A stretch of DNA of 64,000 bases from Micromonospora coriariae. GTDB lineage: Bacteria > Actinomycetota > Actinomycetes > Mycobacteriales > Micromonosporaceae. Under the pieces are notes generated by a model. That model was given only the letters and a program-made list of their open reading frames with translations. It was not told where the DNA came from and did not search any database. Location: contig NZ_LT607412.1 of the NCBI RefSeq assembly GCF_900091455.1, forward strand, positions 496,001 to 560,000. Direction: 5' to 3'. The number at the start of each line of letters is the position of its first letter. Position 1 is the first letter of the stretch. Below are positions 1-64,000 of this stretch, one piece after another. A program made the translations under genes and the position numbers.

Positions 1-2
1 TG

Positions 3-89
3 GCGGCGTCGGCGGACCCACCGGTCGGCACGCAGCGCGAGCCGAGCGAAGGGCACCAGCTGGCAGCCAGCGCGGAGCGTTCGGCATGA
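3..89 (+). CDS. C-terminal end of an upstream gene (partial)
   Basis: An open frame enters from the left edge and stops at TGA 87-89, giving 28 visible residues with no recognisable motif. Its stop overlaps the ATG of the next gene in an ATGA arrangement, so the two are almost certainly translated together. Because the next gene is a NarL-type response regulator, the most likely identity is the end of its sensor histidine kinase, but this is inference from position only. Confidence 0.5.
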   Translation, partial: AASADPPVGTQREPSEGHQLAASAERSA

Positions 90-805
90 GCACCGCACCA
101 ACCCACGACGCACCAGACGCCGGCCGGCCGGTCCGGGTCCTGCTCGCCGACGACCAGCACCTCGTCCGCACCGGCTTCCGGGTCATCCTCGAGGTGGAGG
201 ACGACATCGAGGTGGTGGGCGAGGCCGCGGACGGCGCACGCGCCGTCACGATGGCCCGGGCCACCGGTCCCGATGTCGTGCTGATGGACGTGGAGATGCC
301 CGGAATGGACGGGCTGGAGGCCACCCGCCTGATCACCGGCGAGGGGCCCGGGGCGCCCGCGGTGCTGATCCTCACCACCTTCGACCGCGACGACTACCTG
401 TTCGCCGCCCTGCGGGCCGGGGCCAGCGGCTTCCTGCTCAAGAACGGCACCCCGGAGGAGCTGGTCGAGGCGATCCGGGTGCTGGCCCGCGGCGACGGCC
501 TGCTCGCCCCGGAGATCACCCGCCGGGTGATCTCCACCTTCGCCCGTCCCGGCGATCCGACCGGCGCCGCCCGCAACGGGCCGGACGCCGAGGCCGCCCT
601 GGCCGAGCTGACCCCGCGCGAACGGGAGGCGCTGGTGCTGCTCGCCGCCGGGGCGAGCAACGCGGAGATCGCGGCGGCGATGCACCTGGGCGAGGCGACG
701 GTGAAGACCCACGTGAGCCGGGTGTTGGCCAAGCTCGGCCTGCGCGACCGGGTGCAAGCGGTCGTCTTCGCGTACGAGAACGGGGTGGTCCGCCCCGGCG
801 GCTGA
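86..805 (+). CDS. NarL/LuxR-family response regulator
   Basis: This 239-residue protein is a cytoplasmic DNA-binding response regulator. A receiver domain spans residues 16-135, with acidic residues in ADDQH near 21-25, the probable phosphoacceptor Asp at about 68 (VVLMDVEMPG) and the conserved Lys near 119 (FLLKN). A LuxR-type helix-turn-helix occupies about 174-225 (LTPREREAL, then TVKTHVSRVLAKLGL). The ATG overlaps the stop of the preceding partial gene, which suggests a kinase-regulator operon. The ABC exporter that starts 81 bases downstream is a plausible target, as is common in actinobacteria, but no operator is visible. Confidence 0.93.
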   Translation: MSTAPTHDAPDAGRPVRVLLADDQHLVRTGFRVILEVEDDIEVVGEAADGARAVTMARATGPDVVLMDVEMPGMDGLEATRLITGEGPGAPAVLILTTFDRDDYLFAALRAGASGFLLKNGTPEELVEAIRVLARGDGLLAPEITRRVISTFARPGDPTGAARNGPDAEAALAELTPREREALVLLAAGASNAEIAAAMHLGEATVKTHVSRVLAKLGLRDRVQAVVFAYENGVVRPGG

Positions 806-886
806 CCGGCATCCGCCGCACGGCGGACCCGCCAGTTCAGCCCCCGGGCGGACGGCGGACCGACGTATTCGATCTAGCGTGGGTGC

Positions 887-1780
887 GTGACCAGAACACT
901 CCGCCTGAACGGCGTCGACCGCAGCTTCGGCGATCGGCAGGTGCTCAAGAGCGTGTCCTTCGAGGTGGCCGCCGGCCGGATGACCGGCTTCGTCGGCGCC
1001 AACGGCGCCGGCAAGACCACCACAATGCGGATCATCCTGGGCGTGCTCGCCCCGGACGCCGGCGAGGTGAGTTGGGGTGACGTGCCGCTGACCCGGGAGG
1101 ACCGGCAGCGGTTCGGCTACATGCCCGAGGAACGCGGCCTCTACCCCAAGATGACCGTACGGGAGCAGGTGACCTACCTGGGCCGGTTGCACGGCCTCGA
1201 CGCCACCGCCGCCCGGCGCTCCACCGACACCCTGCTGGAGCGGGTCGGGCTGGGCGAGCGCGGCGACGACCTGCTGGAGACGCTGTCGCTGGGCAACCAG
1301 CAGCGCGCCCAGATCGCGGCCGCGCTGGTGCACGACCCGGAGGTGCTGGTGCTCGACGAGCCGTTCTCCGGCCTCGACCCCCTCGCCGTGGACACCGTCG
1401 TCGCCGTGCTGCGCGAACGCGCCGCCGCCGGGGTGCCGGTGCTCTTCTCCAGCCACCAACTGGACGTGGTGGAGCGGCTCTGCGACGACCTGGTGATCAT
1501 CGGCGACGGGGTGATCCGCGCCGCCGGTAGCCGGCAGCAGCTGCGCGACTCGTACACCGTGCCCCGCTTCGAGCTGGTGGTGGCCACCGACGCCGGCTGG
1601 GTGCGCGACGAGCCCGGCGTGACCCTGGTCGAGCTGGACGGCGCGCGAGCGGTGTTCGACCTGCCGGCCGGCGCCGACGAACAGCCGGTGCTGCGCGCGG
1701 CCCTCGCCCGGGGCCCGGTCCGGGCCTTCCGCCCGGTCAGCCCCTCGCTCACCGAGATCTTCCGAGAGGTCACCCAGTGA
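887..1780 (+). CDS. ABC transporter ATP-binding protein
   Basis: This 297-residue nucleotide-binding subunit has Walker A (GANGAGKTT, about 38-46), a slightly degenerate signature LSLGN near 133-137 in place of LSGGQ, Walker B with VLVLDEP near 153-159, and the switch His in SSHQLD. The roughly 80 residues after the ATPase domain match the extra C-terminal domain (DUF4162 type) of Na+/drug exporter ATPases. It starts at GTG 887. Its TGA overlaps the GTG of the permease gene (GTGA), so the two form one exporter. The substrate cannot be told from sequence; NatA-type and drug-type exporters look alike. Confidence 0.92.
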   Translation: MTRTLRLNGVDRSFGDRQVLKSVSFEVAAGRMTGFVGANGAGKTTTMRIILGVLAPDAGEVSWGDVPLTREDRQRFGYMPEERGLYPKMTVREQVTYLGRLHGLDATAARRSTDTLLERVGLGERGDDLLETLSLGNQQRAQIAAALVHDPEVLVLDEPFSGLDPLAVDTVVAVLRERAAAGVPVLFSSHQLDVVERLCDDLVIIGDGVIRAAGSRQQLRDSYTVPRFELVVATDAGWVRDEPGVTLVELDGARAVFDLPAGADEQPVLRAALARGPVRAFRPVSPSLTEIFREVTQ

Positions 1781-2838
1781 ACGTCATCCAGGCCACCCGG
1801 CTGGTCGCCGCCCGCGAGATCCGGGTCAAGCTCCGCGACCGTACCTTCCTGTTCGGCACGCTGTTCTTCCTGCTGATCGCCGCGGCGGGCACCATCCTGC
1901 CGCCGTTGCTCTCCGGCGGGCCGCAGAGCGTCGCGGTCACCCAGGAGGCCGCTGGCCCGCTGCGGGCCGCCGGTCTCGAGGTCCGCGTGGTGCCCGACGA
2001 CCCCGCCGCCGAACAGGCCGTCCGTGACGGCGACGTGGACGCCGCTGTGGTTTCCGGCCCGGCGGTGCTCGCCATGGACGAGGCCCCCGACGAGGTGGTC
2101 CGGGCACTGAGCACCGCCCCGCCGGTGCGACTGCTGGATCCGGACGCGGTCGACCCGGTGGTGGCGTTCCTGGTGCCGTTCGTCTTCGCGTTCGTCTTCT
2201 TCCTCACCTCGCAGACGTTCGGCCTGCAGATCGCGCAGAGCGTCACCGAAGAGAAGCAGACCCGGATCGTGGAGATCCTGGTCGCGGCCGTACCGGTACG
2301 GGCGCTGCTGGCCGGCAAGGTGATCGCCGGCGGCATCCTGGCGCTCGGGCAGATCGCGTTGATCGCCATCGTGGCCGTCGCCGGTATGCAGATAGGCGAC
2401 AGCGGCGAACTGCTCACCCTGCTCGCCCCGGCGATCGGCTGGTTCGTGCCGTTCTTCCTGCTCGGCTTCGTGCTGCTGGCCGCGATGTGGGCGGCGGCCG
2501 GCGCGCTGGTCAACCGGCAGGAGGACATCGCCGGTGCGTCCACGCCGGTGCAGCTCGCCGTCATGCTGCCGTTCTTCGCGGTGATCTTCCTCAACGACAA
2601 CGCCGCGGCCATGCGGCTGCTGTCCTACCTGCCGTTCTCGTCGCCCACGGCGATGCCCCTGCGGCTGTTCACCGGAGACGCCGCCGTCTGGGAGCCGTTC
2701 GTCTCGCTGGCCATCCTGCTGGCCACCGCCGGGGCGTTCGTGGTCGCCGGGGCGCGGATCTATGAGGGGTCGCTGCTGCGGACCAACGGGCGCACCTCGT
2801 TGCGCGCCGCCTGGCGGGAGCGGGAAACCATCGGCTGA
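1777..2838 (+). CDS. ABC-2 type transporter permease
   Basis: This 353-residue integral membrane protein is the partner of the preceding ATPase. One hydrophobic segment lies at about 24-46, a large extracytoplasmic loop follows (about 47-125), and about five more membrane segments run from 125 to 330. This is the NatB/ABC-2 layout. A conserved SVTEEKQTRIVEILVAA stretch near 166-182, just after the second membrane segment, is typical of the family. The start is GTG 1777, overlapping the upstream stop by four bases. A strong hairpin follows 19 bases after the stop. Export is the expected direction; the substrate is unknown. Confidence 0.9.
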   Translation: MNVIQATRLVAAREIRVKLRDRTFLFGTLFFLLIAAAGTILPPLLSGGPQSVAVTQEAAGPLRAAGLEVRVVPDDPAAEQAVRDGDVDAAVVSGPAVLAMDEAPDEVVRALSTAPPVRLLDPDAVDPVVAFLVPFVFAFVFFLTSQTFGLQIAQSVTEEKQTRIVEILVAAVPVRALLAGKVIAGGILALGQIALIAIVAVAGMQIGDSGELLTLLAPAIGWFVPFFLLGFVLLAAMWAAAGALVNRQEDIAGASTPVQLAVMLPFFAVIFLNDNAAAMRLLSYLPFSSPTAMPLRLFTGDAAVWEPFVSLAILLATAGAFVVAGARIYEGSLLRTNGRTSLRAAWRERETIG

Positions 2839-2857
2839 GCCCGGGTTCGCCCATCCG

Positions 2858-2890
2858 GGGCGCCGACGTCCTGATCGGACGTCGGCGCCC
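2858..2890. terminator. Hairpin between convergent genes
   Basis: A perfect 14-bp inverted repeat (2858-2871 and 2877-2890) with a 5-base loop sits between the ABC permease (+) and the DUF402 gene (-). It has no clear T-tract, as usual in such GC-rich genomes, and probably serves both strands. Confidence 0.7.
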
Positions 2891-2898
2891 GTTCGCGC

Positions 2899-3519
2899 TC
2901 ACCGGGCGGGCGGCACCTCGTCCCAGCCGACGGGCAACCGGGGCGCCGACCAGGCAGGGGCCGGCCGCCACGCCGCCCACGCCGGATCCCACCAGCGCTG
3001 CCCCGCGTCGAGCAGCGCGGCGATCCGGTCGCCCTCGCCCCGGATGGCGTCCGCCATGCCCGGGTAGCGCCCCTCGACGAGGCGCTGCGCGAACATCTCC
3101 ACGTCCTTCCAGACGTACCGGTCGGCGCCCGCGCCCCACCACAGGTCCAGCTCGTGGTCCAGGGTGTCCACCCCGATCGGGGTACGCCGCAACGGGTCCT
3201 GGAGGTTGAAGTACCAGCCGGCGAAGTCGCGCTCCGGCCCGGTCCAGAACACGTCGACCGAGTGCGCCTCGCCGGGGCGGTGCAGCATCAGCTTGCCGTG
3301 CCCCTGCCAGGCGCGGTGCCCGGCGACCTCCCACGGGTGCCGCCCACACGGGAAGTCGCCTGCCCCTGGGAAGCCGAAATCGGCCCCCGGCGGCAGGTAG
3401 AGGGCGAGCAGGTCAGGCGAGTCCTCGACGCAGATCGTCGGGCAGCCGAACCAGACCTCGCCGAGCAGGATCTCGCGCCGGACAACCGTGTCGCCCGGCG
3501 CGAACGCCGTCACCCCCAC
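2899..3519 (-). CDS. DUF402 domain-containing protein
   Basis: The 206-residue product matches the DUF402/FomD-like family. Visible marks are WYFNLQDPLRRT near 122-133, the acidic DLWWGAGADRYVWKD stretch near 148-162 and DRIAALLDAG further on. Family members characterised so far are nucleotide diphosphatases or fluorothreonyl/phosphonate-related hydrolases, so a metal-dependent phosphohydrolase is possible here, but the exact substrate is not deducible. It is convergent with the ABC permease and divergent from the WXG-type operon, so it is probably a single-gene unit. Confidence 0.75.
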   Translation of the reverse strand: MGVTAFAPGDTVVRREILLGEVWFGCPTICVEDSPDLLALYLPPGADFGFPGAGDFPCGRHPWEVAGHRAWQGHGKLMLHRPGEAHSVDVFWTGPERDFAGWYFNLQDPLRRTPIGVDTLDHELDLWWGAGADRYVWKDVEMFAQRLVEGRYPGMADAIRGEGDRIAALLDAGQRWWDPAWAAWRPAPAWSAPRLPVGWDEVPPAR

Positions 3520-3672
3520 GGACCAGTTCCCCTCGCTCGACCGACTATCCGCCGGGAAGCGTAGAGGCTCACCGGCGGTACGTCTCGTGGACGCTCCGTC
3601 GGCCGGGCGGCAGTGCGAGTCGGAGGTCGGACAGAACGATTCGACGGGACCACCGGTCGTGACCGCCTGCCC

Positions 3673-3678
3673 TAGGAT
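3673..3678 (+). promoter_or_regulatory. Possible -10 element for the WXG-type operon
   Basis: TAGGAT lies 28 bases before ATG 3707 in the 187-bp divergent gap and fits the actinobacterial -10 pattern TANNNT. No good -35 box is found at 16-18 bases, so this rests on the hexamer and its position only. Confidence 0.3.
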
Positions 3679-3706
3679 CCATGGAAACCGGTCGAAGGGT
3701 GGTCGG

Positions 3707-4108
3707 ATGACGGAGGGGTTCGAGGCCGTCCTGGCGCAGGCTCGTCAGGCATTGCAGGCGGTGCGCTCCGGTGCGAGCGCCGGAGACGAGCCAGCCGCCG
3801 AGGGCACCGGCACCGCGTGCGACGGGCTGGTCCAGATCACCGCCCAGGGCGGGCGACTGACCGACGTGACCGTCAATCCTCGTGCGCTGCGGCTGCCCGC
3901 CGAGGATCTCGCCGAGGGCTTCCGCGAGGCGGTCAACGCGGCACTGGCCGACATGGAGGCGAAGTCCGCCCCGGAGTCGCCACCGATCACCGACCCGGCC
4001 GCCCTGTCCGAGCAACTGGAACGCCTGCAGGAGCAGAGCGCGCAGCAGATGGCCCGGTACACCCGGTCCATCGAGGAGACGCTCGGCCGGATGCGGGAAC
4101 GGGGGTAG
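3707..4108 (+). CDS. YbaB/EbfC-like small protein
   Basis: This 133-residue protein resembles the YbaB/EbfC nucleoid-associated family. The pattern GLVQITAQGGRLTDVTVNPRAL and the following predicted helices (LAEGFREAVNAALADMEAK) match the YbaB core. ATG 3707 begins MTEGFEAVLAQAR and fits the first helix of the family; a longer in-frame reading to 3488 would run through the promoter gap and is rejected. It is the first gene of a five-gene set and stops 4 bases before the WXG-like gene. YbaB-like genes commonly precede WXG100 genes in actinobacteria, so a role tied to secretion is possible. Confidence 0.75.
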   Translation: MTEGFEAVLAQARQALQAVRSGASAGDEPAAEGTGTACDGLVQITAQGGRLTDVTVNPRALRLPAEDLAEGFREAVNAALADMEAKSAPESPPITDPAALSEQLERLQEQSAQQMARYTRSIEETLGRMRERG

Positions 4109-4112
4109 GGCG

Positions 4113-4442
4113 ATGGCCGGCTTCGAGGTCGATCCCGGGTCGCTGCGCGGCAGCGCCGGCTCGCTCGACCAGGTGGTGGACCGGCTGGCGGACGCCCTCA
4201 CCGAGTTCGAGGGCACCGTCCAGGCGCTCGGCGAGCCGTGGGGCGCCGACGACATCGGCACCCTGATCGGCGAGTTGTACCACGGCATCCACGACCTGGC
4301 GATGAGCTGCTTCGAGGGCAACGGCGAGGTCCTCGGGCAGTTCGCCGAAGGCCTGCACACCATGGCCGACACCTTCGACGAGGTCGAACAGGAGATCGAC
4401 GCCGGCCTGCGCCGGATCGGCCAGCTGCTGGGTGAGGGCTGA
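4113..4442 (+). CDS. WXG100-like (ESX-type) small helical protein
   Basis: The 109-residue product is acidic and almost fully helical, with the layout of WXG100/ESAT-6-like secreted proteins. It starts MAGFEVDPGSLRGSAGSLDQVVDRL and has a central turn, LGEPWGADDIG, where the WXG motif is expected (WGA rather than strict WxG). A second long helix follows, ending in FDEVEQEIDAGLRRI. The length of about 100 residues agrees with the family. The start, ATG 4113, lies 4 bases after the YbaB-like stop. It is probably a secretion partner or chaperone for the larger carrier that begins 3 bases downstream. Confidence 0.7.
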   Translation: MAGFEVDPGSLRGSAGSLDQVVDRLADALTEFEGTVQALGEPWGADDIGTLIGELYHGIHDLAMSCFEGNGEVLGQFAEGLHTMADTFDEVEQEIDAGLRRIGQLLGEG

Positions 4443-4445
4443 CCG

Positions 4446-4940
4446 ATGGGGCTGCAACTGCCCGGAGAGCTGGTCTCCCTGCTCGGCATGCTCGGCTACA
4501 GCTGGCCGGAGGCCGACGAGGAGAAGCTGTTCGAGCTCGGCCAGCACTGGCTGGGGCTGGCGGCGACCGTTCAGGCGGTCGGCGACGACGCGCAGCGCAC
4601 CGGCGAGGCGGTGTGGACGGCCAACAGCGGCCAGGCCGTGAGTGCGTTCCAGGCCAGGTGGAGCGGCGCGGAGGCGCCGGTGACCAACCTGGCCGACGGC
4701 GTGACCGCGGCCCAGGGAGTGGCCATCGGGCTCTTCGTAGCGGCCGGGGTGATTCTCACCCTGAAGATCAGCGTCATCGTGCAGCTGGTGATCCTGGCGG
4801 TGCAGATCGCGCAGGCGATCGCCACCGCGGTGGCCACGTTCGGCGCCTCGCTCCTCGAGATCCCGATCTTCAAGATGATCACCTCCCTGATCATCGACCA
4901 GCTGCTCGGCCTCGCCGTCGGGGCGCTGCTCAATGGGTAA
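4446..4940 (+). CDS. WXG100-like carrier protein with C-terminal membrane segments
   Basis: The 164-residue protein has a helical WXG-type N-terminal region (about 1-85) with WSG near 76-78. Two long hydrophobic segments follow (about 94-135, GVAIGLFVAAGVILTLKISV onward, and 140-162). This resembles the N-terminal half of CpnT-like or WXG-headed polymorphic toxins, where a WXG domain and hydrophobic helices precede a C-terminal toxin. Here the protein stops right after the second hydrophobic segment, and the next gene starts inside its last codons (8-base overlap, +1 frame). Either the toxin is made as a separate chain or the fusion was split by a frameshift. Confidence 0.7.
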   Translation: MGLQLPGELVSLLGMLGYSWPEADEEKLFELGQHWLGLAATVQAVGDDAQRTGEAVWTANSGQAVSAFQARWSGAEAPVTNLADGVTAAQGVAIGLFVAAGVILTLKISVIVQLVILAVQIAQAIATAVATFGASLLEIPIFKMITSLIIDQLLGLAVGALLNG

Positions 4941-5424
4941 GGGCAAGCTACGCCGGATGCGACGGCAGGGGCGGGGCGGCTTCGCCCGGGGCATGTTCGG
5001 CCCACTCGGGGACCTGCTGCGCCCCGGCCAGGACCTGACCAACCTCGACCTGCCGCGCAACAAGCTGCGCTATCCCGGCGCCACGCCCTTCCCGGTCCGG
5101 TCGCTGCGCGGCGTCTCCATCGGGTCACTGCGCAAACAGCGGCCTCGCAACTGGACCGAGACCCCGACCCGCAACAACGAGGGCTTCATCTGGAAGGACG
5201 AGAACGGCGTCGAGCGGCTCAGGTTCATGCGACCCACCGGCGACAATCCGAGCGCCAGCCAGTGGAGCCGACAGGCCAACGGCTACCTTCGCTGGCAGTC
5301 CTCCCAGTCCGGCGACAGCCCGACGGATAACCTCTTCCTCGACCAGGACGGCAACCTGGTCGACAAGAGCGATCCGCTGTTCGCCGAGAAGACCCACATC
5401 GTGTACGAAGGCCCGTATCCATGA
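4933..5424 (+). CDS. Basic toxin-like protein downstream of the WXG carrier
   Basis: This 163-residue protein starts with a strongly basic, Gly/Arg-rich stretch (MGKGKLRRMRRQGRGG). A C-terminal region of about 90 residues follows, with GFIWKDENGVERLRFMRP, RQANGYLRWQ, LDQDGNLVD and a closing THIVYEGPYP. The style of that region (short beta strands, Trp/Arg/Asp/His-rich) is like the terminal toxin domains of polymorphic toxins, many of which are RNases, but I cannot assign it to a named family. It overlaps the carrier by 8 bases. Its stop overlaps an ATG of the next gene. A basic DNA- or RNA-binding non-toxin protein remains possible. Confidence 0.5.
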   Translation: MGKGKLRRMRRQGRGGFARGMFGPLGDLLRPGQDLTNLDLPRNKLRYPGATPFPVRSLRGVSIGSLRKQRPRNWTETPTRNNEGFIWKDENGVERLRFMRPTGDNPSASQWSRQANGYLRWQSSQSGDSPTDNLFLDQDGNLVDKSDPLFAEKTHIVYEGPYP

Positions 5425-5441
5425 TCCATGAAGGAGACCCG

Positions 5442-5924
5442 GTGGAGCCGATGCGCGACCCTCGGGCGGCGCTCAACCACATCATGGAGGCGCTCGTCTT
5501 CAGCTACCGCTACGACCCGGACGAGCGGACGTTCGTCCTCGTCACCGAGTTTCCGCTGAAGTCCCCGGGCAGCATCCGCGAGTTCGCCGCGTTCGTCTTC
5601 ACGGACGTCGACTTCGAGCGCCTGGCCGGCGACCTTGCGCCCTACCAGCGATTCGGAGAGGCGTACAGCGGTGTCGGCCCGGGCGGCATGGTGGTGCAGG
5701 ACGTCCAGCAGCGGGACATCGGGCCGGACCGGCACCGGTTGGAGCTGTGGTTCGGCGACAACTTCGGCGGCGTGGCGGTCGTCTACGGCCAACTCCGCGG
5801 CTTCACCCGCGGATCGACGGCCGAGCAGGTGGGGCCGCGCCAGTGGGTCTACCGCGACTCGCGTACCAACGAGCGGTTCGACCTGGACTTCCCGTTCCCG
5901 AGCCTGGTCGGCCCGGCGGCCTGA
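5442..5924 (+). CDS. Putative immunity-like protein
   Basis: The 160-residue soluble protein begins MEPMRDPRAALNHIMEALVFSY and is rich in short beta-strand patterns and acidic/aromatic residues. It has no known motif that I recognise. GTG 5442 is chosen because AAGGAG at 5431-5436 sits 5 bases before it; ATG 5421, overlapping the upstream stop as ATGA, is the alternative. It comes directly after the toxin-like gene and ends the operon at a strong hairpin. That position and its size fit a cognate immunity protein. The function is inferred from position only. Confidence 0.55.
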   Translation: MEPMRDPRAALNHIMEALVFSYRYDPDERTFVLVTEFPLKSPGSIREFAAFVFTDVDFERLAGDLAPYQRFGEAYSGVGPGGMVVQDVQQRDIGPDRHRLELWFGDNFGGVAVVYGQLRGFTRGSTAEQVGPRQWVYRDSRTNERFDLDFPFPSLVGPAA

Positions 5925-5935
5925 CCGAGAAGGTC

Positions 5936-5972
5936 GATTCCCGCCGGACGATCAAACGGTCCGGCGGGAATC
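5936..5972. terminator. Bidirectional hairpin terminator
   Basis: A perfect 14-bp inverted repeat (5936-5949 and 5959-5972, loop of 9) lies between the immunity-like gene (+) and yebC (-), 12 bases after the first stop and 19 bases from the second. Confidence 0.75.
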
Positions 5973-5990
5973 AGCGCCAGTGTCACCGCG

Positions 5991-6743
5991 TCAGGCGTCC
6001 ACCGCGGCCATCACGTCGTCGCTGACGTCGAAGTTCGCGTAGACGTTCTGCACGTCGTCGCAGTCCTCCAGGACGTCGATCAGCTTGAAGATCTTGCGCG
6101 CGCCCTCCTCGTCCAGCGGGATGTTCATGCTGGGGATGAGGGACGACTCGGCCGACTCGTACTCGATGCCGGCGTCCTGCAACGCGGTGCGGACCGCGAT
6201 CAGGTCGGTCGGCTCGGAGACCACCTCGTACGCCTCGCCGAGGTCGTTGACCTCTTCGGCGCCGGCGTCCAGGACGGCCATCATCACGTCGTCCTCGCTG
6301 GTGCCCTCCTTGGGGACGATCACCACGCCCTTGCGGGAGAACATGTACGACACCGAGCCGGCGTCGGCAAGCGAGCCGCCGTTACGGGTCAGCGCGGTGC
6401 GCACCTCGGTCGCCGCCCGGTTGCGGTTGTCGGTGAGGCACTCGATCAGCATCGCCACGCCGTTCGGGCCGTACCCCTCGTACATGATCGTCTGCCAGTC
6501 GGCGCCGCCGGCCTCCAGGCCGGAGCCGCGCTTGACCGCGCGGTCGATGTTGTCGTTCGGCACCGAGCTCTTCTTGGCCTTTTGAATGGCGTCGTAGAGC
6601 GTCGGGTTACCGGAGGGGTCGCCGCCACCGGTCCGCGCGGCCACCTCGACGTTCTTGATCAGCTTGGCGAACATCTTGCCGCGCTTGGCGTCGATGACGG
6701 CCTTCTTGTGCTTGGTCGTCGCCCACTTTGAGTGGCCGGACAT
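5991..6743 (-). CDS. yebC: YebC/PmpR family transcriptional regulator
   Basis: The 250-residue protein carries the YebC signature at its N terminus ([18 protein letters not shown]) and the conserved [20 protein letters not shown] stretch near 110-129. It has the normal family length. Family members act as DNA-binding regulators and, in recent work, as ribosome-associated factors that relieve stalling at proline-rich sites. The ATG is preceded by GGAGGT on the minus strand. It follows pdxT in the same direction, as in mycobacteria, but 260 bases and a hairpin separate the two, so it may have its own promoter. Confidence 0.95.
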
Positions 6744-6967
6744 CTCCTACCTCCGTCTGTCATTCCACGCCTGCGTCGACTGCCGCACCGATTCCGCGCC
6801 GCATCCGGCGATCCGGCGGCCGGTCGGCTCCGCGGGAGATGCCGCGCCGGGCGACGGCCCTGCCGAACCGCGGCAATCTTACCGAGGTCACACCCGGGCA
6901 TGTCACACCCGGCACCCGCTCGGGGCGCCGCCGGGGCACCCGGGCCACCCAGAAGACAACGACCGGG

Positions 6968-6991
6968 GGCCGCGGAACATGCCCCGCGGCC
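6968..6991 (-). terminator. Hairpin after pdxT
   Basis: A perfect 8-bp GC-only inverted repeat (6968-6975 and 6984-6991) lies 12 bases beyond the pdxT stop in the 260-bp gap before yebC. It is a reasonable terminator or attenuation point for the pdxS-pdxT transcript. Confidence 0.5.
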
Positions 6992-7003
6992 GGACCGAAG
7001 GCC

Positions 7004-7603
7004 TCAGGCGGCCCGCACCAGGTCCACGAAGTACGCGTGCACGCGCAGGTCACCGGTCAACTCGGGGTGGAACGACGTGGCCAGCAGGTTTCCCTGCCGG
7101 ACCGCCACGATCCGGTCGGCGGCCGGACCACCGGTCACCTTCCCGATCACCTCGACGCCATCACCGACCCGCTCGACCCACGGAGCGCGGATGAACACCG
7201 CGTGGAACGGCTCCCCCGGCACCCCGCTGATCTCCACCGGCGCCTCGAACGAGTCGACCTGCCGGCCGAACGCGTTGCGTCGGACCGTCATCTCGATACC
7301 GGCGAAGCCACGCTGGTCGGGGCGGCCGTCCAGCACCTCGGTGGCCAGCATGATCATGCCGGCGCAGGACCCGTAGACCGGCATGCCGTCCGCGATGCGC
7401 TTGTCGATCGGCTCACGCATCTCGAAGATGTCGGCGAGCTTGCTGATCGTGGTGGACTCGCCCCCGGGAATGACCAGCCCGTCGACCGCGTCCAGCTCCG
7501 CCGGGCGGCGCACCGGGCGGGCGTCCGCGCCCGCCGCGGCCAGGGCCGTGACGTGCTCGCGGACGTCCCCCTGGAGCGCGAGCACACCGATCACCGGTGC
7601 CAT
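7004..7603 (-). CDS. pdxT: Pyridoxal 5'-phosphate synthase glutaminase subunit
   Basis: PdxT (199 residues) hydrolyses glutamine and passes ammonia to PdxS to make pyridoxal phosphate. It is a class I glutamine amidotransferase. [12 protein letters not shown] is at the N terminus, the IPGGESTT oxyanion region is at 46-52, the nucleophile Cys80 is in YGSCAGM, and His179/Glu181 of the triad are in SFHPELTG. The length is normal. It lies 77 bases downstream of pdxS in the same direction; that gap holds an inverted-repeat element. Confidence 0.97.
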
Positions 7604-7629
7604 GCCCTCACCCAGTTCCTCTCGTTGTC

Positions 7630-7678
7630 AGGAAGGGACCCTTCCTATACCGCAGGCGTTAAGAAGGTGCCCTTCCTT
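7630..7678. repeat. Hairpin repeat between pdxS and pdxT (copy 1)
   Basis: A near-perfect palindrome with 8-bp arms (7630-7646) is followed by a 25-base segment (7654-7678). That segment occurs exactly, in inverted orientation, at 19982-20006 upstream of thrS. Both copies are built from AGGAAGGG-type and CCCTTCCT-type half-sites. It sits in a non-coding gap, so it could fold in the pdxS-pdxT mRNA. It looks like a dispersed intergenic repeat family. Confidence 0.75.
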
Positions 7679-7680
7679 CG

Positions 7681-8598
7681 TCACCAGCCGCGCTCGGCCA
7701 GGCGGTGCGGCTGCGGGATCTCGTCGACGTTGATGCCGACCATCGCCTCGCCCAGGCCGCGGGACACCTTGGCCAGCACGTCCGGGTCGTCGTGGAAGGT
7801 GGTGGCCTTGACGATCGCGGCGGCCCGCTGAGCCGGGTTGCCGGCCTTGAAGATGCCGGAGCCGACGAAGACGCCCTCCGCGCCGAGCTGCATCATCATC
7901 GCGGCGTCGGCCGGGGTGGCGATGCCACCGGCGGTGAACAGCACCACCGGCAGCTTGCCGCTCTCGGCGACCTCCTTGACCAGCTCGTACGGGGCCTGGA
8001 GCTCCTTGGCCGCGACGTACAGCTCGTCGGCCGGCAGCGAGGAGAGCCGACGGATCTCCTGGCGGATCTTGCGCATGTGGGTGGTGGCGTTGGAGACGTC
8101 ACCGGTGCCGGCCTCGCCCTTGGAGCGGATCATGGCCGCGCCCTCGGTGATCCGGCGCAGCGCCTCGCCGAGGTTGGTAGCACCGCAGACGAAGGGCACA
8201 GTGAAGGCCCACTTGTCGATGTGGTTGGCGTAGTCGGCCGGGGTCAGCACCTCGGACTCGTCGACGTAGTCCACGCCCAGCGACTGGAGGATCTGCGCCT
8301 CCACGAAGTGGCCGATGCGGGCCTTGGCCATCACCGGGATGGAGACGGCCTCGATGATCCCGTCGATCATGTCGGGGTCGCTCATCCGGGACACCCCGCC
8401 CTGCGCGCGGATGTCGGCGGGCACCCGCTCCAGCGCCATCACCGCGACAGCACCGGCGTCCTCGGCGATCTTGGCCTGCTCCGCGTTGACCACATCCATG
8501 ATCACGCCACCCTTGAGCATCTCGGCCATGCCACGCTTGACGCGGGCGGTGCCGACGACGGGGGTGGTACCGGCGTTCGGGGCGGTGGTTTCGGGCAC
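7681..8598 (-). CDS. pdxS: Pyridoxal 5'-phosphate synthase subunit PdxS
   Basis: PdxS (305 residues) is the (beta/alpha)8 synthase that builds pyridoxal phosphate from ribose 5-phosphate, glyceraldehyde 3-phosphate and ammonia from PdxT. Visible family marks are [21 protein letters not shown], the catalytic Lys in [11 protein letters not shown], and the second active-site region [19 protein letters not shown]. It starts at GTG 8598, with AGGAG about 10 bases upstream on the minus strand. The C terminus is full length. It is probably the first gene of the pdxS-pdxT unit; the 151-bp gap upstream holds no gene. Confidence 0.97.
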
Positions 8599-8749
8599 GG
8601 GTCATCGCTCCTTGGACGTACATCTGGGGGTGGCAGCGAAAATGCTACGCCCGGGCCAACGCCGCACCGACAGCCAATCAGACCCCCGGTGGCCTGCACT
8701 GTGGCCCTCGTCACCAGCCGGGCGCAGCGGCCGGGCCTCCGCCGTCCGG

Positions 8750-9253
8750 TCAGTTCGCGGGCACGTCCGCGGGCACCGTCAGGGTCGGGTCGTCGATGTC
8801 GAAGTACCGAGGCCACTCGCGGCCCCGCCCCATCCGCAACAACCGCACCAGCGGACGGCTGCGCGCCGACCGGGCGTCACGGACCAGGTCGGTGTGCACC
8901 TGCCGGGACAGCGCGAGCCGGCGACTGGCGGCGATGACCGCCCCGCAGTCCGGATCCGCCGCGTCCAGCTGCACCGTGCGCAGCTGCCGGGTCAGGTCGT
9001 TCTCCGCCGCCTCCCGCTCGTCCGGAGGGGCGTCCAGGGCGATCCGGGCCGCCGCGTACAGCTCGACGCCGAAGCGCCGCTCAGCCAGCACGGCGGCGGC
9101 CGCCGCGCGGCGCAGCAGGTGGGCGTCGAGGGCCCGCGCCGCCAGCTCCGCGCGGCCCTGCAACCGCTCGACCCGGCCGGCGGTCCAGATGAGGTACGCC
9201 GCGACGAGCCCCACCACCAGGCTCAGGGCCACCACCCACCACATGTGCGGCAT
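8750..9253 (-). CDS. Membrane-anchored protein of the PIM cluster, unknown function
   Basis: The 167-residue protein has one N-terminal membrane segment (MPHMWWVVALSLVVGLVAAYLIW) and then a soluble, Arg/Ala-rich helical domain that ends in FDIDDPTLTVPADVPAN. I see no catalytic motif. In M. tuberculosis the equivalent position before pimA holds a membrane protein with a Nudix domain (Rv2609c). No Nudix box (GX5EX7REUXEEXGU) is present here. It lies 82 bases downstream of pimA in the same direction and is probably co-transcribed. A role in the PIM or membrane pathway is only a guess from position. Confidence 0.7.
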   Translation of the reverse strand: MPHMWWVVALSLVVGLVAAYLIWTAGRVERLQGRAELAARALDAHLLRRAAAAAVLAERRFGVELYAAARIALDAPPDEREAAENDLTRQLRTVQLDAADPDCGAVIAASRRLALSRQVHTDLVRDARSARSRPLVRLLRMGRGREWPRYFDIDDPTLTVPADVPAN

Positions 9254-9335
9254 CGTAGTGCTGCTCCGTTTCCGTCCGTCCGGGCACGGCCACGCCGGTC
9301 ATCCCGTCAACAGCCGCACCATCCGTCACACCGGC

Positions 9336-10496
9336 TCAGCCCAACCCCACCCATTCCTGGTCGATGACCCGCCCGTCGGTTGCCTCGATCGCCGCTGCGT
9401 ATACCTCCAGAACACGGCGAGCAACCACCGGCCAGTCGAAATTCGCCACCACCTGATCGCCGCAGGCGCTCAGCTCGGCCCGACCGGCCGGGTCGTCCAA
9501 CAGATCGGCCAACGCGTCGCGCAGCCCCGCCGGGTCACCCGTGGGAAAGAGCCGCCCGGCCCGCCCGCCGTCGAGCACCCGCCGGAACGCGTCCAGGTCG
9601 CTCGCCACGACGGTGGTGCCGGCGGCCAGCGCCTCGGTGAGGATCATGCCGAACGACTCGCCGCCGGTGTTCGGCGCCACGTAGAGGTGCACACTGCGCA
9701 GCATCCGTGCCTTGTCCGCCTCGGAGACCAGCCCGAGGAAGGTCACCCGCTCGCGCAGCGCGGCCGGGAACCGGTCGTACAGGTCGTCGGCGTCACCCGG
9801 GCCGGCGACCAGCAGCCGCAGCTCGGGGCGGGTGGCGGCCAGCTCGACGAAGGCGTCCCGCAGCACCGGGAAGCCCTTGCGCGCCTCGGTGAACCGGCCC
9901 AGGAAACCCAGCGTGCCGCCCGTACCCGGAGTGCACTCCCCCGGCCAGCCGGGCAACGGCTCGGCGTCCGCGAACTTGGCCACCGCCACCCCGTTGGGAA
10001 TCTCCACGGCGCCGCCGTCCATGTGCTCGACCTGCACCTTGCGGGCCAGGGCACTGACCGCGATCCGGGCGGTGATCCGCTCCAGCACGATCTGGAGCAC
10101 ACCCTGCGCGGCGGCCAGCACCCGCGAGCGGGTCATCGCGGTGTGGAAGGTGGCCACCACCGGCCCGCGCGCCGAGAGCACGGCCAGCAACGACAGGCTC
10201 AGCGTGAGCGGCTCGTGCACGTGCAGCACGTCGAAGTCGCCATTGGTGATCCACCGCCGGACCCGGGCGGTGGAGACCGGGCCGAACGCGATCCGGGCCA
10301 CCGAGCCGTTGTACGGCAGCGGCACGGCCCGGCCGGCGGAGACCACGTACTCCGGCAGCGGAGAGTCCTCGTCAGCCGGCGCGAGCACGCTGACCTGGTG
10401 ACCGAGCGCGATCAACGCCTCGGCGAGGTCCATCACGTGGTTCTGCACGCCGCCCGGGACGTCGAAGGAGTACGGGCACACGATGCCGATCCGCAT
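9336..10496 (-). CDS. pimA: Phosphatidyl-myo-inositol mannosyltransferase PimA
   Basis: PimA (386 residues) transfers the first mannose from GDP-mannose to phosphatidylinositol on the cytoplasmic face of the membrane. It has the GT4/GT-B layout. The N-terminal glycine-rich loop is PYSFDVPGGVQNHV, and the C-terminal nucleotide-sugar site is PNTGGESFGMILTEALAAG with the E-x7-E pattern. A basic/hydrophobic patch follows the first domain. The length agrees with mycobacterial PimA (about 378). It is preceded on the same strand by the acyltransferase and the PI-phosphate synthase, which confirms the pathway. Confidence 0.93.
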   Translation of the reverse strand: MRIGIVCPYSFDVPGGVQNHVMDLAEALIALGHQVSVLAPADEDSPLPEYVVSAGRAVPLPYNGSVARIAFGPVSTARVRRWITNGDFDVLHVHEPLTLSLSLLAVLSARGPVVATFHTAMTRSRVLAAAQGVLQIVLERITARIAVSALARKVQVEHMDGGAVEIPNGVAVAKFADAEPLPGWPGECTPGTGGTLGFLGRFTEARKGFPVLRDAFVELAATRPELRLLVAGPGDADDLYDRFPAALRERVTFLGLVSEADKARMLRSVHLYVAPNTGGESFGMILTEALAAGTTVVASDLDAFRRVLDGGRAGRLFPTGDPAGLRDALADLLDDPAGRAELSACGDQVVANFDWPVVARRVLEVYAAAIEATDGRVIDQEWVGLG

Positions 10497-10553
10497 GCGT
10501 CAGCGCCCCTCGTCCGAGACTGTGGGGCTCCGCCTCACCGTGCACCCACCCCC

Positions 10554-11486
10554 TCAGGCCTGACCGCTGGCCGGCGAGGGCAGCGCCGTGCCGGCCCCCG
10601 TCCCCCGCTGGTCCAGCCACATCCGCTGCAACATGTGCCAGTCTTCCGGATGCCGGGCGATACCCGCCGCCAGACGGTCGGCGATCAGCTGGGTCAGCGA
10701 CCGGACCCGCTGGTCCAGAGGCCCCGTCTCGGGCGCGGGCACCGGCAGCGGGCCGGCGAGCGAGGCGCACGCCGCGTCCGGTTCGTACCACATCGAGGCC
10801 ACGTAGAGCGGCGCGCCGGTGTGCAACGCCAGCAGCGCCGGCCCGGCCGGCATCCGGGTCCTGCCGCCGAAGAAGTCCACCTCCACCCCACGGGCGGACA
10901 GATCCCGGTCGGCCAGCAGCGGCACCACCGCGCCGGCGCGTACCCGGTCCAGCAACACGTCGAACGCCGGACGCGGGCCACCGTGGGTCGGCAGGATCTC
11001 CATTCCCAGGCTCGCCCGGAAGGCCATGAAACGCTCGTACACGCCCTCCGGCTTGAGCCGCTCCATGACCGTGGTGATCGGCCAACCGGTGGCCGCCACC
11101 CAGGCGCCCGCGGCATCCCAGTTACCGGCGTGCGGCAGGGCCACCACCGCGCCACGTCCGGCGGCGACATCGGCGGCGAGCAGCTCGGCGCCGTCGAGCC
11201 GGAAACTGGACAGGATCTGCGACCGGCTCAGGGCGGGCAGCCGGAACGCCTCCATCCAGTACCGGGCGTACGAGCGCAGTCCACGTTTCACCAGCTCGTC
11301 CAGCTCGGCCTCGGGCAGGTCGGGGCCGACCACCCGGCGCAGGTTCGCGCGCAGTCGTTCCGTACCCCCGCCGCCGGCGCGGTGGGCGCGGTCCGCACCC
11401 GCCTGGAACGCCGCAGCCACCAGCGGCCGGGGCAGTGCGCGCAGCACCCGCCAGCCGGCGACGTAGCCCAGCTCGGTGAGGTTCAC
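10554..11486 (-). CDS. PIM acyltransferase (LPLAT family, PatA-like)
   Basis: The 310-residue protein belongs to the LpxL/HtrB lysophospholipid acyltransferase family. The catalytic HX4D motif is visible in PHAGNWDAAG near 105-114 and the substrate-binding region ADRDLSARGVEVDFFGG near 170-186. In mycobacteria the gene at this position (PatA, Rv2611c) adds a fatty acid to the mannose of PIM on the membrane. It starts at GTG 11486, 46 bases downstream of the PI-phosphate synthase stop. The cluster position makes the PIM role likely. Confidence 0.88.
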   Translation of the reverse strand: MNLTELGYVAGWRVLRALPRPLVAAAFQAGADRAHRAGGGGTERLRANLRRVVGPDLPEAELDELVKRGLRSYARYWMEAFRLPALSRSQILSSFRLDGAELLAADVAAGRGAVVALPHAGNWDAAGAWVAATGWPITTVMERLKPEGVYERFMAFRASLGMEILPTHGGPRPAFDVLLDRVRAGAVVPLLADRDLSARGVEVDFFGGRTRMPAGPALLALHTGAPLYVASMWYEPDAACASLAGPLPVPAPETGPLDQRVRSLTQLIADRLAAGIARHPEDWHMLQRMWLDQRGTGAGTALPSPASGQA

Positions 11487-11532
11487 GCGACCCGGCCGCC
11501 GGTCGTCCCGTGCCGGGCCACCGGCGCGCTGT

Positions 11533-12162
11533 TCACGCCTGGCCGTCCGGCTGGAGCTGCTGGGCCTGGCGGTAGACGTGCGCCATCCGCTGCCCCACCG
11601 TGAAGATCGACACTGCGGCGAGCAGCCAGAGCGCGATCTCCAGCGCCGGGTCGACGCCGACGCCGGTGAGTATCCCGCCGACCCCGACGATCAGCAGCCG
11701 CTCGGTCCGCTCGGCGATGCCCACGTTGCAGGTCATGCCCAGCCCCTCGGCGCGGGCCTTGACATACGAGACCAACGCGCCAGCGGCCAGGCAGAGCAGC
11801 GCGGCGGCCACCCCGGAGTGGTTGTTCTGGGTGGCCAACCAGTACGCGACCGCGCCGAAGACGGCGCTGTCCGCGACCCGGTCCATGCTTGAGTCGAGGA
11901 ACGCGCCGAACCGGGTGGAGCCGCCGCTCATCCGGGCCATCGTCCCGTCGAGCAGGTCCGTGAGCGCGAACACGGTCACGATCAACGCGCCCGCGACCAG
12001 ATGGCCGCGGGCACCGAAGCCGAGGGCACCGATGAGCACACCGACGGTGCCCGCAACGGTGACGGCATTGGGGGTGACGCCCGCACGGAGCAGGGCGCGT
12101 GCGATCGGCTCGACGACGCGGGTCATCCCCGCGCGGGCCGACACTTGGAAGATCTTCGCCAT
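11533..12162 (-). CDS. pgsA: Phosphatidylinositol phosphate synthase (CDP-alcohol phosphatidyltransferase)
   Basis: This 209-residue membrane enzyme makes phosphatidylinositol phosphate from CDP-diacylglycerol and inositol phosphate. The full CDP-alcohol motif DGX2ARX8GX3DX3D is visible (DLLDGTMARMSGGS, then FGAFLDSSMDRVAD). About five or six membrane segments follow. ATG 12162 (MAKIFQVSARAGM) with GGGGA a few bases upstream is preferred to GTG 12174. It heads the run that continues with the acyltransferase and pimA. The symbol pgsA follows mycobacterial usage (pgsA1); the phosphatidylglycerol enzyme is a close relative, but context favours inositol. Confidence 0.9.
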   Translation of the reverse strand: MAKIFQVSARAGMTRVVEPIARALLRAGVTPNAVTVAGTVGVLIGALGFGARGHLVAGALIVTVFALTDLLDGTMARMSGGSTRFGAFLDSSMDRVADSAVFGAVAYWLATQNNHSGVAAALLCLAAGALVSYVKARAEGLGMTCNVGIAERTERLLIVGVGGILTGVGVDPALEIALWLLAAVSIFTVGQRMAHVYRQAQQLQPDGQA

Positions 12163-12412
12163 GGCGGTCCCCACGATAACGGTCCGCCCAGCTCCGGCGA
12201 TACGGCCGGTCCCTTCGACCCGCCCGGGGCAGGCTTGTGCCTACCCGGCAACGGGTGTGAGATCGAGCCAGGAGGTGAGCCAGCTCACCCGTCCGCCCGT
12301 CCCGTTCCCGCTGTGCAGCAGACCACCGGAGGATATCGCCGCGCACTCGCCCCGGGCCGCTTCCCGTCGCGCGGCGGTCGCCACCAACCACCGGCTGAGG
12401 GAGGTGCGCCCC

Positions 12413-14569
12413 ATGGCGCAGAAGAGTCAGGAGAAGGGTCCCGCCGGCGGCACGCCGGCGGTGACCGAACCCGACAGGGTTCGCAACGTGGTGCTCGTCG
12501 GGCACTCCGGAGCGGGCAAGACGACCCTGGTCGAGGCGTTGCTCGCGGCCACCGGCGCGATCGGCCGGGCCGGCAACGTGGTCGACGGCACCACGGTCAG
12601 CGACCACGACCCGGCGGCCGTGCGCCAGCAGCGCTCGGTGAGCCTGTCCTGCGCGCCCCTGCTGCACAACGGCATCAAGGTCAACCTCCTGGACACCCCC
12701 GGGTACGCGGACTTCGTCGGCGAGCTGCGCGCCGGGCTGCGGGCCGCCGACGCCGCGCTCTTCGTCGTGTCCGCGGCCGGCGGGATGGACGCGGCGACCG
12801 TGGCGCTGTGGGAGGAGTGCGCGGCCGTCGACATGCCGCGTGCGGTCGCGGTGGCCCGGCTGGACCAGCCGCGCGCCGACTTCGACGAGGCGGTGGCGCT
12901 CTGCCAGCGGGTCTTCGGCGACAACGTGATGCCGCTGTACCTGCCTATGCTCGGTGACGACGGGGTCTCCACCGTCGGCCTGCTCGGCCTGATCACCCGC
13001 CGGGTCTTCGACTACACCGCCGGGCACCCCGCCGACGTACGCGAGCCGGACCCGGAGCACCTGCCGGCCATCGCCGAGTCCCGCAACGAGCTGATCGAGG
13101 GGGTCATCGCCGAGAGCGAGGACGAGACCCTGATGGACCGCTACCTCGAGGGCGAGGAGATCGGCACCGAGGTGCTCATCGAGGACCTGGAGAAGGCGGT
13201 CGCCCGCGGCCACTTCTACCCGGTCGTGCCGGTCTGCGCGGAGACCGGGGTCGGGCTGGACGCGCTGCTGGAGGTGCTGACCGCCGCGTTCCCCTCGCCG
13301 CTGGAGCACGAGGTGCCGCCGGTGGCCGGCGTGGACGGCTCGCCCCGCCCTCCGCTGACCTGCGACCCGGCCGGGCCGCTGGTCGCCGAGGTGGTCAAGA
13401 CCACCGTCGACCGGCACGTCGGGCGGGTCTCGCTGGTCCGGGTCTTCTCCGGCACGCTGCACCCCGACCAGACCGTGCACGTCTCCGGGCACGGTCTGGC
13501 CGAGCGCGGCCACCCCGACCACGACGCCGACGAGCGGGTCGGGCACATCTACACCCCCCTGGGCGCCACCCTGCGCGAGGTGCCGCTCTGCGTGGCCGGC
13601 GACATCTGCGCGATCACCAAGTCGGGCAGCGCGGAGACCGGCGACACCATCTCGGCCAAGGACGACCCGCTGCTGATCGCGCCGTGGGAGATGCCCGAGC
13701 CGCTGCTGCCGGTGGCGATCGTCGCGCGGAGCCGGGCCGACGAGGACGCCCTGGCCCGCAACCTGGCCCGGCTGGTGGCCGGCGACCCCACGCTGCGGCT
13801 GGAGCGCAACCCGGAGACCCACCAGCTGGTGCTCTGGTGCATGGGCGAGGCGCACGCGGACGTGGTGCTGGACCGGCTGCGCGCCGGGGGCGTGGAGCTG
13901 GACACCGAGCCGGTCCGGGTGTCGCTGCGCGAGACGCTGACGGTGCCCGCGAAGGGGCACGGCCGGCACGTCAAGCAGTCCGGCGGCCACGGCCAGTACG
14001 CGGTCTGCGACATCGAGGTGGAGCCGCTGCCCCGGGGCAGCGGCTTCGAGTTCGTCGACCGGGTGGTCGGCGGCGCGGTGCCGCACAACTACATCCCGTC
14101 GGTGGAGAAGGGCGTCCGCGCCCAGCTGGAGCGCGGCCTGGTCGCCGGCCACCCGGTGGTGGACCTGCGGGTGACCCTGGTCGACGGGAAGGCGCACAGC
14201 GTCGACTCCTCCGACGCGGCCTTCCAGACCGCCGGCGCGCTGGCGCTGCGCGACGCCGCCGAACGGGGCCAGCCGGCGCTGCTGGAGCCGATCGACGAGG
14301 TGACAATCCGGGTGCCGGACGGTTCGGTGGGCGCGGTGATGGGCGACCTGTCCGGCCGGCGCGGTCGGGTGCTCGGCACCGAGCCGGACCCGGACGCCGA
14401 GGGCCGCACCCTGGTCCGGGCCGAGGTGCCGGCCACCGAGCTGCTCCGCTACGCCGTCGAGCTGCGCTCGATGACCGCCGGCACCGGCACGTTCCGCCGC
14501 CACTTCGTCCGCCACGACCCCATGCCCACCCACCTAGCCGACCAGACCCGCAAAGAACAAACCCCCTAA
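12413..14569 (+). CDS. Elongation factor G-like protein EF-G2
   Basis: The 718-residue protein has the EF-G domain order: GTPase domain, domain II, and domains III-V ending in YAVELRSMTAGTGTFRRHF. The P-loop GHSGAGKTT and the G3 motif DTPGY are intact. The usual NKxD (G4) is replaced by ARLD, and the switch I RGIT stretch is altered (QRSVSL). This matches the actinobacterial EF-G2 (FusA2-like) group rather than the canonical translocase. ATG 12413 has GAGGGAGG upstream. It is the only plus-strand gene in this part and interrupts the conserved PIM-thrS block. Its cellular role is not established. Confidence 0.88.
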   Translation: MAQKSQEKGPAGGTPAVTEPDRVRNVVLVGHSGAGKTTLVEALLAATGAIGRAGNVVDGTTVSDHDPAAVRQQRSVSLSCAPLLHNGIKVNLLDTPGYADFVGELRAGLRAADAALFVVSAAGGMDAATVALWEECAAVDMPRAVAVARLDQPRADFDEAVALCQRVFGDNVMPLYLPMLGDDGVSTVGLLGLITRRVFDYTAGHPADVREPDPEHLPAIAESRNELIEGVIAESEDETLMDRYLEGEEIGTEVLIEDLEKAVARGHFYPVVPVCAETGVGLDALLEVLTAAFPSPLEHEVPPVAGVDGSPRPPLTCDPAGPLVAEVVKTTVDRHVGRVSLVRVFSGTLHPDQTVHVSGHGLAERGHPDHDADERVGHIYTPLGATLREVPLCVAGDICAITKSGSAETGDTISAKDDPLLIAPWEMPEPLLPVAIVARSRADEDALARNLARLVAGDPTLRLERNPETHQLVLWCMGEAHADVVLDRLRAGGVELDTEPVRVSLRETLTVPAKGHGRHVKQSGGHGQYAVCDIEVEPLPRGSGFEFVDRVVGGAVPHNYIPSVEKGVRAQLERGLVAGHPVVDLRVTLVDGKAHSVDSSDAAFQTAGALALRDAAERGQPALLEPIDEVTIRVPDGSVGAVMGDLSGRRGRVLGTEPDPDAEGRTLVRAEVPATELLRYAVELRSMTAGTGTFRRHFVRHDPMPTHLADQTRKEQTP

Positions 14570-14574
14570 CCCCC

Positions 14575-14715
14575 CGCCCCCGCCCCCGCCCCGCCCGCCC
14601 CGCCCCCAGCCCCGTCGATCTAGGGGAGATCACCGCGAGTTGATCTCCTCGGGCAACGATTCGCCCTAGATCGACGAGGCGGGGGGCGGGGCGGGCGGGC
14701 GGGGCGGGCAGGGTG
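14575..14715. repeat. Large C-rich/G-rich nested hairpin between convergent genes
   Basis: A 13-bp perfect inverted repeat (14613-14625 and 14664-14676) encloses a second hairpin (14625-14632 and 14641-14648). It is flanked outside by a C-rich tract (from about 14575) that pairs imperfectly with a G-rich tract (to about 14715). The G tract continues as runs of GGGG to about 14757. It lies between EF-G2 (+) and the aldo/keto reductase (-) and probably ends both transcripts. Confidence 0.7.
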
Positions 14716-14752
14716 GGGTGGGGCGGGTGGGGGGCGGGTGGGTGGGGTGGGG

Positions 14753-15811
14753 TTAGGGGTGGGTTACCGGGTGGGTGGGGCGGGGCCAGTGGGGGCGGTC
14801 GGCGTCGCGTAGTGCGGCGGTGCGCAGGGCGGCCAGTTGGCGCTCCACCTGGGCGAACTGGTCCGGTGGCAGCGGGCCCCGGTGCAGCGCGGCGGCGTTC
14901 TCCTCGACCTGATCGACCGTACGGCAGCCCGGGATCGGGACGGTGCGCCCGCTGCGGGCCCAGATCCATCCCAGCGCGCCCTGCGCGAGGGTGCGCCCGT
15001 CGGCGGTGAGCGCGGCACGGACCGCGCCCACCCGGCGCAGCCACTCCGGTGCCGGCCGGCCGCCACGGAACCACTCCAGCCAGCCCGGGGTCAGCCCACG
15101 CACGTCGTCCCGGGGCAGCGTCGAAGCGGCCGAGTACTTGCCGGTGAGCAGACCCATCCCCAGCGGCCCGCGGTTGACGCTGGCCAGGTCGTACTTGTCG
15201 CAGATGGCGAGCAGCTCGGGGGCGTCGTGCAGCACCGACAGGGTGTGCTGCACGGCTGTGGCACCGGCGGCCGCGTGCCCGAACGCGGTCGCCCGGTCCG
15301 GGCGGTCGGTGCTCCACCCGTACGCCCGGATCAGGCCGTCCGTGACCAGGTCCTCGCAGGCGCCGATCAGCGCCTCGGCCCGAGGCACCGGCAGGTCGGC
15401 CAGGTGCAGCTGGTACAGGTCGATCCGGTCGGTGTCGAGCCGGCGCAGCGAGTCGCTGACCGCCCGCCGCAGGTAGGCCGGCGACGCGTCCTCCCCGGTC
15501 GCCTGCCGGCTCGCCTCGTCGAAGGTGTAGCCCCACTTGGTGGCGATCACGGCCTCGTCCCGGCGGCCGGCGAGCGCACGCCCGAGCACCCGCTCGCCGT
15601 GTCCGGCGCCGTAGGTGTCGGCGGTGTCGAACAGGGTGACGCCCAAATCGAGCGCGCGGCGCACCGCCCGCACGGACTCGTCGTCGTCGACCGCGCCCCA
15701 GCCCAGCGGCTGGGTTCCCTCCGCCCAGGGGCCACCGATCGCCCAGCACCCCATGCCGAGGGCGCTGACCTCGATGCCGCTGCGCCCCAACGTCCGTGTC
15801 GTGACTGCCAT
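14753..15811 (-). CDS. Aldo/keto reductase
   Basis: The 352-residue protein is a TIM-barrel NADPH-dependent oxidoreductase. Motifs of the family are visible: LFDTADTYGAGHGERVLG with the catalytic Asp and Tyr, VIATKWG with the Lys, and LYQLHLAD with the His. The start is ATG 15811 (MAVTTRTLGRSGIEVSALGMG), the usual AKR beginning. It is monocistronic and convergent with EF-G2. The natural substrate is unknown. The stop lies at the end of the G-rich tract. Confidence 0.9.
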   Translation of the reverse strand: MAVTTRTLGRSGIEVSALGMGCWAIGGPWAEGTQPLGWGAVDDDESVRAVRRALDLGVTLFDTADTYGAGHGERVLGRALAGRRDEAVIATKWGYTFDEASRQATGEDASPAYLRRAVSDSLRRLDTDRIDLYQLHLADLPVPRAEALIGACEDLVTDGLIRAYGWSTDRPDRATAFGHAAAGATAVQHTLSVLHDAPELLAICDKYDLASVNRGPLGMGLLTGKYSAASTLPRDDVRGLTPGWLEWFRGGRPAPEWLRRVGAVRAALTADGRTLAQGALGWIWARSGRTVPIPGCRTVDQVEENAAALHRGPLPPDQFAQVERQLAALRTAALRDADRPHWPRPTHPVTHP

Positions 15812-15908
15812 CGAACGATCGTGCCACCTCCACGGGGTCCGGACGTAGCGGTTCCCGGGCCGGGGACGTCGGGGCGCGAACGCTTGTGTCGTACGGCATG
15901 ATCGCCCC

Positions 15909-16391
15909 ATGCGACGGCTGGGCGTGGACATCGGCGGCGTGCTCATCGAGCCGGCTGACGAGGACGCCGACACGTCGTTCTTCGGCGCGTACTACCTGCG
16001 TACGCCCGCCGTCGACGGGGCGTTCGACGCGCTCGCGGCGCTCGGCCCGGAGTTCGACGAGGTGCACCTGGTCTCCAAGTGCGGCGAGGCCACCGAGCGG
16101 CGGACCCGGGAGTGGCTCGCCCACCACGACTTTCCGGCCCGCACCGGCATCCCGGTCGAGCGGCTGCATTTCTGCCGGACCCGGCCGGACAAGGCGCCGA
16201 TCGCCCGGCGGCTCGGGCTGACCCATTTCGTGGACGACAAGCTGGAGGTGCTCGGCTACCTCGACTCGGTGCCGCACCGCTACCTGTTCCGCCCCCGCCC
16301 GGCGGAGGTCGCCGCACACGCGGGGCTGCTGCCCCGCGTACACCGGGTGGAGAGCTGGCCGGAGCTGGCCGGCCTGCTGCGCGCCGGTTGA
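15909..16391 (+). CDS. HAD-like hydrolase-fold protein
   Basis: The 160-residue protein has HAD-like landmarks: DIGGVL near residue 7-12 for motif I, VSKCGE for motif II (Ser), a Lys in RPDKAPIARRLG for motif III, and HFVDDKLEVLG for motif IV (DD). The second Asp of the DxD loop is a Gly, which removes the usual general acid/base, so it may be a poor phosphatase or act by a different mechanism. It is divergent from the aldo/keto reductase and faces the HIT gene. The start is ATG 15909. No substrate can be named. Confidence 0.75.
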   Translation: MRRLGVDIGGVLIEPADEDADTSFFGAYYLRTPAVDGAFDALAALGPEFDEVHLVSKCGEATERRTREWLAHHDFPARTGIPVERLHFCRTRPDKAPIARRLGLTHFVDDKLEVLGYLDSVPHRYLFRPRPAEVAAHAGLLPRVHRVESWPELAGLLRAG

Positions 16392-16396
16392 CCGGA

Positions 16397-16419
16397 CCGG
16401 CGCGCACGCCGCGCGCCGG
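16397..16419. terminator. Hairpin between HAD-like and HIT genes
   Basis: A perfect 9-bp inverted repeat (16397-16405 and 16411-16419, 5-base loop) lies in the 37-bp gap between convergent genes. Confidence 0.6.
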
Positions 16420-16428
16420 CACGACGGG

Positions 16429-16977
16429 TCAGGAGGGCCAGGCGCGGGCGAGAAGGTCGCGGGTGTCGCCGAGCAGCTGCGGCAGGACCTTGGTGCGGCC
16501 GATCACCGGCATGAAGTTCGCGTCGCCGCCCCAGCGCGGCACCACGTGCTGGTGCAGGTGCGCGGCGATGCCGGCGCCGGCGACCCCGCCCTGGTTCATC
16601 CCCAGGTTGAAGCCGTGGGCGTTGCTGACCTTGCGGATCACCCGCATCGCGGCCTGCGTGAATGACGCCAGCTCGCTGGTCTCCGGCCCGTCCAGGTCGG
16701 TGTAGTCGGCGACGTGCCGGTATGGACACACCAGCAGGTGGCCCGGGTTGTACGGGTAGAGGTTGAGCACCACGAAGACGTGCTCGCCGCGGGCCACGAC
16801 CAGGCTCTCCTCGGGTGGCAGCTTGGGGGCCCGGCAGAACGGGCAACCGGTCGGCTTCTCGTAGCCCTCGGCCGGGCGGTCCTCCCCGGAGATGTACGTC
16901 ATCCGGTGCGGCGTCCAGAGCCGCTCAAGGCCGTCGGCCATCCCGCCGCTGTCCGTGTGCCGTTCCGCCCCTGTCAC
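16429..16977 (-). CDS. HIT-family protein (AP4A phosphorylase-like)
   Basis: The 182-residue cytoplasmic protein contains the histidine triad AAHLHQHVVPRW near 136-147, and before it NLGMNQGGVAGAG, which is typical of the branch with mycobacterial Rv2613c, a diadenosine tetraphosphate phosphorylase. A CPFCRAP stretch near 43-49 could be half of a metal site. In M. tuberculosis the orthologous gene lies between thrS and the PIM cluster, the same setting as here. The start is GTG 16977 or a nearby downstream codon. Confidence 0.88.
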   Translation of the reverse strand: MTGAERHTDSGGMADGLERLWTPHRMTYISGEDRPAEGYEKPTGCPFCRAPKLPPEESLVVARGEHVFVVLNLYPYNPGHLLVCPYRHVADYTDLDGPETSELASFTQAAMRVIRKVSNAHGFNLGMNQGGVAGAGIAAHLHQHVVPRWGGDANFMPVIGRTKVLPQLLGDTRDLLARAWPS

Positions 16978-17068
16978 GAGCCGATCCTACGGAGCCGGCC
17001 GGGCGGGTCGCGACACCCACCGTTGGGAAACTCGATTGCTGGAAGTTGTTGACGGACAGGAGCCCGGA

Positions 17069-17083
17069 CATGAAGATTTCATG
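17069..17083. promoter_or_regulatory. 15-base palindrome upstream of the M15 peptidase
   Basis: CATGAA and TTCATG arms (17069-17074 and 17078-17083) around a 3-base centre lie 36 bases before the ATG at 17119. The surrounding 60 bases are clearly richer in A/T than the rest of the window. A TTGACG box at 17050-17055 is nearby. This could be an operator or promoter region. Confidence 0.3.
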
Positions 17084-17118
17084 CATCCAGATACTTCCAT
17101 ATGACGATGGAGGGTTCC

Positions 17119-17847
17119 ATGATCCGACGGCTCGGCAGGATCGTCGCGGCGCTCGCGCTCGCCGCCGCCACCACGGTGGCCGGCATCACCGTCACCGCCA
17201 GCGCGGCACACGCCGACGGCTGCTACACCTGGGGTCGCACGCTGTCCCAGGGGATGTCCGGCGAGGACGTCCGGCAACTCCAGATCCGGGTCGCCGGCTA
17301 CCCCGGCTACGGCGCCGTGCTCACCCTCGACGGCGCGTACGGCCCGGCCACCCGATCGGCGGTGATCCGCTTCCAGCAGGCGTACGGACTGTCCGCGGAC
17401 GGCATCGCCGGCCCGCAGACCTTCAACCGGATCTACGCCCTGCAGGACGACGACTGCACCCCGGTCAACTTCAGCTACGCCGAGTTGAACAACTGCAACA
17501 GCACCTGGGCCGGCGGCGCGGTCGCGGCGAGCACCGCCCGTTCCAACGCGCTGGTCTCGATGTGGAAACTCCAGGCCCTGCGGCACGCCCTCGGGGACGT
17601 GCCCATCGCGATCAGCAGCAGCTTCCGCAGCTACGCCTGCAACAGCGCGGTCGGCGGGGCGTCGAACAGCCGGCACCTGTACGGCGACGCGGTGGACCTG
17701 GTCGGTTCCCCGTCGTTCTGCCGGCTGGCCCAGCAGGCCCGCTACCACGGCTTCGCGCAGATCCTCGGCCCCGGCTACCCGGACCACAACGACCACACCC
17801 ACGTGGCGGCGGTCGGCGGCTGGTCGGCGCCGAACTGCGGGATCTGA
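17119..17847 (+). CDS. Secreted D-Ala-D-Ala carboxypeptidase-like protein with peptidoglycan-binding domain
   Basis: The 242-residue protein has a signal peptide (MIRRLGRIVAALALAAATTV, cleaved around AHA/DG). A PG_binding_1 domain follows at about 40-100 (LSQGMSGEDVRQLQIRV, then DGAYGPATRSAVIRFQ). A VanY/M15_3-type zinc peptidase domain covers about 115-240, with the metal ligands in SRHLYGDAVDL and DHTHVAAV. It probably trims cell-wall peptides outside the membrane. GGAGGG 5 bases before ATG 17119 decides the start over ATGs at 17101 and 17107. A strong hairpin follows the stop. Confidence 0.9.
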   Translation: MIRRLGRIVAALALAAATTVAGITVTASAAHADGCYTWGRTLSQGMSGEDVRQLQIRVAGYPGYGAVLTLDGAYGPATRSAVIRFQQAYGLSADGIAGPQTFNRIYALQDDDCTPVNFSYAELNNCNSTWAGGAVAASTARSNALVSMWKLQALRHALGDVPIAISSSFRSYACNSAVGGASNSRHLYGDAVDLVGSPSFCRLAQQARYHGFAQILGPGYPDHNDHTHVAAVGGWSAPNCGI

Positions 17848-17853
17848 CGCCTG

Positions 17854-17888
17854 GGCGCGATCGCCCCAGACCGTGGGGCGATCGCGCC
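17854..17888. terminator. Hairpin between M15 peptidase and thrS
   Basis: A perfect 15-bp inverted repeat (17854-17868 and 17874-17888) with a 5-base loop lies directly after the peptidase stop and 6 bases before the thrS stop. It serves both converging genes. Confidence 0.8.
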
Positions 17889-17894
17889 GAGCCG

Positions 17895-19904
17895 CTACTC
17901 GGCGGCGGCGGACGGGCCGATGTTGGTCCGCGAGCTGACCACGTCGAGGATGTGGGTCACCGCCTCGGCGATCGGCACACCGTTGCGCTGCGAGCCGTCC
18001 CGGTAGCGGAAGGAGACCGTGCCGGCAGCCACGTCGTCGTCCCCGGCGATCACCATGAACGGGATCTTCTGCTGCTGGGCGGTGCGGATCTTCTTCTGCA
18101 TCCGGTCGTCGCCCGCGTCCACCTGCGCCCGGATCCCCTCGGCGCGCAGCGCCGCGACGAACCCGTGCAGGTAGTCGGTGTGGTCCTCACGGATCGGGAT
18201 GCCGACCACCTGGACCGGGGCCAGCCAGGCCGGGAACGCCCCCGCGTAGTGCTCGGTGAGCACCCCGAAGAACCGCTCGATCGAGCCGAACAGCGCCCGG
18301 TGGATCATCACCGGCCGCTGCCGGCTGCCGTCGGCCGCCTGGTACTCCAGCCCGAACCGCTCCGGCTGGTTGAAGTCGACCTGGATGGTGGACATCTGCC
18401 ACGTCCGGCCGATCGCGTCCCGGGCCTGCACCGAGATCTTCGGCCCGTAGAACGCCGCGCCGCCCGGGTCGGGGACGAGGTCCAGCCCGGAGGTCGCCGC
18501 GGCGGTCCGCAGCGCCTCGGTCGCCTCCGCCCAGTCCTCGTCGTCACCGATGAACTTGGGCGAGTCGTCCCGGGTGGACAGCTCCAGGTAGAAGTCGTCC
18601 AGGCCGTAGTCGCGCAGCAGGTCCAGCACGAAGCTGAGCAGCGTGGACAGCTCGCCGGCCATCTGCTCACGGGTGCAGTAGATGTGCGAGTCGTCCTGGG
18701 TCAGGCCGCGTACCCGGGTCAGGCCGTGCACCACGCCGGACTTCTCGTACCGGTAGACCGTGCCGAACTCGAACAGCCGCAGCGGCAGCTCCCGGTACGA
18801 CCGCCCGCGCGCCCTGAAGATCAGGTTGTGCATCGGGCAGTTCATCGCCTTGAGGTAGTAGTCCGCGCCCTCCAGCTGCATGGGCGGGAACATGGTGTCC
18901 GCGTAGTACGGCAGGTGCCCGGAGGTCTGGAACAGCTGCGCCTTGGTGATGTGCGGGGTGTTGACGAACTCGTACCCCGCCTCCTCGTGCCGGCGCCGTG
19001 AGTAGTGCTCCATCTCCCGGCGGATGATGCCGCCCTTGGGGTGGAAGACCGCCAGGCCGGAGCCGATCTCGTCGGGGAAGCTGAACAGGTCCAGGTCCGC
19101 GCCGAGCTTGCGGTGGTCGCGCCGGGCAGCTTCCTCCAGCAGCTTCAGGTACGCCTTCAGCTCGTCGCGGGTCGGCCACGCGGTGCCGTACACCCGCTGC
19201 AACTGCGGGTTCTTCTCCGACCCGCGCCAGTACGCGGCGGCCGAGCGCATCAGCTTGAACGCGCCGATCAGCCGGGTGGTCGGCAGGTGCGGGCCCCGGC
19301 ACAGGTCCGACCAGCAGACCTTGTCCTCCTTGGCATCGAGGTTGTCGTAGATGGTCAGCTCGCCGCCGCCCACCTCCATCACCTGCGAGGAGTCCAGCCC
19401 GTCACCCTTGAGGTCGATCAACTCCAGCTTGAACGGCTCGTCGGCCAGCTCGGCGCGGGCCTCGTCCAGGCTGCCGAAGCGGCGGCGCCGGAACCGCTGC
19501 CCCGACTTGATGATCTCCTGCATCCGCTTCTCGACCCTGCTGAGGTCGTCGGGCTGGAACGGCTTGTCGACGTCGAAGTCGTAGTAGAAGCCGTTCTCGA
19601 TCGGCGGCCCGATGCCCAGCTTGGCCTCGGGGAAGATGTCCTGCACGGCCTGGGCCAGGACGTGCGCGGTGGAGTGGCGCAGCACGTTGAGGCCGTCGGG
19701 CGAGTCCAGACTGACCGGCTCGACGACGGTCTCCTCGGCCGGCGACCAGTCCAGGTCGCGCAGCTGGCCCTGCGGGTCGCGGACCACGACGATCGCCTTG
19801 GGGCCGTTCGCGGGCAGTCCGGCCGCGGCCACCGCGTCGGCCGCCGTGGTCCCGGCGGCGACGACGACAGGGTCGGCCACGGCGGGGGTACGGGGTGCGG
19901 ACAC
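17895..19904 (-). CDS. thrS: Threonyl-tRNA synthetase
   Basis: ThrRS (669 residues) charges tRNA-Thr. An N-terminal TGS-like region is followed by the editing domain ([16 protein letters not shown] with the HxxxH motif, and the Cys in [11 protein letters not shown]). The class II core includes the zinc region around [11 protein letters not shown] and the motif 2 Arg in [16 protein letters not shown]. The C-terminal anticodon-binding domain starts near 565. The start is GTG 19904 with GAAGGAG upstream. It closes the conserved PIM block. Upstream lies the second copy of the hairpin repeat; no T-box is seen. Confidence 0.97.
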
Positions 19905-19981
19905 GGTGACTCCTTCATGCGGTACGAGACGGATGCCGATCCTCGGCTCCTGCCGATGCTATCGGTCCACCCACTCCAGGT

Positions 19982-20034
19982 AAGGAAGGGCACCTTCTTA
20001 ACGCCTCGGGTAGAGGAAGGGCCCCTTGTTAACG
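19982..20034. repeat. Hairpin repeat upstream of thrS (copy 2)
   Basis: Positions 19982-20006 are an exact inverted copy of 7654-7678 (25 bases). A second unit starting AGGAAGGGCC at 20014 is a degenerate version of the same half-site and ends in GTTAACG, so two related units stand in tandem. It lies in the 220-bp gap between thrS (-) and the YcnI-like gene (+). Confidence 0.75.
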
Positions 20035-20124
20035 GTCGGCGTTGAACCTTTCGCGCCTCGCAGCCGAACTAGGAGGTGTGGCCGGAATCGGTGCCGGCCG
20101 CGTCGACACGGATGGGGGCACGAG

Positions 20125-21066
20125 ATGGCGAGCACGCACGGCGGTGGCCGCCGGCAGCGGATCGCGGCGGTGACCGCGCTGACCGCGGCCGGGCTGCTGC
20201 TCTGGCCCGGTACGGCGCACGCGGTGGACGTGACGACCACTCCGAACCAGGCCCGGCAGGGCGACGCGGTACGGCTGGAGTTCACCGTGCCGGAGGAGCG
20301 GGCCGGTACGACGACCCGCCAGATCGAGGTTCGGTTGCCCGCCGACGCGCCGGTCGCCGAGGTGTACCCGATGTCGGTGACCGGTTGGGCGCCCCGGATC
20401 AGTTCCCGCACGCTGGACCGGCCGGTGGCCGGCATCCACTCCTCCGGGGTGAGCACGGTGACCACCGCGGTGACCTGGATCCGGGTCGGCGAGGGTGAGC
20501 CGGGCCCCGCCCGGCTGGCGCTGTCCATGGGCCCGCTGCCACAGGTCGAGCGGCTCACCTTCGAGGTGGTCCAGACGTACGCCGACGGCACGGTCGTCCG
20601 CTGGGCGGACGCCACCGGTGCGCACCGGGCCCCGGTGCTCACCCTGCTGCCGGCGGCGGCGGGCGCGGCCGGCCCGGCCGGGCACGGCGGGCACGGCGCC
20701 CCGGCGGCCGGGGCAGCGGCCGATCCCGACGCCGGTGGCGACGCCGCGCCGGCGGACCGCGCGGGCGGCACCGGCGAGGAGTCCGGCAGCGCCGACGTCA
20801 TGCTGGCCGCCGGGCTGCTGGCCGGGCTGGGCGGCGGCGCGGCGATCGGCTGGCTGGTCAGCCGGTGGCGCCGGCGCGACCCGGCCGAGCGCGCGGCGCT
20901 GGCCGAGGTGACCGGCGGAAGCGACGACGATCCCGCGCCGACCGATACGAAGCCGGGTGATTCGGTACCGGGTGACTCGGTGCCAGCGGCGTCTGGGGCG
21001 TCTGGGGCGTCAGCACCCACCGAAGCGGAGCCGACGGCGGTCGCCACCCCGGTCCGCGCCGGCTGA
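20125..21066 (+). CDS. Secreted YcnI/DUF1775-like membrane-anchored protein
   Basis: The 313-residue protein has a signal peptide (to about AHA, residue 33), then a DUF1775/YcnI-type beta domain (about 33-175) beginning VDVTTTPNQARQGDAVRLEFTVPEE, a low-complexity Ala/Gly/Asp linker, and a membrane segment near 232-252 (VMLAAGLLAGLGGGAAIGWLV) before a Pro/Ala-rich tail. YcnI-type proteins bind copper next to CopC/CopD genes. The His1-equivalent N-terminal copper ligand is not evident, because the mature protein would start with Val or Asp. No copper genes are adjacent. It is probably an extracytoplasmic, membrane-anchored protein. Start ATG 20125. Confidence 0.75.
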   Translation: MASTHGGGRRQRIAAVTALTAAGLLLWPGTAHAVDVTTTPNQARQGDAVRLEFTVPEERAGTTTRQIEVRLPADAPVAEVYPMSVTGWAPRISSRTLDRPVAGIHSSGVSTVTTAVTWIRVGEGEPGPARLALSMGPLPQVERLTFEVVQTYADGTVVRWADATGAHRAPVLTLLPAAAGAAGPAGHGGHGAPAAGAAADPDAGGDAAPADRAGGTGEESGSADVMLAAGLLAGLGGGAAIGWLVSRWRRRDPAERAALAEVTGGSDDDPAPTDTKPGDSVPGDSVPAASGASGASAPTEAEPTAVATPVRAG

Positions 21067-21380
21067 AGCCAGCCCGCGCCGTGCGCGGCCCGCAGCGTGG
21101 GCGCCCGCGCCGGTCGGCGGTCCACACCGTCAGCGGCCCACCGTCGGCGGCCACACACGGTCTGCGGCCGTAGCTTCGGGCCCGCATCCAGGGCCGCCGA
21201 CGGTCACGGGACCGCCGTTGCTCTGCTTCAACCCACGCAACGGTTCGGGGCCGTGACTGTTGCGTCGGTTGAAGCAGAGCAGAGGGCCCGAGGGGACAGG
21301 GCGCGGTCGGTCGGTGGTCCGAGACGGCTCCGACACGGCGACGACGTCGGAGTGCCAAGGAGATCAGAGCGCCCGGAACG
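21067..21380. other. Gene-free region with inverted repeats
   Basis: These 314 bases hold no credible gene. An imperfect 23-bp inverted repeat (21219-21241 and 21259-21281, one mismatch at 21234/21266, 17-base loop) dominates the middle. A second pair with the ACCGTCGGCGGCC motif and its complement lies before it, around 21140-21205. The region separates the YcnI-like gene (+) from the convergent ADP-ribosylglycohydrolase gene (-), so at least one hairpin is a likely terminator. Confidence 0.7.
21219..21281. repeat. 23-bp inverted repeat in convergent gap
   Basis: Arms at 21219-21241 and 21259-21281 pair except at 21234/21266. The outer 15 bases and the inner 7 bases pair perfectly. It is long for a terminator, and the sequence differs from the other hairpins in the window. 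Confidence 0.7.
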
Positions 21381-22301
21381 TCAGAGCGCCCAGGAGGGCA
21401 GCGGCTCGCGGGCGGCCAGCCACGGCTCGGGCACACCGCCCGGCGTGCCGACACCCGTGTGCGCCGCCACCACCGCGCCCACGATGGCGGCCGTGGTGTC
21501 CACGTCCCCGCCGGCCTGCACGCAGACCCGGATCGCCGCCGGGTAGTCGTCCAGATGGGTGGCGGCCACCCAGAGGGTGAACCCGACGGTGTCCTGGGCG
21601 GTCACCCGGGAGCCGTTGCCGAGCGCCGCCACCACCCGGGACAGCGGGCGGCCGAGCAGCCCGGCCGCCCGGTTCACGCTGCGGTGCACCTCGGTGCCCG
21701 GATCGACCGCACCGGCGATCCCGGCGAGCAGCCGCTCCGGGGCCGGCCGGTGCCCGTCGAGGCGGGCCCGGGCGGCCAGCGCGGCGGCGACCGCCACCGC
21801 GACCGCACCGGCGATCCCCTCCGGGTGCGCGTGCGTCACCTCGGCCGAGGCGCGGGCCTGGGCCGCGGCGCGGACGGTCGAGTCGGCGAAGTACGCGCCC
21901 AGTGGCCCCACCCGCATCGCCGCGCCGTTGCCGCAGGAGCCCTGGCCGTCGAAGGCGGACGCGGCGGCCACCGGCCACGGCGTACCGGTGCGGATCAGCC
22001 GCAGGATCAGCATCGCCCCCGCCCCGTAGCCGCGGCGCGGATCGCAGCGCTGGGCGAACGCCAGGGCCAGCCGGTCCCGGTCGACGCCGCCGGACTCCGC
22101 CAGCCCGGCGAGGACCGAGCAGGCCATCTCGGTGTCGTCGGTCCACTCCCAGGGCGCCGGCGGCAGGACGCCCGCCGCAAGGTCCGCCGGGCGTGCCCCG
22201 GGAACGAAGTACCGCGCGCCGAGCGCGTCGCCGGTGGAGAGACCGGCGAGGCTGTCCCGGGCGAGCGCCAGGCGGGCATCGGCGAACAGGGTGAAGGACA
22301 T
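21381..22301 (-). CDS. ADP-ribosylglycohydrolase family protein
   Basis: The 306-residue protein belongs to the ADP-ribosyl-hydrolase (DraG/ARH) family. The metal-binding motifs are visible: EWTDDTEMACSVL near 69-81 and the C-terminal GGDVDTTAAIVGAVVAAHTG. An N-terminal LAGLSTGDALGARY stretch agrees with the usual first helix. Such enzymes remove ADP-ribose from Arg or Ser on proteins or related compounds. ATG 22301 (MSFTLFADARLALARDSL) is chosen over an upstream ATG at 22361. It is divergent from the response regulator gene. No ADP-ribosyltransferase is seen nearby. Confidence 0.9.
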   Translation of the reverse strand: MSFTLFADARLALARDSLAGLSTGDALGARYFVPGARPADLAAGVLPPAPWEWTDDTEMACSVLAGLAESGGVDRDRLALAFAQRCDPRRGYGAGAMLILRLIRTGTPWPVAAASAFDGQGSCGNGAAMRVGPLGAYFADSTVRAAAQARASAEVTHAHPEGIAGAVAVAVAAALAARARLDGHRPAPERLLAGIAGAVDPGTEVHRSVNRAAGLLGRPLSRVVAALGNGSRVTAQDTVGFTLWVAATHLDDYPAAIRVCVQAGGDVDTTAAIVGAVVAAHTGVGTPGGVPEPWLAAREPLPSWAL

Positions 22302-22374
22302 CGTCGTACCAGCTTGCCCGCTCCTCAGGTACGCCGCAACGCGATCAACTTGCCAGGCCAAGTACGGTCTTGGG

Positions 22375-23064
22375 GTGGCCTCCGTGCTCCTGGTCGAAGA
22401 CGATCACGTCGTACGCGGCGCGATGCTGCGGTCCCTCGCCGACCGGGGGCATGCCGTGCACGCCGTGGGCACCGCGCTGGACGCCCTGCGCCGGGTCGCC
22501 GCGGAGACGCCCGACCTGGTGGTGCTGGACCTGGGCCTGCCCGACCTGGACGGCTCGGACGCGCTGCGGATGCTGCGCGGCATCACCGACGTCCCGATCA
22601 TCATCGCCACCGCCCGTGACGACGAGCAGTCGGTGGTCAAGCTGCTGCGCGCCGGCGCCGACGACTACATGGTCAAGCCGTTCACCGGTGCGCACCTGGA
22701 CGCCCGGATCACCACCGTGCTGCGCCGGGCAGGTCGGGCCAGCCGGACTGTGCAACCCGCGGTGCACACCGTCGGCGGGCTGCGCGTGGATGTCGGCGAG
22801 CGCAGCGCCCACCTCGACGGGGAGCCGCTGGCGCTGACCCGCAAGGAATTCGACCTGCTGGCGTATCTCGCCGCACGACCCGGGCGGGTAGTGTCCCGCC
22901 GGGAGCTCTTGGAGGAGGTATGGCGGCAGCCGTCGGTCGGCGAGGATCAGACCATCGACGTTCACCTGTACTGGCTTCGCCGAAAGATGGGCGAGTCCGC
23001 GGCGAAGCCGCGCTACCTGCGCACCGTGCGGGGGGTCGGGTTCCGGCTGGTGGCACCGGACTGA
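22375..23064 (+). CDS. OmpR-family response regulator
   Basis: The 229-residue protein has a receiver domain at residues 3-115 with EDD near 9-11, the phosphoacceptor in LVVLDLGLPDLDG near 52 and the Lys in YMVKPF near 102. A winged-helix DNA-binding domain covers about 135-226 (LTRKEFDLLAYLA, then TIDVHLYWLRRKM and RTVRGVGFRLV). The GTG 22375 start has no ribosome site but TACGGT 7 bases before it, so the transcript may be leaderless. It is followed at once by its kinase. Confidence 0.9.
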   Translation: MASVLLVEDDHVVRGAMLRSLADRGHAVHAVGTALDALRRVAAETPDLVVLDLGLPDLDGSDALRMLRGITDVPIIIATARDDEQSVVKLLRAGADDYMVKPFTGAHLDARITTVLRRAGRASRTVQPAVHTVGGLRVDVGERSAHLDGEPLALTRKEFDLLAYLAARPGRVVSRRELLEEVWRQPSVGEDQTIDVHLYWLRRKMGESAAKPRYLRTVRGVGFRLVAPD

Positions 23065-23093
23065 GGACGGCGCTGGCCCTGCTCACGGCCGGC

Positions 23094-24497
23094 ATGTGCA
23101 GCCTCGTCGCGCTCGCCTTCCTGATTCCGCTCGGGCTGAGTCTGCGGGAACAGACCCGGGAGGAGGCGATCGGCGACGCCGCTCGACGGAGCACGCTGGT
23201 GACCGGGGCGCTGGCGGTGAGCACGGAGCCCGCGGTGGTCGAGCGGGCCGTGGTGGCCAGCGGCGAGGGCGCTCCGGCCCGACCGGTGGTGCACGGGCTG
23301 GGTCTCGACGAGTCCGCCGGACGGGCCAGCGACGCCGACCTGGACCAGGCACGCGCCGACCGGCGCTCTCTGGTTGTCGACGTCGACGGCGGGGTGGTCC
23401 GGCTCGACCCGGTGGTCCTCGGTGACCGGACGGCCGTGGTCGAGGTGTTCGTGCCGGCCTCCGCGCTGGGCGAGGGTGCCGGCGGCACCTGGCTGCTGCT
23501 GTTCGCGGTCGGCGCGGCGATGGCCGGCGCGGCGGTGCTGGTCGTGGACCGGGTCGCCGCCCGCGCGGTTGACTCGACCAAGGGCCTGGTCAAGGCCGCG
23601 CTCTCGGTCGGCGACGGCGACCTGGGGGTACGCGTGGAGCCGACCGGCCCACGCGAGCTGGCCGAAGCCGGGTACGCCTTCAACCGGATGGCCGACCGCC
23701 TGGACGCGGCCCGCACCGACGAACGGGAGCTGGTGGCCGACCTGTCGCACCGGCTGCGTACCCCGCTGACCGTGCTGCGTCTCGACGCGGAGGCGTTGGA
23801 GTCCGACGACACCAGCGTGGGTTCGTTCTCCGAGGCGGAGCTGGACCGGCGACGTGGCATCCGGCGGATCCGGCAGGCGATCGTCACCCTGGAGGGTGAG
23901 ATCGACGTGCTGATCAAGACCACCCGCAAGGCGGTGGCCCACGAGGCCGGGCCGGCGATGTGCGACGTCAGCGAGGTGGTTCGGGACCGGATGGTGTTCT
24001 GGGCGGCGCTGGCCGGCGACCAGAACCGGCCACACCGGGTCAACGGCGCGCAGCTGCGCATCCCGGCGCCGGTGCCGCGGGCCGAGCTGGCCGCCGCGCT
24101 GGACGCGGTGATCGGCAACGTCTTCCGCTACACGCCGCAGGGCACCGCGTTCGAGGTGGCCGTGTCCCGCCGGGACGGCTATGTGGCGATCCGGATCGAC
24201 GACGCCGGCCCCGGTATCGCCAACCCGGACCGGGCTCTGCGCCGGGGCGCCAGTGACCAGGGCTCGACCGGGCTCGGGCTGGACATCGCCAAGCGGGTGG
24301 CGTTGCAGGCCAACGGCTCGGTGAGCATCGACCGCGCCCGGCTGGGCGGGGCCAGCGTGGTGATGCTGCTCGCCGACCCGGAGGCGACGCCCCGGCAGGT
24401 CAGCCGCTTCGGTCTGGTCGGTCGGATGGCCCGCGACGCCCGGGACCAGAAGTCCACCGGCCGTCGGTGGCCCCGCCAGCGGCCCACCGACGACTGA
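23094..24497 (+). CDS. Sensor histidine kinase
   Basis: At 467 residues (from ATG 23094) the protein has an N-terminal membrane helix, an extracytoplasmic region, a second helix near 140-162 and a HAMP region. The DHp helix carries the phospho-acceptor His in ELVADLSHRLRTPLTVLRLDAE, and the ATPase domain has N- and G-box motifs (VIGNVFRYTP, DDAGPGI, TGLGLDIAKR). The start is uncertain: no ATG, GTG or TTG lies in frame near the regulator stop, and the hydrophobic segment already begins with LRTALALLTAG at 23061, so CTG 23061 could start the protein. It is coupled to the preceding regulator. Confidence 0.85.
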   Translation: MCSLVALAFLIPLGLSLREQTREEAIGDAARRSTLVTGALAVSTEPAVVERAVVASGEGAPARPVVHGLGLDESAGRASDADLDQARADRRSLVVDVDGGVVRLDPVVLGDRTAVVEVFVPASALGEGAGGTWLLLFAVGAAMAGAAVLVVDRVAARAVDSTKGLVKAALSVGDGDLGVRVEPTGPRELAEAGYAFNRMADRLDAARTDERELVADLSHRLRTPLTVLRLDAEALESDDTSVGSFSEAELDRRRGIRRIRQAIVTLEGEIDVLIKTTRKAVAHEAGPAMCDVSEVVRDRMVFWAALAGDQNRPHRVNGAQLRIPAPVPRAELAAALDAVIGNVFRYTPQGTAFEVAVSRRDGYVAIRIDDAGPGIANPDRALRRGASDQGSTGLGLDIAKRVALQANGSVSIDRARLGGASVVMLLADPEATPRQVSRFGLVGRMARDARDQKSTGRRWPRQRPTDD

Positions 24498-24601
24498 CCG
24501 GCCCGGGGCTGTGGCCCGGCGCAAGTCTTCCTTAGATCGCGGTTAACGACGGCGGCGAAGCCGCCACGGGCTGTCAGGATCAGAGCACGAACCCACCAGT
24601 T

Positions 24602-24637
24602 CCACCGGCCAGCGCACAGCGCACCCACGGCCGGTGG
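24602..24637. terminator. Hairpin downstream of the kinase gene
   Basis: A perfect 9-bp inverted repeat (24602-24610 and 24629-24637, loop 18) lies 105 bases beyond the kinase stop, in the gap between converging genes. Confidence 0.4.
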
Positions 24638-24643
24638 AGCCGC

Positions 24644-24693
24644 GCGCGCGGCGGGAGTCCAGGTCCCCCCACACCCACGCTCCCGCCGCGCGC
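24644..24693. terminator. Hairpin next to the deaminase stop
   Basis: A perfect 14-bp GC-rich inverted repeat (24644-24657 and 24680-24693, loop 22) ends 18 bases from the deaminase stop. It is the likelier of two hairpins to terminate the minus-strand pair. Confidence 0.6.
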
Positions 24694-24711
24694 CCTGCTC
24701 CCCGGAACGGC

Positions 24712-25734
24712 TCAGCCGGCGGTGGTGAGGTACGCGTCGATCTCCGCGGTGATCCGCTGCTTGCCGGCCGCGTCGAGGAAGGACGCGGCCACCCCGTTGC
24801 GGGCGAGCCCGGCCAGCCCCTGCGGGCCCACCCCGAGCAGCCGGGCCGCCACCGCGTACTCGTCGTTGAGGGTGGTGCCGAACATCGGCGGGTCGTCGGA
24901 GTTGATGGTGACCAGCAGGCCGGCCTCGACCAACCGGGGCAGCGGGTGCTCGTCGAGGCTGGCCACGGCGCGGGTACGCACGTTGGACGTCGGACAGATC
25001 TCCATCCCGATCTGCTGCTCGGCCAGGTAGGCGAGCAGCTCCGGGTCCTGGGCGGCGGAGATGCCGTGCCCGATCCGCTCGGCGCCCAGCTCGTTCAGCG
25101 CGTCCCAGACGGTCTGCGGGCCGGTGGTCTCCCCCGCGTGCGGCACCGAACGCAGTCCCGCCGCGCGGGCCTGGTCGAAGTAGGGCCGGAACTGCGGCCG
25201 GGGTACGCCGATCTCCGGGCCGCCCAGGCCGAAGCTGATCAGCCCGTCGGGGCGCTCGTCCAGCGCGATGCGCAGCGTCTCCTCGGCCGCCGGAAGGCCC
25301 GCCTCGCCCGGAATGTCGAAGCACCAGCGCAGGTCGAGGCCGAAGTCGGCCGAGGCGCGCTTGCGGGCGTCCTCGATGGCCTCGCAGAACGCCGGCGCGG
25401 GGATACCCCGGCGCACGTGCGAGTACGGGGTGATGGTCAGCTCCGCGTACCGGACCTGCTGGCGGGCCAGCTCGCGGGCCACCTCGTGGGTGAGGATCCA
25501 GACGTCCTCGGGGTCACGGATGAGGTCCACCACGCTCAGGTACACCTCGATGAAGTGCGCGAAGTCGCGGAACTCGAAGTAGTTGGCGAGCGCATCCGGG
25601 TCGGCCGGCACCGGGGTGCGTCCCTCATGCCGGGCGGCCAGCTCGGCGACGATGCGGGGCGAGGCGGAGCCGACGTGGTGCACGTGCAGCTCCACCTTGG
25701 GCAGTCCGGCGATGAAGGTGGGCAGGTCGGTCAC
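24712..25734 (-). CDS. Adenosine deaminase-family protein (adenosine or aminofutalosine deaminase)
   Basis: This 340-residue TIM-barrel metal-dependent deaminase has an HxH metal site in VELHVHHVGSASPR near 15-28, the HAGE box carrying the catalytic Glu, HGI for the substrate His and NSDDPPMF for the paired Asp residues. Adenosine to inosine is the default reaction. The HVHHVGSASPR variant replaces the normal HxHLDGS and, to my knowledge, also marks Streptomyces relatives, some of which act on aminodeoxyfutalosine in menaquinone synthesis. It starts at GTG 25734 and overlaps the methyltransferase stop by four bases. Confidence 0.88.
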   Translation of the reverse strand: MTDLPTFIAGLPKVELHVHHVGSASPRIVAELAARHEGRTPVPADPDALANYFEFRDFAHFIEVYLSVVDLIRDPEDVWILTHEVARELARQQVRYAELTITPYSHVRRGIPAPAFCEAIEDARKRASADFGLDLRWCFDIPGEAGLPAAEETLRIALDERPDGLISFGLGGPEIGVPRPQFRPYFDQARAAGLRSVPHAGETTGPQTVWDALNELGAERIGHGISAAQDPELLAYLAEQQIGMEICPTSNVRTRAVASLDEHPLPRLVEAGLLVTINSDDPPMFGTTLNDEYAVAARLLGVGPQGLAGLARNGVAASFLDAAGKQRITAEIDAYLTTAG

Positions 25735-26525
25735 TTGTTCTCCTGGGCACGGTCGCCGGTGCGGGCGACGACGAAGACGCGGCGGAACGGGAAGTACACC
25801 TGACCCTGCCGCACCGGGTACGCGGCGGCGAGTCGTACCCCCAGCTCGGCCCGGAAGGCGGACCAGCCGGCGGCGTCCAGGGCCGCCCGGACCGGGCGCA
25901 GCGCGGTGCCCTCCATCCAGGCCAGCACCGGGTGGTCGGCGGTGGGCCGAACCGGCAGCAGGTGCACGTAGGTAGTCTCCCAGGCGTCCACCGCGCAGCC
26001 GGCACCGGTCAGCAGCTCCGCGTAGTCGGCCGGGTCGTCGACCGGGTCGGCGCGCAGCAACGGGGCCAGTTCGGCCCGCCAGGCCGGCCGGTCGGCGACC
26101 TCGCGCAGCGCCCGGTGCGAGGGAGCGGAGAAGTTGCCCGGGACCTGCATGGCGAGCCAGGCGCCGGCGGGCAGCTCGACCGCCCAGCGTCGCAGCAGGG
26201 CCTGATGGCCCGGCACCCACTGGAGCGCGGCGTTGGTGACCACCACGTCCTCGTCGCCGGCCGGCCGCCAGTCACGCAGGTCGGCGACGGAGAAGTCGAC
26301 CGGGGCATCCAGGGCCGCGGCCCGGTCGATCATCTCCGGCGAGGAGTCGAGACCGACCACCCGGCTCGCGGGCCAGCGCTCGGCGAGGGTGGCGGTGAGC
26401 TGACCGGGACCGCAGCCGAGGTCGACCACTGTGCGGGGCCGTTCGGCCGGGATCCGGGCGACCAGGTCGTGGAACGGCCGGGACCGCTCGTCGCCGTAGC
26501 GCAGGTACGTCGTCGGATCCCACAT
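25731..26525 (-). CDS. tam: Trans-aconitate 2-methyltransferase-like protein
   Basis: The 264-residue class I SAM-dependent methyltransferase begins MWDPTTYLRYGDERSRPFHDLV, typical of Tam. The AdoMet motif I VVDLGCGPGQLT lies at 33-44, and post-motif residues include NAALQWVPGH and AMQVPGNFSAPSHRALRE, which are specific to the family. Tam methylates trans-aconitate to detoxify it. The gene precedes the deaminase and shares a GTGA overlap with it, so they form a two-gene operon. Start ATG 26525. Confidence 0.88.
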   Translation of the reverse strand: MWDPTTYLRYGDERSRPFHDLVARIPAERPRTVVDLGCGPGQLTATLAERWPASRVVGLDSSPEMIDRAAALDAPVDFSVADLRDWRPAGDEDVVVTNAALQWVPGHQALLRRWAVELPAGAWLAMQVPGNFSAPSHRALREVADRPAWRAELAPLLRADPVDDPADYAELLTGAGCAVDAWETTYVHLLPVRPTADHPVLAWMEGTALRPVRAALDAAGWSAFRAELGVRLAAAYPVRQGQVYFPFRRVFVVARTGDRAQENK

Positions 26526-26538
26526 CGTCGCCTCCCAA

Positions 26539-26566
26539 ACCGTACGTCCGTCTTGTTTACCGTACG
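26539..26566. promoter_or_regulatory. Two direct ACCGTACG sites in a divergent gap
   Basis: ACCGTACG occurs at 26539-26546 and 26559-26566, with identical phase 20 bases apart (about two helical turns), in the 83-bp gap between tam (-) and the aldo/keto reductase (+). CGTACG is self-complementary. A regulator binding site is plausible but not shown. Confidence 0.35.
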
Positions 26567-26608
26567 ACTCGCATGGCAGGCCGGCAACCCGATCACTAGG
26601 CTCGGGGC

Positions 26609-27592
26609 ATGGAACAGCGCAGCTTCAACCGGCTCGGCCGGACCGTCGGAATGGTCGGCCTGGGCGCCTGGCAGCTCGGCGCGGACTGGGGCACCGTCAG
26701 CGAGGACGACGCGATGGCCGTGCTGGCCGCCGCCGTGGACGCCGGGGTCACCTTCCTGGACACTGCCGACGTGTACGGCGACGGCCGCAGCGAGCAGCTG
26801 ATCGGCCGCTTCCTGCGTTCCCGGCCCGACGCCGGGCTGACCGTCGCCACCAAGATGGGTCGCCGGGTCGAGCAGCGGCCGGAGGCGTACACCCTGGCCA
26901 ACTTCCGGCAGTGGACCGACCGGTCCCGCGTCAACCTGGGGATGGACACCCTGGACCTGGTCCAGCTGCACTGCCCGCCCACGGCCGTCTTCGCCGACGA
27001 CGCGGTCTTCGACGCCCTGGACACCCTCGTCGCCGAGAAGGCCATCGCCGGGTACGGCGTCAGCGTGGAGACCTGCGACCAGGCGCTCACCGCGATCGCC
27101 CGGCCCGGGGTGGCCAGCGTCCAGATCATCCTCAACGCCGTCCGGCACAAGCCGCTGGAGCAGGTGCTGCCGGCCGCCGCGGCCGCCGGGGTGGGCATCA
27201 TCGCCCGCGTGCCGCTGGCCAGCGGCCTGCTCTCCGGCCGCTACGACGAGCACACCCAATTCCCCGCCGACGACCACCGCAACTACAACCGGCACGGCGA
27301 GGCGTTCGACGTCGGCGAGACGTTCTCCGGCGTCGACTTCGAGCGGGGGTTGGCCGCCGTACGCCGGCTGGCGCCGCTTGTCTACGCGGACCGCACGATG
27401 GCGCAGTTCGCGCTGCGCTGGGTGCTGGACCAGCCGGGCGTCACCGTCGTCATCCCCGGCGCCCGCGACGCCGACCAGGCCCGGCGTAACGCGGCCGCGG
27501 CCGACCTGCCGCCACTCGCGGCGGAGCAGTTGGCCGGCGTGCGCGAGGTCTACGACGAGCTGATCCGCCCGCAGGTGCACGACCGGTGGTGA
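26609..27592 (+). CDS. Aldo/keto reductase
   Basis: The 327-residue TIM-barrel reductase has FLDTADVYGDGRSEQLIG (Asp, Tyr) near 50-67, VATKMG (Lys) and LVQLHCPP (His) as active-site landmarks, and a C-terminal VVIPGARDADQARRN NADP-binding stretch. It starts at ATG 26609. It is not a copy of the other aldo/keto reductase in the window; they share only family motifs. It is divergent from the tam-deaminase operon. The substrate is unknown. Confidence 0.9.
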   Translation: MEQRSFNRLGRTVGMVGLGAWQLGADWGTVSEDDAMAVLAAAVDAGVTFLDTADVYGDGRSEQLIGRFLRSRPDAGLTVATKMGRRVEQRPEAYTLANFRQWTDRSRVNLGMDTLDLVQLHCPPTAVFADDAVFDALDTLVAEKAIAGYGVSVETCDQALTAIARPGVASVQIILNAVRHKPLEQVLPAAAAAGVGIIARVPLASGLLSGRYDEHTQFPADDHRNYNRHGEAFDVGETFSGVDFERGLAAVRRLAPLVYADRTMAQFALRWVLDQPGVTVVIPGARDADQARRNAAAADLPPLAAEQLAGVREVYDELIRPQVHDRW

Positions 27593-27686
27593 CCCGCGCA
27601 CCCCGGGTGCTCGCACCGCGTCGCCCGACCGGCGATGATGGCCGGGCGGGGCGGCGCTCCGCCCGGTCCGGCTCAGAGGGGGCGCG

Positions 27687-27881
27687 ATGAGGGGTTGGCT
27701 TGCGCTCACCCTCGGCCTGCTGGCGGTCGTGATCGGTGCGGTGTGGACGGTGCAGGGCCTGGGCTACGTCAGCGGCAGTGTGATGACCGACGAGCGGCTC
27801 TGGGTGGTGCTCGGCCCGATCGTGGCCCTGGTCGGGCTGGTGCTGCTCTGGTTGGGCCTGCGCTCGCGCCGTCGACAGTGA
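27687..27881 (+). CDS. Small two-helix membrane protein
   Basis: The 64-residue protein has a membrane segment at the N terminus (WLALTLGLLAVVIGAVWTVQGLG), a short loop with SGSVMTDERLW, and a second segment (VVLGPIVALVGLVLLWLGL) ending in a basic SRRRQ tail. GGGGGCG at about 27677-27683 precedes ATG 27687. The family is common and uncharacterised in actinobacteria. A hairpin follows 48 bases after the stop and is shared with the cold-shock gene. Confidence 0.75.
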   Translation: MRGWLALTLGLLAVVIGAVWTVQGLGYVSGSVMTDERLWVVLGPIVALVGLVLLWLGLRSRRRQ

Positions 27882-27928
27882 CCCGGCGACTCCACAGTGG
27901 CGCTGGCGCTGCGCCCCGGGACGTGGAA

Positions 27929-27958
27929 AGCCCCGCATCCCGGACGGGATGCGGGGCT
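27929..27958. terminator. Hairpin between membrane protein and cold-shock gene
   Basis: A 14-bp inverted repeat (27929-27942 and 27945-27958; a tight centre means the real loop is about 4-6 bases) lies between the small membrane protein (+) and the cold-shock gene (-). Confidence 0.75.
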
Positions 27959-28014
27959 ACACAACGACCCCTGGCCGGATCGTCCCACTGGCCGGCGGGG
28001 GCCGGCCACACTAC

Positions 28015-28218
28015 TCAGATGGGACGGACCTGCTCGGCCTGCGGGCCCTTCTGACCCTGAGCGATCTCGAACTCCACCCGCTGGTTCTCCTCCAGCGTGC
28101 GGTAGCCGCTGGTCTGGATGGCCGAGAAGTGGACGAACACGTCAGCACCCCCGCCGTCGACGGTGATGAAGCCGAAGCCCTTGTCAGCGTTGAACCACTT
28201 CACGGTTCCCTGCGCCAT
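28015..28218 (-). CDS. Cold-shock protein CspA family
   Basis: The 67-residue single-strand nucleic acid-binding protein carries both RNA-binding motifs: KGFGFI and VFVHFSAIQ. The normal length is 66-70. GAAGGAGA on the minus strand lies about 7 bases before ATG 28218. A 287-bp stretch without a gene lies upstream, unusually rich in A and T for the window, and probably holds a long 5' untranslated region, as in other csp genes, though no defined cold box was recognised. Confidence 0.95.
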
Positions 28219-28457
28219 GTGTATCTCCTTCTAAAACTGGCGGCCGTGCACGCCGTGCGGCCGATTGGCCGTTTTCGAGCAGCGGCGTCTGAGGCGGCCC
28301 CACGAAGGAGACTTCTCTCAACCCACGCCATCTCGCAACAGCGGCAACAGCAAATCACGTACGCAAAAACTCTGCACGACCTCTCCGACGAATTTCTCCG
28401 ACATGTGACCTGACGGATGCCCGAGATCCGCTAGGCGGTGCGCGCCGCCATGCGAAA

Positions 28458-28489
28458 GGCCCCCTTCCCGTCGATACGGGAAGGGGGCC
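28458..28489. terminator. Hairpin after the DUF4235 gene
   Basis: A perfect 14-bp inverted repeat (28458-28471 and 28476-28489) with a 4-base loop lies 16 bases after the DUF4235 stop on the minus strand. It ends the three-gene unit that starts at 29580. Confidence 0.8.
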
Positions 28490-28505
28490 GATGTCGCTGC
28501 GCTGG

Positions 28506-28778
28506 TCAGTCCGGCCAGTGGCCGGTCATCCGGCGGACGCCGACCGCGCCGCCCCGGTCCACTGCGGCCCGGACCACCGCGAAGATGGCCCCCTGCAACG
28601 CCGCTGCGGCCAGGATCTCGCCCCAGCCACGGTCCTCGTCCGTGGCGTTGGGCGCCTCGCCGTCGCCGGCGGTGACCTTCCAGACCTGCCGGAAGATCGC
28701 ACCTGCCACCGCACCGGCGGCAATACCCAGCAGCACGCCGGCCGGTCGGTACGCGACCCTGCTGATGCCCTTGCTCAC
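28506..28778 (-). CDS. DUF4235 small membrane protein
   Basis: The 90-residue protein starts MSKGISRVAYRPAGVLLGIAAGAVAGAIFRQVWK, with one membrane segment, and has a second hydrophobic stretch (WGEILAAAALQGAIFAVVRAAVD). This matches DUF4235. It is the last gene of a three-gene unit with the DUF3618 and holin-X-like genes; its ATG overlaps the DUF3618 stop by four bases. The function is unknown, but the group is common in actinobacteria as an apparent envelope set. Confidence 0.85.
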   Translation of the reverse strand: MSKGISRVAYRPAGVLLGIAAGAVAGAIFRQVWKVTAGDGEAPNATDEDRGWGEILAAAALQGAIFAVVRAAVDRGGAVGVRRMTGHWPD

Positions 28779-29149
28779 CTACGCCTCCCCCGCACGATCA
28801 TCAGCACCACCACGGTGGCCACCGCACCGGCGGCGATGGCCGCCCATGGCACCGGGTTGCGTCGAACCAGTTCGCCCTTCTCGTGGGCCTGCGCGCGCAC
28901 CAGCCCGCCCTTCTCGTGGGCCTGTGCCCGCGCCGACTCCGCGCGGCGTACGGCCTGCCCGCGGACCCGCGCCACGGTCTGCGCCGCCTGCTCGCGCATC
29001 CGCTCCCGCGCCTGCCCGGCGGACTCCTTCAGTCGCGCCTTGACGTCCGCCTTGGCGGCCAGCGCCTCCATCGTCTCGCCCAACTCGACCCGGGTGCGAC
29101 GGATCTCCTCGCGGAGCGCCTCGGTGTCGCCGGTCCCGTTGCCCGTCAT
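28775..29149 (-). CDS. DUF3618 membrane protein with an internal repeat
   Basis: The 124-residue protein has the DUF3618 N-terminal pattern (EALREEIRRTRVELGETMEALAAKADVKARL), a long Arg/Ala-rich helical middle and a C-terminal membrane segment (WAAIAAGAVATVVVLMIV) followed by RGRRR. An 11-residue unit is duplicated near the end of the helix (AQAHEKGGLVR, then AQAHEKGELVR), with the 19-base direct repeats 28873-28891 and 28906-28924. It overlaps both neighbours by four bases. Confidence 0.85.
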   Translation of the reverse strand: MTGNGTGDTEALREEIRRTRVELGETMEALAAKADVKARLKESAGQARERMREQAAQTVARVRGQAVRRAESARAQAHEKGGLVRAQAHEKGELVRRNPVPWAAIAAGAVATVVVLMIVRGRRR

Positions 29150-29580
29150 CCCCGTCCCCTGTCCTTCACGGCGGCGGCGACGGTGTCCACGTCAGCGCGG
29201 ATGCTGCGGACCGTGACCGCCGGAACCGGCGGGACCGCACGGCTGACCTGCTTCTTGCCCACCAGGGCGAGGATGCCGGCCACAAGGAAGAGGGCCACCG
29301 CCACGATCAGCGCGGCGGCCCAGGCGGGCAGCACCAGGTCGAGCAGCAGGATCGCGGTGGCGACCAGGGCGCCCAGCCCGAAGAAGGCGAGCGCGCCGCC
29401 GGCGCCGAACAGACCGATCCCGATGCCGGCGTGCTTGCCCTTCTGGGTCAACTCCGCCCGGGCCAGCATCAGTTCGTCCCGCACCAGGCGGGAGACCTGC
29501 TCGGCGGCCCGCTGCACCAACTCGGCGGTGGAGGGCTCGCTCCCGTTCTGCGATGTGCGGGCATTCGCCACATCAGCCAT
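29146..29580 (-). CDS. Holin-X / DUF1469-like membrane protein
   Basis: The 144-residue protein has a soluble N-terminal helix ending in VRDELMLARAELTQKGKHAGIGIGLFG and two membrane segments (about 68-118). This matches the actinobacterial holin superfamily III / DUF1469 group. The name holin is by similarity only; no phage genes are near. It heads a unit of three overlapping genes (with DUF3618 and DUF4235). The likely role is in membrane or envelope maintenance, unproven. Confidence 0.85.
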   Translation of the reverse strand: MADVANARTSQNGSEPSTAELVQRAAEQVSRLVRDELMLARAELTQKGKHAGIGIGLFGAGGALAFFGLGALVATAILLLDLVLPAWAAALIVAVALFLVAGILALVGKKQVSRAVPPVPAVTVRSIRADVDTVAAAVKDRGRG

Positions 29581-29916
29581 GCTGTCCTCCTTTCCTCATC
29601 ACCGCGCTGTATGCCCGGAGTCGGCGTCCGTCAATCCTAAAGCGCGCCTACCCGGTCGCCGTTCCTGTCGTCCGGTTCTGCGCCCCGGCGCGGCGTCCGT
29701 CCGCCTCGATCAGGGTAGAGACATCCGGCAGCAGGTCCCCCGCCTAAGCCCGGTCAAACCTCTTCCCGCCCCACCAACGCCCCGCCCAGCCCCCCGGACA
29801 CGCCCGGGCCCCACCCTCACCCCCGTTGATCATGAAGTTGGCGGCACGACACGCCGTTGCCGGCGTCGCCAACTTCATGATCAACGGGGAGAGCCGGGCC
29901 GGGAGGGGTGCCGGGG
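29581..29916. other. Gene-free region between holin-X-like and MscS genes
   Basis: These 336 bases have no credible gene. The first 100 bases upstream of the holin-X-like gene probably hold its promoter. The right half holds a large nested hairpin (29821-29889, listed separately) close to the MscS stop. Confidence 0.7.
29821..29889. repeat. Nested palindrome with 23-bp perfect arms
   Basis: Arms at 29821-29843 and 29867-29889 are perfectly complementary over 23 bp and contain GTTGATCATGAAGTTGG. Between them a second small hairpin stands at 29851-29866 (ACGCCG/CGGCGT). The element ends 27 bases from the MscS stop. It is much longer than needed for a terminator and may belong to a repeat family of this genus. 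Confidence 0.8.
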
Positions 29917-31110
29917 TCAGGGGCGGGAGGAAGAGGAACTGGTTTCTTCGGGGCCGATGAAGGCTTCGCTGCGGGCGTCGCCGTCGTCGCTGCCGCCGAA
30001 GACGCGGGCGTCGTCGGGAACCTCGGTGCGGCGCTCGGGCCGGCGTGGCCGCACCCACTGCCAGGGCAGGTTGCTGCCGGCGTCGCCCAGCTCGGTGCGC
30101 AACCGGGGCATCGCGGTGGGGCGGTTGTCCCGGATCCACGCCACCAGGTGCTCGCGGACCAGGCAGCGCAGGTCCCACAGGCTGCCGGCGTCGGCGGCGC
30201 TGACCAGCGCGCGCAGCCGGACCATCCCGCCGGTGGCGTCGGTCACCTGCAGCACGCAGACCCGGCCGTCCCACAGCTCGGTGCCCTCCACCAGGCGGCG
30301 CAGCTCCTCCCGCATGGTCTGTACCGGGACCGCCCAGTCCACGTCGAACTCGGCGGTGCCGAGCACCGCCGCCTCGGTCCGTGTCCAGTTCTGGAACGGC
30401 TTGCTGGTGAAGTACGAGGTGGGCAGGATCAGCCGTCGGTCGTCCCAGATCTGCACCACCACGTAACTGAGGGTCAGCTCCTCGATCCGGCCCCACTCCC
30501 CCTCGACGACCACCACGTCGTCGAGCCGGACCGCGTCGCTGAAGGCGAGCTGGAGGCCGGCGAACACGTTGCCGAGCAGGCTCTGCGCGGCCAGCGCGGC
30601 GACCACACCGACCACACCGGCGGAGGTCAGCACGCCGGCGCCGATGCCGCGCACACTGGGGAACGTCATCAGCATCACGCCGACGGCCAGGATCACGATC
30701 ACCGCGATGGTCAGCCGGCGCAGCATCACCACCTGGGTCCGTACCCGCCGGGCGTGCCGGTTGTCCGGCACGTCGACCCGGAACCGGGCCAGCGCGGTGT
30801 CCTCCACGACAACCAGCAGGGCGGCCACCAGCCAGGCCACGGTGGCGATGACGCCGAGGACGAGCAGGTGCAGCAGCAGCCGCCGCCAGCCCTCGCCGAC
30901 CGCGTATCCGGTGCTGAACCGGGCGGCGAACTGCACGGCCAGGACCGTCGCGGCGACCTGGAACGGCCGGTGCGCGTGGTCGGTCAGCTCGGTCATCAGC
31001 AGCGACCGGCGGCCGAACCGCCGCACGACCCGGTGGACGACCTCAACCAGGAACAGGGCGACCGCCGCCGCGGCGAGCGCGGCGACGGCCGTTTCGAGGT
31101 AACTCTGCAC
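29917..31110 (-). CDS. MscS-family mechanosensitive channel protein
   Basis: The 397-residue membrane protein has about five hydrophobic segments in the first 200 residues (LETAVAALAAAAVALFLVEV, and later VVAALAAQSLLGNVFAGLQLAF, the pore-lining helix). A soluble MscS beta-domain follows (RLDDVVVVEGEWGRIEELTLSYVVV) and a charged C-terminal tail. It probably opens under membrane tension and releases solutes. The start GTG 31110 (MQSYLETAV) is chosen because GGAGGGGAG stands about 10 bases upstream; an ATG at 31161 is possible. Confidence 0.85.
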   Translation of the reverse strand: MQSYLETAVAALAAAAVALFLVEVVHRVVRRFGRRSLLMTELTDHAHRPFQVAATVLAVQFAARFSTGYAVGEGWRRLLLHLLVLGVIATVAWLVAALLVVVEDTALARFRVDVPDNRHARRVRTQVVMLRRLTIAVIVILAVGVMLMTFPSVRGIGAGVLTSAGVVGVVAALAAQSLLGNVFAGLQLAFSDAVRLDDVVVVEGEWGRIEELTLSYVVVQIWDDRRLILPTSYFTSKPFQNWTRTEAAVLGTAEFDVDWAVPVQTMREELRRLVEGTELWDGRVCVLQVTDATGGMVRLRALVSAADAGSLWDLRCLVREHLVAWIRDNRPTAMPRLRTELGDAGSNLPWQWVRPRRPERRTEVPDDARVFGGSDDGDARSEAFIGPEETSSSSSRP

Positions 31111-31191
31111 GTGGGTGGTGCTCCCCTCCGCCGAGCGGCAGTGCTTCGGGCAAAAGCCCAACAGTGCCCGGCGTCTGCGGAATCGACCAGG

Positions 31192-32013
31192 TCAGACCTT
31201 GCGGTACCGGGACTGGAGGAAGCAGTAGAGGCCGAAGGCGGCGATGCCGAGGGCCACCAGGGTCAGCAGGAGCGTGCCGTACGACTGCTCGCGCAGCGTG
31301 TGCAGCGCGGCATCCAGGCCACGGGCCTTCTCCGGGTCGTAGTTCACCGCGGCCACGATGACCAGCAGGCCGGCGATGCCGTACGCGATGCCCTTGGCGA
31401 CGTACCCGGCGATGCCCAACCGGCGGGCCAGCTTGCGGGTCTTCGGGCTCATCTCGCCGGTCTTCAGGTGCTTCTCGAACCGCTTGATCAGGCCGTAGAT
31501 CACCAGACCCAGACCGATCGCGGCGAGCACCAGCCCGGCCAGGCCGACCAGCCAACGACCACCGCTGGATGTCATCAGCTTGCCGGTCAACGCCTCCTGC
31601 TGGTCGGCGCTGTTCGACCCGACGTCCTTGAAGACCTTGAACGCGGTCCAGGCGAAGTAGAGGTAGACGATGGTGCGGCCGGCCGAGGCGAGCCGCTCCA
31701 CGACCCGCTCCCTGCCCCGCTCGGCGCGGTGCCCCACCGCCGCCTCCAGCGCCTGCCAGATCGCCATCGCGAGCAGGCCCACAGCGGTGGCGATGACCAG
31801 GAACTTGCCCAGCGGCTGCTCGGCGAGGGTCCGCAGGGCGCCGGACTGGTCGCCGTCGTCGGACGACGTCCCGAACGCGATCTGCAACGCCAGCCAGGCG
31901 AAGAGCAGGTGCACGATGCCGTAGCCGATGAAGCCGGCCCGGGCGAGGAGTTCCAGCCACCGGCTGTCCGCCGTACGGGAGGCGGTGGCTTCGGCGCTAC
32001 GGGTGAGTGACAT
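31192..32013 (-). CDS. DUF1206 membrane protein
   Basis: The 273-residue protein has six membrane segments arranged as three similar pairs of about 70 residues; each begins with a pattern like LARAGFIGYGIVHLLFAWLA, LASAGRTIVYLYFAWTAFK, and LGIAGYVAKGIAYGIAGLL. This is the DUF1206 repeat. Start ATG 32013 (MSLTRSAEATAS). It lies 81 bases before the MscS gene on the same strand; the two may be co-transcribed. Function unknown. Confidence 0.85.
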   Translation of the reverse strand: MSLTRSAEATASRTADSRWLELLARAGFIGYGIVHLLFAWLALQIAFGTSSDDGDQSGALRTLAEQPLGKFLVIATAVGLLAMAIWQALEAAVGHRAERGRERVVERLASAGRTIVYLYFAWTAFKVFKDVGSNSADQQEALTGKLMTSSGGRWLVGLAGLVLAAIGLGLVIYGLIKRFEKHLKTGEMSPKTRKLARRLGIAGYVAKGIAYGIAGLLVIVAAVNYDPEKARGLDAALHTLREQSYGTLLLTLVALGIAAFGLYCFLQSRYRKV

Positions 32014-32072
32014 GCGGCCACAATCTCCGATTCCGGAGATCCCCAAACGTCGGCCACCGCCGCCCGCCCAGG

Positions 32073-32438
32073 TCAGTTGCCAGGGTTGCGCGAAACGCGA
32101 ATTTTGACCTGCTGGTCGGTGACGCTGTCCAGCGTGACCGCGAAGCCCCCGGCCTCGGTGGCCTGCTGACCGGTGGTGAGGGTGAGCTGCTCTCCGGCGA
32201 CCTCGACGGTCACCTGGTCACCCTCTGCGCCGACCAGTTTGGCATCGACGCCCAGGATGGAGGCGCTCGCGTCGACACCCCGCTCGAAGGTGACCGTGCA
32301 GGCGTCCAGCCCACAGTCGGTGGAGGCGCCCTGCGAACTGCAGCCGGCGAGTACGACGAGGCCGAGCGCCAGAGCGGCGAACAGGCCGGCGGCGCGGCGG
32401 ACGGGGGACAACGGGATGGTGGCGGGTCGGTTCGTCAC
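32073..32438 (-). CDS. Small secreted lipoprotein, unknown function
   Basis: The 121-residue protein has a lipoprotein signal with the lipobox in LVVLAGCSSQ. The mature part is small and beta-rich, with a CGLDACTVTFERGV pair of Cys that may form a disulfide, and it ends near IRVSRNPGN. GTG 32438 is taken as start; GAGG lies before it. A longer frame to 32573 would run into the divergent class V gene. The function is unknown. Confidence 0.8.
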   Translation of the reverse strand: MTNRPATIPLSPVRRAAGLFAALALGLVVLAGCSSQGASTDCGLDACTVTFERGVDASASILGVDAKLVGAEGDQVTVEVAGEQLTLTTGQQATEAGGFAVTLDSVTDQQVKIRVSRNPGN

Positions 32439-32550
32439 CTCGCCAAGAGTACGAGACGACCGCGAGAACGCCGCCGGCCGGTGATCATCGGGACGGCGGC
32501 CCTCCCGGGGGCGGGCGGGACCGGTCCGGGCACCGGCTAGGGTCCGGGAC

Positions 32551-33777
32551 ATGCCCTTCGACATCGCCCGCACCCGGGCCGCCTACCCCGCCCTGACCGA
32601 GGGCTTCGTCCACTTCGACGGGGCCGGGGGCACCCAGACCGCGGCAGGTGTGATCGACGCGGTCGCCGACGCCATGCGCAGCGCGGTCGGCAACCGCAGC
32701 GCCGCCTTCGTACCGGGTCGCCGGTCGCTGGAGCTGGTGGCCGCGGCCCGCTCGGCGGTGGCCGACCTGCTCGACGCCGACCCGGCCGGGGTGGTGCTGG
32801 GCCCGAGCGCCACCGCGCTGACGTACACCCTGGCGCGCACGCTCGGCGCGGCCTGGCGTCCCGGCGACGAGGTGGTGGTCTCCCGGCTCGACCACGACGC
32901 CAACGTGCGGCCGTGGGTGCAGGCCGCCGAGGCGGCCGGCGCGACGGTGCGCTGGGCCGAGGTCGACAGGCACACCGGCGAGCTGCCCGCCGGCCAGTAC
33001 GCCGACCTGGTCGGTGAGCGCACCCGACTGGTCGCGGTGACCGCCGGCAGCAACGCCATCGGCACCGTGCCGGACGTGGCGGCGATCGCGAAGACCGCGC
33101 ACGCCGTCGGCGCGCTGGTCTGCGTCGACGGGGTGCACTCGGTGCCGCACGGGCCGACCGACCTGTCCTCGCTCGGCGCCGACGTGCTTTTCACAAGCGC
33201 CTACAAGTGGTCCGGCCCGCACCTGGCGGCGATGGTCGCCGACCCGGCCCGGTGGGCGGCGCTGCGCCCGGCGAAGCTGGTGCCGTCCTCCGACGCGGTG
33301 CCGGACCGGTTCGAGTACGGCACTCCCAGCTTCCCGTTGCTGGCCGGCGTGGCCGCCGCGGTGGACCACCTGGCCGGGCTGGACCCGGACGCGGTGGGCG
33401 ACCGGCGGACCCGGCTGCGGGCCGGGCTGGCGGCCGCCCAGGCGCACGAGGAGGCGCTACTGGACCGGCTGCTGGCCGGGCTGGCCGAGCGGCCCGCGAT
33501 CACCGTCTACGGCTCCCCGGCCCGGCGCTGCCCGACGGTCTCCTTCCGGGTCGCCGGCATGTCGCCAGGAGCCACCCAGGAGGCGCTCGGCGCGGCCGGG
33601 TTCTGCCTCTCCGCCGGCGACTACTACGCCTACGAGTACTTCCAGATGATGGGGCTGCGCGACAGCGGCGGCGCGGTCCGGGCCAGCATCTACCACTACA
33701 ACACGGCGGACGAGGTGGACCGGTTGCTCGCCGAACTGGATGTGCTGGTCGACGCTGCGGGGACAATGAGCCGGTGA
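32551..33777 (+). CDS. Cysteine desulfurase-like class V aminotransferase
   Basis: The 408-residue pyridoxal-phosphate enzyme has the class V fold. The cofactor Lys is in FTSAYKWSGPHLAAM (about 217-220), the ring-stacking His region is RLDHDANVRPW (about 112-121) and the Asp is in VCVDGVHSVPHG. It matches the cysteine-desulfurase-like group rather than IscS/SufS. No classical active-site Cys loop (such as SACS) was recognised near the C terminus, so desulfurase activity is uncertain. Start ATG 32551. Its stop overlaps the GNAT start. Confidence 0.85.
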   Translation: MPFDIARTRAAYPALTEGFVHFDGAGGTQTAAGVIDAVADAMRSAVGNRSAAFVPGRRSLELVAAARSAVADLLDADPAGVVLGPSATALTYTLARTLGAAWRPGDEVVVSRLDHDANVRPWVQAAEAAGATVRWAEVDRHTGELPAGQYADLVGERTRLVAVTAGSNAIGTVPDVAAIAKTAHAVGALVCVDGVHSVPHGPTDLSSLGADVLFTSAYKWSGPHLAAMVADPARWAALRPAKLVPSSDAVPDRFEYGTPSFPLLAGVAAAVDHLAGLDPDAVGDRRTRLRAGLAAAQAHEEALLDRLLAGLAERPAITVYGSPARRCPTVSFRVAGMSPGATQEALGAAGFCLSAGDYYAYEYFQMMGLRDSGGAVRASIYHYNTADEVDRLLAELDVLVDAAGTMSR

Positions 33778-34061
33778 GCAACCTGGTCGAGGACAACCCC
33801 GCCAAGCACCGTTTCGAGATCCTGGTCGACGACGCGCTGGCCGGCTTCACCGCATATCTGGTCCGTGGCGGGGTGCTGGTCTTCACCCACACCGAGGTGG
33901 ACACGCGTTTTCAGAACATGGGCGTGGGTGGGGCGTTGATCCGGGGCACCCTGGACCAGGTCCGGGCCCGTGGCGCCCGGGTTGTGCCGCAGTGCCCGTT
34001 CATGTCCGCGTATATCGACAAGCACCCCGAGTACGCCGACCTGGTGGCCGAGCCCTCCTAG
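33774..34061 (+). CDS. YjdJ-type small GNAT N-acetyltransferase
   Basis: The 95-residue protein is a minimal GNAT domain with the YjdJ pattern: DNPAKHRFEI, VFTHTEVDTRFQNMGVGGALI for the acetyl-CoA loop, and VVPQCPFMSAYIDKHPEYADLV at the end. GTG 33774 overlaps the aminotransferase stop by four bases. Its TAG overlaps the TAG of the GH3 gene on the other strand, a tail-to-tail overlap of 4 bases. The acceptor is unknown; the YjdJ group is often called a GNAT toxin-like or stress protein. Confidence 0.88.
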   Translation: MSNLVEDNPAKHRFEILVDDALAGFTAYLVRGGVLVFTHTEVDTRFQNMGVGGALIRGTLDQVRARGARVVPQCPFMSAYIDKHPEYADLVAEPS

Positions 34062-35560
34062 GGCGTGACCGACCCGGCGCCGGTCAGCACCTCGGCGGCG
34101 GCCTGTCCGCTGGCCCGGGTGGCGCCGTGGGTGGCCAGGTGCACCGCGCCGGTGACCAGCTCGGGCACACCGAGCTCGACCACGACCGCGTCCGGCCGGG
34201 CGGTCAGGGCGCGCCGCACCGCCGCGCGCATCCAATCGTGCCGATGCAGGTCGCGGACCACCAGCACCAGGGGGCGACCGTCCGCCCCGGCGCCCGGATC
34301 CCCCGGCACGTCCGGTTCGGCGTAGCGGACCGTGCTCGTGCCGGGCAGCAGCTCGGCCAGTGGCGCACCGATCCCCCAGGGCGTCTCCGCGCCGATGGCG
34401 ATGTTGCGCGGCGGCTCGAACTCGACCACGTGCGCCGCGCGGGTCAGCGGCAGGGCGACCCTCCCGGCTTCCACCGTGGTGACCCGGATGGCGCGGCGTG
34501 CGGCGACCAGTCCGACGTCGGTGGCGTCGCGCCCCGTGGCCGACCGGGCGGTGCGGGCGGCCACTGTCCAGGCGGCGAGCTGGCCGACCCGCTTGGCCGC
34601 CTCGGCTAGGCGCTCCTCGGGCAGCTCGCCGGAGACGACCGCGGCCACGATGGCGTCGCGCAGCTCCCGGGCCGCCTGCTCGTCGGCCCGTTCGCCGCCG
34701 ATGCAGATCGCGTCGGCCCCGGCGGCGAGCGCGCGGACCGTCGCGCCGGCGAAGCCGTACCGGTCGGCGACGGCGCGCATCTCCACCGCGTCGGTCACCA
34801 CCACGCCGGAGAAGCCCAGTTCGTCGCGGAGCAGGCCGCCCAGGATGCGCTGGCTCAGCGTGGCCGGCAGCTGCGGGTCGAGCGCGGGCACCAGCAGGTG
34901 GCCGGTCATCACGGCCTGCACCCCGGCCGTCACGGCGGCCCGGAAGGGGGCCAGCTCGCAGGCGTCGAGCCGGTCCCGGTCGGCGGTGATCCGGGGCAGG
35001 TCGTGGTGTGAGTCGACACGGGTGTCGCCGTGCCCGGGGAAGTGCTTGGCGCAGGCGGCGACACCGCCGGCCTGGAGCCCACGGACCCAGGCGGCGGTGT
35101 GCCGCGCGACCAGGGCCGGGTCGGCTCCGAACGAGCGGACGCCGATCACCGGGTTGGCGGGGTTGGAGTTGACGTCGGCGTCCGGCGCGTAGTTGAGGGT
35201 GATTCCGGCGGCCGCGAGTTCGACGCCGAGGTCCCGGGCGACCGCCTCGGTCAGCTCCGGGTCGTCGACCGCTCCGAGGGCGAAGTTGCCGGGTCGGGAG
35301 CTGCCGTGGACCGACTCGATCCGGGTGACGTCGCCGGCCTCCTCGTCGATCGCCACGATGACGTCGGGCCGCTCGGCGCGCAGGGTCGCGGTGAGCGCCG
35401 CCACCTGGGCGGAGTCGACGACGTTGCGGGCGAAGAGCACCACCGAGCCGAGCCCCTCGCCGAGCCAGCGGCACACCCACGGTGGCGGGGTGGTGCCGAC
35501 GAATCCGGGTTGCAGGACGGCCGCGGCCAACGCCGGGAGGTGCCCGGTGGGCGCCGTCAC
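34058..35560 (-). CDS. Beta-N-acetylglucosaminidase (GH3 family, NagZ-like)
   Basis: The 500-residue protein begins with a GH3 N-terminal domain. The conserved CAKHFPGHGDTRVDSHHDLP segment carries the Asp/His pair characteristic of NagZ-type glucosaminidases; the nucleophile Asp is probably in GVVVTDAVEM, and a second domain follows from about 340. It removes GlcNAc from peptidoglycan fragments or other GlcNAc chains. It starts at GTG 35560. A 26-codon open frame ends within its first codons, and a good promoter match is found upstream. Confidence 0.85.
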   Translation of the reverse strand: MTAPTGHLPALAAAVLQPGFVGTTPPPWVCRWLGEGLGSVVLFARNVVDSAQVAALTATLRAERPDVIVAIDEEAGDVTRIESVHGSSRPGNFALGAVDDPELTEAVARDLGVELAAAGITLNYAPDADVNSNPANPVIGVRSFGADPALVARHTAAWVRGLQAGGVAACAKHFPGHGDTRVDSHHDLPRITADRDRLDACELAPFRAAVTAGVQAVMTGHLLVPALDPQLPATLSQRILGGLLRDELGFSGVVVTDAVEMRAVADRYGFAGATVRALAAGADAICIGGERADEQAARELRDAIVAAVVSGELPEERLAEAAKRVGQLAAWTVAARTARSATGRDATDVGLVAARRAIRVTTVEAGRVALPLTRAAHVVEFEPPRNIAIGAETPWGIGAPLAELLPGTSTVRYAEPDVPGDPGAGADGRPLVLVVRDLHRHDWMRAAVRRALTARPDAVVVELGVPELVTGAVHLATHGATRASGQAAAEVLTGAGSVTP

Positions 35561-35637
35561 GCCGCCCCCTCGTGGCGGTCGGCGTCGGTCCCCGGTGCCG
35601 GCGCGCCCGCGCCGACCCGCTGGTTGCGCTCGCTCAT
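35557..35637 (-). CDS. 26-residue leader-like open frame upstream of the GH3 gene
   Basis: The frame reads MSERNQRVGAGAPAPGTDADRHEGAA and stops with a TGA that overlaps the GTG of the GH3 gene (GTGA). It has no known homologue that I recognise and no membrane or signal segment. It may be a leader peptide that couples translation of the GH3 gene, or the last remnant of a longer upstream gene. The overlap is the only evidence. Confidence 0.35.
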   Translation of the reverse strand: MSERNQRVGAGAPAPGTDADRHEGAA

Positions 35638-35700
35638 GCGGCCCCCGTACCCCATCTCTCGCGCGCCTGCGGCGCACCGCCACCGGCAGGCGGTGCTGCC

Positions 35701-35729
35701 ATGGTCACACCGGGCGATTCAATAGTCAA
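35701..35729 (-). promoter_or_regulatory. Predicted promoter for the leader/GH3 unit
   Basis: On the minus strand TTGACT (35729-35724) and GACCAT (35706-35701) stand with an exact 17-base spacer, about 65 bases upstream of the leader ATG. The region contains an A/T-rich segment (35718-35743) that stands out in this genome. CAATAGTCAATAAACC could also be an operator. Confidence 0.45.
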
Positions 35730-35777
35730 TAAACCTTACAGTTGCCGGACGGCACTGTCCCCGGGGAGAGTGCGGGG

Positions 35778-35903
35778 ATGGACCCCGCCCTGCTGGCCGA
35801 CGCGACGAGCCCGGCCGACATCCCCGGCGTACGCCTGCTCGGCCTGGTGGTTGGCGCTCTGCTGCTGCTCGCCGCGATCCGGGCGATGTTCGGCCGGCGC
35901 TGA
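35778..35903 (+). CDS. Small single-helix membrane protein (41 residues)
   Basis: The frame encodes MDPALLADATSPADIPGVRL followed by a membrane segment (LGLVVGALLLLAAIRAMF) and a basic GRR end. GGGGAGAG at 35763-35770 sits 7 bases before ATG 35778, which is a proper spacing. The coding pattern (GC-rich third positions) is consistent with a real gene. Function unknown; it lies 97 bases before the F420 oxidoreductase and may share its transcript. Confidence 0.55.
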   Translation: MDPALLADATSPADIPGVRLLGLVVGALLLLAAIRAMFGRR

Positions 35904-36000
35904 ACGCGACCACCCGGTCGGGCACCCGGCCCGGGTGTGGCCGACCGTCACCGGGGTACGGCTTCCCCGTCACCGGGTACGCGCGCCGAGGGGGAGAACG

Positions 36001-36951
36001 ATGAAGATCGGCTACTTTCTGTCCAGTGAGGAGTTCACGCCGGCTGAGCTCCTGGAACAGGCGCGCGGTGCCGAGCGGGCCGGCTTCGAGGCGCTGTGGA
36101 TCTCCGACCACTACCACCCGTGGACGGACGCGCAGGGGCAGAGCCCGTTCGTCTGGTCGATGATCGGCGCGCTCAGCCAGGTCTGTTCGCTGCCGGTGAC
36201 CACCGCGGTGACCTGTCCGACCGTGCGGATCCACCCGGCCGTGATCGCCCAGGCGGCGGCGACCAGCGCCGTGCTGCACGGCGGCCGGTTCGTGCTCGGC
36301 GTCGGCAGCGGCGAGGCGCTCAACGAGCACATCTTCGGCGACGCCTGGCCGCAGACCGAGGTCCGGCTGGAGATGCTGGAGGAGGCCGTCGAGGTGCTGC
36401 GCAAACTGTGGGCGGGCGACTTCGTCAACCATCACGGGAAGCACTACACCGTCGAGCACGCCCGCCTCTACACGCTGCCCGACACTCCCCCGCCGATCTA
36501 CGTCTCCGGCTTCGGCCCGAAGTCCATCGACCTGGCCGCCCGGATCGGCGACGGTTACGTGAACACCATGCCGGACGCCGAGATGGTCCGGCGCTTCCGG
36601 GAGAACGGCGGCGGCGACAAGCCGTGCCAGGCCGGCTTCAAGGCGGCGTACGCGGCCAGCGAGGACGAGGGCATGCGGATCGCGTACGAGCGCTGGCCCA
36701 ACGCCGGGGTGCCCGGTGAGCTGTCCCAGGTGCTCCCGTCGCCGCGCCACTTCGAGCAGGCCGCCGAGCTGGTCAGGCCGGAGATGATGAAGGAGGCGTT
36801 CGTCTGCGGCAACAGCGTCGACGCGCACCTGGAGATGATCGACAAGTACGACAAGGCCGGCTTCGACGAGGTGTACGTGGCAAACGTCGGTCCGCACCAC
36901 CAGGGTCTGTTCGACCTCTACCAGCGCGAGGTCCTGCCCCGCCTACGCTGA
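36001..36951 (+). CDS. F420-dependent oxidoreductase, LLM family (FGD-like)
   Basis: The 316-residue luciferase-like TIM-barrel protein begins MKIGYFLSSEEFTPAELLEQAR. It has GFEALWISDHYHPWTD, LGVGSGEALNEHIFGD and YVSGFGPKSIDLAARIGDGYV, typical of the branch with F420-dependent glucose-6-phosphate dehydrogenase. Substrates vary in this family, so the name FGD is not proved. Start ATG 36001, preceded by GAGGGGGAG. Coenzyme F420 use is the rule for Micromonosporaceae. Confidence 0.88.
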   Translation: MKIGYFLSSEEFTPAELLEQARGAERAGFEALWISDHYHPWTDAQGQSPFVWSMIGALSQVCSLPVTTAVTCPTVRIHPAVIAQAAATSAVLHGGRFVLGVGSGEALNEHIFGDAWPQTEVRLEMLEEAVEVLRKLWAGDFVNHHGKHYTVEHARLYTLPDTPPPIYVSGFGPKSIDLAARIGDGYVNTMPDAEMVRRFRENGGGDKPCQAGFKAAYAASEDEGMRIAYERWPNAGVPGELSQVLPSPRHFEQAAELVRPEMMKEAFVCGNSVDAHLEMIDKYDKAGFDEVYVANVGPHHQGLFDLYQREVLPRLR

Positions 36952-37026
36952 GCCCGGACGGCGGTCGGCGACCGCCACGGACAGGACGGTTTCGGCGGTG
37001 ATCGGCTCGGGTACCTCCGGCCCTCG

Positions 37027-38658
37027 ATGAAACTGTCCACGCACTCGATGACATTGCGCCGTGCGGCGCGGAGCCTCTTCGGCTGGACCGCGTTGCGGCC
37101 GAACCAGCTGGCCGCCATGCGCGCGGTGATGAAGCGACGTGACGCCCTGGTGGTGCTGCCCACCGGCGCCGGCAAGTCCGCCATCTACCAGATCCCGGCC
37201 AGCCTGATCCCCGGCCCCACCGTGGTGATCTCGCCGCTGCTGGCCCTTCAGCAGGACCAGATCGCGGCCCTCAACGAGCGCCAGCGCCCGGAGCTGCGGG
37301 CGGTGCGGATCAGCTCGAACGAGACGGCCGCACAGCAGGCCGAGGCGATCACCGAGATCCGCGAGGGTCGGGCGGAGTTCCTGTTCATCACCCCGGAGCA
37401 GCTGAGCAACCCCGACCGGATGGCCGAGGTCGCCTCGCTCAGGCCGGCGCTGGTGGCGATCGACGAGGCGCACTGCATCTCGGCCTGGGGCCACGACTTC
37501 CGTCCCGACTACCTGGCCCTCGGGCACCTGATCGAGGGCATCGGCCGGCCGCCGGTGGTCGCGCTGACCGCCACCGCGTCCCCACCGGTACGCGACGACA
37601 TCATCGCCCGGCTGCGGCTGCGCAAGCCGGAGGTCGTGGTCTCCGGGCTGGACCGGCCCAACCTGTTCCTGGAGGTGGCGCACTGCCCCACCGAGGACTA
37701 CCGGTGGCGGCGTCTGGTCGCGCTGCTGCGCGACGACGAGCGGCCGGGGATCATCTACGTGCCGACCCGCCGCGCCGCCGAGGAGCTGGCCGCCCGGTTG
37801 ACCGACGCGGGTTTCCCGGCGCAGTGCTACCACGGCGGGATGTCGGCCGGCGCGCGCTCCGAGCTGCACGAGGCGTTCCTCGCCGACCAGGTGCCGATCA
37901 TGGTGGCCACGTCGGCGTTCGGGATGGGCATCGACAAGCCGAACATCGCCTGGGTGGTGCACATGGCGCTGCCCGACTCGCCGGACAGCTACTTCCAGGA
38001 GATCGGCCGGGCCGGCCGCGACGGGCAGCCGGCCCGGGTCCTGCTGCTCTGGCAGGCCGAGGACGTGGGCCTGCAACGGTTCTTCAGCGGTGGCCTGCCG
38101 GACGCGAACGAGCTGCGCGACCTTGCGGCGCTGCTGCGCCGCAGGCCGGCCACCAAGACCGAACTACGCGAGGCCACCGGGCTCGGGCCACGCAAGCTGG
38201 GCCAGTACCTCTCCCTTCTGGAGCAGGTCGGGGCCGCCGAGCCGCGCGCCAAACAGCGCATCGCCGCCCCCCGCTACGCCCCGACCCCTGTGGACGCCGC
38301 CGCGGCGGCGTTGGCCGAGGCGGAGCGGCAGCAGACGGTGACCCGGTCGCGGACCGACATGATGCGGGCCTTCGCCGAGACCACCGCCTGCCGGGGGCAG
38401 ACCCTGCTGGCCTACTTCGGCGAGCAGATGACCGAGGTCTGCGGGCACTGCGACAACTGTCATGCCGGCACCAGCGTCGCCGACGACGGCGCGGTCGGGC
38501 CGTTCCCGGTGCACAGCCAGGTGCGTCACCCGGAGTGGGGGCAGGGCCTGGTGCTCGGGTACGAGGAGGACAAGATGACGGTTCTCTTCGACGAGGTGGG
38601 GTACAAGACGCTGTCCGTGCGCGTGGTGTCCGAACAGTGCCTGCTGACGCTGGACTAG
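37027..38658 (+). CDS. RecQ-family ATP-dependent DNA helicase
   Basis: The 543-residue helicase shows Walker A (LPTGAGKS, about 44-51), the DEAH box in VAIDEAHCISAWGHDFRPDY near 140, motif VI in YFQEIGRAGRDG and a RecQ zinc region with Cys residues in TACRGQ and CGHCDNC near the C terminus. It lacks the HRDC domain of longer RecQ proteins. A short domain with HPEWGQGLVLGYEEDK follows, which is often seen in actinobacterial RecQ-like proteins. It unwinds DNA in repair or recombination. Start ATG 37027. Confidence 0.9.
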   Translation: MKLSTHSMTLRRAARSLFGWTALRPNQLAAMRAVMKRRDALVVLPTGAGKSAIYQIPASLIPGPTVVISPLLALQQDQIAALNERQRPELRAVRISSNETAAQQAEAITEIREGRAEFLFITPEQLSNPDRMAEVASLRPALVAIDEAHCISAWGHDFRPDYLALGHLIEGIGRPPVVALTATASPPVRDDIIARLRLRKPEVVVSGLDRPNLFLEVAHCPTEDYRWRRLVALLRDDERPGIIYVPTRRAAEELAARLTDAGFPAQCYHGGMSAGARSELHEAFLADQVPIMVATSAFGMGIDKPNIAWVVHMALPDSPDSYFQEIGRAGRDGQPARVLLLWQAEDVGLQRFFSGGLPDANELRDLAALLRRRPATKTELREATGLGPRKLGQYLSLLEQVGAAEPRAKQRIAAPRYAPTPVDAAAAALAEAERQQTVTRSRTDMMRAFAETTACRGQTLLAYFGEQMTEVCGHCDNCHAGTSVADDGAVGPFPVHSQVRHPEWGQGLVLGYEEDKMTVLFDEVGYKTLSVRVVSEQCLLTLD

Positions 38659-38725
38659 CCTGAGCCGGGCGCCAGCGCGGGGCCCACCGATTGACCAAGC
38701 AGAGCAGGGCGGAAGGGGCGTTGCC

Positions 38726-39229
38726 GTGATCGAGCAGCCGGCGTACACCGGTTTCGGTTTCTCCGACGAGGAGTGGGGGCTGCTGGTCGGCCTGCCGCAG
38801 TCGGTGCTGACCACCGCGAGCGCCGCCGAGTCCGACGGCACCCGCCGGACCATGGCGGAGAACGCGGCCGGGTTGGAGACCATCGCGGCGGGCCGGGAGT
38901 CGGCCAGCCCGCTGGTCGCCGCCGTGGCCGGCGAGATCGTGACCCGGGTCGGCGACCCGGAGGCCGGCGAGGAACTGCCCGTCATCGCGCCCGCCGACCC
39001 GCGGGCGATGATCGACGACGTGCTGGTGCGGGCCGGCGAGGCCGCCGCGCTGCTGGCCGTCCGGGTCGACGAGGGTGCCGCGGGCGCGTACAAGCACTGG
39101 CTGGTGGAGATCGCCGAGCAGGTGGTCGGTGCCGCGTCCAGCGGTGGGCTGCTCGGGCTGGGCGGCGAGCCGGTCAGCGACTCCGAGCGGCGTTTCCGCG
39201 ACCGGCTCGCGCAAGTGCTCAACGACTGA
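38726..39229 (+). CDS. Conserved hypothetical protein
   Basis: The 167-residue soluble protein begins at GTG 38726 (MIEQPAYTGFGFSDEEWGLLVGLPQSVL). It is mostly helical and acidic, with a Gly-rich turn near 140 (SSGGLLGLGGEPVSDSERRF) and no known catalytic motif. The ribosome site GGAAGG lies about 10 bases before the start. It overlaps the MFS gene tail to tail by 11 bases. A homologue-based function cannot be given from sequence reading alone. Confidence 0.7.
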   Translation: MIEQPAYTGFGFSDEEWGLLVGLPQSVLTTASAAESDGTRRTMAENAAGLETIAAGRESASPLVAAVAGEIVTRVGDPEAGEELPVIAPADPRAMIDDVLVRAGEAAALLAVRVDEGAAGAYKHWLVEIAEQVVGAASSGGLLGLGGEPVSDSERRFRDRLAQVLND

Positions 39230-40808
39230 CGGACGACATCGGCGTACCGGCCGAACCGGTCGGCTCGGCGGGCAGCGCCGCGGGGTCGGCCGGCCGGACG
39301 CCGCGCAGCGTGGCCAGCGCGGCCACCGCGCCCAGCAGCATCGCCACAGTGGCGGCGACCGCGGCGAGGTGCAGACCGTCGGCGAACGCGATCCGGGCGG
39401 CGTGCAGCACGGCGTCGCCCAGATCGGCCGGCAGCCCCTCGGCCACCGCCAGCGCACCGCCCAAGGTCTCGCGGGCCGCGTCGCGGGCGTCGGTCGGCAG
39501 CCCGGCCGGCAGGCCGTCGAGGACCTCCCGGCGGTAGACCGCCGCGCCGACGCTGCCCAGGATCGCCATCCCCAGCGCGCCCCCCAGCTCGCTGCTGGAC
39601 TCGGTCAGCGCCGAGGCGACACCGGCCTGCTCCGGCGGGGCCGCACCGAGGACCAGCTCGGTGACCAGCGACATCACCATCACCAACCCGGCCGCGTAGA
39701 CGCTGGCGCCGAGCAGCAGCAGCCAGAGCGGCGACTCGGGCGTGACCCGGGTCAGCACCAGAAAGCCGAGCACGGCGATCCCGAACCCGGTGCCGATCAG
39801 GTACGCCCGGTCGATGCGCTGGGCGAGCGCGGCGGCGGCCGGAGCGATCCCGCCGACCGCCAGGGATGGCACCAGACTCCACAGTGCCGCCCGCAGCGGG
39901 CTCAGGCCGAGCACCAACTGCAGGTACTGGGTGGTGAAGATGGCGAAGCCGACCAGGGCGAACATCGCCAGCAGGTTGACCGCGAGAGACCCGGCGAAGC
40001 CGCGGCGGCGAAACAGCGCCAGGTCGATCATCGGGTACGCCCGGGTCCGCTGCCGGTGCAGGAACAGCGCCCCGACGAGCAGGCCGGCGACGATGGCCAG
40101 CACCCGCGCGGGGGTGACGCCGTCGCGGGCCATCTCCTTGATGCCGTAGATCACCGGCAGCAGCGCGCCGAGCGACAGCAGCGCGCTGACCAGGTCGAAC
40201 CGGCCCGCGCCGGGGTTGCGGAACTCGGGCACCAGGATCGGGGCGAGCAGGAGCAGCAGCACCATCGCCGGAATGTTGATCAGGAAGATCGAGCCCCACC
40301 AGAAGTGCTCCAGCAGGACGCCGCTGAGCACCGGACCGATCGCGATGCCACCGGTCAGCGTGGCGGTCCAGATGCCGATGGCGGTGCCGCGCTGCTTGGC
40401 GTCGTGGAACATGTTGCGGATCAGGGCGAGCGTGGACGGCATCAGGGTGGCCCCGCCGACGCCGAGCACGGCGCGCGCGGCGATCAGCGTCCCGGCGCTG
40501 TCGGCGTACGCGGCCAGCAGGGACGCCGCGCCGAACGCGGCCGCGCCGAACAGCAGCAGCCGACGCCGGCCGATCCGGTCACCCAGCGCGCCCATGGTGA
40601 TCAGCAGCCCGGCCAGCACGAAACCGTAGATGTCGAAGATCCAGAGTTGCTGGGTGGCGGTGGGGCGCAACTCCTCGCTGATGAACGGGACGGCGAAGTA
40701 GAGCACCGACACGTCCATCGAGACCAGGAGCAGCGGCAGCATCAGCACCGTGAACCCGATCCACTCCCGCCGGCCCGCGCGGGGTGCCGGTGTGGTCGTC
40801 ACTGTCAT
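39219..40808 (-). CDS. MFS multidrug efflux transporter (DHA2 family)
   Basis: The 529-residue protein has 14 predicted membrane segments and the drug:H+ antiporter motifs DIYGFVLAGLLITMGALGDRIGRRRL (motif A) and IAIGPVLSGVLLEHFWWGSIFLINIPA (motif C region). The DHA2 family exports drugs such as lincosamides or quaternary ammonium compounds. AGGAG lies before ATG 40808. It is divergent from a TetR gene with a palindromic operator between them, so the TetR protein most likely represses it. Confidence 0.92.
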   Translation of the reverse strand: MTVTTTPAPRAGRREWIGFTVLMLPLLLVSMDVSVLYFAVPFISEELRPTATQQLWIFDIYGFVLAGLLITMGALGDRIGRRRLLLFGAAAFGAASLLAAYADSAGTLIAARAVLGVGGATLMPSTLALIRNMFHDAKQRGTAIGIWTATLTGGIAIGPVLSGVLLEHFWWGSIFLINIPAMVLLLLLAPILVPEFRNPGAGRFDLVSALLSLGALLPVIYGIKEMARDGVTPARVLAIVAGLLVGALFLHRQRTRAYPMIDLALFRRRGFAGSLAVNLLAMFALVGFAIFTTQYLQLVLGLSPLRAALWSLVPSLAVGGIAPAAAALAQRIDRAYLIGTGFGIAVLGFLVLTRVTPESPLWLLLLGASVYAAGLVMVMSLVTELVLGAAPPEQAGVASALTESSSELGGALGMAILGSVGAAVYRREVLDGLPAGLPTDARDAARETLGGALAVAEGLPADLGDAVLHAARIAFADGLHLAAVAATVAMLLGAVAALATLRGVRPADPAALPAEPTGSAGTPMSSVSR

Positions 40809-40819
40809 GGGAGAACTCC

Positions 40820-40863
40820 TTCTGCGTATGGCGTACGCTGTTATGCGTAGACCATACGCAGAA
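40820..40863. promoter_or_regulatory. Palindromic operator between MFS and TetR genes
   Basis: Perfect 12-bp arms (40820-40831 and 40852-40863) contain TTCTGCGTATGG and its complement. Inside, GCGTACGC (40831-40838) is self-complementary and ATGCGTAG is a related half-site. The gap between the two start codons is only 81 bases, so the operator overlaps both promoters. The symmetry and repeat of TGCGTA half-sites fit a TetR dimer pair. Confidence 0.75.
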
Positions 40864-40889
40864 CTAGGATGGCATGGCAAGGAGGAGAC

Positions 40890-41651
40890 GTGGCGGCACA
40901 GACAGACGACAGCGGTCCGGCGATCCCGCCGGCCATCGAGAGCGCGTGGGGGTTGCGAGAGCGGCCGCCCAAGGGGCCCCGGCCCGGGCTGACCGTGAGC
41001 GGCATCGTGGACGCCGCCGTGCGGGTGGCCGACGCCGACGGGCTGGCCGCCGTCTCGATGAGCCGGGTGGCCAAGGAGTTGAACGCCGCCACCATGGCGC
41101 TCTACCGGTACATCGCCTCGAAGGACGAGCTGCTGATGCTCATGGTGGACGCCGGGTACGGCCCGCCGCCCGGCCCCGCCGCACCCGACGCCGACTGGCG
41201 CGCCGGCCTCACCCGCTGGGCCTGGGCCGAACACGACGTGCTGCGGCAGCGGCCCTGGCTGCTGCACGTGCCGATCATCGGCCCACCGCTCACCCCGCAA
41301 CAGCTCGGCTGGCTGGAGGACGGGCTGCGCTGCCTCGACGGCACCGCGCTCACCGAGGGCGAGCAGATGTCCGCCCTGCTGCTGATCACCGGCTACGTCC
41401 GTAACGAGGCGACGCTCACCACTCAGATCGCCGAGGGCAGCCGGGCCGCCGGCATCGAGCCGAGCGAGATGATGCCGGCGTACGCCCGGATGGTGGGCCG
41501 GCTCATCGACCCGGCCCGCTTCCCGGCACTGCACCGGGTGCTCGCCTCCGGTGTACTCCACCAGAACGACGACCCGGACGAGGAGTTCACCTTCGGCCTC
41601 GACCGGATCCTCGACGGCATCGAGGCCCTGATCCGGCGTCGAGCGGTCTGA
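40890..41651 (+). CDS. TetR-family transcriptional regulator
   Basis: The 253-residue protein has an N-terminal tail, then a TetR helix-turn-helix domain (LTVSGIVDAAVRVADADGLAAVSMSRVAKELNAATMALYRYI, about 35-75) and a C-terminal ligand-binding domain typical of actinobacterial TetR repressors. GTG 40890 is preferred, with AAGGAGG just before it; ATG 40869 in the same frame would leave no proper ribosome site. It is divergent from the MFS efflux gene. The ligand is unknown. Confidence 0.9.
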   Translation: MAAQTDDSGPAIPPAIESAWGLRERPPKGPRPGLTVSGIVDAAVRVADADGLAAVSMSRVAKELNAATMALYRYIASKDELLMLMVDAGYGPPPGPAAPDADWRAGLTRWAWAEHDVLRQRPWLLHVPIIGPPLTPQQLGWLEDGLRCLDGTALTEGEQMSALLLITGYVRNEATLTTQIAEGSRAAGIEPSEMMPAYARMVGRLIDPARFPALHRVLASGVLHQNDDPDEEFTFGLDRILDGIEALIRRRAV

Positions 41652-41660
41652 GGGCGTCCG

Positions 41661-42695
41661 ATGCTGCACAGGGACACCATCGACACCACAGTCCTGCCGC
41701 CCGGTGAGCGGTTCGGGATGTGGCTGGATCTGGTCGCGCGCACCGCGGCGCCGCTGCGGATCCGGTCCGCGCACGCGGACGACTTCGCCGCCCGGGCCGA
41801 CTTCATCGATCTCGGCCCGATCCAGCTGGTCGAGTACCGGTACCCGTCGCTGGACGCCACCCGGACGCGCAAGCTGGTCAGCCGCTCGGACCCGGAACTG
41901 TACGTGCTCGCCCTCACCACCGACGGGATCGGCACGTCCAGCCAGGACGGTCGCCACAGCGAGATCCACGCCGGAGAGTTCACCTTCTACGACGCGTCCC
42001 GCCCGCACGACGTGTGCCACCACGCCACCGAGCCGGAACGCGGCCAGGCCACCTCGATCATCAGCCTGATCCCGCACGCCGCGCTGCCGCTGCCGCCGCA
42101 GCGGATGGCCGCGCTCTACGGCGGCCGGATGTCCGGCAGCGAGGGGATCGGCGCGCTGCTGGCGCAATTCCTGCTCCAGGTCACCCGGCATCCCGAGCAG
42201 TACCATGCCGCCGACGCCAGCCGGCTCGGCGCGGTCGGCCTGGACCTGGCCACCACCATGCTCGGCCGGCACCTGGTCGCCGAGGACGCGGTGCCGACCG
42301 AGGTCCGCCGCCGCGCGCTGGTCACCCAGGTGCAGGCGTACGTCCACCGCAACCTCGGCGACGCGACGCTCAGCCCGCAGACCGTCGCGGACGCCCACCA
42401 CATCTCACTGCGCTCACTGCACCGCTTGTTCGAGGCCGAGGAGTCCACCGTCGCGTCCTACATCCGGGACCTGCGGCTGGCCCGGTGCCGGCGCGACCTG
42501 ACCGACCCCGCGCTGCGCACCCAGCCCGTGCAGATGATCGCCGCCCGCTGGGGGTTCGCCGACAAGGCGCACTTCAGCCGGGCGTTCCGGGCGGCGTACG
42601 GGGTGAGCCCACAGGCGTACCGCGAGGTCCACACGGATTCGGCGCGGATCGTCAACCGCCCGGCGTCCGTGGTCAACTCGTCCCGGGCAGACTGA
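41661..42695 (+). CDS. AraC-family transcriptional regulator
   Basis: The 344-residue protein has an AraC-binding-like N-terminal domain (residues 10-180; GEFTFYDASRPHDVCHHA is characteristic of the group) and a double helix-turn-helix domain near 230-325 (LSPQTVADAHHISLRSLHRLFEAEESTV, then MIAARWGFADKAHFSRAFRAAYGVSPQAYR). It starts at ATG 41661, ten bases after the TetR stop, and may be co-transcribed with it. A GC hairpin lies downstream. The target is unknown. Confidence 0.9.
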   Translation: MLHRDTIDTTVLPPGERFGMWLDLVARTAAPLRIRSAHADDFAARADFIDLGPIQLVEYRYPSLDATRTRKLVSRSDPELYVLALTTDGIGTSSQDGRHSEIHAGEFTFYDASRPHDVCHHATEPERGQATSIISLIPHAALPLPPQRMAALYGGRMSGSEGIGALLAQFLLQVTRHPEQYHAADASRLGAVGLDLATTMLGRHLVAEDAVPTEVRRRALVTQVQAYVHRNLGDATLSPQTVADAHHISLRSLHRLFEAEESTVASYIRDLRLARCRRDLTDPALRTQPVQMIAARWGFADKAHFSRAFRAAYGVSPQAYREVHTDSARIVNRPASVVNSSRAD

Positions 42696-42765
42696 CAATC
42701 AACGCGGCCGGCCCGCGGACCGCCCAGGCGGCCGCGGTGGTCGCCAACGGGGGCCGTGGCGAGGC

Positions 42766-42788
42766 GCCCGCCGCCAGGCGCGGCGGGC
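42766..42788. terminator. Hairpin between AraC regulator and topoisomerase operon
   Basis: A perfect 9-bp inverted repeat (42766-42774 and 42780-42788, 5-base loop) lies in the 171-bp gap between converging genes. Confidence 0.55.
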
Positions 42789-42866
42789 GGCCGCCCGGTG
42801 CAGCCCCGACCGCGGACTGAAGCTCCGGTCCCGTCACTCTCCCCCCAGGACCGTCGGCGGGGCCGG

Positions 42867-43850
42867 TCAGGCCTTCTCCAGCAGCGCCAACACGACCCGT
42901 TCGGCCTCCTCGCGCGGCGCCTGCGGGTCCACCGGCGCCACCACACCGTCGTGGTAGAGGTCCACCACCCGAGGGTCCACGTAGGACGTGCGCGCCACGG
43001 TGGGGGTGTTGCCCAGCAGCTCGGCGACCTCGCGCATCACCGCGACCACCGCCTTGCGCCGGGCGGTCATCGAGCGCCCCGGGCCGACGGTGGCCAACTC
43101 GGTCGCGGCGAGCACCGTGGCGTGCCAGGTGCGGAAGTCCTTGGCGGTCATCTCCCCGCCACTTGCGTCGCGCAGGTATCCGTTGACCTCGTCGCTGCGC
43201 ACGTCCCGCCACTCCCGGCCGTCCCAGTAGCCGAACAGACGGTCCGCCCGCCGACGGCGGCGGCGCAGGTCGATCAGCACCTGGCACAGCTCCGGATCCT
43301 CGATCCGGCGTACCTGCTCGATGCCACCCTTCGCCGGGAACTCGAAGACCACGCAGCCGCGCCGGGTCCGGGCGTGCTCGGGGCGCAGGGTGGACACCCC
43401 GAACGTCGGATCGTCGCCGGCCGCGTACTGGTCGCTGCCCACCCGGAACATCCCCATGTCCAGCAACCGGGCCACCGTGGCCAGCACCCGGTCCCGGCCC
43501 AGGCCCCGGCCGCCCAGGTCGTTGCCCACCCGCTCCCGCAGCACAGGCAGCCGCCGGGCCACCTCCAGCATGTGGTCGAACTTCGCCTCGTCCTGCTTCT
43601 CCCGCCACAGCGGGTGGTAGAGGTACTGCTTGCGCCCGGCCGCGTCGATGCCGGTCGCCTGGATGTGCCCGTTCGGGTACGGCGAGATCCAGACGTCCTG
43701 CCAGGCCGGCGGGATGACCAGCTCCCGCAGTCGGGCCAGCTGGTCCGGATCCCGGACCGGAGCGCCGCTCGGATCGACGAAGTGCCAGCCCTTACCGCGC
43801 CGTCGGCGCCCGTACCCCGCCCGGCCCGGATCACTACGCCGCAATCGCAC
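42867..43850 (-). CDS. DNA topoisomerase IB
   Basis: The 327-residue enzyme is a small poxvirus-like type IB topoisomerase that relaxes supercoils by a 3'-phosphotyrosine link. N-terminal domain: GKGWHFVDPSGAP and WISPYPNGHIQATGID. The catalytic part has GCVVFEFPAKGG and TAKDFRTWHATV, and the active-site Tyr lies near 290 in RTSYVDPRVV. It is the last gene of the heptose operon and overlaps the GT9 gene by 17 bases. Bacterial forms are typically about 300-350 residues, so this is full length. Confidence 0.9.
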   Translation of the reverse strand: MRLRRSDPGRAGYGRRRRGKGWHFVDPSGAPVRDPDQLARLRELVIPPAWQDVWISPYPNGHIQATGIDAAGRKQYLYHPLWREKQDEAKFDHMLEVARRLPVLRERVGNDLGGRGLGRDRVLATVARLLDMGMFRVGSDQYAAGDDPTFGVSTLRPEHARTRRGCVVFEFPAKGGIEQVRRIEDPELCQVLIDLRRRRRRADRLFGYWDGREWRDVRSDEVNGYLRDASGGEMTAKDFRTWHATVLAATELATVGPGRSMTARRKAVVAVMREVAELLGNTPTVARTSYVDPRVVDLYHDGVVAPVDPQAPREEAERVVLALLEKA

Positions 43851-44787
43851 CGGAGACCCGCACCACCCGTTCCACCTCGTCCACGGCGGCCAGCACCTCG
43901 TCGAGCCGCAGAGCCGCCAACGTCGGGTGGCTTCCTACCCCGTCCCACCTGCGCCAATCACCCTCACCGGCCCAGAGCACGCGGTGCCGGGGCCGGTCCG
44001 GCGGCGGCCCCCAGTGGGCCGGCGGCACCGGCCCGAAGAGCACCACCGAGGCGGTGCCGTACCCGGTGGCCAGGTGGGCCACGCCGGTGTCCCCGCTGAC
44101 CACCAACCGGGCGTTGGCGACAAGTGCGGCGAGCGCCCCGAGGTCGGTCCGGCCGGCCAGCACGGCGGTCGGCGGCAGGCCGGCCGCGTCGGCCACTCCG
44201 GCGGCCAGGGCGCGTTCGTCGGCCGAACCGGTGAACAGCACCCGGTGCCCCCGGTCGGTGAGCGCCCGGGCCAGCGCGGCGAACCGCTCGGCCGGCCAAC
44301 GCTTCGCGGGAATCTTGCCGCCGGGGTGCAGCACGGTCACCCCGGTGGGCAGCCCGGCCACGTCGGGGCGGCGCAGAGCGAGATCGGTGCGGTCGGTCGC
44401 GACGCCGTACCACGACAGCAGCCCGCACCACCGGTCCACCTCGTGCTCGTCGGCCGCCCACGGCGGGCCGTCGGTGAAACCGGCCTCGGTGTTGGCGAAG
44501 GCGAGCAGGCGTCCGGGGCGGGCGGCGGCGAGCAGCCGGTGCGACTGCGGGCCGCGTCCGTGCAGGTTGACCGCGACCTGCGGGGCCGGACCGGGCCAGG
44601 CCGGGCGGTCCAGCCCGGCGGTGTCCACCAGCCGGTCGACGCCGCCGACCAGGTCGACCAGCGGGGCCAGCCAGGCGGGCGCGGCGAGCGCCAACTCCCG
44701 ACCGGGGTACGCGGCCCGCAGCGCCCGCAGCGCGGGCACCGCGGTGACCAGGTCGCCGACGCCGAGGGCGCGCAGGACGAGGATCAC
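43834..44787 (-). CDS. GT9-family (heptosyltransferase-like) glycosyltransferase
   Basis: The 317-residue GT-B glycosyltransferase begins MILVLRALGVGDLVTAVPALRALRAAYPGR, typical of GT9 (WaaC/WaaF group). It has TVLHPGGKIPAKRWPAERFAAL and VVSGDTGVAHLATGYGTASVVLFGPV, the donor-binding part. GT9 enzymes commonly use ADP-heptose. Its start overlaps the SDR stop by four bases, and its stop runs into the topoisomerase gene. With the GmhA/HldE/GmhB set in the same operon, use of a heptose donor is likely. The acceptor is unknown. Confidence 0.88.
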   Translation of the reverse strand: MILVLRALGVGDLVTAVPALRALRAAYPGRELALAAPAWLAPLVDLVGGVDRLVDTAGLDRPAWPGPAPQVAVNLHGRGPQSHRLLAAARPGRLLAFANTEAGFTDGPPWAADEHEVDRWCGLLSWYGVATDRTDLALRRPDVAGLPTGVTVLHPGGKIPAKRWPAERFAALARALTDRGHRVLFTGSADERALAAGVADAAGLPPTAVLAGRTDLGALAALVANARLVVSGDTGVAHLATGYGTASVVLFGPVPPAHWGPPPDRPRHRVLWAGEGDWRRWDGVGSHPTLAALRLDEVLAAVDEVERVVRVSGAIAA

Positions 44788-45485
44788 GGGTACGAGGTCT
44801 CCTGCTCGGCGCAGACCACCATCTCCCGTACGGCGCAGCCGGGCGGCTGGTTGAGCGCGTACATGATCGCCGCGGCGGTGTCGACGGGATCGTTGAGGAT
44901 GGCGTCCGGCCCCGGCTTGTACTGCGGGTCACGCTCGTCGAAGAACGCGGTGCGCATCCCGCCGGGAATGAGCAGGGTGACGCCGACCTGGCCGGCGAGT
45001 TCGGCGGCGAGGGCGCGGGTGAAACCGACCACGCCGAACTTCGCCGCGCAGTACGCGGTGGCGTCGCTGACCGCCTTGACACCGAGGGTGGAGGCGACGG
45101 TGACGATGCGCCCACGGGAGGTCTGCAGGAACGGCAGGGCGGCCCGGATCACCGCGGCGGTGGCCAGCAGGTCGACCGCGACGATCCGGTCCCAGGTCTC
45201 CCCCGGCACGTCGGCGAGCCGGCCCGGCACGTCCATCCCGGCGGCGGTCACCACCGCGTCCAGGCCGCCGGCCTGCTCGGCGAGGTGTTGCGTGGCCACC
45301 TCGGCGGCCCGGGTGTCGGCCAGGTCGCACTCGGTCCAGGACACCCCCTCGACCGGCGGCTGCCGGTCCAGCACGAGCGGCCGGCCACCGGAGGCGGCCA
45401 CCGCGGCGACCACCGCCGCGCCGAGGCCGCTGGAGCCGCCGGTGACCAGGACTGTGGGCCCGGCGCCGGGCGACCCGGCGCTCAT
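44784..45485 (-). CDS. Short-chain dehydrogenase/reductase
   Basis: The 233-residue classical SDR has the Rossmann TVLVTGGSSGLGAAVV loop near 12-27, an NADP region LDRQPP, the catalytic Ser/Tyr/Lys in VASTLGVKAVSDATAYCAAKFG and the C-terminal GGMRTAFF. It is too short and the wrong subtype to be HldD (an extended SDR of about 310-330 residues). ATG 45485 overlaps the HldE stop. It could modify the sugar or the lipid/acceptor made by this operon; the exact step is unknown. Confidence 0.87.
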   Translation of the reverse strand: MSAGSPGAGPTVLVTGGSSGLGAAVVAAVAASGGRPLVLDRQPPVEGVSWTECDLADTRAAEVATQHLAEQAGGLDAVVTAAGMDVPGRLADVPGETWDRIVAVDLLATAAVIRAALPFLQTSRGRIVTVASTLGVKAVSDATAYCAAKFGVVGFTRALAAELAGQVGVTLLIPGGMRTAFFDERDPQYKPGPDAILNDPVDTAAAIMYALNQPPGCAVREMVVCAEQETSYP

Positions 45486-47050
45486 CGGGTCCGCTCCCCA
45501 CCGGGCGTCACCGACGACGGCGCGGCGGTGCAGGCCGGCTCCGTCGGGTCGCCGGTCGCGCAGCACGCGCCGGTGGCGTGCCCCTGGCCGGAGCGGGCGA
45601 TCATGTCGGTGGTGGACCGGCCGTCCAGGTACGGCACCACCACCGTGTGCCCGCCCCAGCGGCGCAGGACCTCCGCCTCGGGCAGCGCCGCGGAGTCCCC
45701 GCCACCGGTGGCGTAGTCCCCGCCCTTGACCCAGATGTCCGGACGCAGCCAGGACAGCGCCGCCTCCGGGGTCGACTCGTCGAAGAGCAGGACGGCGTCC
45801 ACACAGCTCAGCGCGGCCAGCAGCCGTGCCCGGTCACCCTCGGACATCACCGGCCGGTCCGGCCCCTTCAACCCGGCGACGCTGGCGTCGGAGTTGAGGC
45901 AGACGATCAGGCAGTCGCCGAGCTGCCGGGCGGCCTGGAGGGTGGCCACGTGCCCGGCGTGCAGCAGGTCGAAGCAGCCGCCGGTGGCCACCACCGTGCC
46001 GCCGGCCGCGCGTACGTCGGCGAGCAGCGTGGCGACGGCCGCCACGCCCACCCGGTCGCCGCCCGAACCGACCACGCCGGTGGGCAGCGGTCCACGGTTC
46101 GTTCGCGACTGCGGGGCCCGCAACCCCGGCTCACTCCTCGCGCTCAACGGTCGCACGCGGGGTGGGAGGGCCGCCGCCACTCCCCCGCCCGCCACGTACG
46201 CGGACGCCTCGGCGACCGCCGCCTGCACCGCCTCGGAGACCAGCGCGCCCTGGGCCAACGCGAGACTGGCGCTGGCCGCGAACCGGTCGCCGGCGCCGCA
46301 GGTGTCCCCCTCGGCGCTGCCCGGGGTGGGCACCACCAGCGGCGTCGATCCAGCGTGGCAGAGCAGCGCGCCGTCCCCGCCCAGCGTCACCGCGACGGCG
46401 CCGGCCCGCCAGCGTCGGCGCAGACCCTGCGCGCCCCGGGAAGCGGTCGCCAGGCGGGACGCTCCGGGCAGCGTGGGGACCAGCTCGCGCACCTCCGACT
46501 CGTTCGGTGTGGCCAGATGCACGCCGGGCACCGCCGCCGGTCCACGCGGATGCGGGTCCCACACCACCGGGGCGCGGGTGGCGGCCAGCGCGGCGCGCAG
46601 CGCGGGCTGACGGGCGACCCCCCGACCGTAGTCGCTGACCAGCACCGCCGACGCCGCACCGATCACCCGCAGCACCTCGTCGGAGGGCTGGCCCGGTTCG
46701 CCGGGTACGCCACCGCGGTCGTGGCGCAGCAGCACCCGGCCGCGGGCCCGCAGCCGGACCTTCTCCGGCGTCGCGCCGGACAGGGTCAGCGGGTACACCT
46801 GCACGCCGGCGGCGGCGAGCAACGCGCTCAGCCGGGCGCCGCCGGCGTCGTCGGCGAGCGCCGTCACCAGCACCACCTCGGCGCCCTGCGCGGCGGCGAA
46901 GACCGCCGCGAGGCCGGCGCCACCGGGTCGGTCAGTGGCCGACGTCTCATCGAGCACGGGCACCGGGGAGTCCGGGCAGAGCCGGTTCACGACCCCTTCC
47001 ACGTCCCGGTCGAGCAGGGTGTCCCCGACCACCACCACGGGTCCCCTCAC
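45482..47050 (-). CDS. hldE: Bifunctional heptose-7-phosphate kinase / heptose-1-phosphate adenylyltransferase
   Basis: The 522-residue protein is a fusion. A PfkB-type kinase (1-300) has the catalytic GDTCGAGDRF with GAGD near 252-255. A cytidylyltransferase-type domain (about 340-480) has ATGGCFDLLHAGH with HxGH near 364-367. HldE makes ADP-D-glycero-beta-D-manno-heptose from D-glycero-D-manno-heptose 7-phosphate, after GmhB removes the 7-phosphate. The linker (about 300-335) is longer than in the E. coli enzyme. About 35 Ala/Thr/Gly/Cys-rich residues extend the C terminus beyond the domain. Its TGA overlaps the SDR ATG. Confidence 0.9.
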   Translation of the reverse strand: MRGPVVVVGDTLLDRDVEGVVNRLCPDSPVPVLDETSATDRPGGAGLAAVFAAAQGAEVVLVTALADDAGGARLSALLAAAGVQVYPLTLSGATPEKVRLRARGRVLLRHDRGGVPGEPGQPSDEVLRVIGAASAVLVSDYGRGVARQPALRAALAATRAPVVWDPHPRGPAAVPGVHLATPNESEVRELVPTLPGASRLATASRGAQGLRRRWRAGAVAVTLGGDGALLCHAGSTPLVVPTPGSAEGDTCGAGDRFAASASLALAQGALVSEAVQAAVAEASAYVAGGGVAAALPPRVRPLSARSEPGLRAPQSRTNRGPLPTGVVGSGGDRVGVAAVATLLADVRAAGGTVVATGGCFDLLHAGHVATLQAARQLGDCLIVCLNSDASVAGLKGPDRPVMSEGDRARLLAALSCVDAVLLFDESTPEAALSWLRPDIWVKGGDYATGGGDSAALPEAEVLRRWGGHTVVVPYLDGRSTTDMIARSGQGHATGACCATGDPTEPACTAAPSSVTPGGERTR

Positions 47051-47066
47051 GCTTTCCTCCTCATCC

Positions 47067-47765
47067 TCACGCGTCGACCTGCTGGCCGGTCCCGCCGTCG
47101 AGCACCACCTCGACCCCGGTACGCACCGGCCCGGACGGGACCCGACCGGCCGGTGCGGGCTCGGCCGGTTCGTGCCGGGTGGACGCGGCCAGCGCGGCGG
47201 GCAACTCCTGCTCGAGGTATTCGCAGAGCAGGTGGCTGGTGACGAGGTGCAGTTCCTGGACGACCTGGGAGTCGGGGGACGCGACCGCCAGGGCGTCGGC
47301 GCAGGCGTCGGCGAGGGGATTGGGGGCGGGCCCGGTGAGCGCCCAGGTGGTGAGGCCGCCGTCCCGGGCCGCGTGCGCGGCGGTGAGCAGGTTCGCGCTG
47401 GTGCCGCTGGTGCTGAGCAGCAGCAGGATGTCGCCGGGTCGGCCGTGGGCGCGGACCTGGCGGGCGTAGACGTCGGCGTAGCCGTAGTCGTTGGCGATCG
47501 CGGTCACGGCGCTGGTCTCGGCGTGCAGGGCGATGGCGGACAGCGGCTGCCGGTCGTGGTGGAGCTTGCCGACGAGTTCGGCCGTGAGGTGTTGGGCCTC
47601 GGCCGCGCTGCCGCCGTTGCCTGCGACCAGCAATCGCCCGCCGCCCGCCAGCCGGTGCGCCAGCTCGGCACCCCAGCGCGCCAACTGCGACTCGCACCGG
47701 CGGTAGGGCACCAGCGCCGCGGCAAGGTTCGTCAGATGGGTGTCGAGCAGGCTGCCCGCCGGCAT
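47067..47765 (-). CDS. gmhA: Sedoheptulose-7-phosphate isomerase (SIS domain, GmhA-like)
   Basis: The 232-residue SIS protein isomerises sedoheptulose 7-phosphate to D-glycero-D-manno-heptose 7-phosphate. Motifs: LLVAGNGGSAAEAQHLTAELVGK, LSTSGTSANLL and the C-terminal QELHLVTSHLLCEYLEQEL with His and Glu for the metal and catalysis. The C terminus is about 30 residues longer than E. coli GmhA. Its ATG shares an A with the GT4 stop, and hldE follows 16 bases later. This is the first step of the ADP-heptose route in the same operon. Confidence 0.92.
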   Translation of the reverse strand: MPAGSLLDTHLTNLAAALVPYRRCESQLARWGAELAHRLAGGGRLLVAGNGGSAAEAQHLTAELVGKLHHDRQPLSAIALHAETSAVTAIANDYGYADVYARQVRAHGRPGDILLLLSTSGTSANLLTAAHAARDGGLTTWALTGPAPNPLADACADALAVASPDSQVVQELHLVTSHLLCEYLEQELPAALAASTRHEPAEPAPAGRVPSGPVRTGVEVVLDGGTGQQVDA

Positions 47766-48982
47766 CAGGCCACCACCCGGGTCGGCCGGCGCACGGCGGC
47801 GACCTCGCTGTAGAGCTCCGCCAGCCGCTCGGCGGTGGCCGCCCAGGAGTACCGCGACCGGGCCCGCTCACGCGCGGCGGTGGCGTACCGGAAGCGCCGG
47901 ATGCGGTCGTCGAGCAGCCGCTGGATCGCGGTCGCCAGGGCACGTGGATCGCGGGCCGGCACGAGGTCACCTGTCGTCCCGTCGACCACCGTGTCCCGGA
48001 TGCCGCCCACCGCGGTGCCGACCACCGGCACGCCACAGGCCATCGCCTCCAGCGGCGTCAACCCGAACGGCTCGTACCAGGGGGCGGCGACCAGCAGGTC
48101 CGCCGAGCGGTACCAGCGGCCCATCTCCTCCCGGGGCACCGCGCCGACCAGCCGTACCCGGTCGGCCACCCCGCAGGTCTCGGCCAGCGCCCGCAGCCGC
48201 CGGGCGTACGGGTCGGTCTCCAGCAGTCCCTCGGGCGGCCCACCCACCACCACGCACTCGGCGTCCGGCACCAGGGCCATCGCGCGGACCACGGTCTGGA
48301 AGCCCTTGCGTTCGACCAACCGGCCCACGGTCAGGATCCGGGGCCGGCCCGGCTCGCGGTCCGCGACCGGCCCGAGCGGGGCGAACGAGGCGAGGTTCAC
48401 CCCGGACGGGACGACTGTCATCCGGGACCGGGGCACTCCCATCCGGACCAGCTCACCGACCTCGTCGCGGCACTGCGCGACCACCCGGTCCACCGAGCGC
48501 CCCAACTCCCTCTCGTAGGAGATCCGCCGGGCCGGACTGGTGTCCTGCACGCCCTGGTAGCGGCGCTTCACGGTGCCCAGCGCGTGGTACGTCTGCACCA
48601 CCGGCACGCCGGTCTGCCGGCCGGCATTCAGCCCGGCCAGGCCACTCATCCAGAAGTGCGCGTGGATCACCTCGGGCATCCAGTCCCCGCCCCGCCACCG
48701 CTCCACCAGCCACCGGCTGAACTCCCGCATGTGCGGCAGCAGCGCGTCCTTGGCCACCGGCTCGGCCGGACCGGCCGGCACGTGCACCACGTCGTACCCG
48801 TCCGGGCTGCGAACGGTCACCGGCAGGTCGAGCGCGTCGCGGCGGGTGTAGACCCGCACCTCGTGCCCGGCGTCGGCGAGCGCGGCGGACAGTTCCGCGA
48901 CGTGCGTGTTCTGGCCGCCGGCGTCCTCCCCTCCGAGGATGGCGAGCGGGCTGGCGTGCTCCGAGATCATCGCGATCCGCAT
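47765..48982 (-). CDS. GT4-family glycosyltransferase
   Basis: The 405-residue GT-B enzyme begins MRIAMISEHASPLAILGGEDAGGQNTHVAELSAALADAG. The C-terminal donor site has APWYEPFGLTPLEAMACGVPVVGTAVGG with the E-x7-E pattern. It belongs to the same broad group as mycothiol MshA and sucrose-phosphate synthases, so the donor cannot be named. It overlaps the next upstream glycosyltransferase by 16 bases and gmhA by 1. In this operon a heptose or mannose transfer is a reasonable expectation. Confidence 0.87.
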   Translation of the reverse strand: MRIAMISEHASPLAILGGEDAGGQNTHVAELSAALADAGHEVRVYTRRDALDLPVTVRSPDGYDVVHVPAGPAEPVAKDALLPHMREFSRWLVERWRGGDWMPEVIHAHFWMSGLAGLNAGRQTGVPVVQTYHALGTVKRRYQGVQDTSPARRISYERELGRSVDRVVAQCRDEVGELVRMGVPRSRMTVVPSGVNLASFAPLGPVADREPGRPRILTVGRLVERKGFQTVVRAMALVPDAECVVVGGPPEGLLETDPYARRLRALAETCGVADRVRLVGAVPREEMGRWYRSADLLVAAPWYEPFGLTPLEAMACGVPVVGTAVGGIRDTVVDGTTGDLVPARDPRALATAIQRLLDDRIRRFRYATAARERARSRYSWAATAERLAELYSEVAAVRRPTRVVA

Positions 48983-49941
48983 ACTTCCTCCTCCAGCAGC
49001 CGGTCCCAGTCAGCGAGGAAACGGTCGAGGCCGTACCTGTCCCGCGCGGCCGTCCGTGCCGCCGCGCCGGCCTGACGCGCGGCCGCCGGCTCGGCGATGA
49101 ACCGGCGGGCGGCGTCGAGCAGGGTGTCCATCCGGGTGGCGAGGGCCCCCGCCGCCGGGGGCACCGCCGTCACCGCCTCGGTGGTGGCGAGCGCGACGAC
49201 CGGCATGCCGATCGCCATCGCCTCGATCAGGCTGAGCCCGAGCGAGGTCCACCGGCACAGGTGCAGGTACGCGCGCCGCCGGGCCAGTTCGGCGTGCATC
49301 CGGTTCTGGGGTACGTCGTCGTGGCTGGTGAGCCGGTCGGCGGGCAGGCCGAGGTGGTCGGCGAGGCCGGCGACGCCCATGCCGAACACGTCCAGCGGAG
49401 CGATCTCGGCGAACCGGGGCAGCAGGTCGGTGCCGGTGACCCGGCCCCGCCGTACCGGCTCGTTGATCACCACGGCGAGTCGGTCGAGCTCACCGGTGTA
49501 CGACACTGCGGGGGCGACGATCCCGTGGTCGACCACTGTGGTGCGGCTGGCGCCGGTGTCCCAGAAGATCTGGTTGAACCCGGTGACGTGGGCGATGAGC
49601 AGGTCGTCGCGGTCGGCCATCGGGTGCCGGGTGTTGGGCACGTCGCCCTTGGGCGTGTTGTGCTCCACGTAGATGGCCGGGACGTCGCGGCCGGGGCGGC
49701 GGCCCAGCCACTCCTCGGCGAGGTCGACCTCCTCGGGGCGTTGCAGGATCACCAGGTCGACGCCGGCGCCGAGCAGGTCGGCGGGGGCCACCTCGACGGC
49801 GCTGTCGGGCCACGGGTAGGTGCGGGCACGGCCGAGGCCGTAGGGGCCGCGGTCGGGTGTGGTGGGGATCAGGTAGCGGTGACCGCCGTGCACGAAGGAC
49901 GTGGTCCAGGAGCCGTGCACGTGCCAGAGCAGGATGTTCAT
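48967..49941 (-). CDS. GT1/GT4-like glycosyltransferase
   Basis: The 324-residue enzyme begins MNILLWHVHGSWTTSFVHGGHRYLIPT. A His-rich acceptor side is seen near the N terminus and a donor site with CRWTSLGLSLIEAMAIGMPVVALATTE near 235-260. It is shorter than the other GT4 enzyme, and its N-terminal domain is distinct. The start is ATG 49941, which overlaps the fusion gene stop by four bases. The donor and acceptor are unknown. Confidence 0.82.
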   Translation of the reverse strand: MNILLWHVHGSWTTSFVHGGHRYLIPTTPDRGPYGLGRARTYPWPDSAVEVAPADLLGAGVDLVILQRPEEVDLAEEWLGRRPGRDVPAIYVEHNTPKGDVPNTRHPMADRDDLLIAHVTGFNQIFWDTGASRTTVVDHGIVAPAVSYTGELDRLAVVINEPVRRGRVTGTDLLPRFAEIAPLDVFGMGVAGLADHLGLPADRLTSHDDVPQNRMHAELARRRAYLHLCRWTSLGLSLIEAMAIGMPVVALATTEAVTAVPPAAGALATRMDTLLDAARRFIAEPAAARQAGAAARTAARDRYGLDRFLADWDRLLEEEVCGSR

Positions 49942-51572
49942 CGGCCGCCACCACCGCTGACGGTCAGCACGCGCAACGCATCGACCACCTCGGCCGGGTC
50001 GATGCCGCTGAGGCACGGGTGCGCGGGCACCGGGCAACTGGCGGCCCGGGTGTCCCGGCAGGGCGCGTCGGCGTTGCCGAGCCGGACGGTGGGCACCCGG
50101 TAGGGCCCCCACTGCCCGAACGGGACGGTCGGCGCGAAGAGACTCACCACCGGCACCCCGGCCGCGGCGGCGAGGTGTGCCGGCCCGGTGTTGCCGACCA
50201 CCACCGCTCCGGCGTCGGCGACGATCGCGGCCAGCCCGGGCAGGTCCGTCCGGCCACCCAGATCGGTACCGCCGGCCGCCGCGACCCGGGCGGTCACGTC
50301 ACGCTCGTCGGGGCCGCCGGTGACCAGCACCCGGTGCCCGGCGGCGGTCAGTGACCTGGCGATCCGGGCCGCCAGCTCGGGCGGGCAGGCCCGGCTCGAC
50401 GCGGCCGAGCCGGGGTGCAGCACCACGTAGCCGGGGTCACCGAGGTCGGCCGGTCGGGGCGGCAGGGCGTCCGGCCGCAGCCGCAGCACGGGTTCGTCGT
50501 CGACGGGCAGCCGGTGGCCGGCCGCGGCGGCGAGGGAGAGAGCACGTTCGGGTTCGGGGACGCCGACGGGCACCCGGTGGCGCACGTCCAGCAGGGAACC
50601 CGGGTAGTCGTCGCTGATCGCGGAGATCCGGCGGATCCCCGCCATCCGCAGCAGCAGCGCCAGCGGCAGCGCGGACTGGTGGAACGAGGTGAACACCACC
50701 GCCTCGTCCGCGCCGACCGCGGCGAGGCGCGCGATCAGGGTCCGCATGGCGTCCGGTTCGACAGGCGCCGGCGCGGGATCGATCCACGGCAGCGGATGTT
50801 CGATGATCTCGTCCACGCCGGGCAGCAGGTCGGCGGCCGCGCGCCCGCGTGGCCCGCACAGCAGCACCACCCGCTGCGCGCCGGCCGCGACGGCGCGGAT
50901 CGCCGGCCCGGTGACCAGAACGTCCCCGGCCGAGTCCGACCGCACCACGAGTGCCGTCCCCGCCCGCTCGCGGACCGGACCCGGCACGGCGCGCACCGCC
51001 TGCTGGCGGCGCAGGATCTCATCCACCGCCGACGGTAGATCGCTGGCCAGCCACCCGGCGGCGGCGACCTCCTCCGGTCGGGTCACCGGGGTGGGCACCA
51101 GCACACCTGTCGCCCCCGCCGCCAGCGCGGCGGCCACGTCCCGACCGATGTCGCCCACCAGCACGCAGCGCGACGCGCGCGTGCCGAGCTCCCGTGCGGC
51201 GGCGTGCACCAGGCCGGGGGCCGGCTTGCGGCACTCGCAGCCGTCGGCGTCGTCGTGCGGGCAGACCAGCCACGCGTCGAAGCGCCCCAGCAGCTCCTCG
51301 ATCCGGGCGTGCACCGCCCGCATCTGCTCCGCACTGAAGTAGCCACGGGCCAGACCGGACTGGTTGGTCACCACCGCCAGCCGCAACCCGGCGGCCCGCA
51401 GCCGGTCCAGCGCCGCTCGCGCCCCCGGCACCGGCCGTACCTTCTCCGGATCACCGTTGTACGGCACGTCCTCGATCAGGGTGCCGTCGCGGTCCAGCAG
51501 CACCGCGTCGTACAGGACGGGGCGGATGCCCTCGACAGGCCCGGAACCGGCCCGGCCAGCACCGGCGTACAC
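49938..51572 (-). CDS. Fusion of GmhB-like phosphatase and GT9 glycosyltransferase
   Basis: The 544-residue protein joins two enzymes. An HAD-IIIA phosphatase (about 20-180) shows LLDRDGTL with DxD at 27-29, VVTNQSG, and the zinc loop CPHDDADGCECRKP (Cys104, His106, Cys112, Cys114) specific to GmhB. A GT9 transferase (about 200-540) has VLHPGSAASSRACP and VVVGNTGPAHLAAAAGVPVVSLFAP. GmhB removes the 7-phosphate of heptose bisphosphate; GT9 enzymes use ADP-heptose. GTG 51572 is taken as start; GTG 51617 is also open. It is first in the operon. Confidence 0.85.
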   Translation of the reverse strand: MYAGAGRAGSGPVEGIRPVLYDAVLLDRDGTLIEDVPYNGDPEKVRPVPGARAALDRLRAAGLRLAVVTNQSGLARGYFSAEQMRAVHARIEELLGRFDAWLVCPHDDADGCECRKPAPGLVHAAARELGTRASRCVLVGDIGRDVAAALAAGATGVLVPTPVTRPEEVAAAGWLASDLPSAVDEILRRQQAVRAVPGPVRERAGTALVVRSDSAGDVLVTGPAIRAVAAGAQRVVLLCGPRGRAAADLLPGVDEIIEHPLPWIDPAPAPVEPDAMRTLIARLAAVGADEAVVFTSFHQSALPLALLLRMAGIRRISAISDDYPGSLLDVRHRVPVGVPEPERALSLAAAAGHRLPVDDEPVLRLRPDALPPRPADLGDPGYVVLHPGSAASSRACPPELAARIARSLTAAGHRVLVTGGPDERDVTARVAAAGGTDLGGRTDLPGLAAIVADAGAVVVGNTGPAHLAAAAGVPVVSLFAPTVPFGQWGPYRVPTVRLGNADAPCRDTRAASCPVPAHPCLSGIDPAEVVDALRVLTVSGGGGR

Positions 51573-51772
51573 CCGGGCTGACCTGCGCTGATCCGGATCC
51601 TCCTGGTCCTGTCGCACAGGCGGCGGGTTCCCTGCGCCCCGAGGAGTAAACGTCGTCGTCGGCGCGGTGGGCCAGCGCCGCCGGCGGCGCCCCGCGTCGG
51701 CCTTACCCGCAGTCCCCGAGAAGCTAACCCGACGGGCCGTTAGCCTCCTTCTCCCCGGGGTATGGGAGTCCA

Positions 51773-52219
51773 GTGGCGATTGTGGAGAAAGTGATCGACG
51801 CTTCCCCCCAGCAGGTGTTCGACGTGCTGGCCGACGGGTGGACGTACAGCGACTGGGTGGTCGGCACCGCGCACGTCCGGGACGTGGACGAGGCCTGGCC
51901 GCGGGCGGGCAGCCAGCTGCACCACCGGGCCGGGCCGTGGCCGTTCTCGTTGCAGGACGCCTCCACCGTGCTGGTCTGCGAGCCACCGCACCGGCTCGTG
52001 CTGCGCGCCGGTCTCTGGCCGGCCGGCGAGGCGATCGTGGCCTTCACCCTGGAACCGGTCGGCGAGGGCGCCACCCGGGTCCGCATCGGGGAGGACTTCG
52101 CCGCCGGTCCGCTGCGCTGGATCCGCAACAAGATCAATGATCTCGTGCTGCACCTGCGCAACCGGGAGACGCTGGACCGGCTGTCCGACATCGCCACCCG
52201 CCAGAAGGGGACGCCGTGA
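51773..52219 (+). CDS. SRPBCC-family lipid/ligand-binding protein
   Basis: The 148-residue protein has the START/Bet v1-like fold. It begins MAIVEKVIDASPQQVFDVLADGWTYSDWVVGT and has WPRAGSQLHHRAGPWPFSLQDASTV and a C-terminal long helix ending in RLSDIATRQKGTP. It starts at GTG 51773. Its TGA overlaps the GTG of the SDR by four bases, so the two are co-translated. Such pairs often bind and oxidise or reduce a hydrophobic compound, but none is identified. Confidence 0.87.
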   Translation: MAIVEKVIDASPQQVFDVLADGWTYSDWVVGTAHVRDVDEAWPRAGSQLHHRAGPWPFSLQDASTVLVCEPPHRLVLRAGLWPAGEAIVAFTLEPVGEGATRVRIGEDFAAGPLRWIRNKINDLVLHLRNRETLDRLSDIATRQKGTP

Positions 52220-53217
52220 CGCGGACGGTGGTGGTGACCGGCGCGAGCGCCGGCGTCGGTCGGGCCGTCGCACACGCGTACGCGGCCCGGGGCGCCCGGC
52301 TGGCGCTGCTGGCCCGTGGCGAGGCGGGCCTGGCCGCGGCCGAGCAGGAGTGCCGGCGGCGCGGCGCCACTGACGTACGCGTGTACCGGGTCGACGTCGC
52401 CGACGCGGGTGCCGTGCAGCAGGCCGCCGACGACGTGGTGCACCGGTGGGGCCGCATCGACGTGTGGATCAACAACGCGATGGTGTCGGTGTTCGCACCG
52501 GCATGGGAGATCCCGGCGCGCGAGTTCCGCCGGGTCACCGAGGTCACCTACCTGGGCACGGTGCACGGCACGCTGGCGGCGCTGCGGCACATGCGCGCGC
52601 ACGGTCGCGGCGCGATCGTGCAGGTGGGCTCGGCGCTGGCCTACCGGGGGATCCCGCTGCAGTCGGCGTACTGCGCAAGCAAGCACGCCGTGCAGGGGTT
52701 CAACGACTCGCTGCGGGCCGAGCTGCTGCACGACTGCCCGGGGGTGAAGCTGTCGATGGTGCAGCTGCCCGCGGTGAACACCCCGCAGTTCTCCTGGGTC
52801 CGCACCCGGCTGCCCCGGCATCCACAGCCGGTGCCGCCGATCTTCACGCCGGAGTTGGCCGCGCGGGCGATCGTCTGGGCCGCCGACCACGGCACCCGGG
52901 AGCTGAACGTGGGCGGCCCGACCTGGCGGGCCCGGCTGGGCGACATCCTGATCCCCGGCCTGCTGGACCGCAAGCTGGCCCGGGACGGGTACGACAGCCA
53001 GCAGACCGGCGACGAGATCGACCGGACCACCTGGCGGGACAATCTCGACCACCCGCTCGACGAGGACCGCGACCGGGGCGCGGCGGGCGTCTTCACCGGC
53101 CGGGCGCGCGGTCGCTCGGCGGCGCTCTGGGTCGGCACCCACAAGCCGGCGCTGTCCGGTGTCGCGCTCGCCGGCGTGGCGCTGGCCGTCGCCGCCGCCG
53201 CGCGACGCCCTCGCTGA
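52216..53217 (+). CDS. Short-chain dehydrogenase/reductase with C-terminal membrane tail
   Basis: The 333-residue SDR has TRTVVVTGASAGVGRAVAHAYA (Rossmann loop), INNAMV, SALAYRGIPLQSAYCASKHAVQGF (Ser, Tyr, Lys) and a C-terminal extension of about 100 residues with a hydrophobic tail (PALSGVALAGVALAVAAAAR). GTG 52216 overlaps the SRPBCC gene. The tail suggests membrane attachment. The substrate is not identified; lipid or polyketide carbonyls are possible. Confidence 0.87.
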   Translation: MTRTVVVTGASAGVGRAVAHAYAARGARLALLARGEAGLAAAEQECRRRGATDVRVYRVDVADAGAVQQAADDVVHRWGRIDVWINNAMVSVFAPAWEIPAREFRRVTEVTYLGTVHGTLAALRHMRAHGRGAIVQVGSALAYRGIPLQSAYCASKHAVQGFNDSLRAELLHDCPGVKLSMVQLPAVNTPQFSWVRTRLPRHPQPVPPIFTPELAARAIVWAADHGTRELNVGGPTWRARLGDILIPGLLDRKLARDGYDSQQTGDEIDRTTWRDNLDHPLDEDRDRGAAGVFTGRARGRSAALWVGTHKPALSGVALAGVALAVAAAARRPR

Positions 53218-53360
53218 CCTGGGGTTGGAGCAGCCGAGCGGCGCTCGTACCCAGCACAGGGACACCGTCCGCAACGCCCGGTCGGGGAGCCTTTCCAACC
53301 CGGATGTGGCAACTGGCTACCCTCTCAGGTAGCCCTGTCCGCAAACCGAGGATGTCCGAC

Positions 53361-54128
53361 ATGATCGAGCCCGTGCAGCTGCCGTCGCCGTGGCGGGACG
53401 CGCGCCTGACCGTCGTGGTGCCCACCTACAACGAGGCGGGCAACCTCCCGGCGCTGGTCGAGCGGCTGCTCGCACTGCCGCTGCCGGGGCTGCGCATCCT
53501 CGTTGCCGACGACAACTCCCCCGACGGCACGGGCGAGGTGGCCGACAAGTTGGCCATCGAGCACCCGGACCGGGTCGAGGTGGTGCACCGGGCTGGCAAG
53601 GAGGGCCTGGGCCGGGCCTACGTGGACGGGATGGGGCGGGCGCTCGACGGCGGCGCCGAGTACGTGGCGCAGATGGACGCGGACCTGTCCCACCCGCCGG
53701 AGGCGCTGCCGGGGATGCTGGGCGCGCTGCTCTCCACCCAGGCCGGCGTGGTGATCGGTTCCCGGTACGTGCCCGGCGGCGAGCTGGACGAGAACTGGCC
53801 GCTGTACCGCCGGGCACTGAGCGGTTGGGCGAACCTCTACGTGCACACGCTGCTGCGGGTGCGGATCCGGGACCTGACCGCCGGCTTCAAGATCTGGCGG
53901 GCCGACGCGCTGCGGGACATCGACCTGAACCGGGTGCAGTCCAACGGCTACAGCTTCCAGGTCGAGATGCACTACCTGGCCACCAAGCTGGGGCACACGA
54001 TCCTGGAGGTGCCGATCCGCTTCGAGGAGCGGCGCGACGGCGAATCCAAGATGACCACGGCGACCAAGATCGAGAGTGCCTTGATGCCGTTCCGCCTGCG
54101 CAGCAAGCACCGCAACATCACCAGCTGA
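53361..54128 (+). CDS. Polyprenol monophosphomannose synthase
   Basis: The 255-residue GT2 enzyme transfers mannose from GDP-mannose to polyprenol phosphate, giving the lipid-linked donor for mannan and PIM/LAM or protein mannosylation. Motifs: TVVVPTYNEAGNLPALVE, LVADDNSPDGT, QMDADLSHPP (DAD at 106-108) and LTAGFKIWRADAL. It is the free-standing Ppm1-type without a membrane domain. ATG 53361 has GAGG about 8 bases before it; ATG 53352 in frame is too close to the ribosome site. It is a logical partner of the PIM cluster. Confidence 0.92.
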   Translation: MIEPVQLPSPWRDARLTVVVPTYNEAGNLPALVERLLALPLPGLRILVADDNSPDGTGEVADKLAIEHPDRVEVVHRAGKEGLGRAYVDGMGRALDGGAEYVAQMDADLSHPPEALPGMLGALLSTQAGVVIGSRYVPGGELDENWPLYRRALSGWANLYVHTLLRVRIRDLTAGFKIWRADALRDIDLNRVQSNGYSFQVEMHYLATKLGHTILEVPIRFEERRDGESKMTTATKIESALMPFRLRSKHRNITS

Positions 54129-54136
54129 CCCGTCCA

Positions 54137-54166
54137 CCGGCCCGCCCCGTTCGCGGGGCGGGCCGG
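54137..54166. terminator. Hairpin with TTCG loop
   Basis: A perfect 13-bp inverted repeat (54137-54149 and 54154-54166) closes a TTCG tetraloop, 8 bases after the mannosyltransferase stop and 11 bases from the oxidoreductase stop on the other strand. Confidence 0.8.
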
Positions 54167-54177
54167 CCAGGGCGCGG

Positions 54178-55785
54178 TCAGTCGGGGTAGACCGCCCGGT
54201 GCGCGGTGGCGATGGCGGCGGCGTAGGCGCGGCCGGTGAGCGCACGGTCGCGCGCGAGCGCCGCACGGGCCGCGTTCGCGCCGGGCGCGCCGTGCACCCC
54301 GCCGCCGGGATGCGCCGACGCGCTGGCCAGGAAGAGCCGGTCCACCGGGGTGTCCGCCCGGCCCAGGCCGGGGATCGGGCGCAGGAACAGCTGCTGGTAC
54401 GCGGCGGCGGTGCCACCGCCGAGCGTGCCGCCGACCAGGCTCGGATTGCCCTTCTCCAGGTCGGCCGGGCCGGCCACGTGCCGGCCGACGATGAGCTGCC
54501 GGAAACCCGGTGCGGCCGCCTCCAGCACGTCCTCCATCCGCTGGACGTGCCCAGCGACCTCCTCGGCCCGCCAGTCCCGGCGGAACGGCAGGTGCGTGTA
54601 CGACCAGAGCGACTCGGTGCCCGGCGGGGAGTGGCTGGGATCGGCGACCGACATCTGCCCGAGCAGCAGGAACGGGTCGCGCGGCAGCTCGCCGCGGGCC
54701 AGCTCGCCGGAGTACCGGGTGAGTCCGTCCAGGTCGGCGCCCAGGTGCACGGTGCCGGCACCGGCCACCTCCCGGTTCGTCCACGGCACCGGCGCGCTGA
54801 GCGCCCAGTCCACCTTCAGCGTCGAGCCGTCCCACCGGAAGTGCGCCAGGTCCTCCACCAGGCGCGACGGCAGCGCCGCCGCGCCGACCAGGTCGAGGTA
54901 GAGCGCCGGCGCGGGTACGTCCGCGAGCACGGCCCGCCGGGCACGCCACAGGAGGCCGCCCTCCGTGCGCACCCCCATCGCCCGGCCCCGGGCGGTGAGC
55001 ACCCGGTCGACCCGGGCCCCGTAGACGATCCGGCCGCCGCGCTCCTGCAGCCGGGCCACCAGCGCGTTGGTGATGTGCTGCGCGCCACCGTCGGGCACCG
55101 GCCAGCCGACCTGCTGACCGAGCATGGCCAGCAGCCAGCCGTACACCCCGGAGCCGGCCTCCTCCGGGGACAGGTCGGTGTGCAGGGCGCAGCCGGCGAG
55201 CAGCGCCGGCCCGCCGTCGCCGTCGAAGAGTTCGCCGCCGAGCTTGCGGACCGGCACCACCAGCCGCCGAGCCAACCGCAACGCTCCGGCGACCCGCATC
55301 CGCCGCAGCAGAGCCAGCCCGCCCCGCACCGGTGGGAACGGCGTGGTGATGGTCGTCAGCATCGGCTCGGCCACCTCGAGCCAGTCGGTGTACGCGTTCA
55401 GCCACCGCTTGCCGTCACCGGGCGCGAACCGTTCCAGCGAGGCGGCGGTGACGTCCGGGTCCCGGTTGATCACCGCGGCGCGGCCGTCCGGGAGCAGGTG
55501 CGCCAGCACGTCCGGCGAGTGCCGCCAGGACAGCCCGTACCGGTCGAGGTCGAGCCCCGCCAGCACCGGCGAGGAGTACCCCAGGGGGTAGAAGGAGCTG
55601 TAGAGGTCGCTGAGGTAGCCGGGCGCGGTCACCTCGGCGGAGCGGACCGCGCCGCCGGGCACCGCGGTCGCCTCCAGCACCACGACGTCCCATCCGGCGT
55701 CCGCCAGCAGGTTGGCCGCTACCAGGCCGTTGTGGCCGGCCCCGACGACGACGGCGTCCGCGCTCTCCGCGCCGGTGGTGGTCAT
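54178..55785 (-). CDS. FAD-dependent oxidoreductase (phytoene desaturase-like)
   Basis: The 535-residue protein begins with the dinucleotide-binding loop DAVVVGAGHNGLVAANLLADAGWDVVVLEA and ends with a second FAD-binding stretch ASAHPGGGVHGAPGANAARAAL. It resembles the CrtI/phytoene desaturase-like group, whose members mostly act on isoprenoids or unknown lipids. No carotenoid genes (crtB, crtE) are nearby, so a carotenoid role is not supported. Start ATG 55785. It is divergent from the aldehyde dehydrogenase, with a 72-base gap. Confidence 0.85.
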   Translation of the reverse strand: MTTTGAESADAVVVGAGHNGLVAANLLADAGWDVVVLEATAVPGGAVRSAEVTAPGYLSDLYSSFYPLGYSSPVLAGLDLDRYGLSWRHSPDVLAHLLPDGRAAVINRDPDVTAASLERFAPGDGKRWLNAYTDWLEVAEPMLTTITTPFPPVRGGLALLRRMRVAGALRLARRLVVPVRKLGGELFDGDGGPALLAGCALHTDLSPEEAGSGVYGWLLAMLGQQVGWPVPDGGAQHITNALVARLQERGGRIVYGARVDRVLTARGRAMGVRTEGGLLWRARRAVLADVPAPALYLDLVGAAALPSRLVEDLAHFRWDGSTLKVDWALSAPVPWTNREVAGAGTVHLGADLDGLTRYSGELARGELPRDPFLLLGQMSVADPSHSPPGTESLWSYTHLPFRRDWRAEEVAGHVQRMEDVLEAAAPGFRQLIVGRHVAGPADLEKGNPSLVGGTLGGGTAAAYQQLFLRPIPGLGRADTPVDRLFLASASAHPGGGVHGAPGANAARAALARDRALTGRAYAAAIATAHRAVYPD

Positions 55786-55857
55786 CCGATCCGCCTACCC
55801 GGCGTGCAACCGGGCGAAACGCGTTTGCCTCGCCGGGGCCGGGGCATCCAGCGTCGC

Positions 55858-57291
55858 ATGTACACGGTTGCGCAGTTGATAGGCGGGGTGTGGGGCGCGG
55901 GCGGCGGGGGTGGTGAGCTGGTCGTGCATGATCCGGCGGACGGTTCGCCGGTCAGCTCGGTGCCGGTGGCGACGGCCGACGAGGTCGCCAAGGCGGTGGG
56001 GGCGGCGCGCGAAGCGGCGGCGGAGTGGGCGTCGACGGCGCCGGCCGCGCGGGCGGCGGCGGTGCACCGGGCCGCGGACGCGGTGGCGGCGGTGACCGAG
56101 GACCTGGCCGCGGCGGTCACCGCGGAGATGGGCAAGCCGCTGGCGGATGCCCGTGGCGGCGTCGAGGCGGGCATTGGCACCCTGCGACAGTACGCCGAGC
56201 TGGCCCCGCTGCGGGGCGGGCGGACGCTGCACGGCGAACCGGACGCGCTGGACTTCATGACCCCGCAGCCGCGTGGCGTGGTCGCCGCGATCACCCCGTG
56301 GAACGACCCGGTGGCGGTCTCCTGCGGTTTGCTGGGCGCGGCCCTGGTCACCGGCAACGTGGTGCTCTACAAGCCGAGTGAACGGACCCCGACGACCGGG
56401 TGGCTGCTGGCCCGGGCGCTCGACCAGGCCCTGCCGGCCGGGGTGCTGTCCCTGCTCACCGGTGGTCCCGAGGTCGGTGCGGCGCTGGCCGGCCAGGAGG
56501 TGGACGTGGTGGCGCACGTCGGGTCCACCGCCACCGGCCGGGCCATCGCCGCGGCCTGCGCCGGCACCGGCGCGAAGGCGCTGCTGGAGAACGGTGGCAG
56601 CGATCCGCTGGTGATCGACGCCAACGTGGACCCGATCTGGGCGGCGGAGCAGGCGGCGCTGGGCGCGTTCGCCAACGCCGGGCAGATCTGCGTCGCGGTG
56701 GAGAGGATCTACGTGCACCGGGACGTGGCCGAGGAGTTCGTGGCCGCGCTGGTGGAGCGGGCCGAGGCGCTGCGGATGGGCCCGGGCCGCGACCCGGAGA
56801 CCGAGGTGGGTCCGCTTGTCGACCGGCGGCACCGCGACCACGTGCACGGTCAGGTCACCGCGGCGGTGGCGGCGGGCGCGCGGCTGCGCACCGGCGGCGA
56901 GCTGCCGGACGGTCCGGGCTCGTTCTATCCGGCCACAGTGGTCGCCGACTGCCGACACGACATGCCGCTGGTGCGGGAGGAGACGTTCGGGCCGGTCGCC
57001 CCGGTGGTGGTGGTCGACTCGTTCCACGAGGCCCTGCGCTGCGCCGCGGACTCCCCGTACGGGCTGGCTGCCACTGTGCTGACCGCGTCGATGAGCCACG
57101 CGCAGCGGGCCTGGCGGGAGCTGCCGGTGGGCACCGTGAAGGTCAACTCGGTGTTCGGTGGCGCACCGGGCGGCGCCGCGCACCCGCGTCGGGCCAGTGG
57201 GCAGGGCTTCGGGTACGGCCCGGAGCTGCTGGACGAGTTCACCGCCACGAAGGCCGTACACATCGAGCCGCCGGGCGGTGGGCACTGGTGA
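55858..57291 (+). CDS. Aldehyde dehydrogenase family protein
   Basis: The 477-residue NAD(P)-dependent dehydrogenase has AAITPWNDPVAVS (start of the cofactor site), GSTATGRAIAAAC, ALLENGGSDPLVI with the conserved Glu and FANAGQICVAVERIYVH with the catalytic Cys. EETFGPVAPVVVV is the second conserved region. It oxidises an aldehyde to an acid; the substrate is not clear. Start ATG 55858 (MYTVAQLIGGVWGAG). The N-terminal region carries a run of five Gly (GAGGGGGEL). Confidence 0.9.
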   Translation: MYTVAQLIGGVWGAGGGGGELVVHDPADGSPVSSVPVATADEVAKAVGAAREAAAEWASTAPAARAAAVHRAADAVAAVTEDLAAAVTAEMGKPLADARGGVEAGIGTLRQYAELAPLRGGRTLHGEPDALDFMTPQPRGVVAAITPWNDPVAVSCGLLGAALVTGNVVLYKPSERTPTTGWLLARALDQALPAGVLSLLTGGPEVGAALAGQEVDVVAHVGSTATGRAIAAACAGTGAKALLENGGSDPLVIDANVDPIWAAEQAALGAFANAGQICVAVERIYVHRDVAEEFVAALVERAEALRMGPGRDPETEVGPLVDRRHRDHVHGQVTAAVAAGARLRTGGELPDGPGSFYPATVVADCRHDMPLVREETFGPVAPVVVVDSFHEALRCAADSPYGLAATVLTASMSHAQRAWRELPVGTVKVNSVFGGAPGGAAHPRRASGQGFGYGPELLDEFTATKAVHIEPPGGGHW

Positions 57292-57295
57292 TGAA

Positions 57296-57336
57296 CGGTA
57301 CGGGCGGGCGCGGGGCCGCCGCGTCCGCCCGTACCG
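57296..57336. terminator. Hairpin between aldehyde dehydrogenase and ChaB genes
   Basis: A perfect 12-bp inverted repeat (57296-57307 and 57325-57336), with further pairs possible inside, lies just after the dehydrogenase stop in the gap between converging genes. Confidence 0.75.
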
Positions 57337-57381
57337 CATGCGTGTGCCGCCGGCGTGGGCCGCGCACCGGCGTCGCGACGG

Positions 57382-57783
57382 TCAGTCGCCGCGGGCCTTG
57401 CGGGTGGCCCGATCGTTGGCCTTCTCGATCGCCTTGACCAGCTCCGGCTTGCTCATGCTGGACCGGCCGGGCACGTCCAACTCGCGGGCCACCGACATCA
57501 GGTGGTCCTTGCTGGCGTTGGCGTCCACCCCGCCCGCGGTGGGAGCCCGTCGTTCCGGCCCCCCGCCGGCGGCCTGGCGATCGCTCGGGCCCTTGCGGCC
57601 CTTCGGCTCCCAGTGATCGCCCACCTTCTCGAACTGGTGCTTCACCGCGGCGAAGGCTGTGCGGTGCGACCGCTCCCCCTCGCCGTACGTCTCGACCGCC
57701 GAGTCGTGCGTCTTTTCCCAGGTGCGCTGCGCCTTGTCCGGGGAGCGTCGCAGCGTGCTGGGCAGGTCTTCGCGCCCGGGCAT
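57382..57783 (-). CDS. ChaB-family protein with Rho-N/SAP-like tail
   Basis: The 133-residue protein starts with a ChaB domain (MPGREDLPSTLRRSPDKAQRTWEKTHDSAVETYGEGERSHRTAFAAVKHQFEK cannot be given in full; key parts are LPSTLRRSPDKAQRTW and YGEGERSHRTAFAAVK). A polar linker follows, then a helical end, MSVARELDVPGRSSMSKPEL, typical of Rho-N or SAP-like tails that bind nucleic acid. ChaB in E. coli is linked to cation transport only by name. Start ATG 57783; AGGAGGA lies before it. Confidence 0.88.
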   Translation of the reverse strand: MPGREDLPSTLRRSPDKAQRTWEKTHDSAVETYGEGERSHRTAFAAVKHQFEKVGDHWEPKGRKGPSDRQAAGGGPERRAPTAGGVDANASKDHLMSVARELDVPGRSSMSKPELVKAIEKANDRATRKARGD

Positions 57784-57918
57784 CTCGTCCTCCTCCGTGT
57801 CGACAGGATCACCGTGACCGTTCCCCGCTGACGGGGCGGCAAACCATACGCGGCGGCCAGCCGACGGTGGGCGTGTTTGTCGATTTCCCGGCGCGGGTAC
57901 CGGCCGGGCCAGGCCCGA

Positions 57919-57938
57919 CCGGATGACCGGTCATCCGG
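57919..57938. promoter_or_regulatory. 20-base perfect palindrome upstream of the YihY/BrkB gene
   Basis: CCGGATGACC and its complement form a perfect 20-bp palindrome that ends 24 bases before ATG 57962. An operator-like dimer site in a 178-base divergent gap is a reasonable reading; a ribosome-site role is excluded by the distance. Confidence 0.45.
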
Positions 57939-57961
57939 CGGCCGGGGCACAGGGAGCGGGC

Positions 57962-58942
57962 ATGACGACCACGGATCCCGGTACGACGCTCGGCGGCACA
58001 CTCGGCACCCGGGTACCCCGGCGGATACGGCAGCTGAGCTGGCGAACCTGGCGTGGGGTGGTGGTCCGCAGCGCGCGGAACTTCGTCGCCGACAACTGCT
58101 CCGACTGGGCCGCCGCGCTGACCTACTACGGAGTCCTGGCGCTCTTTCCGTCCGCCATCGTGGTGGTGGCCCTGGTCGGCCTGGTCTCCAACGGCGAACA
58201 GACCGTGGCCACGGTGGTCGACCTGGCCAGGCAGATGGGCGCCGGGTCGGTGGTCGCCGACGACGGCATCGTCAAGGTGATCGGTGAGGTGGTGGACCAG
58301 GAGAGCTCCGCGAAGGCGCTGCTCAGCTTCGGTCTGCTCGGAGCGCTCTGGTCCGCGTCCGGCTTCATCGGGGCGTTCACCCGCGCCTCCAACGCCATCT
58401 ACGGCGTGACCGAGGGCCGGCCGGTCTGGAAGCTGCGACCGTTGCAGATCGGCCTGGCCGCGATCACGCTGGTGCTGCTCGCGGTGGTCGCCCTCGGGCT
58501 GATCGTCAGCGGTCCGGTCACCGACGCGGTCGGCGACCTGATCAACGCCGGTGGCCTGGCCCGCACGGTGTGGAGCGTGGCGAAGTGGCCGGTGCTCGCC
58601 CTGATCATGATGGTGCTGCTGTCACTGCTGTTCTGGATAGCCCCTAACGTGCGGCAGCCCCGGTTCCGCTGGCTCACGCCGGGCGGCGCGGTGGCCCTGT
58701 TCGCCTGGGCGTTGGCCTCCTTCGGCTTCGGCCTCTACGTCGCCAACTTCGGCTCGTACGACGCCACCTACGGCAGCCTGGGAGCGGCCATCGCGTTCCT
58801 GGTCTGGCTCTACCTGTCCAACTCGGCGCTGATGCTGGGGGTACAGATCAACGCAGAGGTGCAGCGCGGCCGGCGGTTGCAGGCCGGCGACCCGGACCCG
58901 GACGAGCCGGTGCTGCCGCCGCGCAAGCCCGCCGAGTCCTGA
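57962..58942 (+). CDS. YihY/BrkB-family inner membrane protein
   Basis: The 326-residue protein has six membrane segments and the family pattern NFVADNCSDWAAALTYYGVLALFPSAIVVVALVG (shortened here) near 40-75, then GLLGALWSASGFIGAFTRASNAIYG. The C-terminal tail is charged. AGGGAG before ATG 57962 decides the start over ATG 57923. Once called RNase BN by error, the family is of unknown function, possibly a transporter or flippase. Divergent from the ChaB gene. Confidence 0.9.
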   Translation: MTTTDPGTTLGGTLGTRVPRRIRQLSWRTWRGVVVRSARNFVADNCSDWAAALTYYGVLALFPSAIVVVALVGLVSNGEQTVATVVDLARQMGAGSVVADDGIVKVIGEVVDQESSAKALLSFGLLGALWSASGFIGAFTRASNAIYGVTEGRPVWKLRPLQIGLAAITLVLLAVVALGLIVSGPVTDAVGDLINAGGLARTVWSVAKWPVLALIMMVLLSLLFWIAPNVRQPRFRWLTPGGAVALFAWALASFGFGLYVANFGSYDATYGSLGAAIAFLVWLYLSNSALMLGVQINAEVQRGRRLQAGDPDPDEPVLPPRKPAES

Positions 58943-59042
58943 GCGCCGTACCGGGCCGAGTGTCCGATCCGGGGCCGGCCCCAGGGCCGGTTCGTGACCC
59001 GGTGCCGGTTTACCGGCCGGGGTGCCGGGTAGCGCAGAAGGC

Positions 59043-59459
59043 ATGGAGCGTGGCAACAGCAAGCACGGACCGAGGATCGATGAGCAGATGAGCCAGGAGG
59101 TCAGCGGCCTCGTCCAGGGGCCGGGGACCGGTGGCTCTCGGGTCGACGAGTCCCGCGTGCCGGAACCGGCCGGCGAGGACCAGCCCGAGGCGACCACCGC
59201 CCCGGCGGGTGAACTGCGCACCGGCGCCCCGAAGGGGATGAGCTCCGAGGACGTCGAGCAGCGCAGCCGGCTGGGCCGTTTCATCACGATGAGCGCCCTG
59301 CCCGGCGACCGGGAGACGCTGGTCGCCAACGCGCGCGACAACGACGCGCCGGACGACATCGTGAGGGCGCTGGAGCGGCTGCCCGAGGGCACCCGCTACC
59401 AGACGGTCTCCGAGGTGTGGGCCGCGCTCGGCAACAAGAACGAGACGACCCGCTGGTGA
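59043..59459 (+). CDS. DUF2795 protein
   Basis: The 138-residue soluble protein has a polar, Pro/Glu-rich N-terminal half beginning MERGNSKHGPRIDEQMSQEV and a C-terminal DUF2795 domain, about 75-138, with AARDN-like (ARDNDAPDDIVRALERLPEGTRYQTVSEVW shortened) features. The domain is seen in small actinobacterial stress-related proteins. Start ATG 59043 is chosen; GTG 59022 in the same frame is possible. It lies 49 bases before the SRPBCC gene and may be co-transcribed with it. Confidence 0.85.
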   Translation: MERGNSKHGPRIDEQMSQEVSGLVQGPGTGGSRVDESRVPEPAGEDQPEATTAPAGELRTGAPKGMSSEDVEQRSRLGRFITMSALPGDRETLVANARDNDAPDDIVRALERLPEGTRYQTVSEVWAALGNKNETTRW

Positions 59460-59508
59460 CCGGATCGTCCCCCGATCCGTACGACCGGCGGCCGAAGGAG
59501 GTTTCCTG

Positions 59509-59970
59509 ATGAGTGGCGTTACCGAACACGTCGAGGTGTCCGTTCCGATTCGCACCGCGTACGACCAGTGGACGCAGTTCGAGGAGTTCCCCGAGTTCAT
59601 GGAGGGCGTGCGGGAGGTCCGGCAGCTCTCCGACACGATGACCCACTGGACGGTGGACATCGCCGGGGTGAAGCGCGAGTTCGACGCGGAAATCACCGAG
59701 CAGCTGCCGGACGAGCGGGTCGCCTGGCGCTCCACCGGTGGCACCCAACAGGCCGGCGTGGTGACCTTCCACCGGCTGGACGAGGACAAGACCCGGGTCA
59801 CCCTCCAGCTCGAGTTCGAGCCGCACGGGGTGGTCGAGCAGGCCGGTGACAAGCTCGGCATCGTCGACCGGCGGGCCAAGGGCGACCTGGAGCGGTTCAA
59901 GACCTACATCGAGCGGCGTGGTCAGGAGACCGGCGCCTGGCGCGGCAAGGTGGACCGCCCGCAGCCGTGA
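59509..59970 (+). CDS. SRPBCC-family protein (cyclase/dehydrase-like)
   Basis: The 153-residue protein begins MSGVTEHVEVSVPIRTAYDQWTQFEEFPEFM and has the START-like fold pattern (VQEVRQL-type strands, then ITEQLPDERVAWRSTGGTQQAGVVTF and a C-terminal helix with KGDLERFKTYIERRG). GAAGGAGG 8 bases before ATG 59509 is a strong ribosome site. The group is common next to DUF2795 and other stress-type small genes in actinobacteria. It binds an unknown hydrophobic ligand. Confidence 0.88.
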   Translation: MSGVTEHVEVSVPIRTAYDQWTQFEEFPEFMEGVREVRQLSDTMTHWTVDIAGVKREFDAEITEQLPDERVAWRSTGGTQQAGVVTFHRLDEDKTRVTLQLEFEPHGVVEQAGDKLGIVDRRAKGDLERFKTYIERRGQETGAWRGKVDRPQP

Positions 59971-59987
59971 TCCTGAGCAGCGATGTC

Positions 59988-60018
59988 CGATGGCCGCCGG
60001 AGTCCCCGGCGGCCATCG
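59988..60018. terminator. Hairpin after the SRPBCC gene
   Basis: A perfect 13-bp inverted repeat (59988-60000 and 60006-60018, loop 5) lies 18 bases after the SRPBCC stop. Confidence 0.75.
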
Positions 60019-60075
60019 CCGTGTCTCGGACCAGCCATCCGTTTGCGATCATCGCGCCCGGGTACCGCTGATGGC

Positions 60076-60333
60076 ATGAGCGACGACAGGGTGTGGCGCG
60101 ACGAGGAACGGATTCCGCTGGAGGAACTGGAACGCGCCGTGGCGGGCTCCAGCATCGACGGGCAGGCCGACGACGTGACCGGCAACGACGCCGGCGAGGA
60201 GGCCGCCTTCGGGCACGGGCCGGCGGCAGCGGACCGCGGCGGTCAGGCCAGGGGCGCCGGCCGGGAGCCGACCGACCCCGACCGCGCCTACCGGCCGTCC
60301 ACGACCGGCAGGACCGGACCGGACACCGGCTGA
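60076..60333 (+). CDS. Small acidic hypothetical protein
   Basis: The 85-residue protein starts MSDDRVWRDEERIPLEELERAVAGSSIDGQ and is acidic and probably disordered, with Gly/Ala/Arg-rich second half. It begins at ATG 60076. Its last 46 bases overlap the MFS gene tail to tail, which is a longer overlap than elsewhere in this window. Function unknown. Confidence 0.6.
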   Translation: MSDDRVWRDEERIPLEELERAVAGSSIDGQADDVTGNDAGEEAAFGHGPAAADRGGQARGAGREPTDPDRAYRPSTTGRTGPDTG

Positions 60334-61616
60334 CCCGCCTCGCCAGCGTCACCGGCCTGGCCGGTCCCGGCCGGAACGGGCGATGTGGGCTGATCCGGCC
60401 CGGCCACGGTGGGCGCCGGCCGCTGCGGGCCGGGCCGGGGGCCGCCCAGCTCGTACAGCACGATCAGCGCCAGCGCGAGCAGCACCAGGGCCGGGCCGAG
60501 TACCTGCACCGACACGTTGCCGATCAGCACGCCGAGCGCGGCCGGGACGAACGCCGCGCCCAGGCCTGCCGCGCCGATCTGGAGCCCGATGGCCCGGTCC
60601 GCGTGCGCCGCACCGACCCGCTCCGCGGTGGTGAGGGTGAGCAGCGGGAACACCGGAGCGGCGGCGAAACCGACCACGACCAGACCGAGCACGGCCAGCG
60701 CGGCCGGCCCGGGTACGGCGATCAGCGCCGCACCGACGGCCATCCCGGCCAGGCTGCCGCGCAGCACCAACCGGGCCCCCATCCGCTCGGCCACCACGCC
60801 CTGCACCACCCGGCCCACGAAGAGGCTGCCCCAGTAGGCGGAGACGCAGCCGCCGGCCACCACGGCGCTCAGCCCGCGCCCCTCGGTCAGAAGCAGGAAC
60901 GCCCACAGTCCGGCGGACACCTCGATGGCCACGTACACCGAGAAGGCGAGCGCCCCCGACCAGACCGCGGGCAGTCGCAGCGTGGCCCGGATCGGGACCT
61001 TCACGGCCGGCTGGGCGGCCGCCCCGCCCGGATCGGTGCGGGCCGGGACGCCGCGCCGCCAGGCCCGCACGGTGAGGACGAACGCGGTGGCGAGGGCGAG
61101 CTGGGCGGCGGCCACTATGCCGTACCCCCACCGCCAGGCCAAGCCCGCGCTCAGCGCCCCGGTCATGATCAGCGGGCCGATCGCCACCCCCAGCCCGAAG
61201 AAGGCGTGCATCCAGTTCATGTGGCGCGGACCGAAGGCCCCGGCGGCGTACGCGTTGAGCCCGGAATCGATCGCGCCGGAGCCCAGCCCGAGCACCAGCG
61301 CGCAGCCCACCAGCACGGCCAGCCCGGGGCTCGCGGCGTACCCGGTCAGCGCCAGGCTCGCCAGCAGGGTGCTACCCGCGAGCAGCGCGCCCACCCCGAC
61401 CCGGGCCAGCGTGAACCCGGCCAGCACGCTGGAGGCGAGGTAGCCGACGGTGCCCGCGGTGAGCAGCAGACCGACCGCCTCGGTCGGTACGCCGAAATCG
61501 GCGCTGATCGAGGGCCAGCCGACGCCGAGCAGGCCGTCGGGCAGGCCGAGACTGACGAAGGCGAGATAGGCCAGCAGGAGCAGCGAGGCGCGGGGCGGCG
61601 CGGGTGCGGTGGACAC
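60288..61616 (-). CDS. MFS transporter (sugar/drug type)
   Basis: The 442-residue transporter has 12 predicted membrane segments. It begins MSTAPAPPRASLLLLAYLAFVSLGLPDGLLG and has the region GSGAIDSGLNAYAAGAFGPRHMNWMHAFFGLG, typical of the YbjJ/FucP-like MFS branch. The C-terminal 60 residues are charged and Pro-rich and extend into the gap overlapping the previous gene. The substrate is unknown. Start ATG 61616 is likely. Confidence 0.87.
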   Translation of the reverse strand: MSTAPAPPRASLLLLAYLAFVSLGLPDGLLGVGWPSISADFGVPTEAVGLLLTAGTVGYLASSVLAGFTLARVGVGALLAGSTLLASLALTGYAASPGLAVLVGCALVLGLGSGAIDSGLNAYAAGAFGPRHMNWMHAFFGLGVAIGPLIMTGALSAGLAWRWGYGIVAAAQLALATAFVLTVRAWRRGVPARTDPGGAAAQPAVKVPIRATLRLPAVWSGALAFSVYVAIEVSAGLWAFLLLTEGRGLSAVVAGGCVSAYWGSLFVGRVVQGVVAERMGARLVLRGSLAGMAVGAALIAVPGPAALAVLGLVVVGFAAAPVFPLLTLTTAERVGAAHADRAIGLQIGAAGLGAAFVPAALGVLIGNVSVQVLGPALVLLALALIVLYELGGPRPGPQRPAPTVAGPDQPTSPVPAGTGQAGDAGEAGQPVSGPVLPVVDGR

Positions 61617-61774
61617 GGGAGACCATCCTGCCGCAGCCGCACCCTACCGCCAGCTCTGGCCGGTCGCCCCCGGCAACAAGAAGTGGTGCCCGGACGGTCG
61701 AGAAAACGGACAGCTCATCCAGAATCGGCCGATCGGAGGACGGCAAGCCGACGGGTTCGCGCAAGACTTTCGGG

Positions 61775-61984
61775 ATGCATCAAGGCTCCGGAATCCTCTC
61801 CACGCGTCAGCGCCGGCTCGCCTGGCTCGGCTTTCTGCTCGCCGCACTGCAGGCACCTGTCTCCGCCTGGCTCGTCTCGGACGAGTCCTGGCTGTTCAGC
61901 CTCTGCGTCGCGCTGATGGTGGCCACCGTGATCATCGCCGACGACGCGGCGCGGCGCCGACCGGCCGACGCGGCCGGGGACTAA
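61775..61984 (+). CDS. Small two-helix membrane protein
   Basis: The 69-residue protein starts at ATG 61775 (MHQGSGILSTRQRRLAWLGF) and has two membrane segments (about 14-31 and 35-56: WLFSLCVALMVATVIIAD). A longer in-frame reading to 61604 is rejected, because it would cross the divergent promoter region. It overlaps the next gene on the minus strand by 4 bases, tail to tail. Function unknown. Confidence 0.6.
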   Translation: MHQGSGILSTRQRRLAWLGFLLAALQAPVSAWLVSDESWLFSLCVALMVATVIIADDAARRRPADAAGD

Positions 61985-62430
61985 CCCCCGTCGCCCGGGC
62001 GGGCCTCGTGCCCTGGCCGGCCCCGGCTGCGGCGTCGCTCCTTCATCTCCGCCTCGTAGAGGTGGCGCCGCCCGCCCACCAGCTCCTCGCGGGCCTGCCG
62101 GTCCAGCTCCCGGAACAGCGCGTGGTAGCCGTCGTCGAAGTCCTCGACGATCTGGAACGTCCACCGGCCGGCGATGACGTTGCGGCCCAGCAGCTCGGTG
62201 TCGATCCGGTCGGCGAACCGCGGATGCCCGGCGGCGCGAAACTGCTCCACCGCGTCGTCGAGCATCAGGTCGGCGTGCCCGATCAGCTGGTGCAGCGAGT
62301 ACAGGTGCCCCCGGGCCCGCTCGACGCACTCCAGTGCCTCGCTGAGCTTGCCGAGCGCGGCGACCGTCGCGTCGCTCACCCCGGCCGGCCGGCGGTGCTG
62401 CTCGTCCGGCCCGTCCGCCTGCTGTCCCAT
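61981..62430 (-). CDS. Conserved hypothetical protein
   Basis: The 149-residue soluble protein begins MGQQADGPDEQHRRPAGVSDATVAALGKLSEAL. It has a helical central part with ARGHLYSLHQLIGHADLMLDDAV (His and Asp conserved in shape) and an end rich in Arg and Gly (MKERRRSRGRPGHEARPGDGG). No catalytic motif is recognised. It is convergent with the small two-helix gene and divergent from the gene at 62592. AGGAACGG-type bases lie before the ATG. Confidence 0.7.
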   Translation of the reverse strand: MGQQADGPDEQHRRPAGVSDATVAALGKLSEALECVERARGHLYSLHQLIGHADLMLDDAVEQFRAAGHPRFADRIDTELLGRNVIAGRWTFQIVEDFDDGYHALFRELDRQAREELVGGRRHLYEAEMKERRRSRGRPGHEARPGDGG

Positions 62431-62591
62431 CCGTTCCTCCGTGCTCTGTGCCGCCGTGTGCCGTGATTCTCCTGCTGCCCCGTCTGTGCCGGATCAACCC
62501 TCGCGGTCAGCCGGAGTCGGCCGGTGGCGTGGCCGACACCCGCCGAGTGGCCGAGGTCAGCCCGGTCACCTGTCGATTAGCCTCGGTCACC

Positions 62592-62945
62592 ATGCGTGTG
62601 CCGTTCAACCGGGTCGCCTCCCGTACCGCCGTCGACTCGGCGCGGTCCACCCTTGCCGCTCTCACCGTCTCCGTGGGCACCGCCGGGCTGGCTGCCGCCG
62701 CCGCGCGCCCCGGGCTGCTGGCGCTTGTCGACCAGCACGCCGCCGCCGTGCGCGACAGCCTCGACGGCGACCGTCGTCCGCTGACCGTCGCGGCGCTCGC
62801 CGGCTACGCGGAGGGCGTCCGGGCCGCCGCCGTCGAGCACGGGTGGGTGCCGCCGAGCGGCCCGGTCGACTGGAGCGAGCCGGAGTGGCCGCTCACCCGG
62901 CTGGTCGCGGTCTGCGCCCTGGCTCGCGCGCTGGACCGAACCTGA
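62592..62945 (+). CDS. DUF6401-like hypothetical protein
   Basis: The 117-residue protein begins MRVPFNRVASRTAVDSARSTLAALTV with a hydrophobic stretch (VSVGTAGLAAAAARPGLLALV) and a C-terminal WVPPSGPVDWSEPEWPLTRLVAVCALARALD pattern (only the key part is shown) that resembles DUF6401. The tentative link to natural-product clusters is not supported here, as no such cluster is in the window. Start ATG 62592. A hairpin follows. Confidence 0.6.
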   Translation: MRVPFNRVASRTAVDSARSTLAALTVSVGTAGLAAAAARPGLLALVDQHAAAVRDSLDGDRRPLTVAALAGYAEGVRAAAVEHGWVPPSGPVDWSEPEWPLTRLVAVCALARALDRT

Positions 62946-63001
62946 CCATCTGCCGACCGCTGTCGCAGGGACGACCGGCCGCAGCGCCGGTAACGCGCGC
63001 G

Positions 63002-63038
63002 GGGAGGGCGTCCCGCGCCACACGCGGAACGCCCTCCC
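63002..63038. terminator. Hairpin between convergent genes
   Basis: Outer arms 63002-63011 and 63029-63038 pair perfectly over 10 bp. Inside, one mismatch (63012/63028) is followed by 5 more pairs and a 5-base loop. It lies 25 bases from the MscS-like gene stop. Confidence 0.75.
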
Positions 63039-63062
63039 GTCGACTGCGTGCTGTTTGCCCCG

Positions 63063-63875
63063 CTACGGGCGGTACTGCGTCGCCTGCTCCTCGACCTGCG
63101 GCATGGCCTGGGTGCGGTCGCCCGCACGGTCGGCCATCTGCCGCTCCATGTCGCCGCGACCGGCCGTGGTCGCCCGCCGGTTCTCCTGCACCGCCCGAGC
63201 TTCCTCGGCCGCCCGGTTCAGCCAACCCTCCCACCGGTTCTGCATGGGCCGCACCAGGCCACCACCGACACCGATGATCAGGATGCCGGCGACCGTGGCG
63301 AGCACCGCGATCAGCACCGGCGTGGTCACCGTGGTGGCGATACCCACCTGGTTCAGGGCGGCGATCACGCCGAGCGCGATGATGAAGATCGCCGTCAGGT
63401 CGGCCAGGACCTTGCCGTACGAGAGCCCGCCCAGCGCCCCGGTGACCAGATCCCGGACGGCGTTCGCGATCGCGGCCGCCACCACCACGATGACGATCGC
63501 CACGAAGGCGCGCGGCAGCCAGGCCACCACGCCGCTGATCAGGTCACTGATCGCGTTGGGTCCCCAGACTCCGAACGCGAACTGCAGCGTGAACAGCAGT
63601 ACCGCGTAGTACGCCAGTCTGGCCAGGATGTCGCTCGCGTCGTACTTCGTTCTCTCCAGTGCCCGCTTGATGCCGCCGCGTTCGACCGCCTCGTCGAAGC
63701 GCACCCGTTCCAGCACCGTGTCCACGATCTTCAGGACCGCTCTGGCGATGAGCCAGCCGACCACGAGGATCACGATGAAGGCCACGGCCTTCGGAATGAA
63801 GAGCAGCACCGACCTCCAGGTGTCGGCGATGGCATCACCGATGTCGGCCTGCCCGACCGCGAGGGTTTTCAGCAT
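63063..63875 (-). CDS. Small conductance mechanosensitive-channel-like membrane protein
   Basis: The 270-residue protein has four or five membrane segments and two copies of a conserved helix pattern (VVGWLIARAVLKIVDTVLERV, and WLPRAFVAIVIVVVAAAIANAV). It has no soluble MscS beta-domain, so it is the short TM_helix type. The tail is Arg/Gln-rich with EMERQ-like coiled features. AGGAGGGAC precedes ATG 63875. An ATG at 63950 is open in frame but less likely. The 125 bases to the right edge are non-coding here and may hold the promoter. Confidence 0.85.
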   Translation of the reverse strand: MLKTLAVGQADIGDAIADTWRSVLLFIPKAVAFIVILVVGWLIARAVLKIVDTVLERVRFDEAVERGGIKRALERTKYDASDILARLAYYAVLLFTLQFAFGVWGPNAISDLISGVVAWLPRAFVAIVIVVVAAAIANAVRDLVTGALGGLSYGKVLADLTAIFIIALGVIAALNQVGIATTVTTPVLIAVLATVAGILIIGVGGGLVRPMQNRWEGWLNRAAEEARAVQENRRATTAGRGDMERQMADRAGDRTQAMPQVEEQATQYRP

Positions 63876-64000
63876 GATGTCCCTCCTGTCGCATGGACTG
63901 CGCCGGGCGCATACCCGGCCACCGGTGCGGCAGTCCGCGCGGGTCGCCACGTTTTTTCCGACAAGTCGCCGGACAGGGGCCGTGAACTGCTCGAACAGGC

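Follow-up and report, generated by a model that had tools for sequence, protein, structure and literature searches.

What does a soil actinomycete make with a set of enzymes that, in Gram-negative bacteria, serves the heptose of the lipopolysaccharide (LPS) inner core? The question was raised by an operon of Micromonospora coriariae, which was examined in a 64,000-nt window of contig NZ_LT607412.1; all coordinates are positions in this window. The closely packed operon on the minus strand (42867..51572) consisted of a GmhB-GT9 fusion, GT4b, GT4a, GmhA, HldE, a short-chain dehydrogenase/reductase (SDR), GT9b, and topoisomerase IB. Profile matches, motifs, and purifying selection upheld the genes that a preliminary description of this DNA had named at these positions. 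The GmhB-like phosphatase and the two GT9 enzymes of that description were found, but not all as separate genes, since GmhB and one GT9 (GT9a) shared one frame. Adjacent genes overlapped by 1-17 bases, with 4 bases at GT4b (ATG at 49941) and 17 bases between topoisomerase IB and GT9b; the exception was GmhA and HldE, with 16 bases between them. For nine pieces of the operon, dN/dS was 0.10-0.28 in comparison with L001, 0.13-0.33 with L005, and 0.26-0.51 with L029, which is more distant. These values were low, so the genes, which are under purifying selection, were no chance set of frames. No RNA family reached the gathering score in the window. An anti-phage reading was dropped, as the eight proteins of the operon gave no PADLOC match at E<=1e-10.

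Table 1. Genes of the operon and putative promoter elements, with window coordinates.
Feature	Position	Strand	Basis
Conserved upstream element e1, GGGTTAGCTTCTC-N8/9-GGGTA, putative promoter	51704..51730	-	Conservation across Micromonosporaceae
Conserved upstream element e2, GTTTACTCC-N10-GGGAACCCGCC, putative promoter	51622..51651	-	Conservation across Micromonosporaceae
GmhB-type HAD phosphatase fused to GT9 domain (cwgD+cwgE equivalents)	49938..51572	-	PRK08942, PF01075
GT4b glycosyltransferase (cwgF equivalent by position)	48967..49941	-	Weak Pfam, model fold
GT4a glycosyltransferase, MshA-like (cwgG equivalent)	47765..48982	-	TIGR03449
GmhA, sedoheptulose-7-phosphate isomerase (cwgH equivalent)	47067..47765	-	TIGR00441
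HldE, heptose-7-P kinase / heptose-1-P nucleotidyltransferase (cwgI equivalent)	45482..47050	-	PRK11316, PF00294, PF01467
Classical SDR	44784..45485	-	PF00106 121.5 bits
GT9b, heptosyltransferase-like (cwgJ equivalent)	43834..44787	-	PF01075, TIGR02195
DNA topoisomerase IB, last gene	42867..43850	-	PF01028 104.9, PF21338 84.8 bits

The isomerase, kinase, phosphatase, and nucleotidyltransferase of ADP-heptose biosynthesis were all encoded in the operon with intact motifs. The heptose genes reached the cut-offs of Pfam and of some broader NCBIfam domains; HldE, GmhA, GmhB, and the heptosyltransferases all fell short of their NCBIfam equivalog cut-offs. The GmhB-GT9 fusion was a single open frame of 544 codons whose start codon was uncertain (GTG 51572 or later); the two domains shared one open frame at 50 of 75 places and were separate at 25. 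The GmhB-like domain (PRK08942, 124.8 bits, cut-off 178) contained LLDRDGTL and the zinc loop CPHDDADGCECRKP, equal in length to the loops of 3l8h and 4pnh. In GmhA (TIGR00441, 155.6 bits, cut-off 209.45), AGNGGSAAEAQH and QELHLVTSH aligned with the phosphoheptose isomerases 2xbl and 2x3y, and the motif pattern was matched in 74/78. Both domains were present in HldE (PRK11316, 245.7 bits, cut-off 521; rfaE_dom_II, 171.7 against 181.5; rfaE_dom_I, 135.2 against 345), with the motifs CGAGDR, FDLLHAGH, and YLDGRSTT. The last of these resembles (F/L)XXGRSTT, the motif of the promiscuous HENase STTR5 (PMC11573728), with the Arg kept and Tyr at the first position. At the Arg position, 66 of the 83 HldE places had Arg, 8 had His, and 3 had Tyr, and 6 were unmatched.

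Both GT9 domains were well above the PF01075 cut-off of 22 bits (GT9b, 96.8; GT9a, 71.5). GT9b scored 79.2 against a TIGR02195 cut-off of 134.6, and its GD, AKRWP, and SGDTGVAH aligned with WaaF 1psw, so that GD, K, and DTG..H were retained. In GT9a, GD was retained, as was the Asp that corresponds to the WaaC base in the alignment, and Lys192 and Asp261 were replaced by R and N, respectively; this N was present in 69 of 76 GT9a places, the motif being unmatched in the other 7. We take Lys192, Asp261, and the base Asp to be donor-site and base residues of WaaC/WaaF. That GT9a differs from WaaC at two donor-site places counts against the reading as a reduced cwg operon that is proposed below. 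The same changes, together with the missed equivalog cut-offs, would suit enzymes acting on a sugar other than D-glycero-D-manno-heptose. To that reading we give only a slim chance, as the isomerase, kinase, phosphatase, and nucleotidyltransferase co-occur and their motifs match solved heptose enzymes. The four-step NDP-heptose route with heptosyltransferase-type GT9s, as first proposed for the locus, is present in its gene set and donor-enzyme motifs.

The locus is a variant of the cwg-type operon and not a new kind of locus. The cwg operon of Streptomyces coelicolor (SCO6179-6190), called a cell wall glycan operon since 2002 (Hong et al. 2002, as cited in PMC6767563), has a cell wall glycan as its predicted product, according to excerpts of PMC6767563 and PMC5839063. 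It is vancomycin-induced and partly sigma-E-dependent (excerpts of PMC6767563). Its function is itself a prediction, a further point against the reduced-cwg reading proposed below. The preliminary description had supposed a product not yet described; the operon family is already in print as cwg, and no identified product or chemical structure for it was found in those parts of the literature that were searched. Heptose and cwg were absent from the main text of PMC13390465 (Actinoplanes missouriensis polysaccharide) and PMC13274773 (umbrella toxin). In a Streptomyces-like genome (G590), the published cwg promoter, exact and at the published distance, preceded the matching gene series, and the seven shared proteins behind it were 52-62% identical to those of the window. 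The promoter with one mismatch again preceded the gene series in G463. In G480 it was followed by only two matching genes, and therefore the promoter alone is no guarantee of the series. S. violaceoruber (L051) was dropped as a stand-in for S. coelicolor because the exact promoter was missing from its stretch, and G590, which the promoter itself had pointed to, was used instead.

A search in other actinobacteria, suggested at the outset, showed that the gene set recurs across several families. With local departures, the series was also found in Actinoplanes, Nocardia, Mycobacterium, Arthrobacter relatives, and Thermoleophilia MAGs, and at least 6 of the 7 core genes were present in 72 of 80 HldE loci (order and strand not required). 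The named families formed supported HldE groups, with support not reaching the deep order. Within the genus, HldE was found in all 37 genomes, full-length at E<1e-200 in 33 and as partial matches in 4. This distribution bears on a diffusible heptose natural product of the septacidin or hygromycin B type, made in place of an envelope glycan. Actinomycetes do use heptose for septacidin (excerpts of PMC11461863, PMC11573728, and PMC10948575), and at two HldE loci out of 80, L070 of Actinomadura and L075 of Kitasatospora, GmhA, HldE, and a weakly matching GmhB were present but the cwg glycosyltransferases were not. A secondary metabolite, one of the products first suggested, is nevertheless less likely because the gene set is common to several families and HldE of the window type, whole or partial, occurs throughout the genus; no synthetase, transporter, or resistance gene was recognised in the operon either, and we judge such a product very unlikely.

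The two remaining glycosyltransferases were of the GT4 type. GT4a scored 252.8 bits against a TIGR03449 cut-off of 462.5, and its nearest PDB sequence relatives were 6kih and 3c4q, the latter titled MshA. The GT4b model (pLDDT 93.8) matched the structures of GT4 enzymes, with 6kih ranked first at TMq 0.75; matches at E<=0.001 numbered 353, and mean column identity was 67% in an alignment of 30 sequences. MshA glycosylates inositol phosphate. An MshA-like GT4a would fit a route in which NDP-heptose is made but the transferases act on a protein or on some small soluble compound rather than on a wall glycan, and no membrane protein was recognised in the operon; AAH-type protein heptosylation is known (excerpts of PMC11461863). 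We regard this as rather unlikely, since a set of four glycosyltransferase domains points to a longer oligosaccharide and the cwg relative is under a cell-envelope stress sigma factor (excerpts of PMC6767563). The SDR contained GGSSGLG and YCAAK and had 529 PDB relatives, with diverse substrates among the 60 listed. Of 80 loci, 40, all of them from Micromonosporaceae, had topoisomerase IB on the strand of GT9b and less than 1 kb away from it; the topoisomerase is probably an incidental passenger.

The genome carries two cwg-type operons. The second (G000:C1:5249521-5260077, in L105) shared the core order and the SDR with the window operon, and its HldE was 62% identical over the best stretch, but it had a carbamoyltransferase and a GT2 in front and neither e1 nor e2. 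It contained 9 of 10 cwg genes, with Epim missing from the fetched stretch, and no topoisomerase match was found within the 19.5 kb fetched. Both strong GmhA matches of the genome sat in these two operons, and for each of its five GT9 matches, one of its three HldE genes was no more than about 3.2 kb away. The third HldE locus was rejected as a further cwg copy: HldE, GT2, and GT9 stood beside Hsp20 and DUF2231, and its HldE belonged to a separate clade.

The elements e1 and e2 followed the same division. Among 38 Micromonosporaceae places lacking the carbamoyltransferase and having upstream sequence, the window included, e2 (<=2 substitutions) was found in all 38 and e1 (<=1 substitution) in 36; neither was found in the 24 loci with the carbamoyltransferase (whole stretch searched) or in L105. 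With <=3 mismatches allowed, a stricter 30-base form of e2 matched the genome only once. The cwg sigma-E-type promoter (AAC ... CGTC) was not conserved before the first gene of the window operon. A sigma-E-type GAAC-N15/18-CGTC about 300 bases upstream was rejected as a shared promoter, because it lay inside the divergent neighbouring gene and occurred in only 6 of 39 places (the window and five close relatives).

No match to LpxC (PF03331) was found in the genome at E<=0.001, in a search that was positive in 4 of 14 control genomes. This agrees with the earlier statement that the organism has no LPS, and LPS is therefore not the end product of the operon. None of 11 HldD epimerase matches in the genome passed the cut-off (best, 126.7 bits against 274.6), and for this reason the D,D form of the heptose is expected, unless an epimerase unrelated to HldD is present.

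We consider it fairly probable that the locus is a reduced, paralogous cwg operon by which NDP-heptose and other sugars are passed to a cell-envelope acceptor. GmhA, HldE, and the GmhB domain would make NDP-heptose, the two GT9 domains would transfer the heptose to a glycan or glycolipid of the envelope, and the two GT4 enzymes would add other sugars to the same acceptor. A stress-type sigma factor acting through the conserved upstream sites probably sets expression. No flippase, polymerase, ligase, or other envelope-placing gene was recognised in the operon, which counts against this reading, as do the missed equivalog cut-offs, the sigma-E-type site that is not conserved, and the short gene series behind the promoter in G480. 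More tentatively, the product of cwg-type operons may be an envelope glycoconjugate that bears heptose and is, in actinobacteria free of LPS, the counterpart of the inner core; some Micromonospora may form it in two versions, one carbamoylated and the other not, switched by different sigma factors. We hold this as possible rather than likely. If cwg is read as a complete NDP-heptose pathway joined to enzymes of the heptosyltransferase type, heptose becomes a definite target in the search for its product, and a comparison of the two forms in one genome could reveal the contribution of the carbamoyl group and of the additional GT2.

NDP-heptose outside LPS has been published, including septacidin in Streptomyces (Tang et al. 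2024, as described in excerpts of PMC11461863 and PMC11573728). Septacidin and hygromycin B share with the window a heptose derived from sedoheptulose-7-phosphate in an actinomycete (Tang et al. 2018, via excerpts of PMC10948575), whereas the window operon has no recognised natural-product genes and a gene set that recurs across families. The Gram-negative inner-core route (GmhA, HldE, GmhB, HldD, WaaC/WaaF) likewise makes its donor in four steps and uses GT9 transferases, but the window operon stands in an actinomycete with no LpxC match and no HldD above cut-off, and it also contains two GT4s. With cwg it shares the order GmhB, GT9, GT4b, GT4a, GmhA, HldE, GT9b, 7 of 10 matched cwg genes being present and collinear. 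The window operon lacks the epimerase (cwgA), carbamoyltransferase (cwgB), GT2 (cwgC), and two last genes of cwg; it has a fused GmhB/GT9, an added SDR, other upstream sites, and topoisomerase IB at its end. What is new is the variant: two cwg-type operons in one genome, with the window copy lacking the carbamoyltransferase and GT2 and carrying upstream elements of its own.

Profile analysis with NCBIfam and Pfam revealed that the heptose gene cluster named in the preliminary description is real: its genes formed a tight, well conserved minus-strand series in the single-contig genome of 6.93 Mb. The eight consecutive genes encoded, in order, a GmhB-GT9 fusion, GT4b, GT4a, GmhA, HldE, a short-chain dehydrogenase/reductase (SDR), GT9b and topoisomerase IB, and neighbours overlapped by 1-17 bases save for one gap of 16 bases. 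The GmhB phosphatase and two GT9 enzymes were present as described, but not as separate genes, since GmhB and one GT9 (GT9a) were fused. The heptose genes scored over the Pfam cut-offs and below the NCBIfam equivalog cut-offs. GT4b was weak in Pfam; its predicted fold was confident (pLDDT 93.8) and matched the structures of GT4 enzymes. Over nine pieces, dN/dS was 0.10-0.28, 0.13-0.33 and 0.26-0.51 against the relatives' loci L001, L005 and L029, respectively. Upstream on the same strand lay a gene for a CrtO/phytoene-desaturase-like FAD enzyme, found in a like position in many Micromonospora loci.

Positions of the features discussed
Feature	Stretch	Position in stretch	Strand	Genome position
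Whole window	window			G000:C1:496001-560000
Heptose operon	window	42867-51572	minus	
Topoisomerase IB	window	42867-43850	minus	
Element e2	window	51622-51651	minus	
Element e1	window	51704-51730	minus	
FAD enzyme	window	54178-55785	minus	
Third HldE locus	L104	8042-13143		G000:C1:2232041-2237142
Stretch of Streptomyces-like genome G480	L116			G480:C1:6066500-6081500

The enzyme motifs were largely preserved. Alignment with solved phosphoheptose isomerases showed that GmhA kept the AGNGGSAAEAQH and QE.HL motifs, and the GmhB part contained LLDRDGTL, with a zinc loop as long as in the phosphatases 3l8h and 4pnh and shorter than in 2gmw. In alignments at positions which we take to be the base and donor-site residues of WaaC and WaaF, GT9b retained the WaaF residues, and GT9a retained Asp at the WaaC base position and carried R and N at two donor-site places. 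This N occurred in 69 of 76 GT9a places, the motif being unmatched in the other 7. HldE contained CGAGDR (kinase), FDLLHAGH (nucleotidyltransferase) and YLDGRSTT. Arg at the last site is described as typical of enzymes taking ATP, CTP and UTP (PMC11573728); HldE has this Arg, but its first position is Tyr versus Phe/Leu in the published motif. Judged from sequence, the genes support a predicted NDP-D,D-heptose synthesis. Profile searches of the genome gave no match for LpxC, in line with an organism described as having no LPS, and nothing above the cut-off for HldD.

The same series recurs in other actinobacteria, including Actinoplanes, Streptomyces, Nocardia and Mycobacterium, with local departures. 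Full-length HldE matches (E<1e-200) were found in 33 of 37 genomes of the genus sample, own genome included, and partial ones in the remaining four (best-kept piece of each 79-87% identical). In the phylum sample at least 24 of 296 genomes matched at E<=1e-60, an undercount owing to this strict limit and split matches. The scan of named genomes gave 80 HldE loci, the best 80 of 188 relatives, so that absence counts carry little weight; among these named genomes, Micromonospora stood nearest by HldE, with identities of up to 91%. With thresholds of 90 bits and 40% identity, order and strand disregarded, at least six of seven core genes occurred in 72 of these 80 loci, all seven in 63, five in L049 and L073, and at most four in six. 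Contig ends cut three of the six (L035, L055, L066); in L064 no GmhB or GT9a stood between GT2 and GT4b, and the stretch was cut ahead of GT9b. The other two, L070 (Actinomadura) and L075 (Kitasatospora), showed GmhA-HldE pairs in other contexts, without the cwg glycosyltransferases, possibly natural-product clusters. Among the same 80, topoisomerase IB followed GT9b on the same strand in 33/41 Micromonospora, 3/3 Salinispora and 3/5 Actinoplanes loci, and lay nearby on the opposite strand in both Mycobacterium loci.

The order carbamoyltransferase (CarbT)-GT2-GmhB-GT9a-GT4b-GT4a-GmhA-HldE-(SDR)-GT9b was found in Actinoplanes, Streptomyces and the second operon of the source genome, the Streptomyces version having an epimerase ahead and no SDR. 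Nocardia and Mycobacterium loci carried an epimerase and a UDP-glucose-dehydrogenase-type gene, with the two GT4s upstream in four of five (the fifth was cut). In Thermoleophilia MAGs, GT4b lay elsewhere in L049 and GT9a elsewhere in L065. Loci of Arthrobacter and kin, Amnibacterium and Saccharothrix were without CarbT and GT2, and their GT9b was upstream on the opposite strand in 6 of 11 and absent from the stretch covered in 5. A single frame covered both GmhB and GT9a at 50 of the 75 places, every one of them in Micromonosporaceae; the other 25 lay outside the family as far as named.

The genome held three HldE (TIGR02199), two strong and two weak GmhA matches (TIGR00441), five GT9 (PF01075), none of them more than about 3.2 kb from an HldE, and one carbamoyltransferase (PF02543), located in the second operon. 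The HldE tree drew its 66 rows from 58 of the 83 matched places; manual thinning had removed 21 Micromonospora loci of the window type, and L054, L055, L061 and L066 were omitted as shorter than 330 residues. The window type (Micromonospora, Salinispora) adjoined the second-operon type at a node that was not strong (92/76), and Actinoplanes fell outside both (100/99). This fits duplication inside the family and a later loss of CarbT and GT2, although transfer could also have produced the copies. On a long branch flagged by the program, the third HldE grouped with the second HldE copies found in Amnibacterium and in Arthrobacter kin. At its locus, HldE (632 codons) and then GT2 faced GT9, Hsp20 and DUF2231 genes; in Arthrobacter kin and Amnibacterium, HldE of this clade lay near cwg-type loci.

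Upstream of CarbT-less Micromonosporaceae operons, e2 (at most two substitutions) was present in 38/38 and e1 (at most one) in 36/38 places with upstream available; four further places (L016, L035, L055, L066) were cut there. Neither element was found in the whole stretches of 24 CarbT loci, 15 remaining loci, the second-operon stretch L105, or L114, L115 and L116. A stricter 30-base form of e2 had one site in the genome at up to three mismatches. GTTT-N15/16-GGGWA is a promoter form of SigB/F/H-type stress sigma factors. As putative promoters, e1 and e2 resemble this form, and because of the likeness the window copy seems, on sequence grounds, to have left sigma-E-type control.

The published promoter of cwg, the sigma-E-controlled "cell wall glycan" operon of Streptomyces coelicolor, was exact in one (G590) of 392 genomes of one genus, which we take to be Streptomyces, and had one mismatch in three (G463, G480, G539). 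In G590 it stood 147 bases from the first start codon of an epimerase frame, followed by CarbT, GT2, GmhB, GT9a, GT4b, GT4a, GmhA, HldE and GT9b matches and two long frames, twelve in total. Downstream genes were examined in two one-mismatch genomes: G463 had the same ten matched genes, and G480 only GT2- and GT4a-like matches, as if its operon were replaced or reduced. The published labels of cwgH (phosphoheptose isomerase) and cwgI (bifunctional synthase/transferase) agree with the G590 gene order (PMC5839063). According to the same source, loss of argR raised every cwg gene, by 1.3- to 4.3-fold. Where CarbT occurs, a link to the supply of carbamoyl phosphate would be consistent with this rise. 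Other papers describe cwg as vancomycin-induced, in part sigma-E-dependent, and named after a predicted cell wall glycan (PMC6767563), and NDP-heptose-type pathways as spread across kingdoms with non-LPS roles largely open (PMC11461863, PMC11573728, PMC10948575). The literature searched, mostly at listing or passage level, contained no mention of heptose as part of what cwg makes; the chemical product of a cwg-type operon is now directly testable. Our inference is that the operon in the window belongs to the cwg type; G590 is a Streptomyces-like carrier of the exact promoter rather than a proven S. coelicolor. The operon is real and well conserved, and its kind is already known; as far as our searches went, its trimmed form and the occurrence of two copies in one genome are new.
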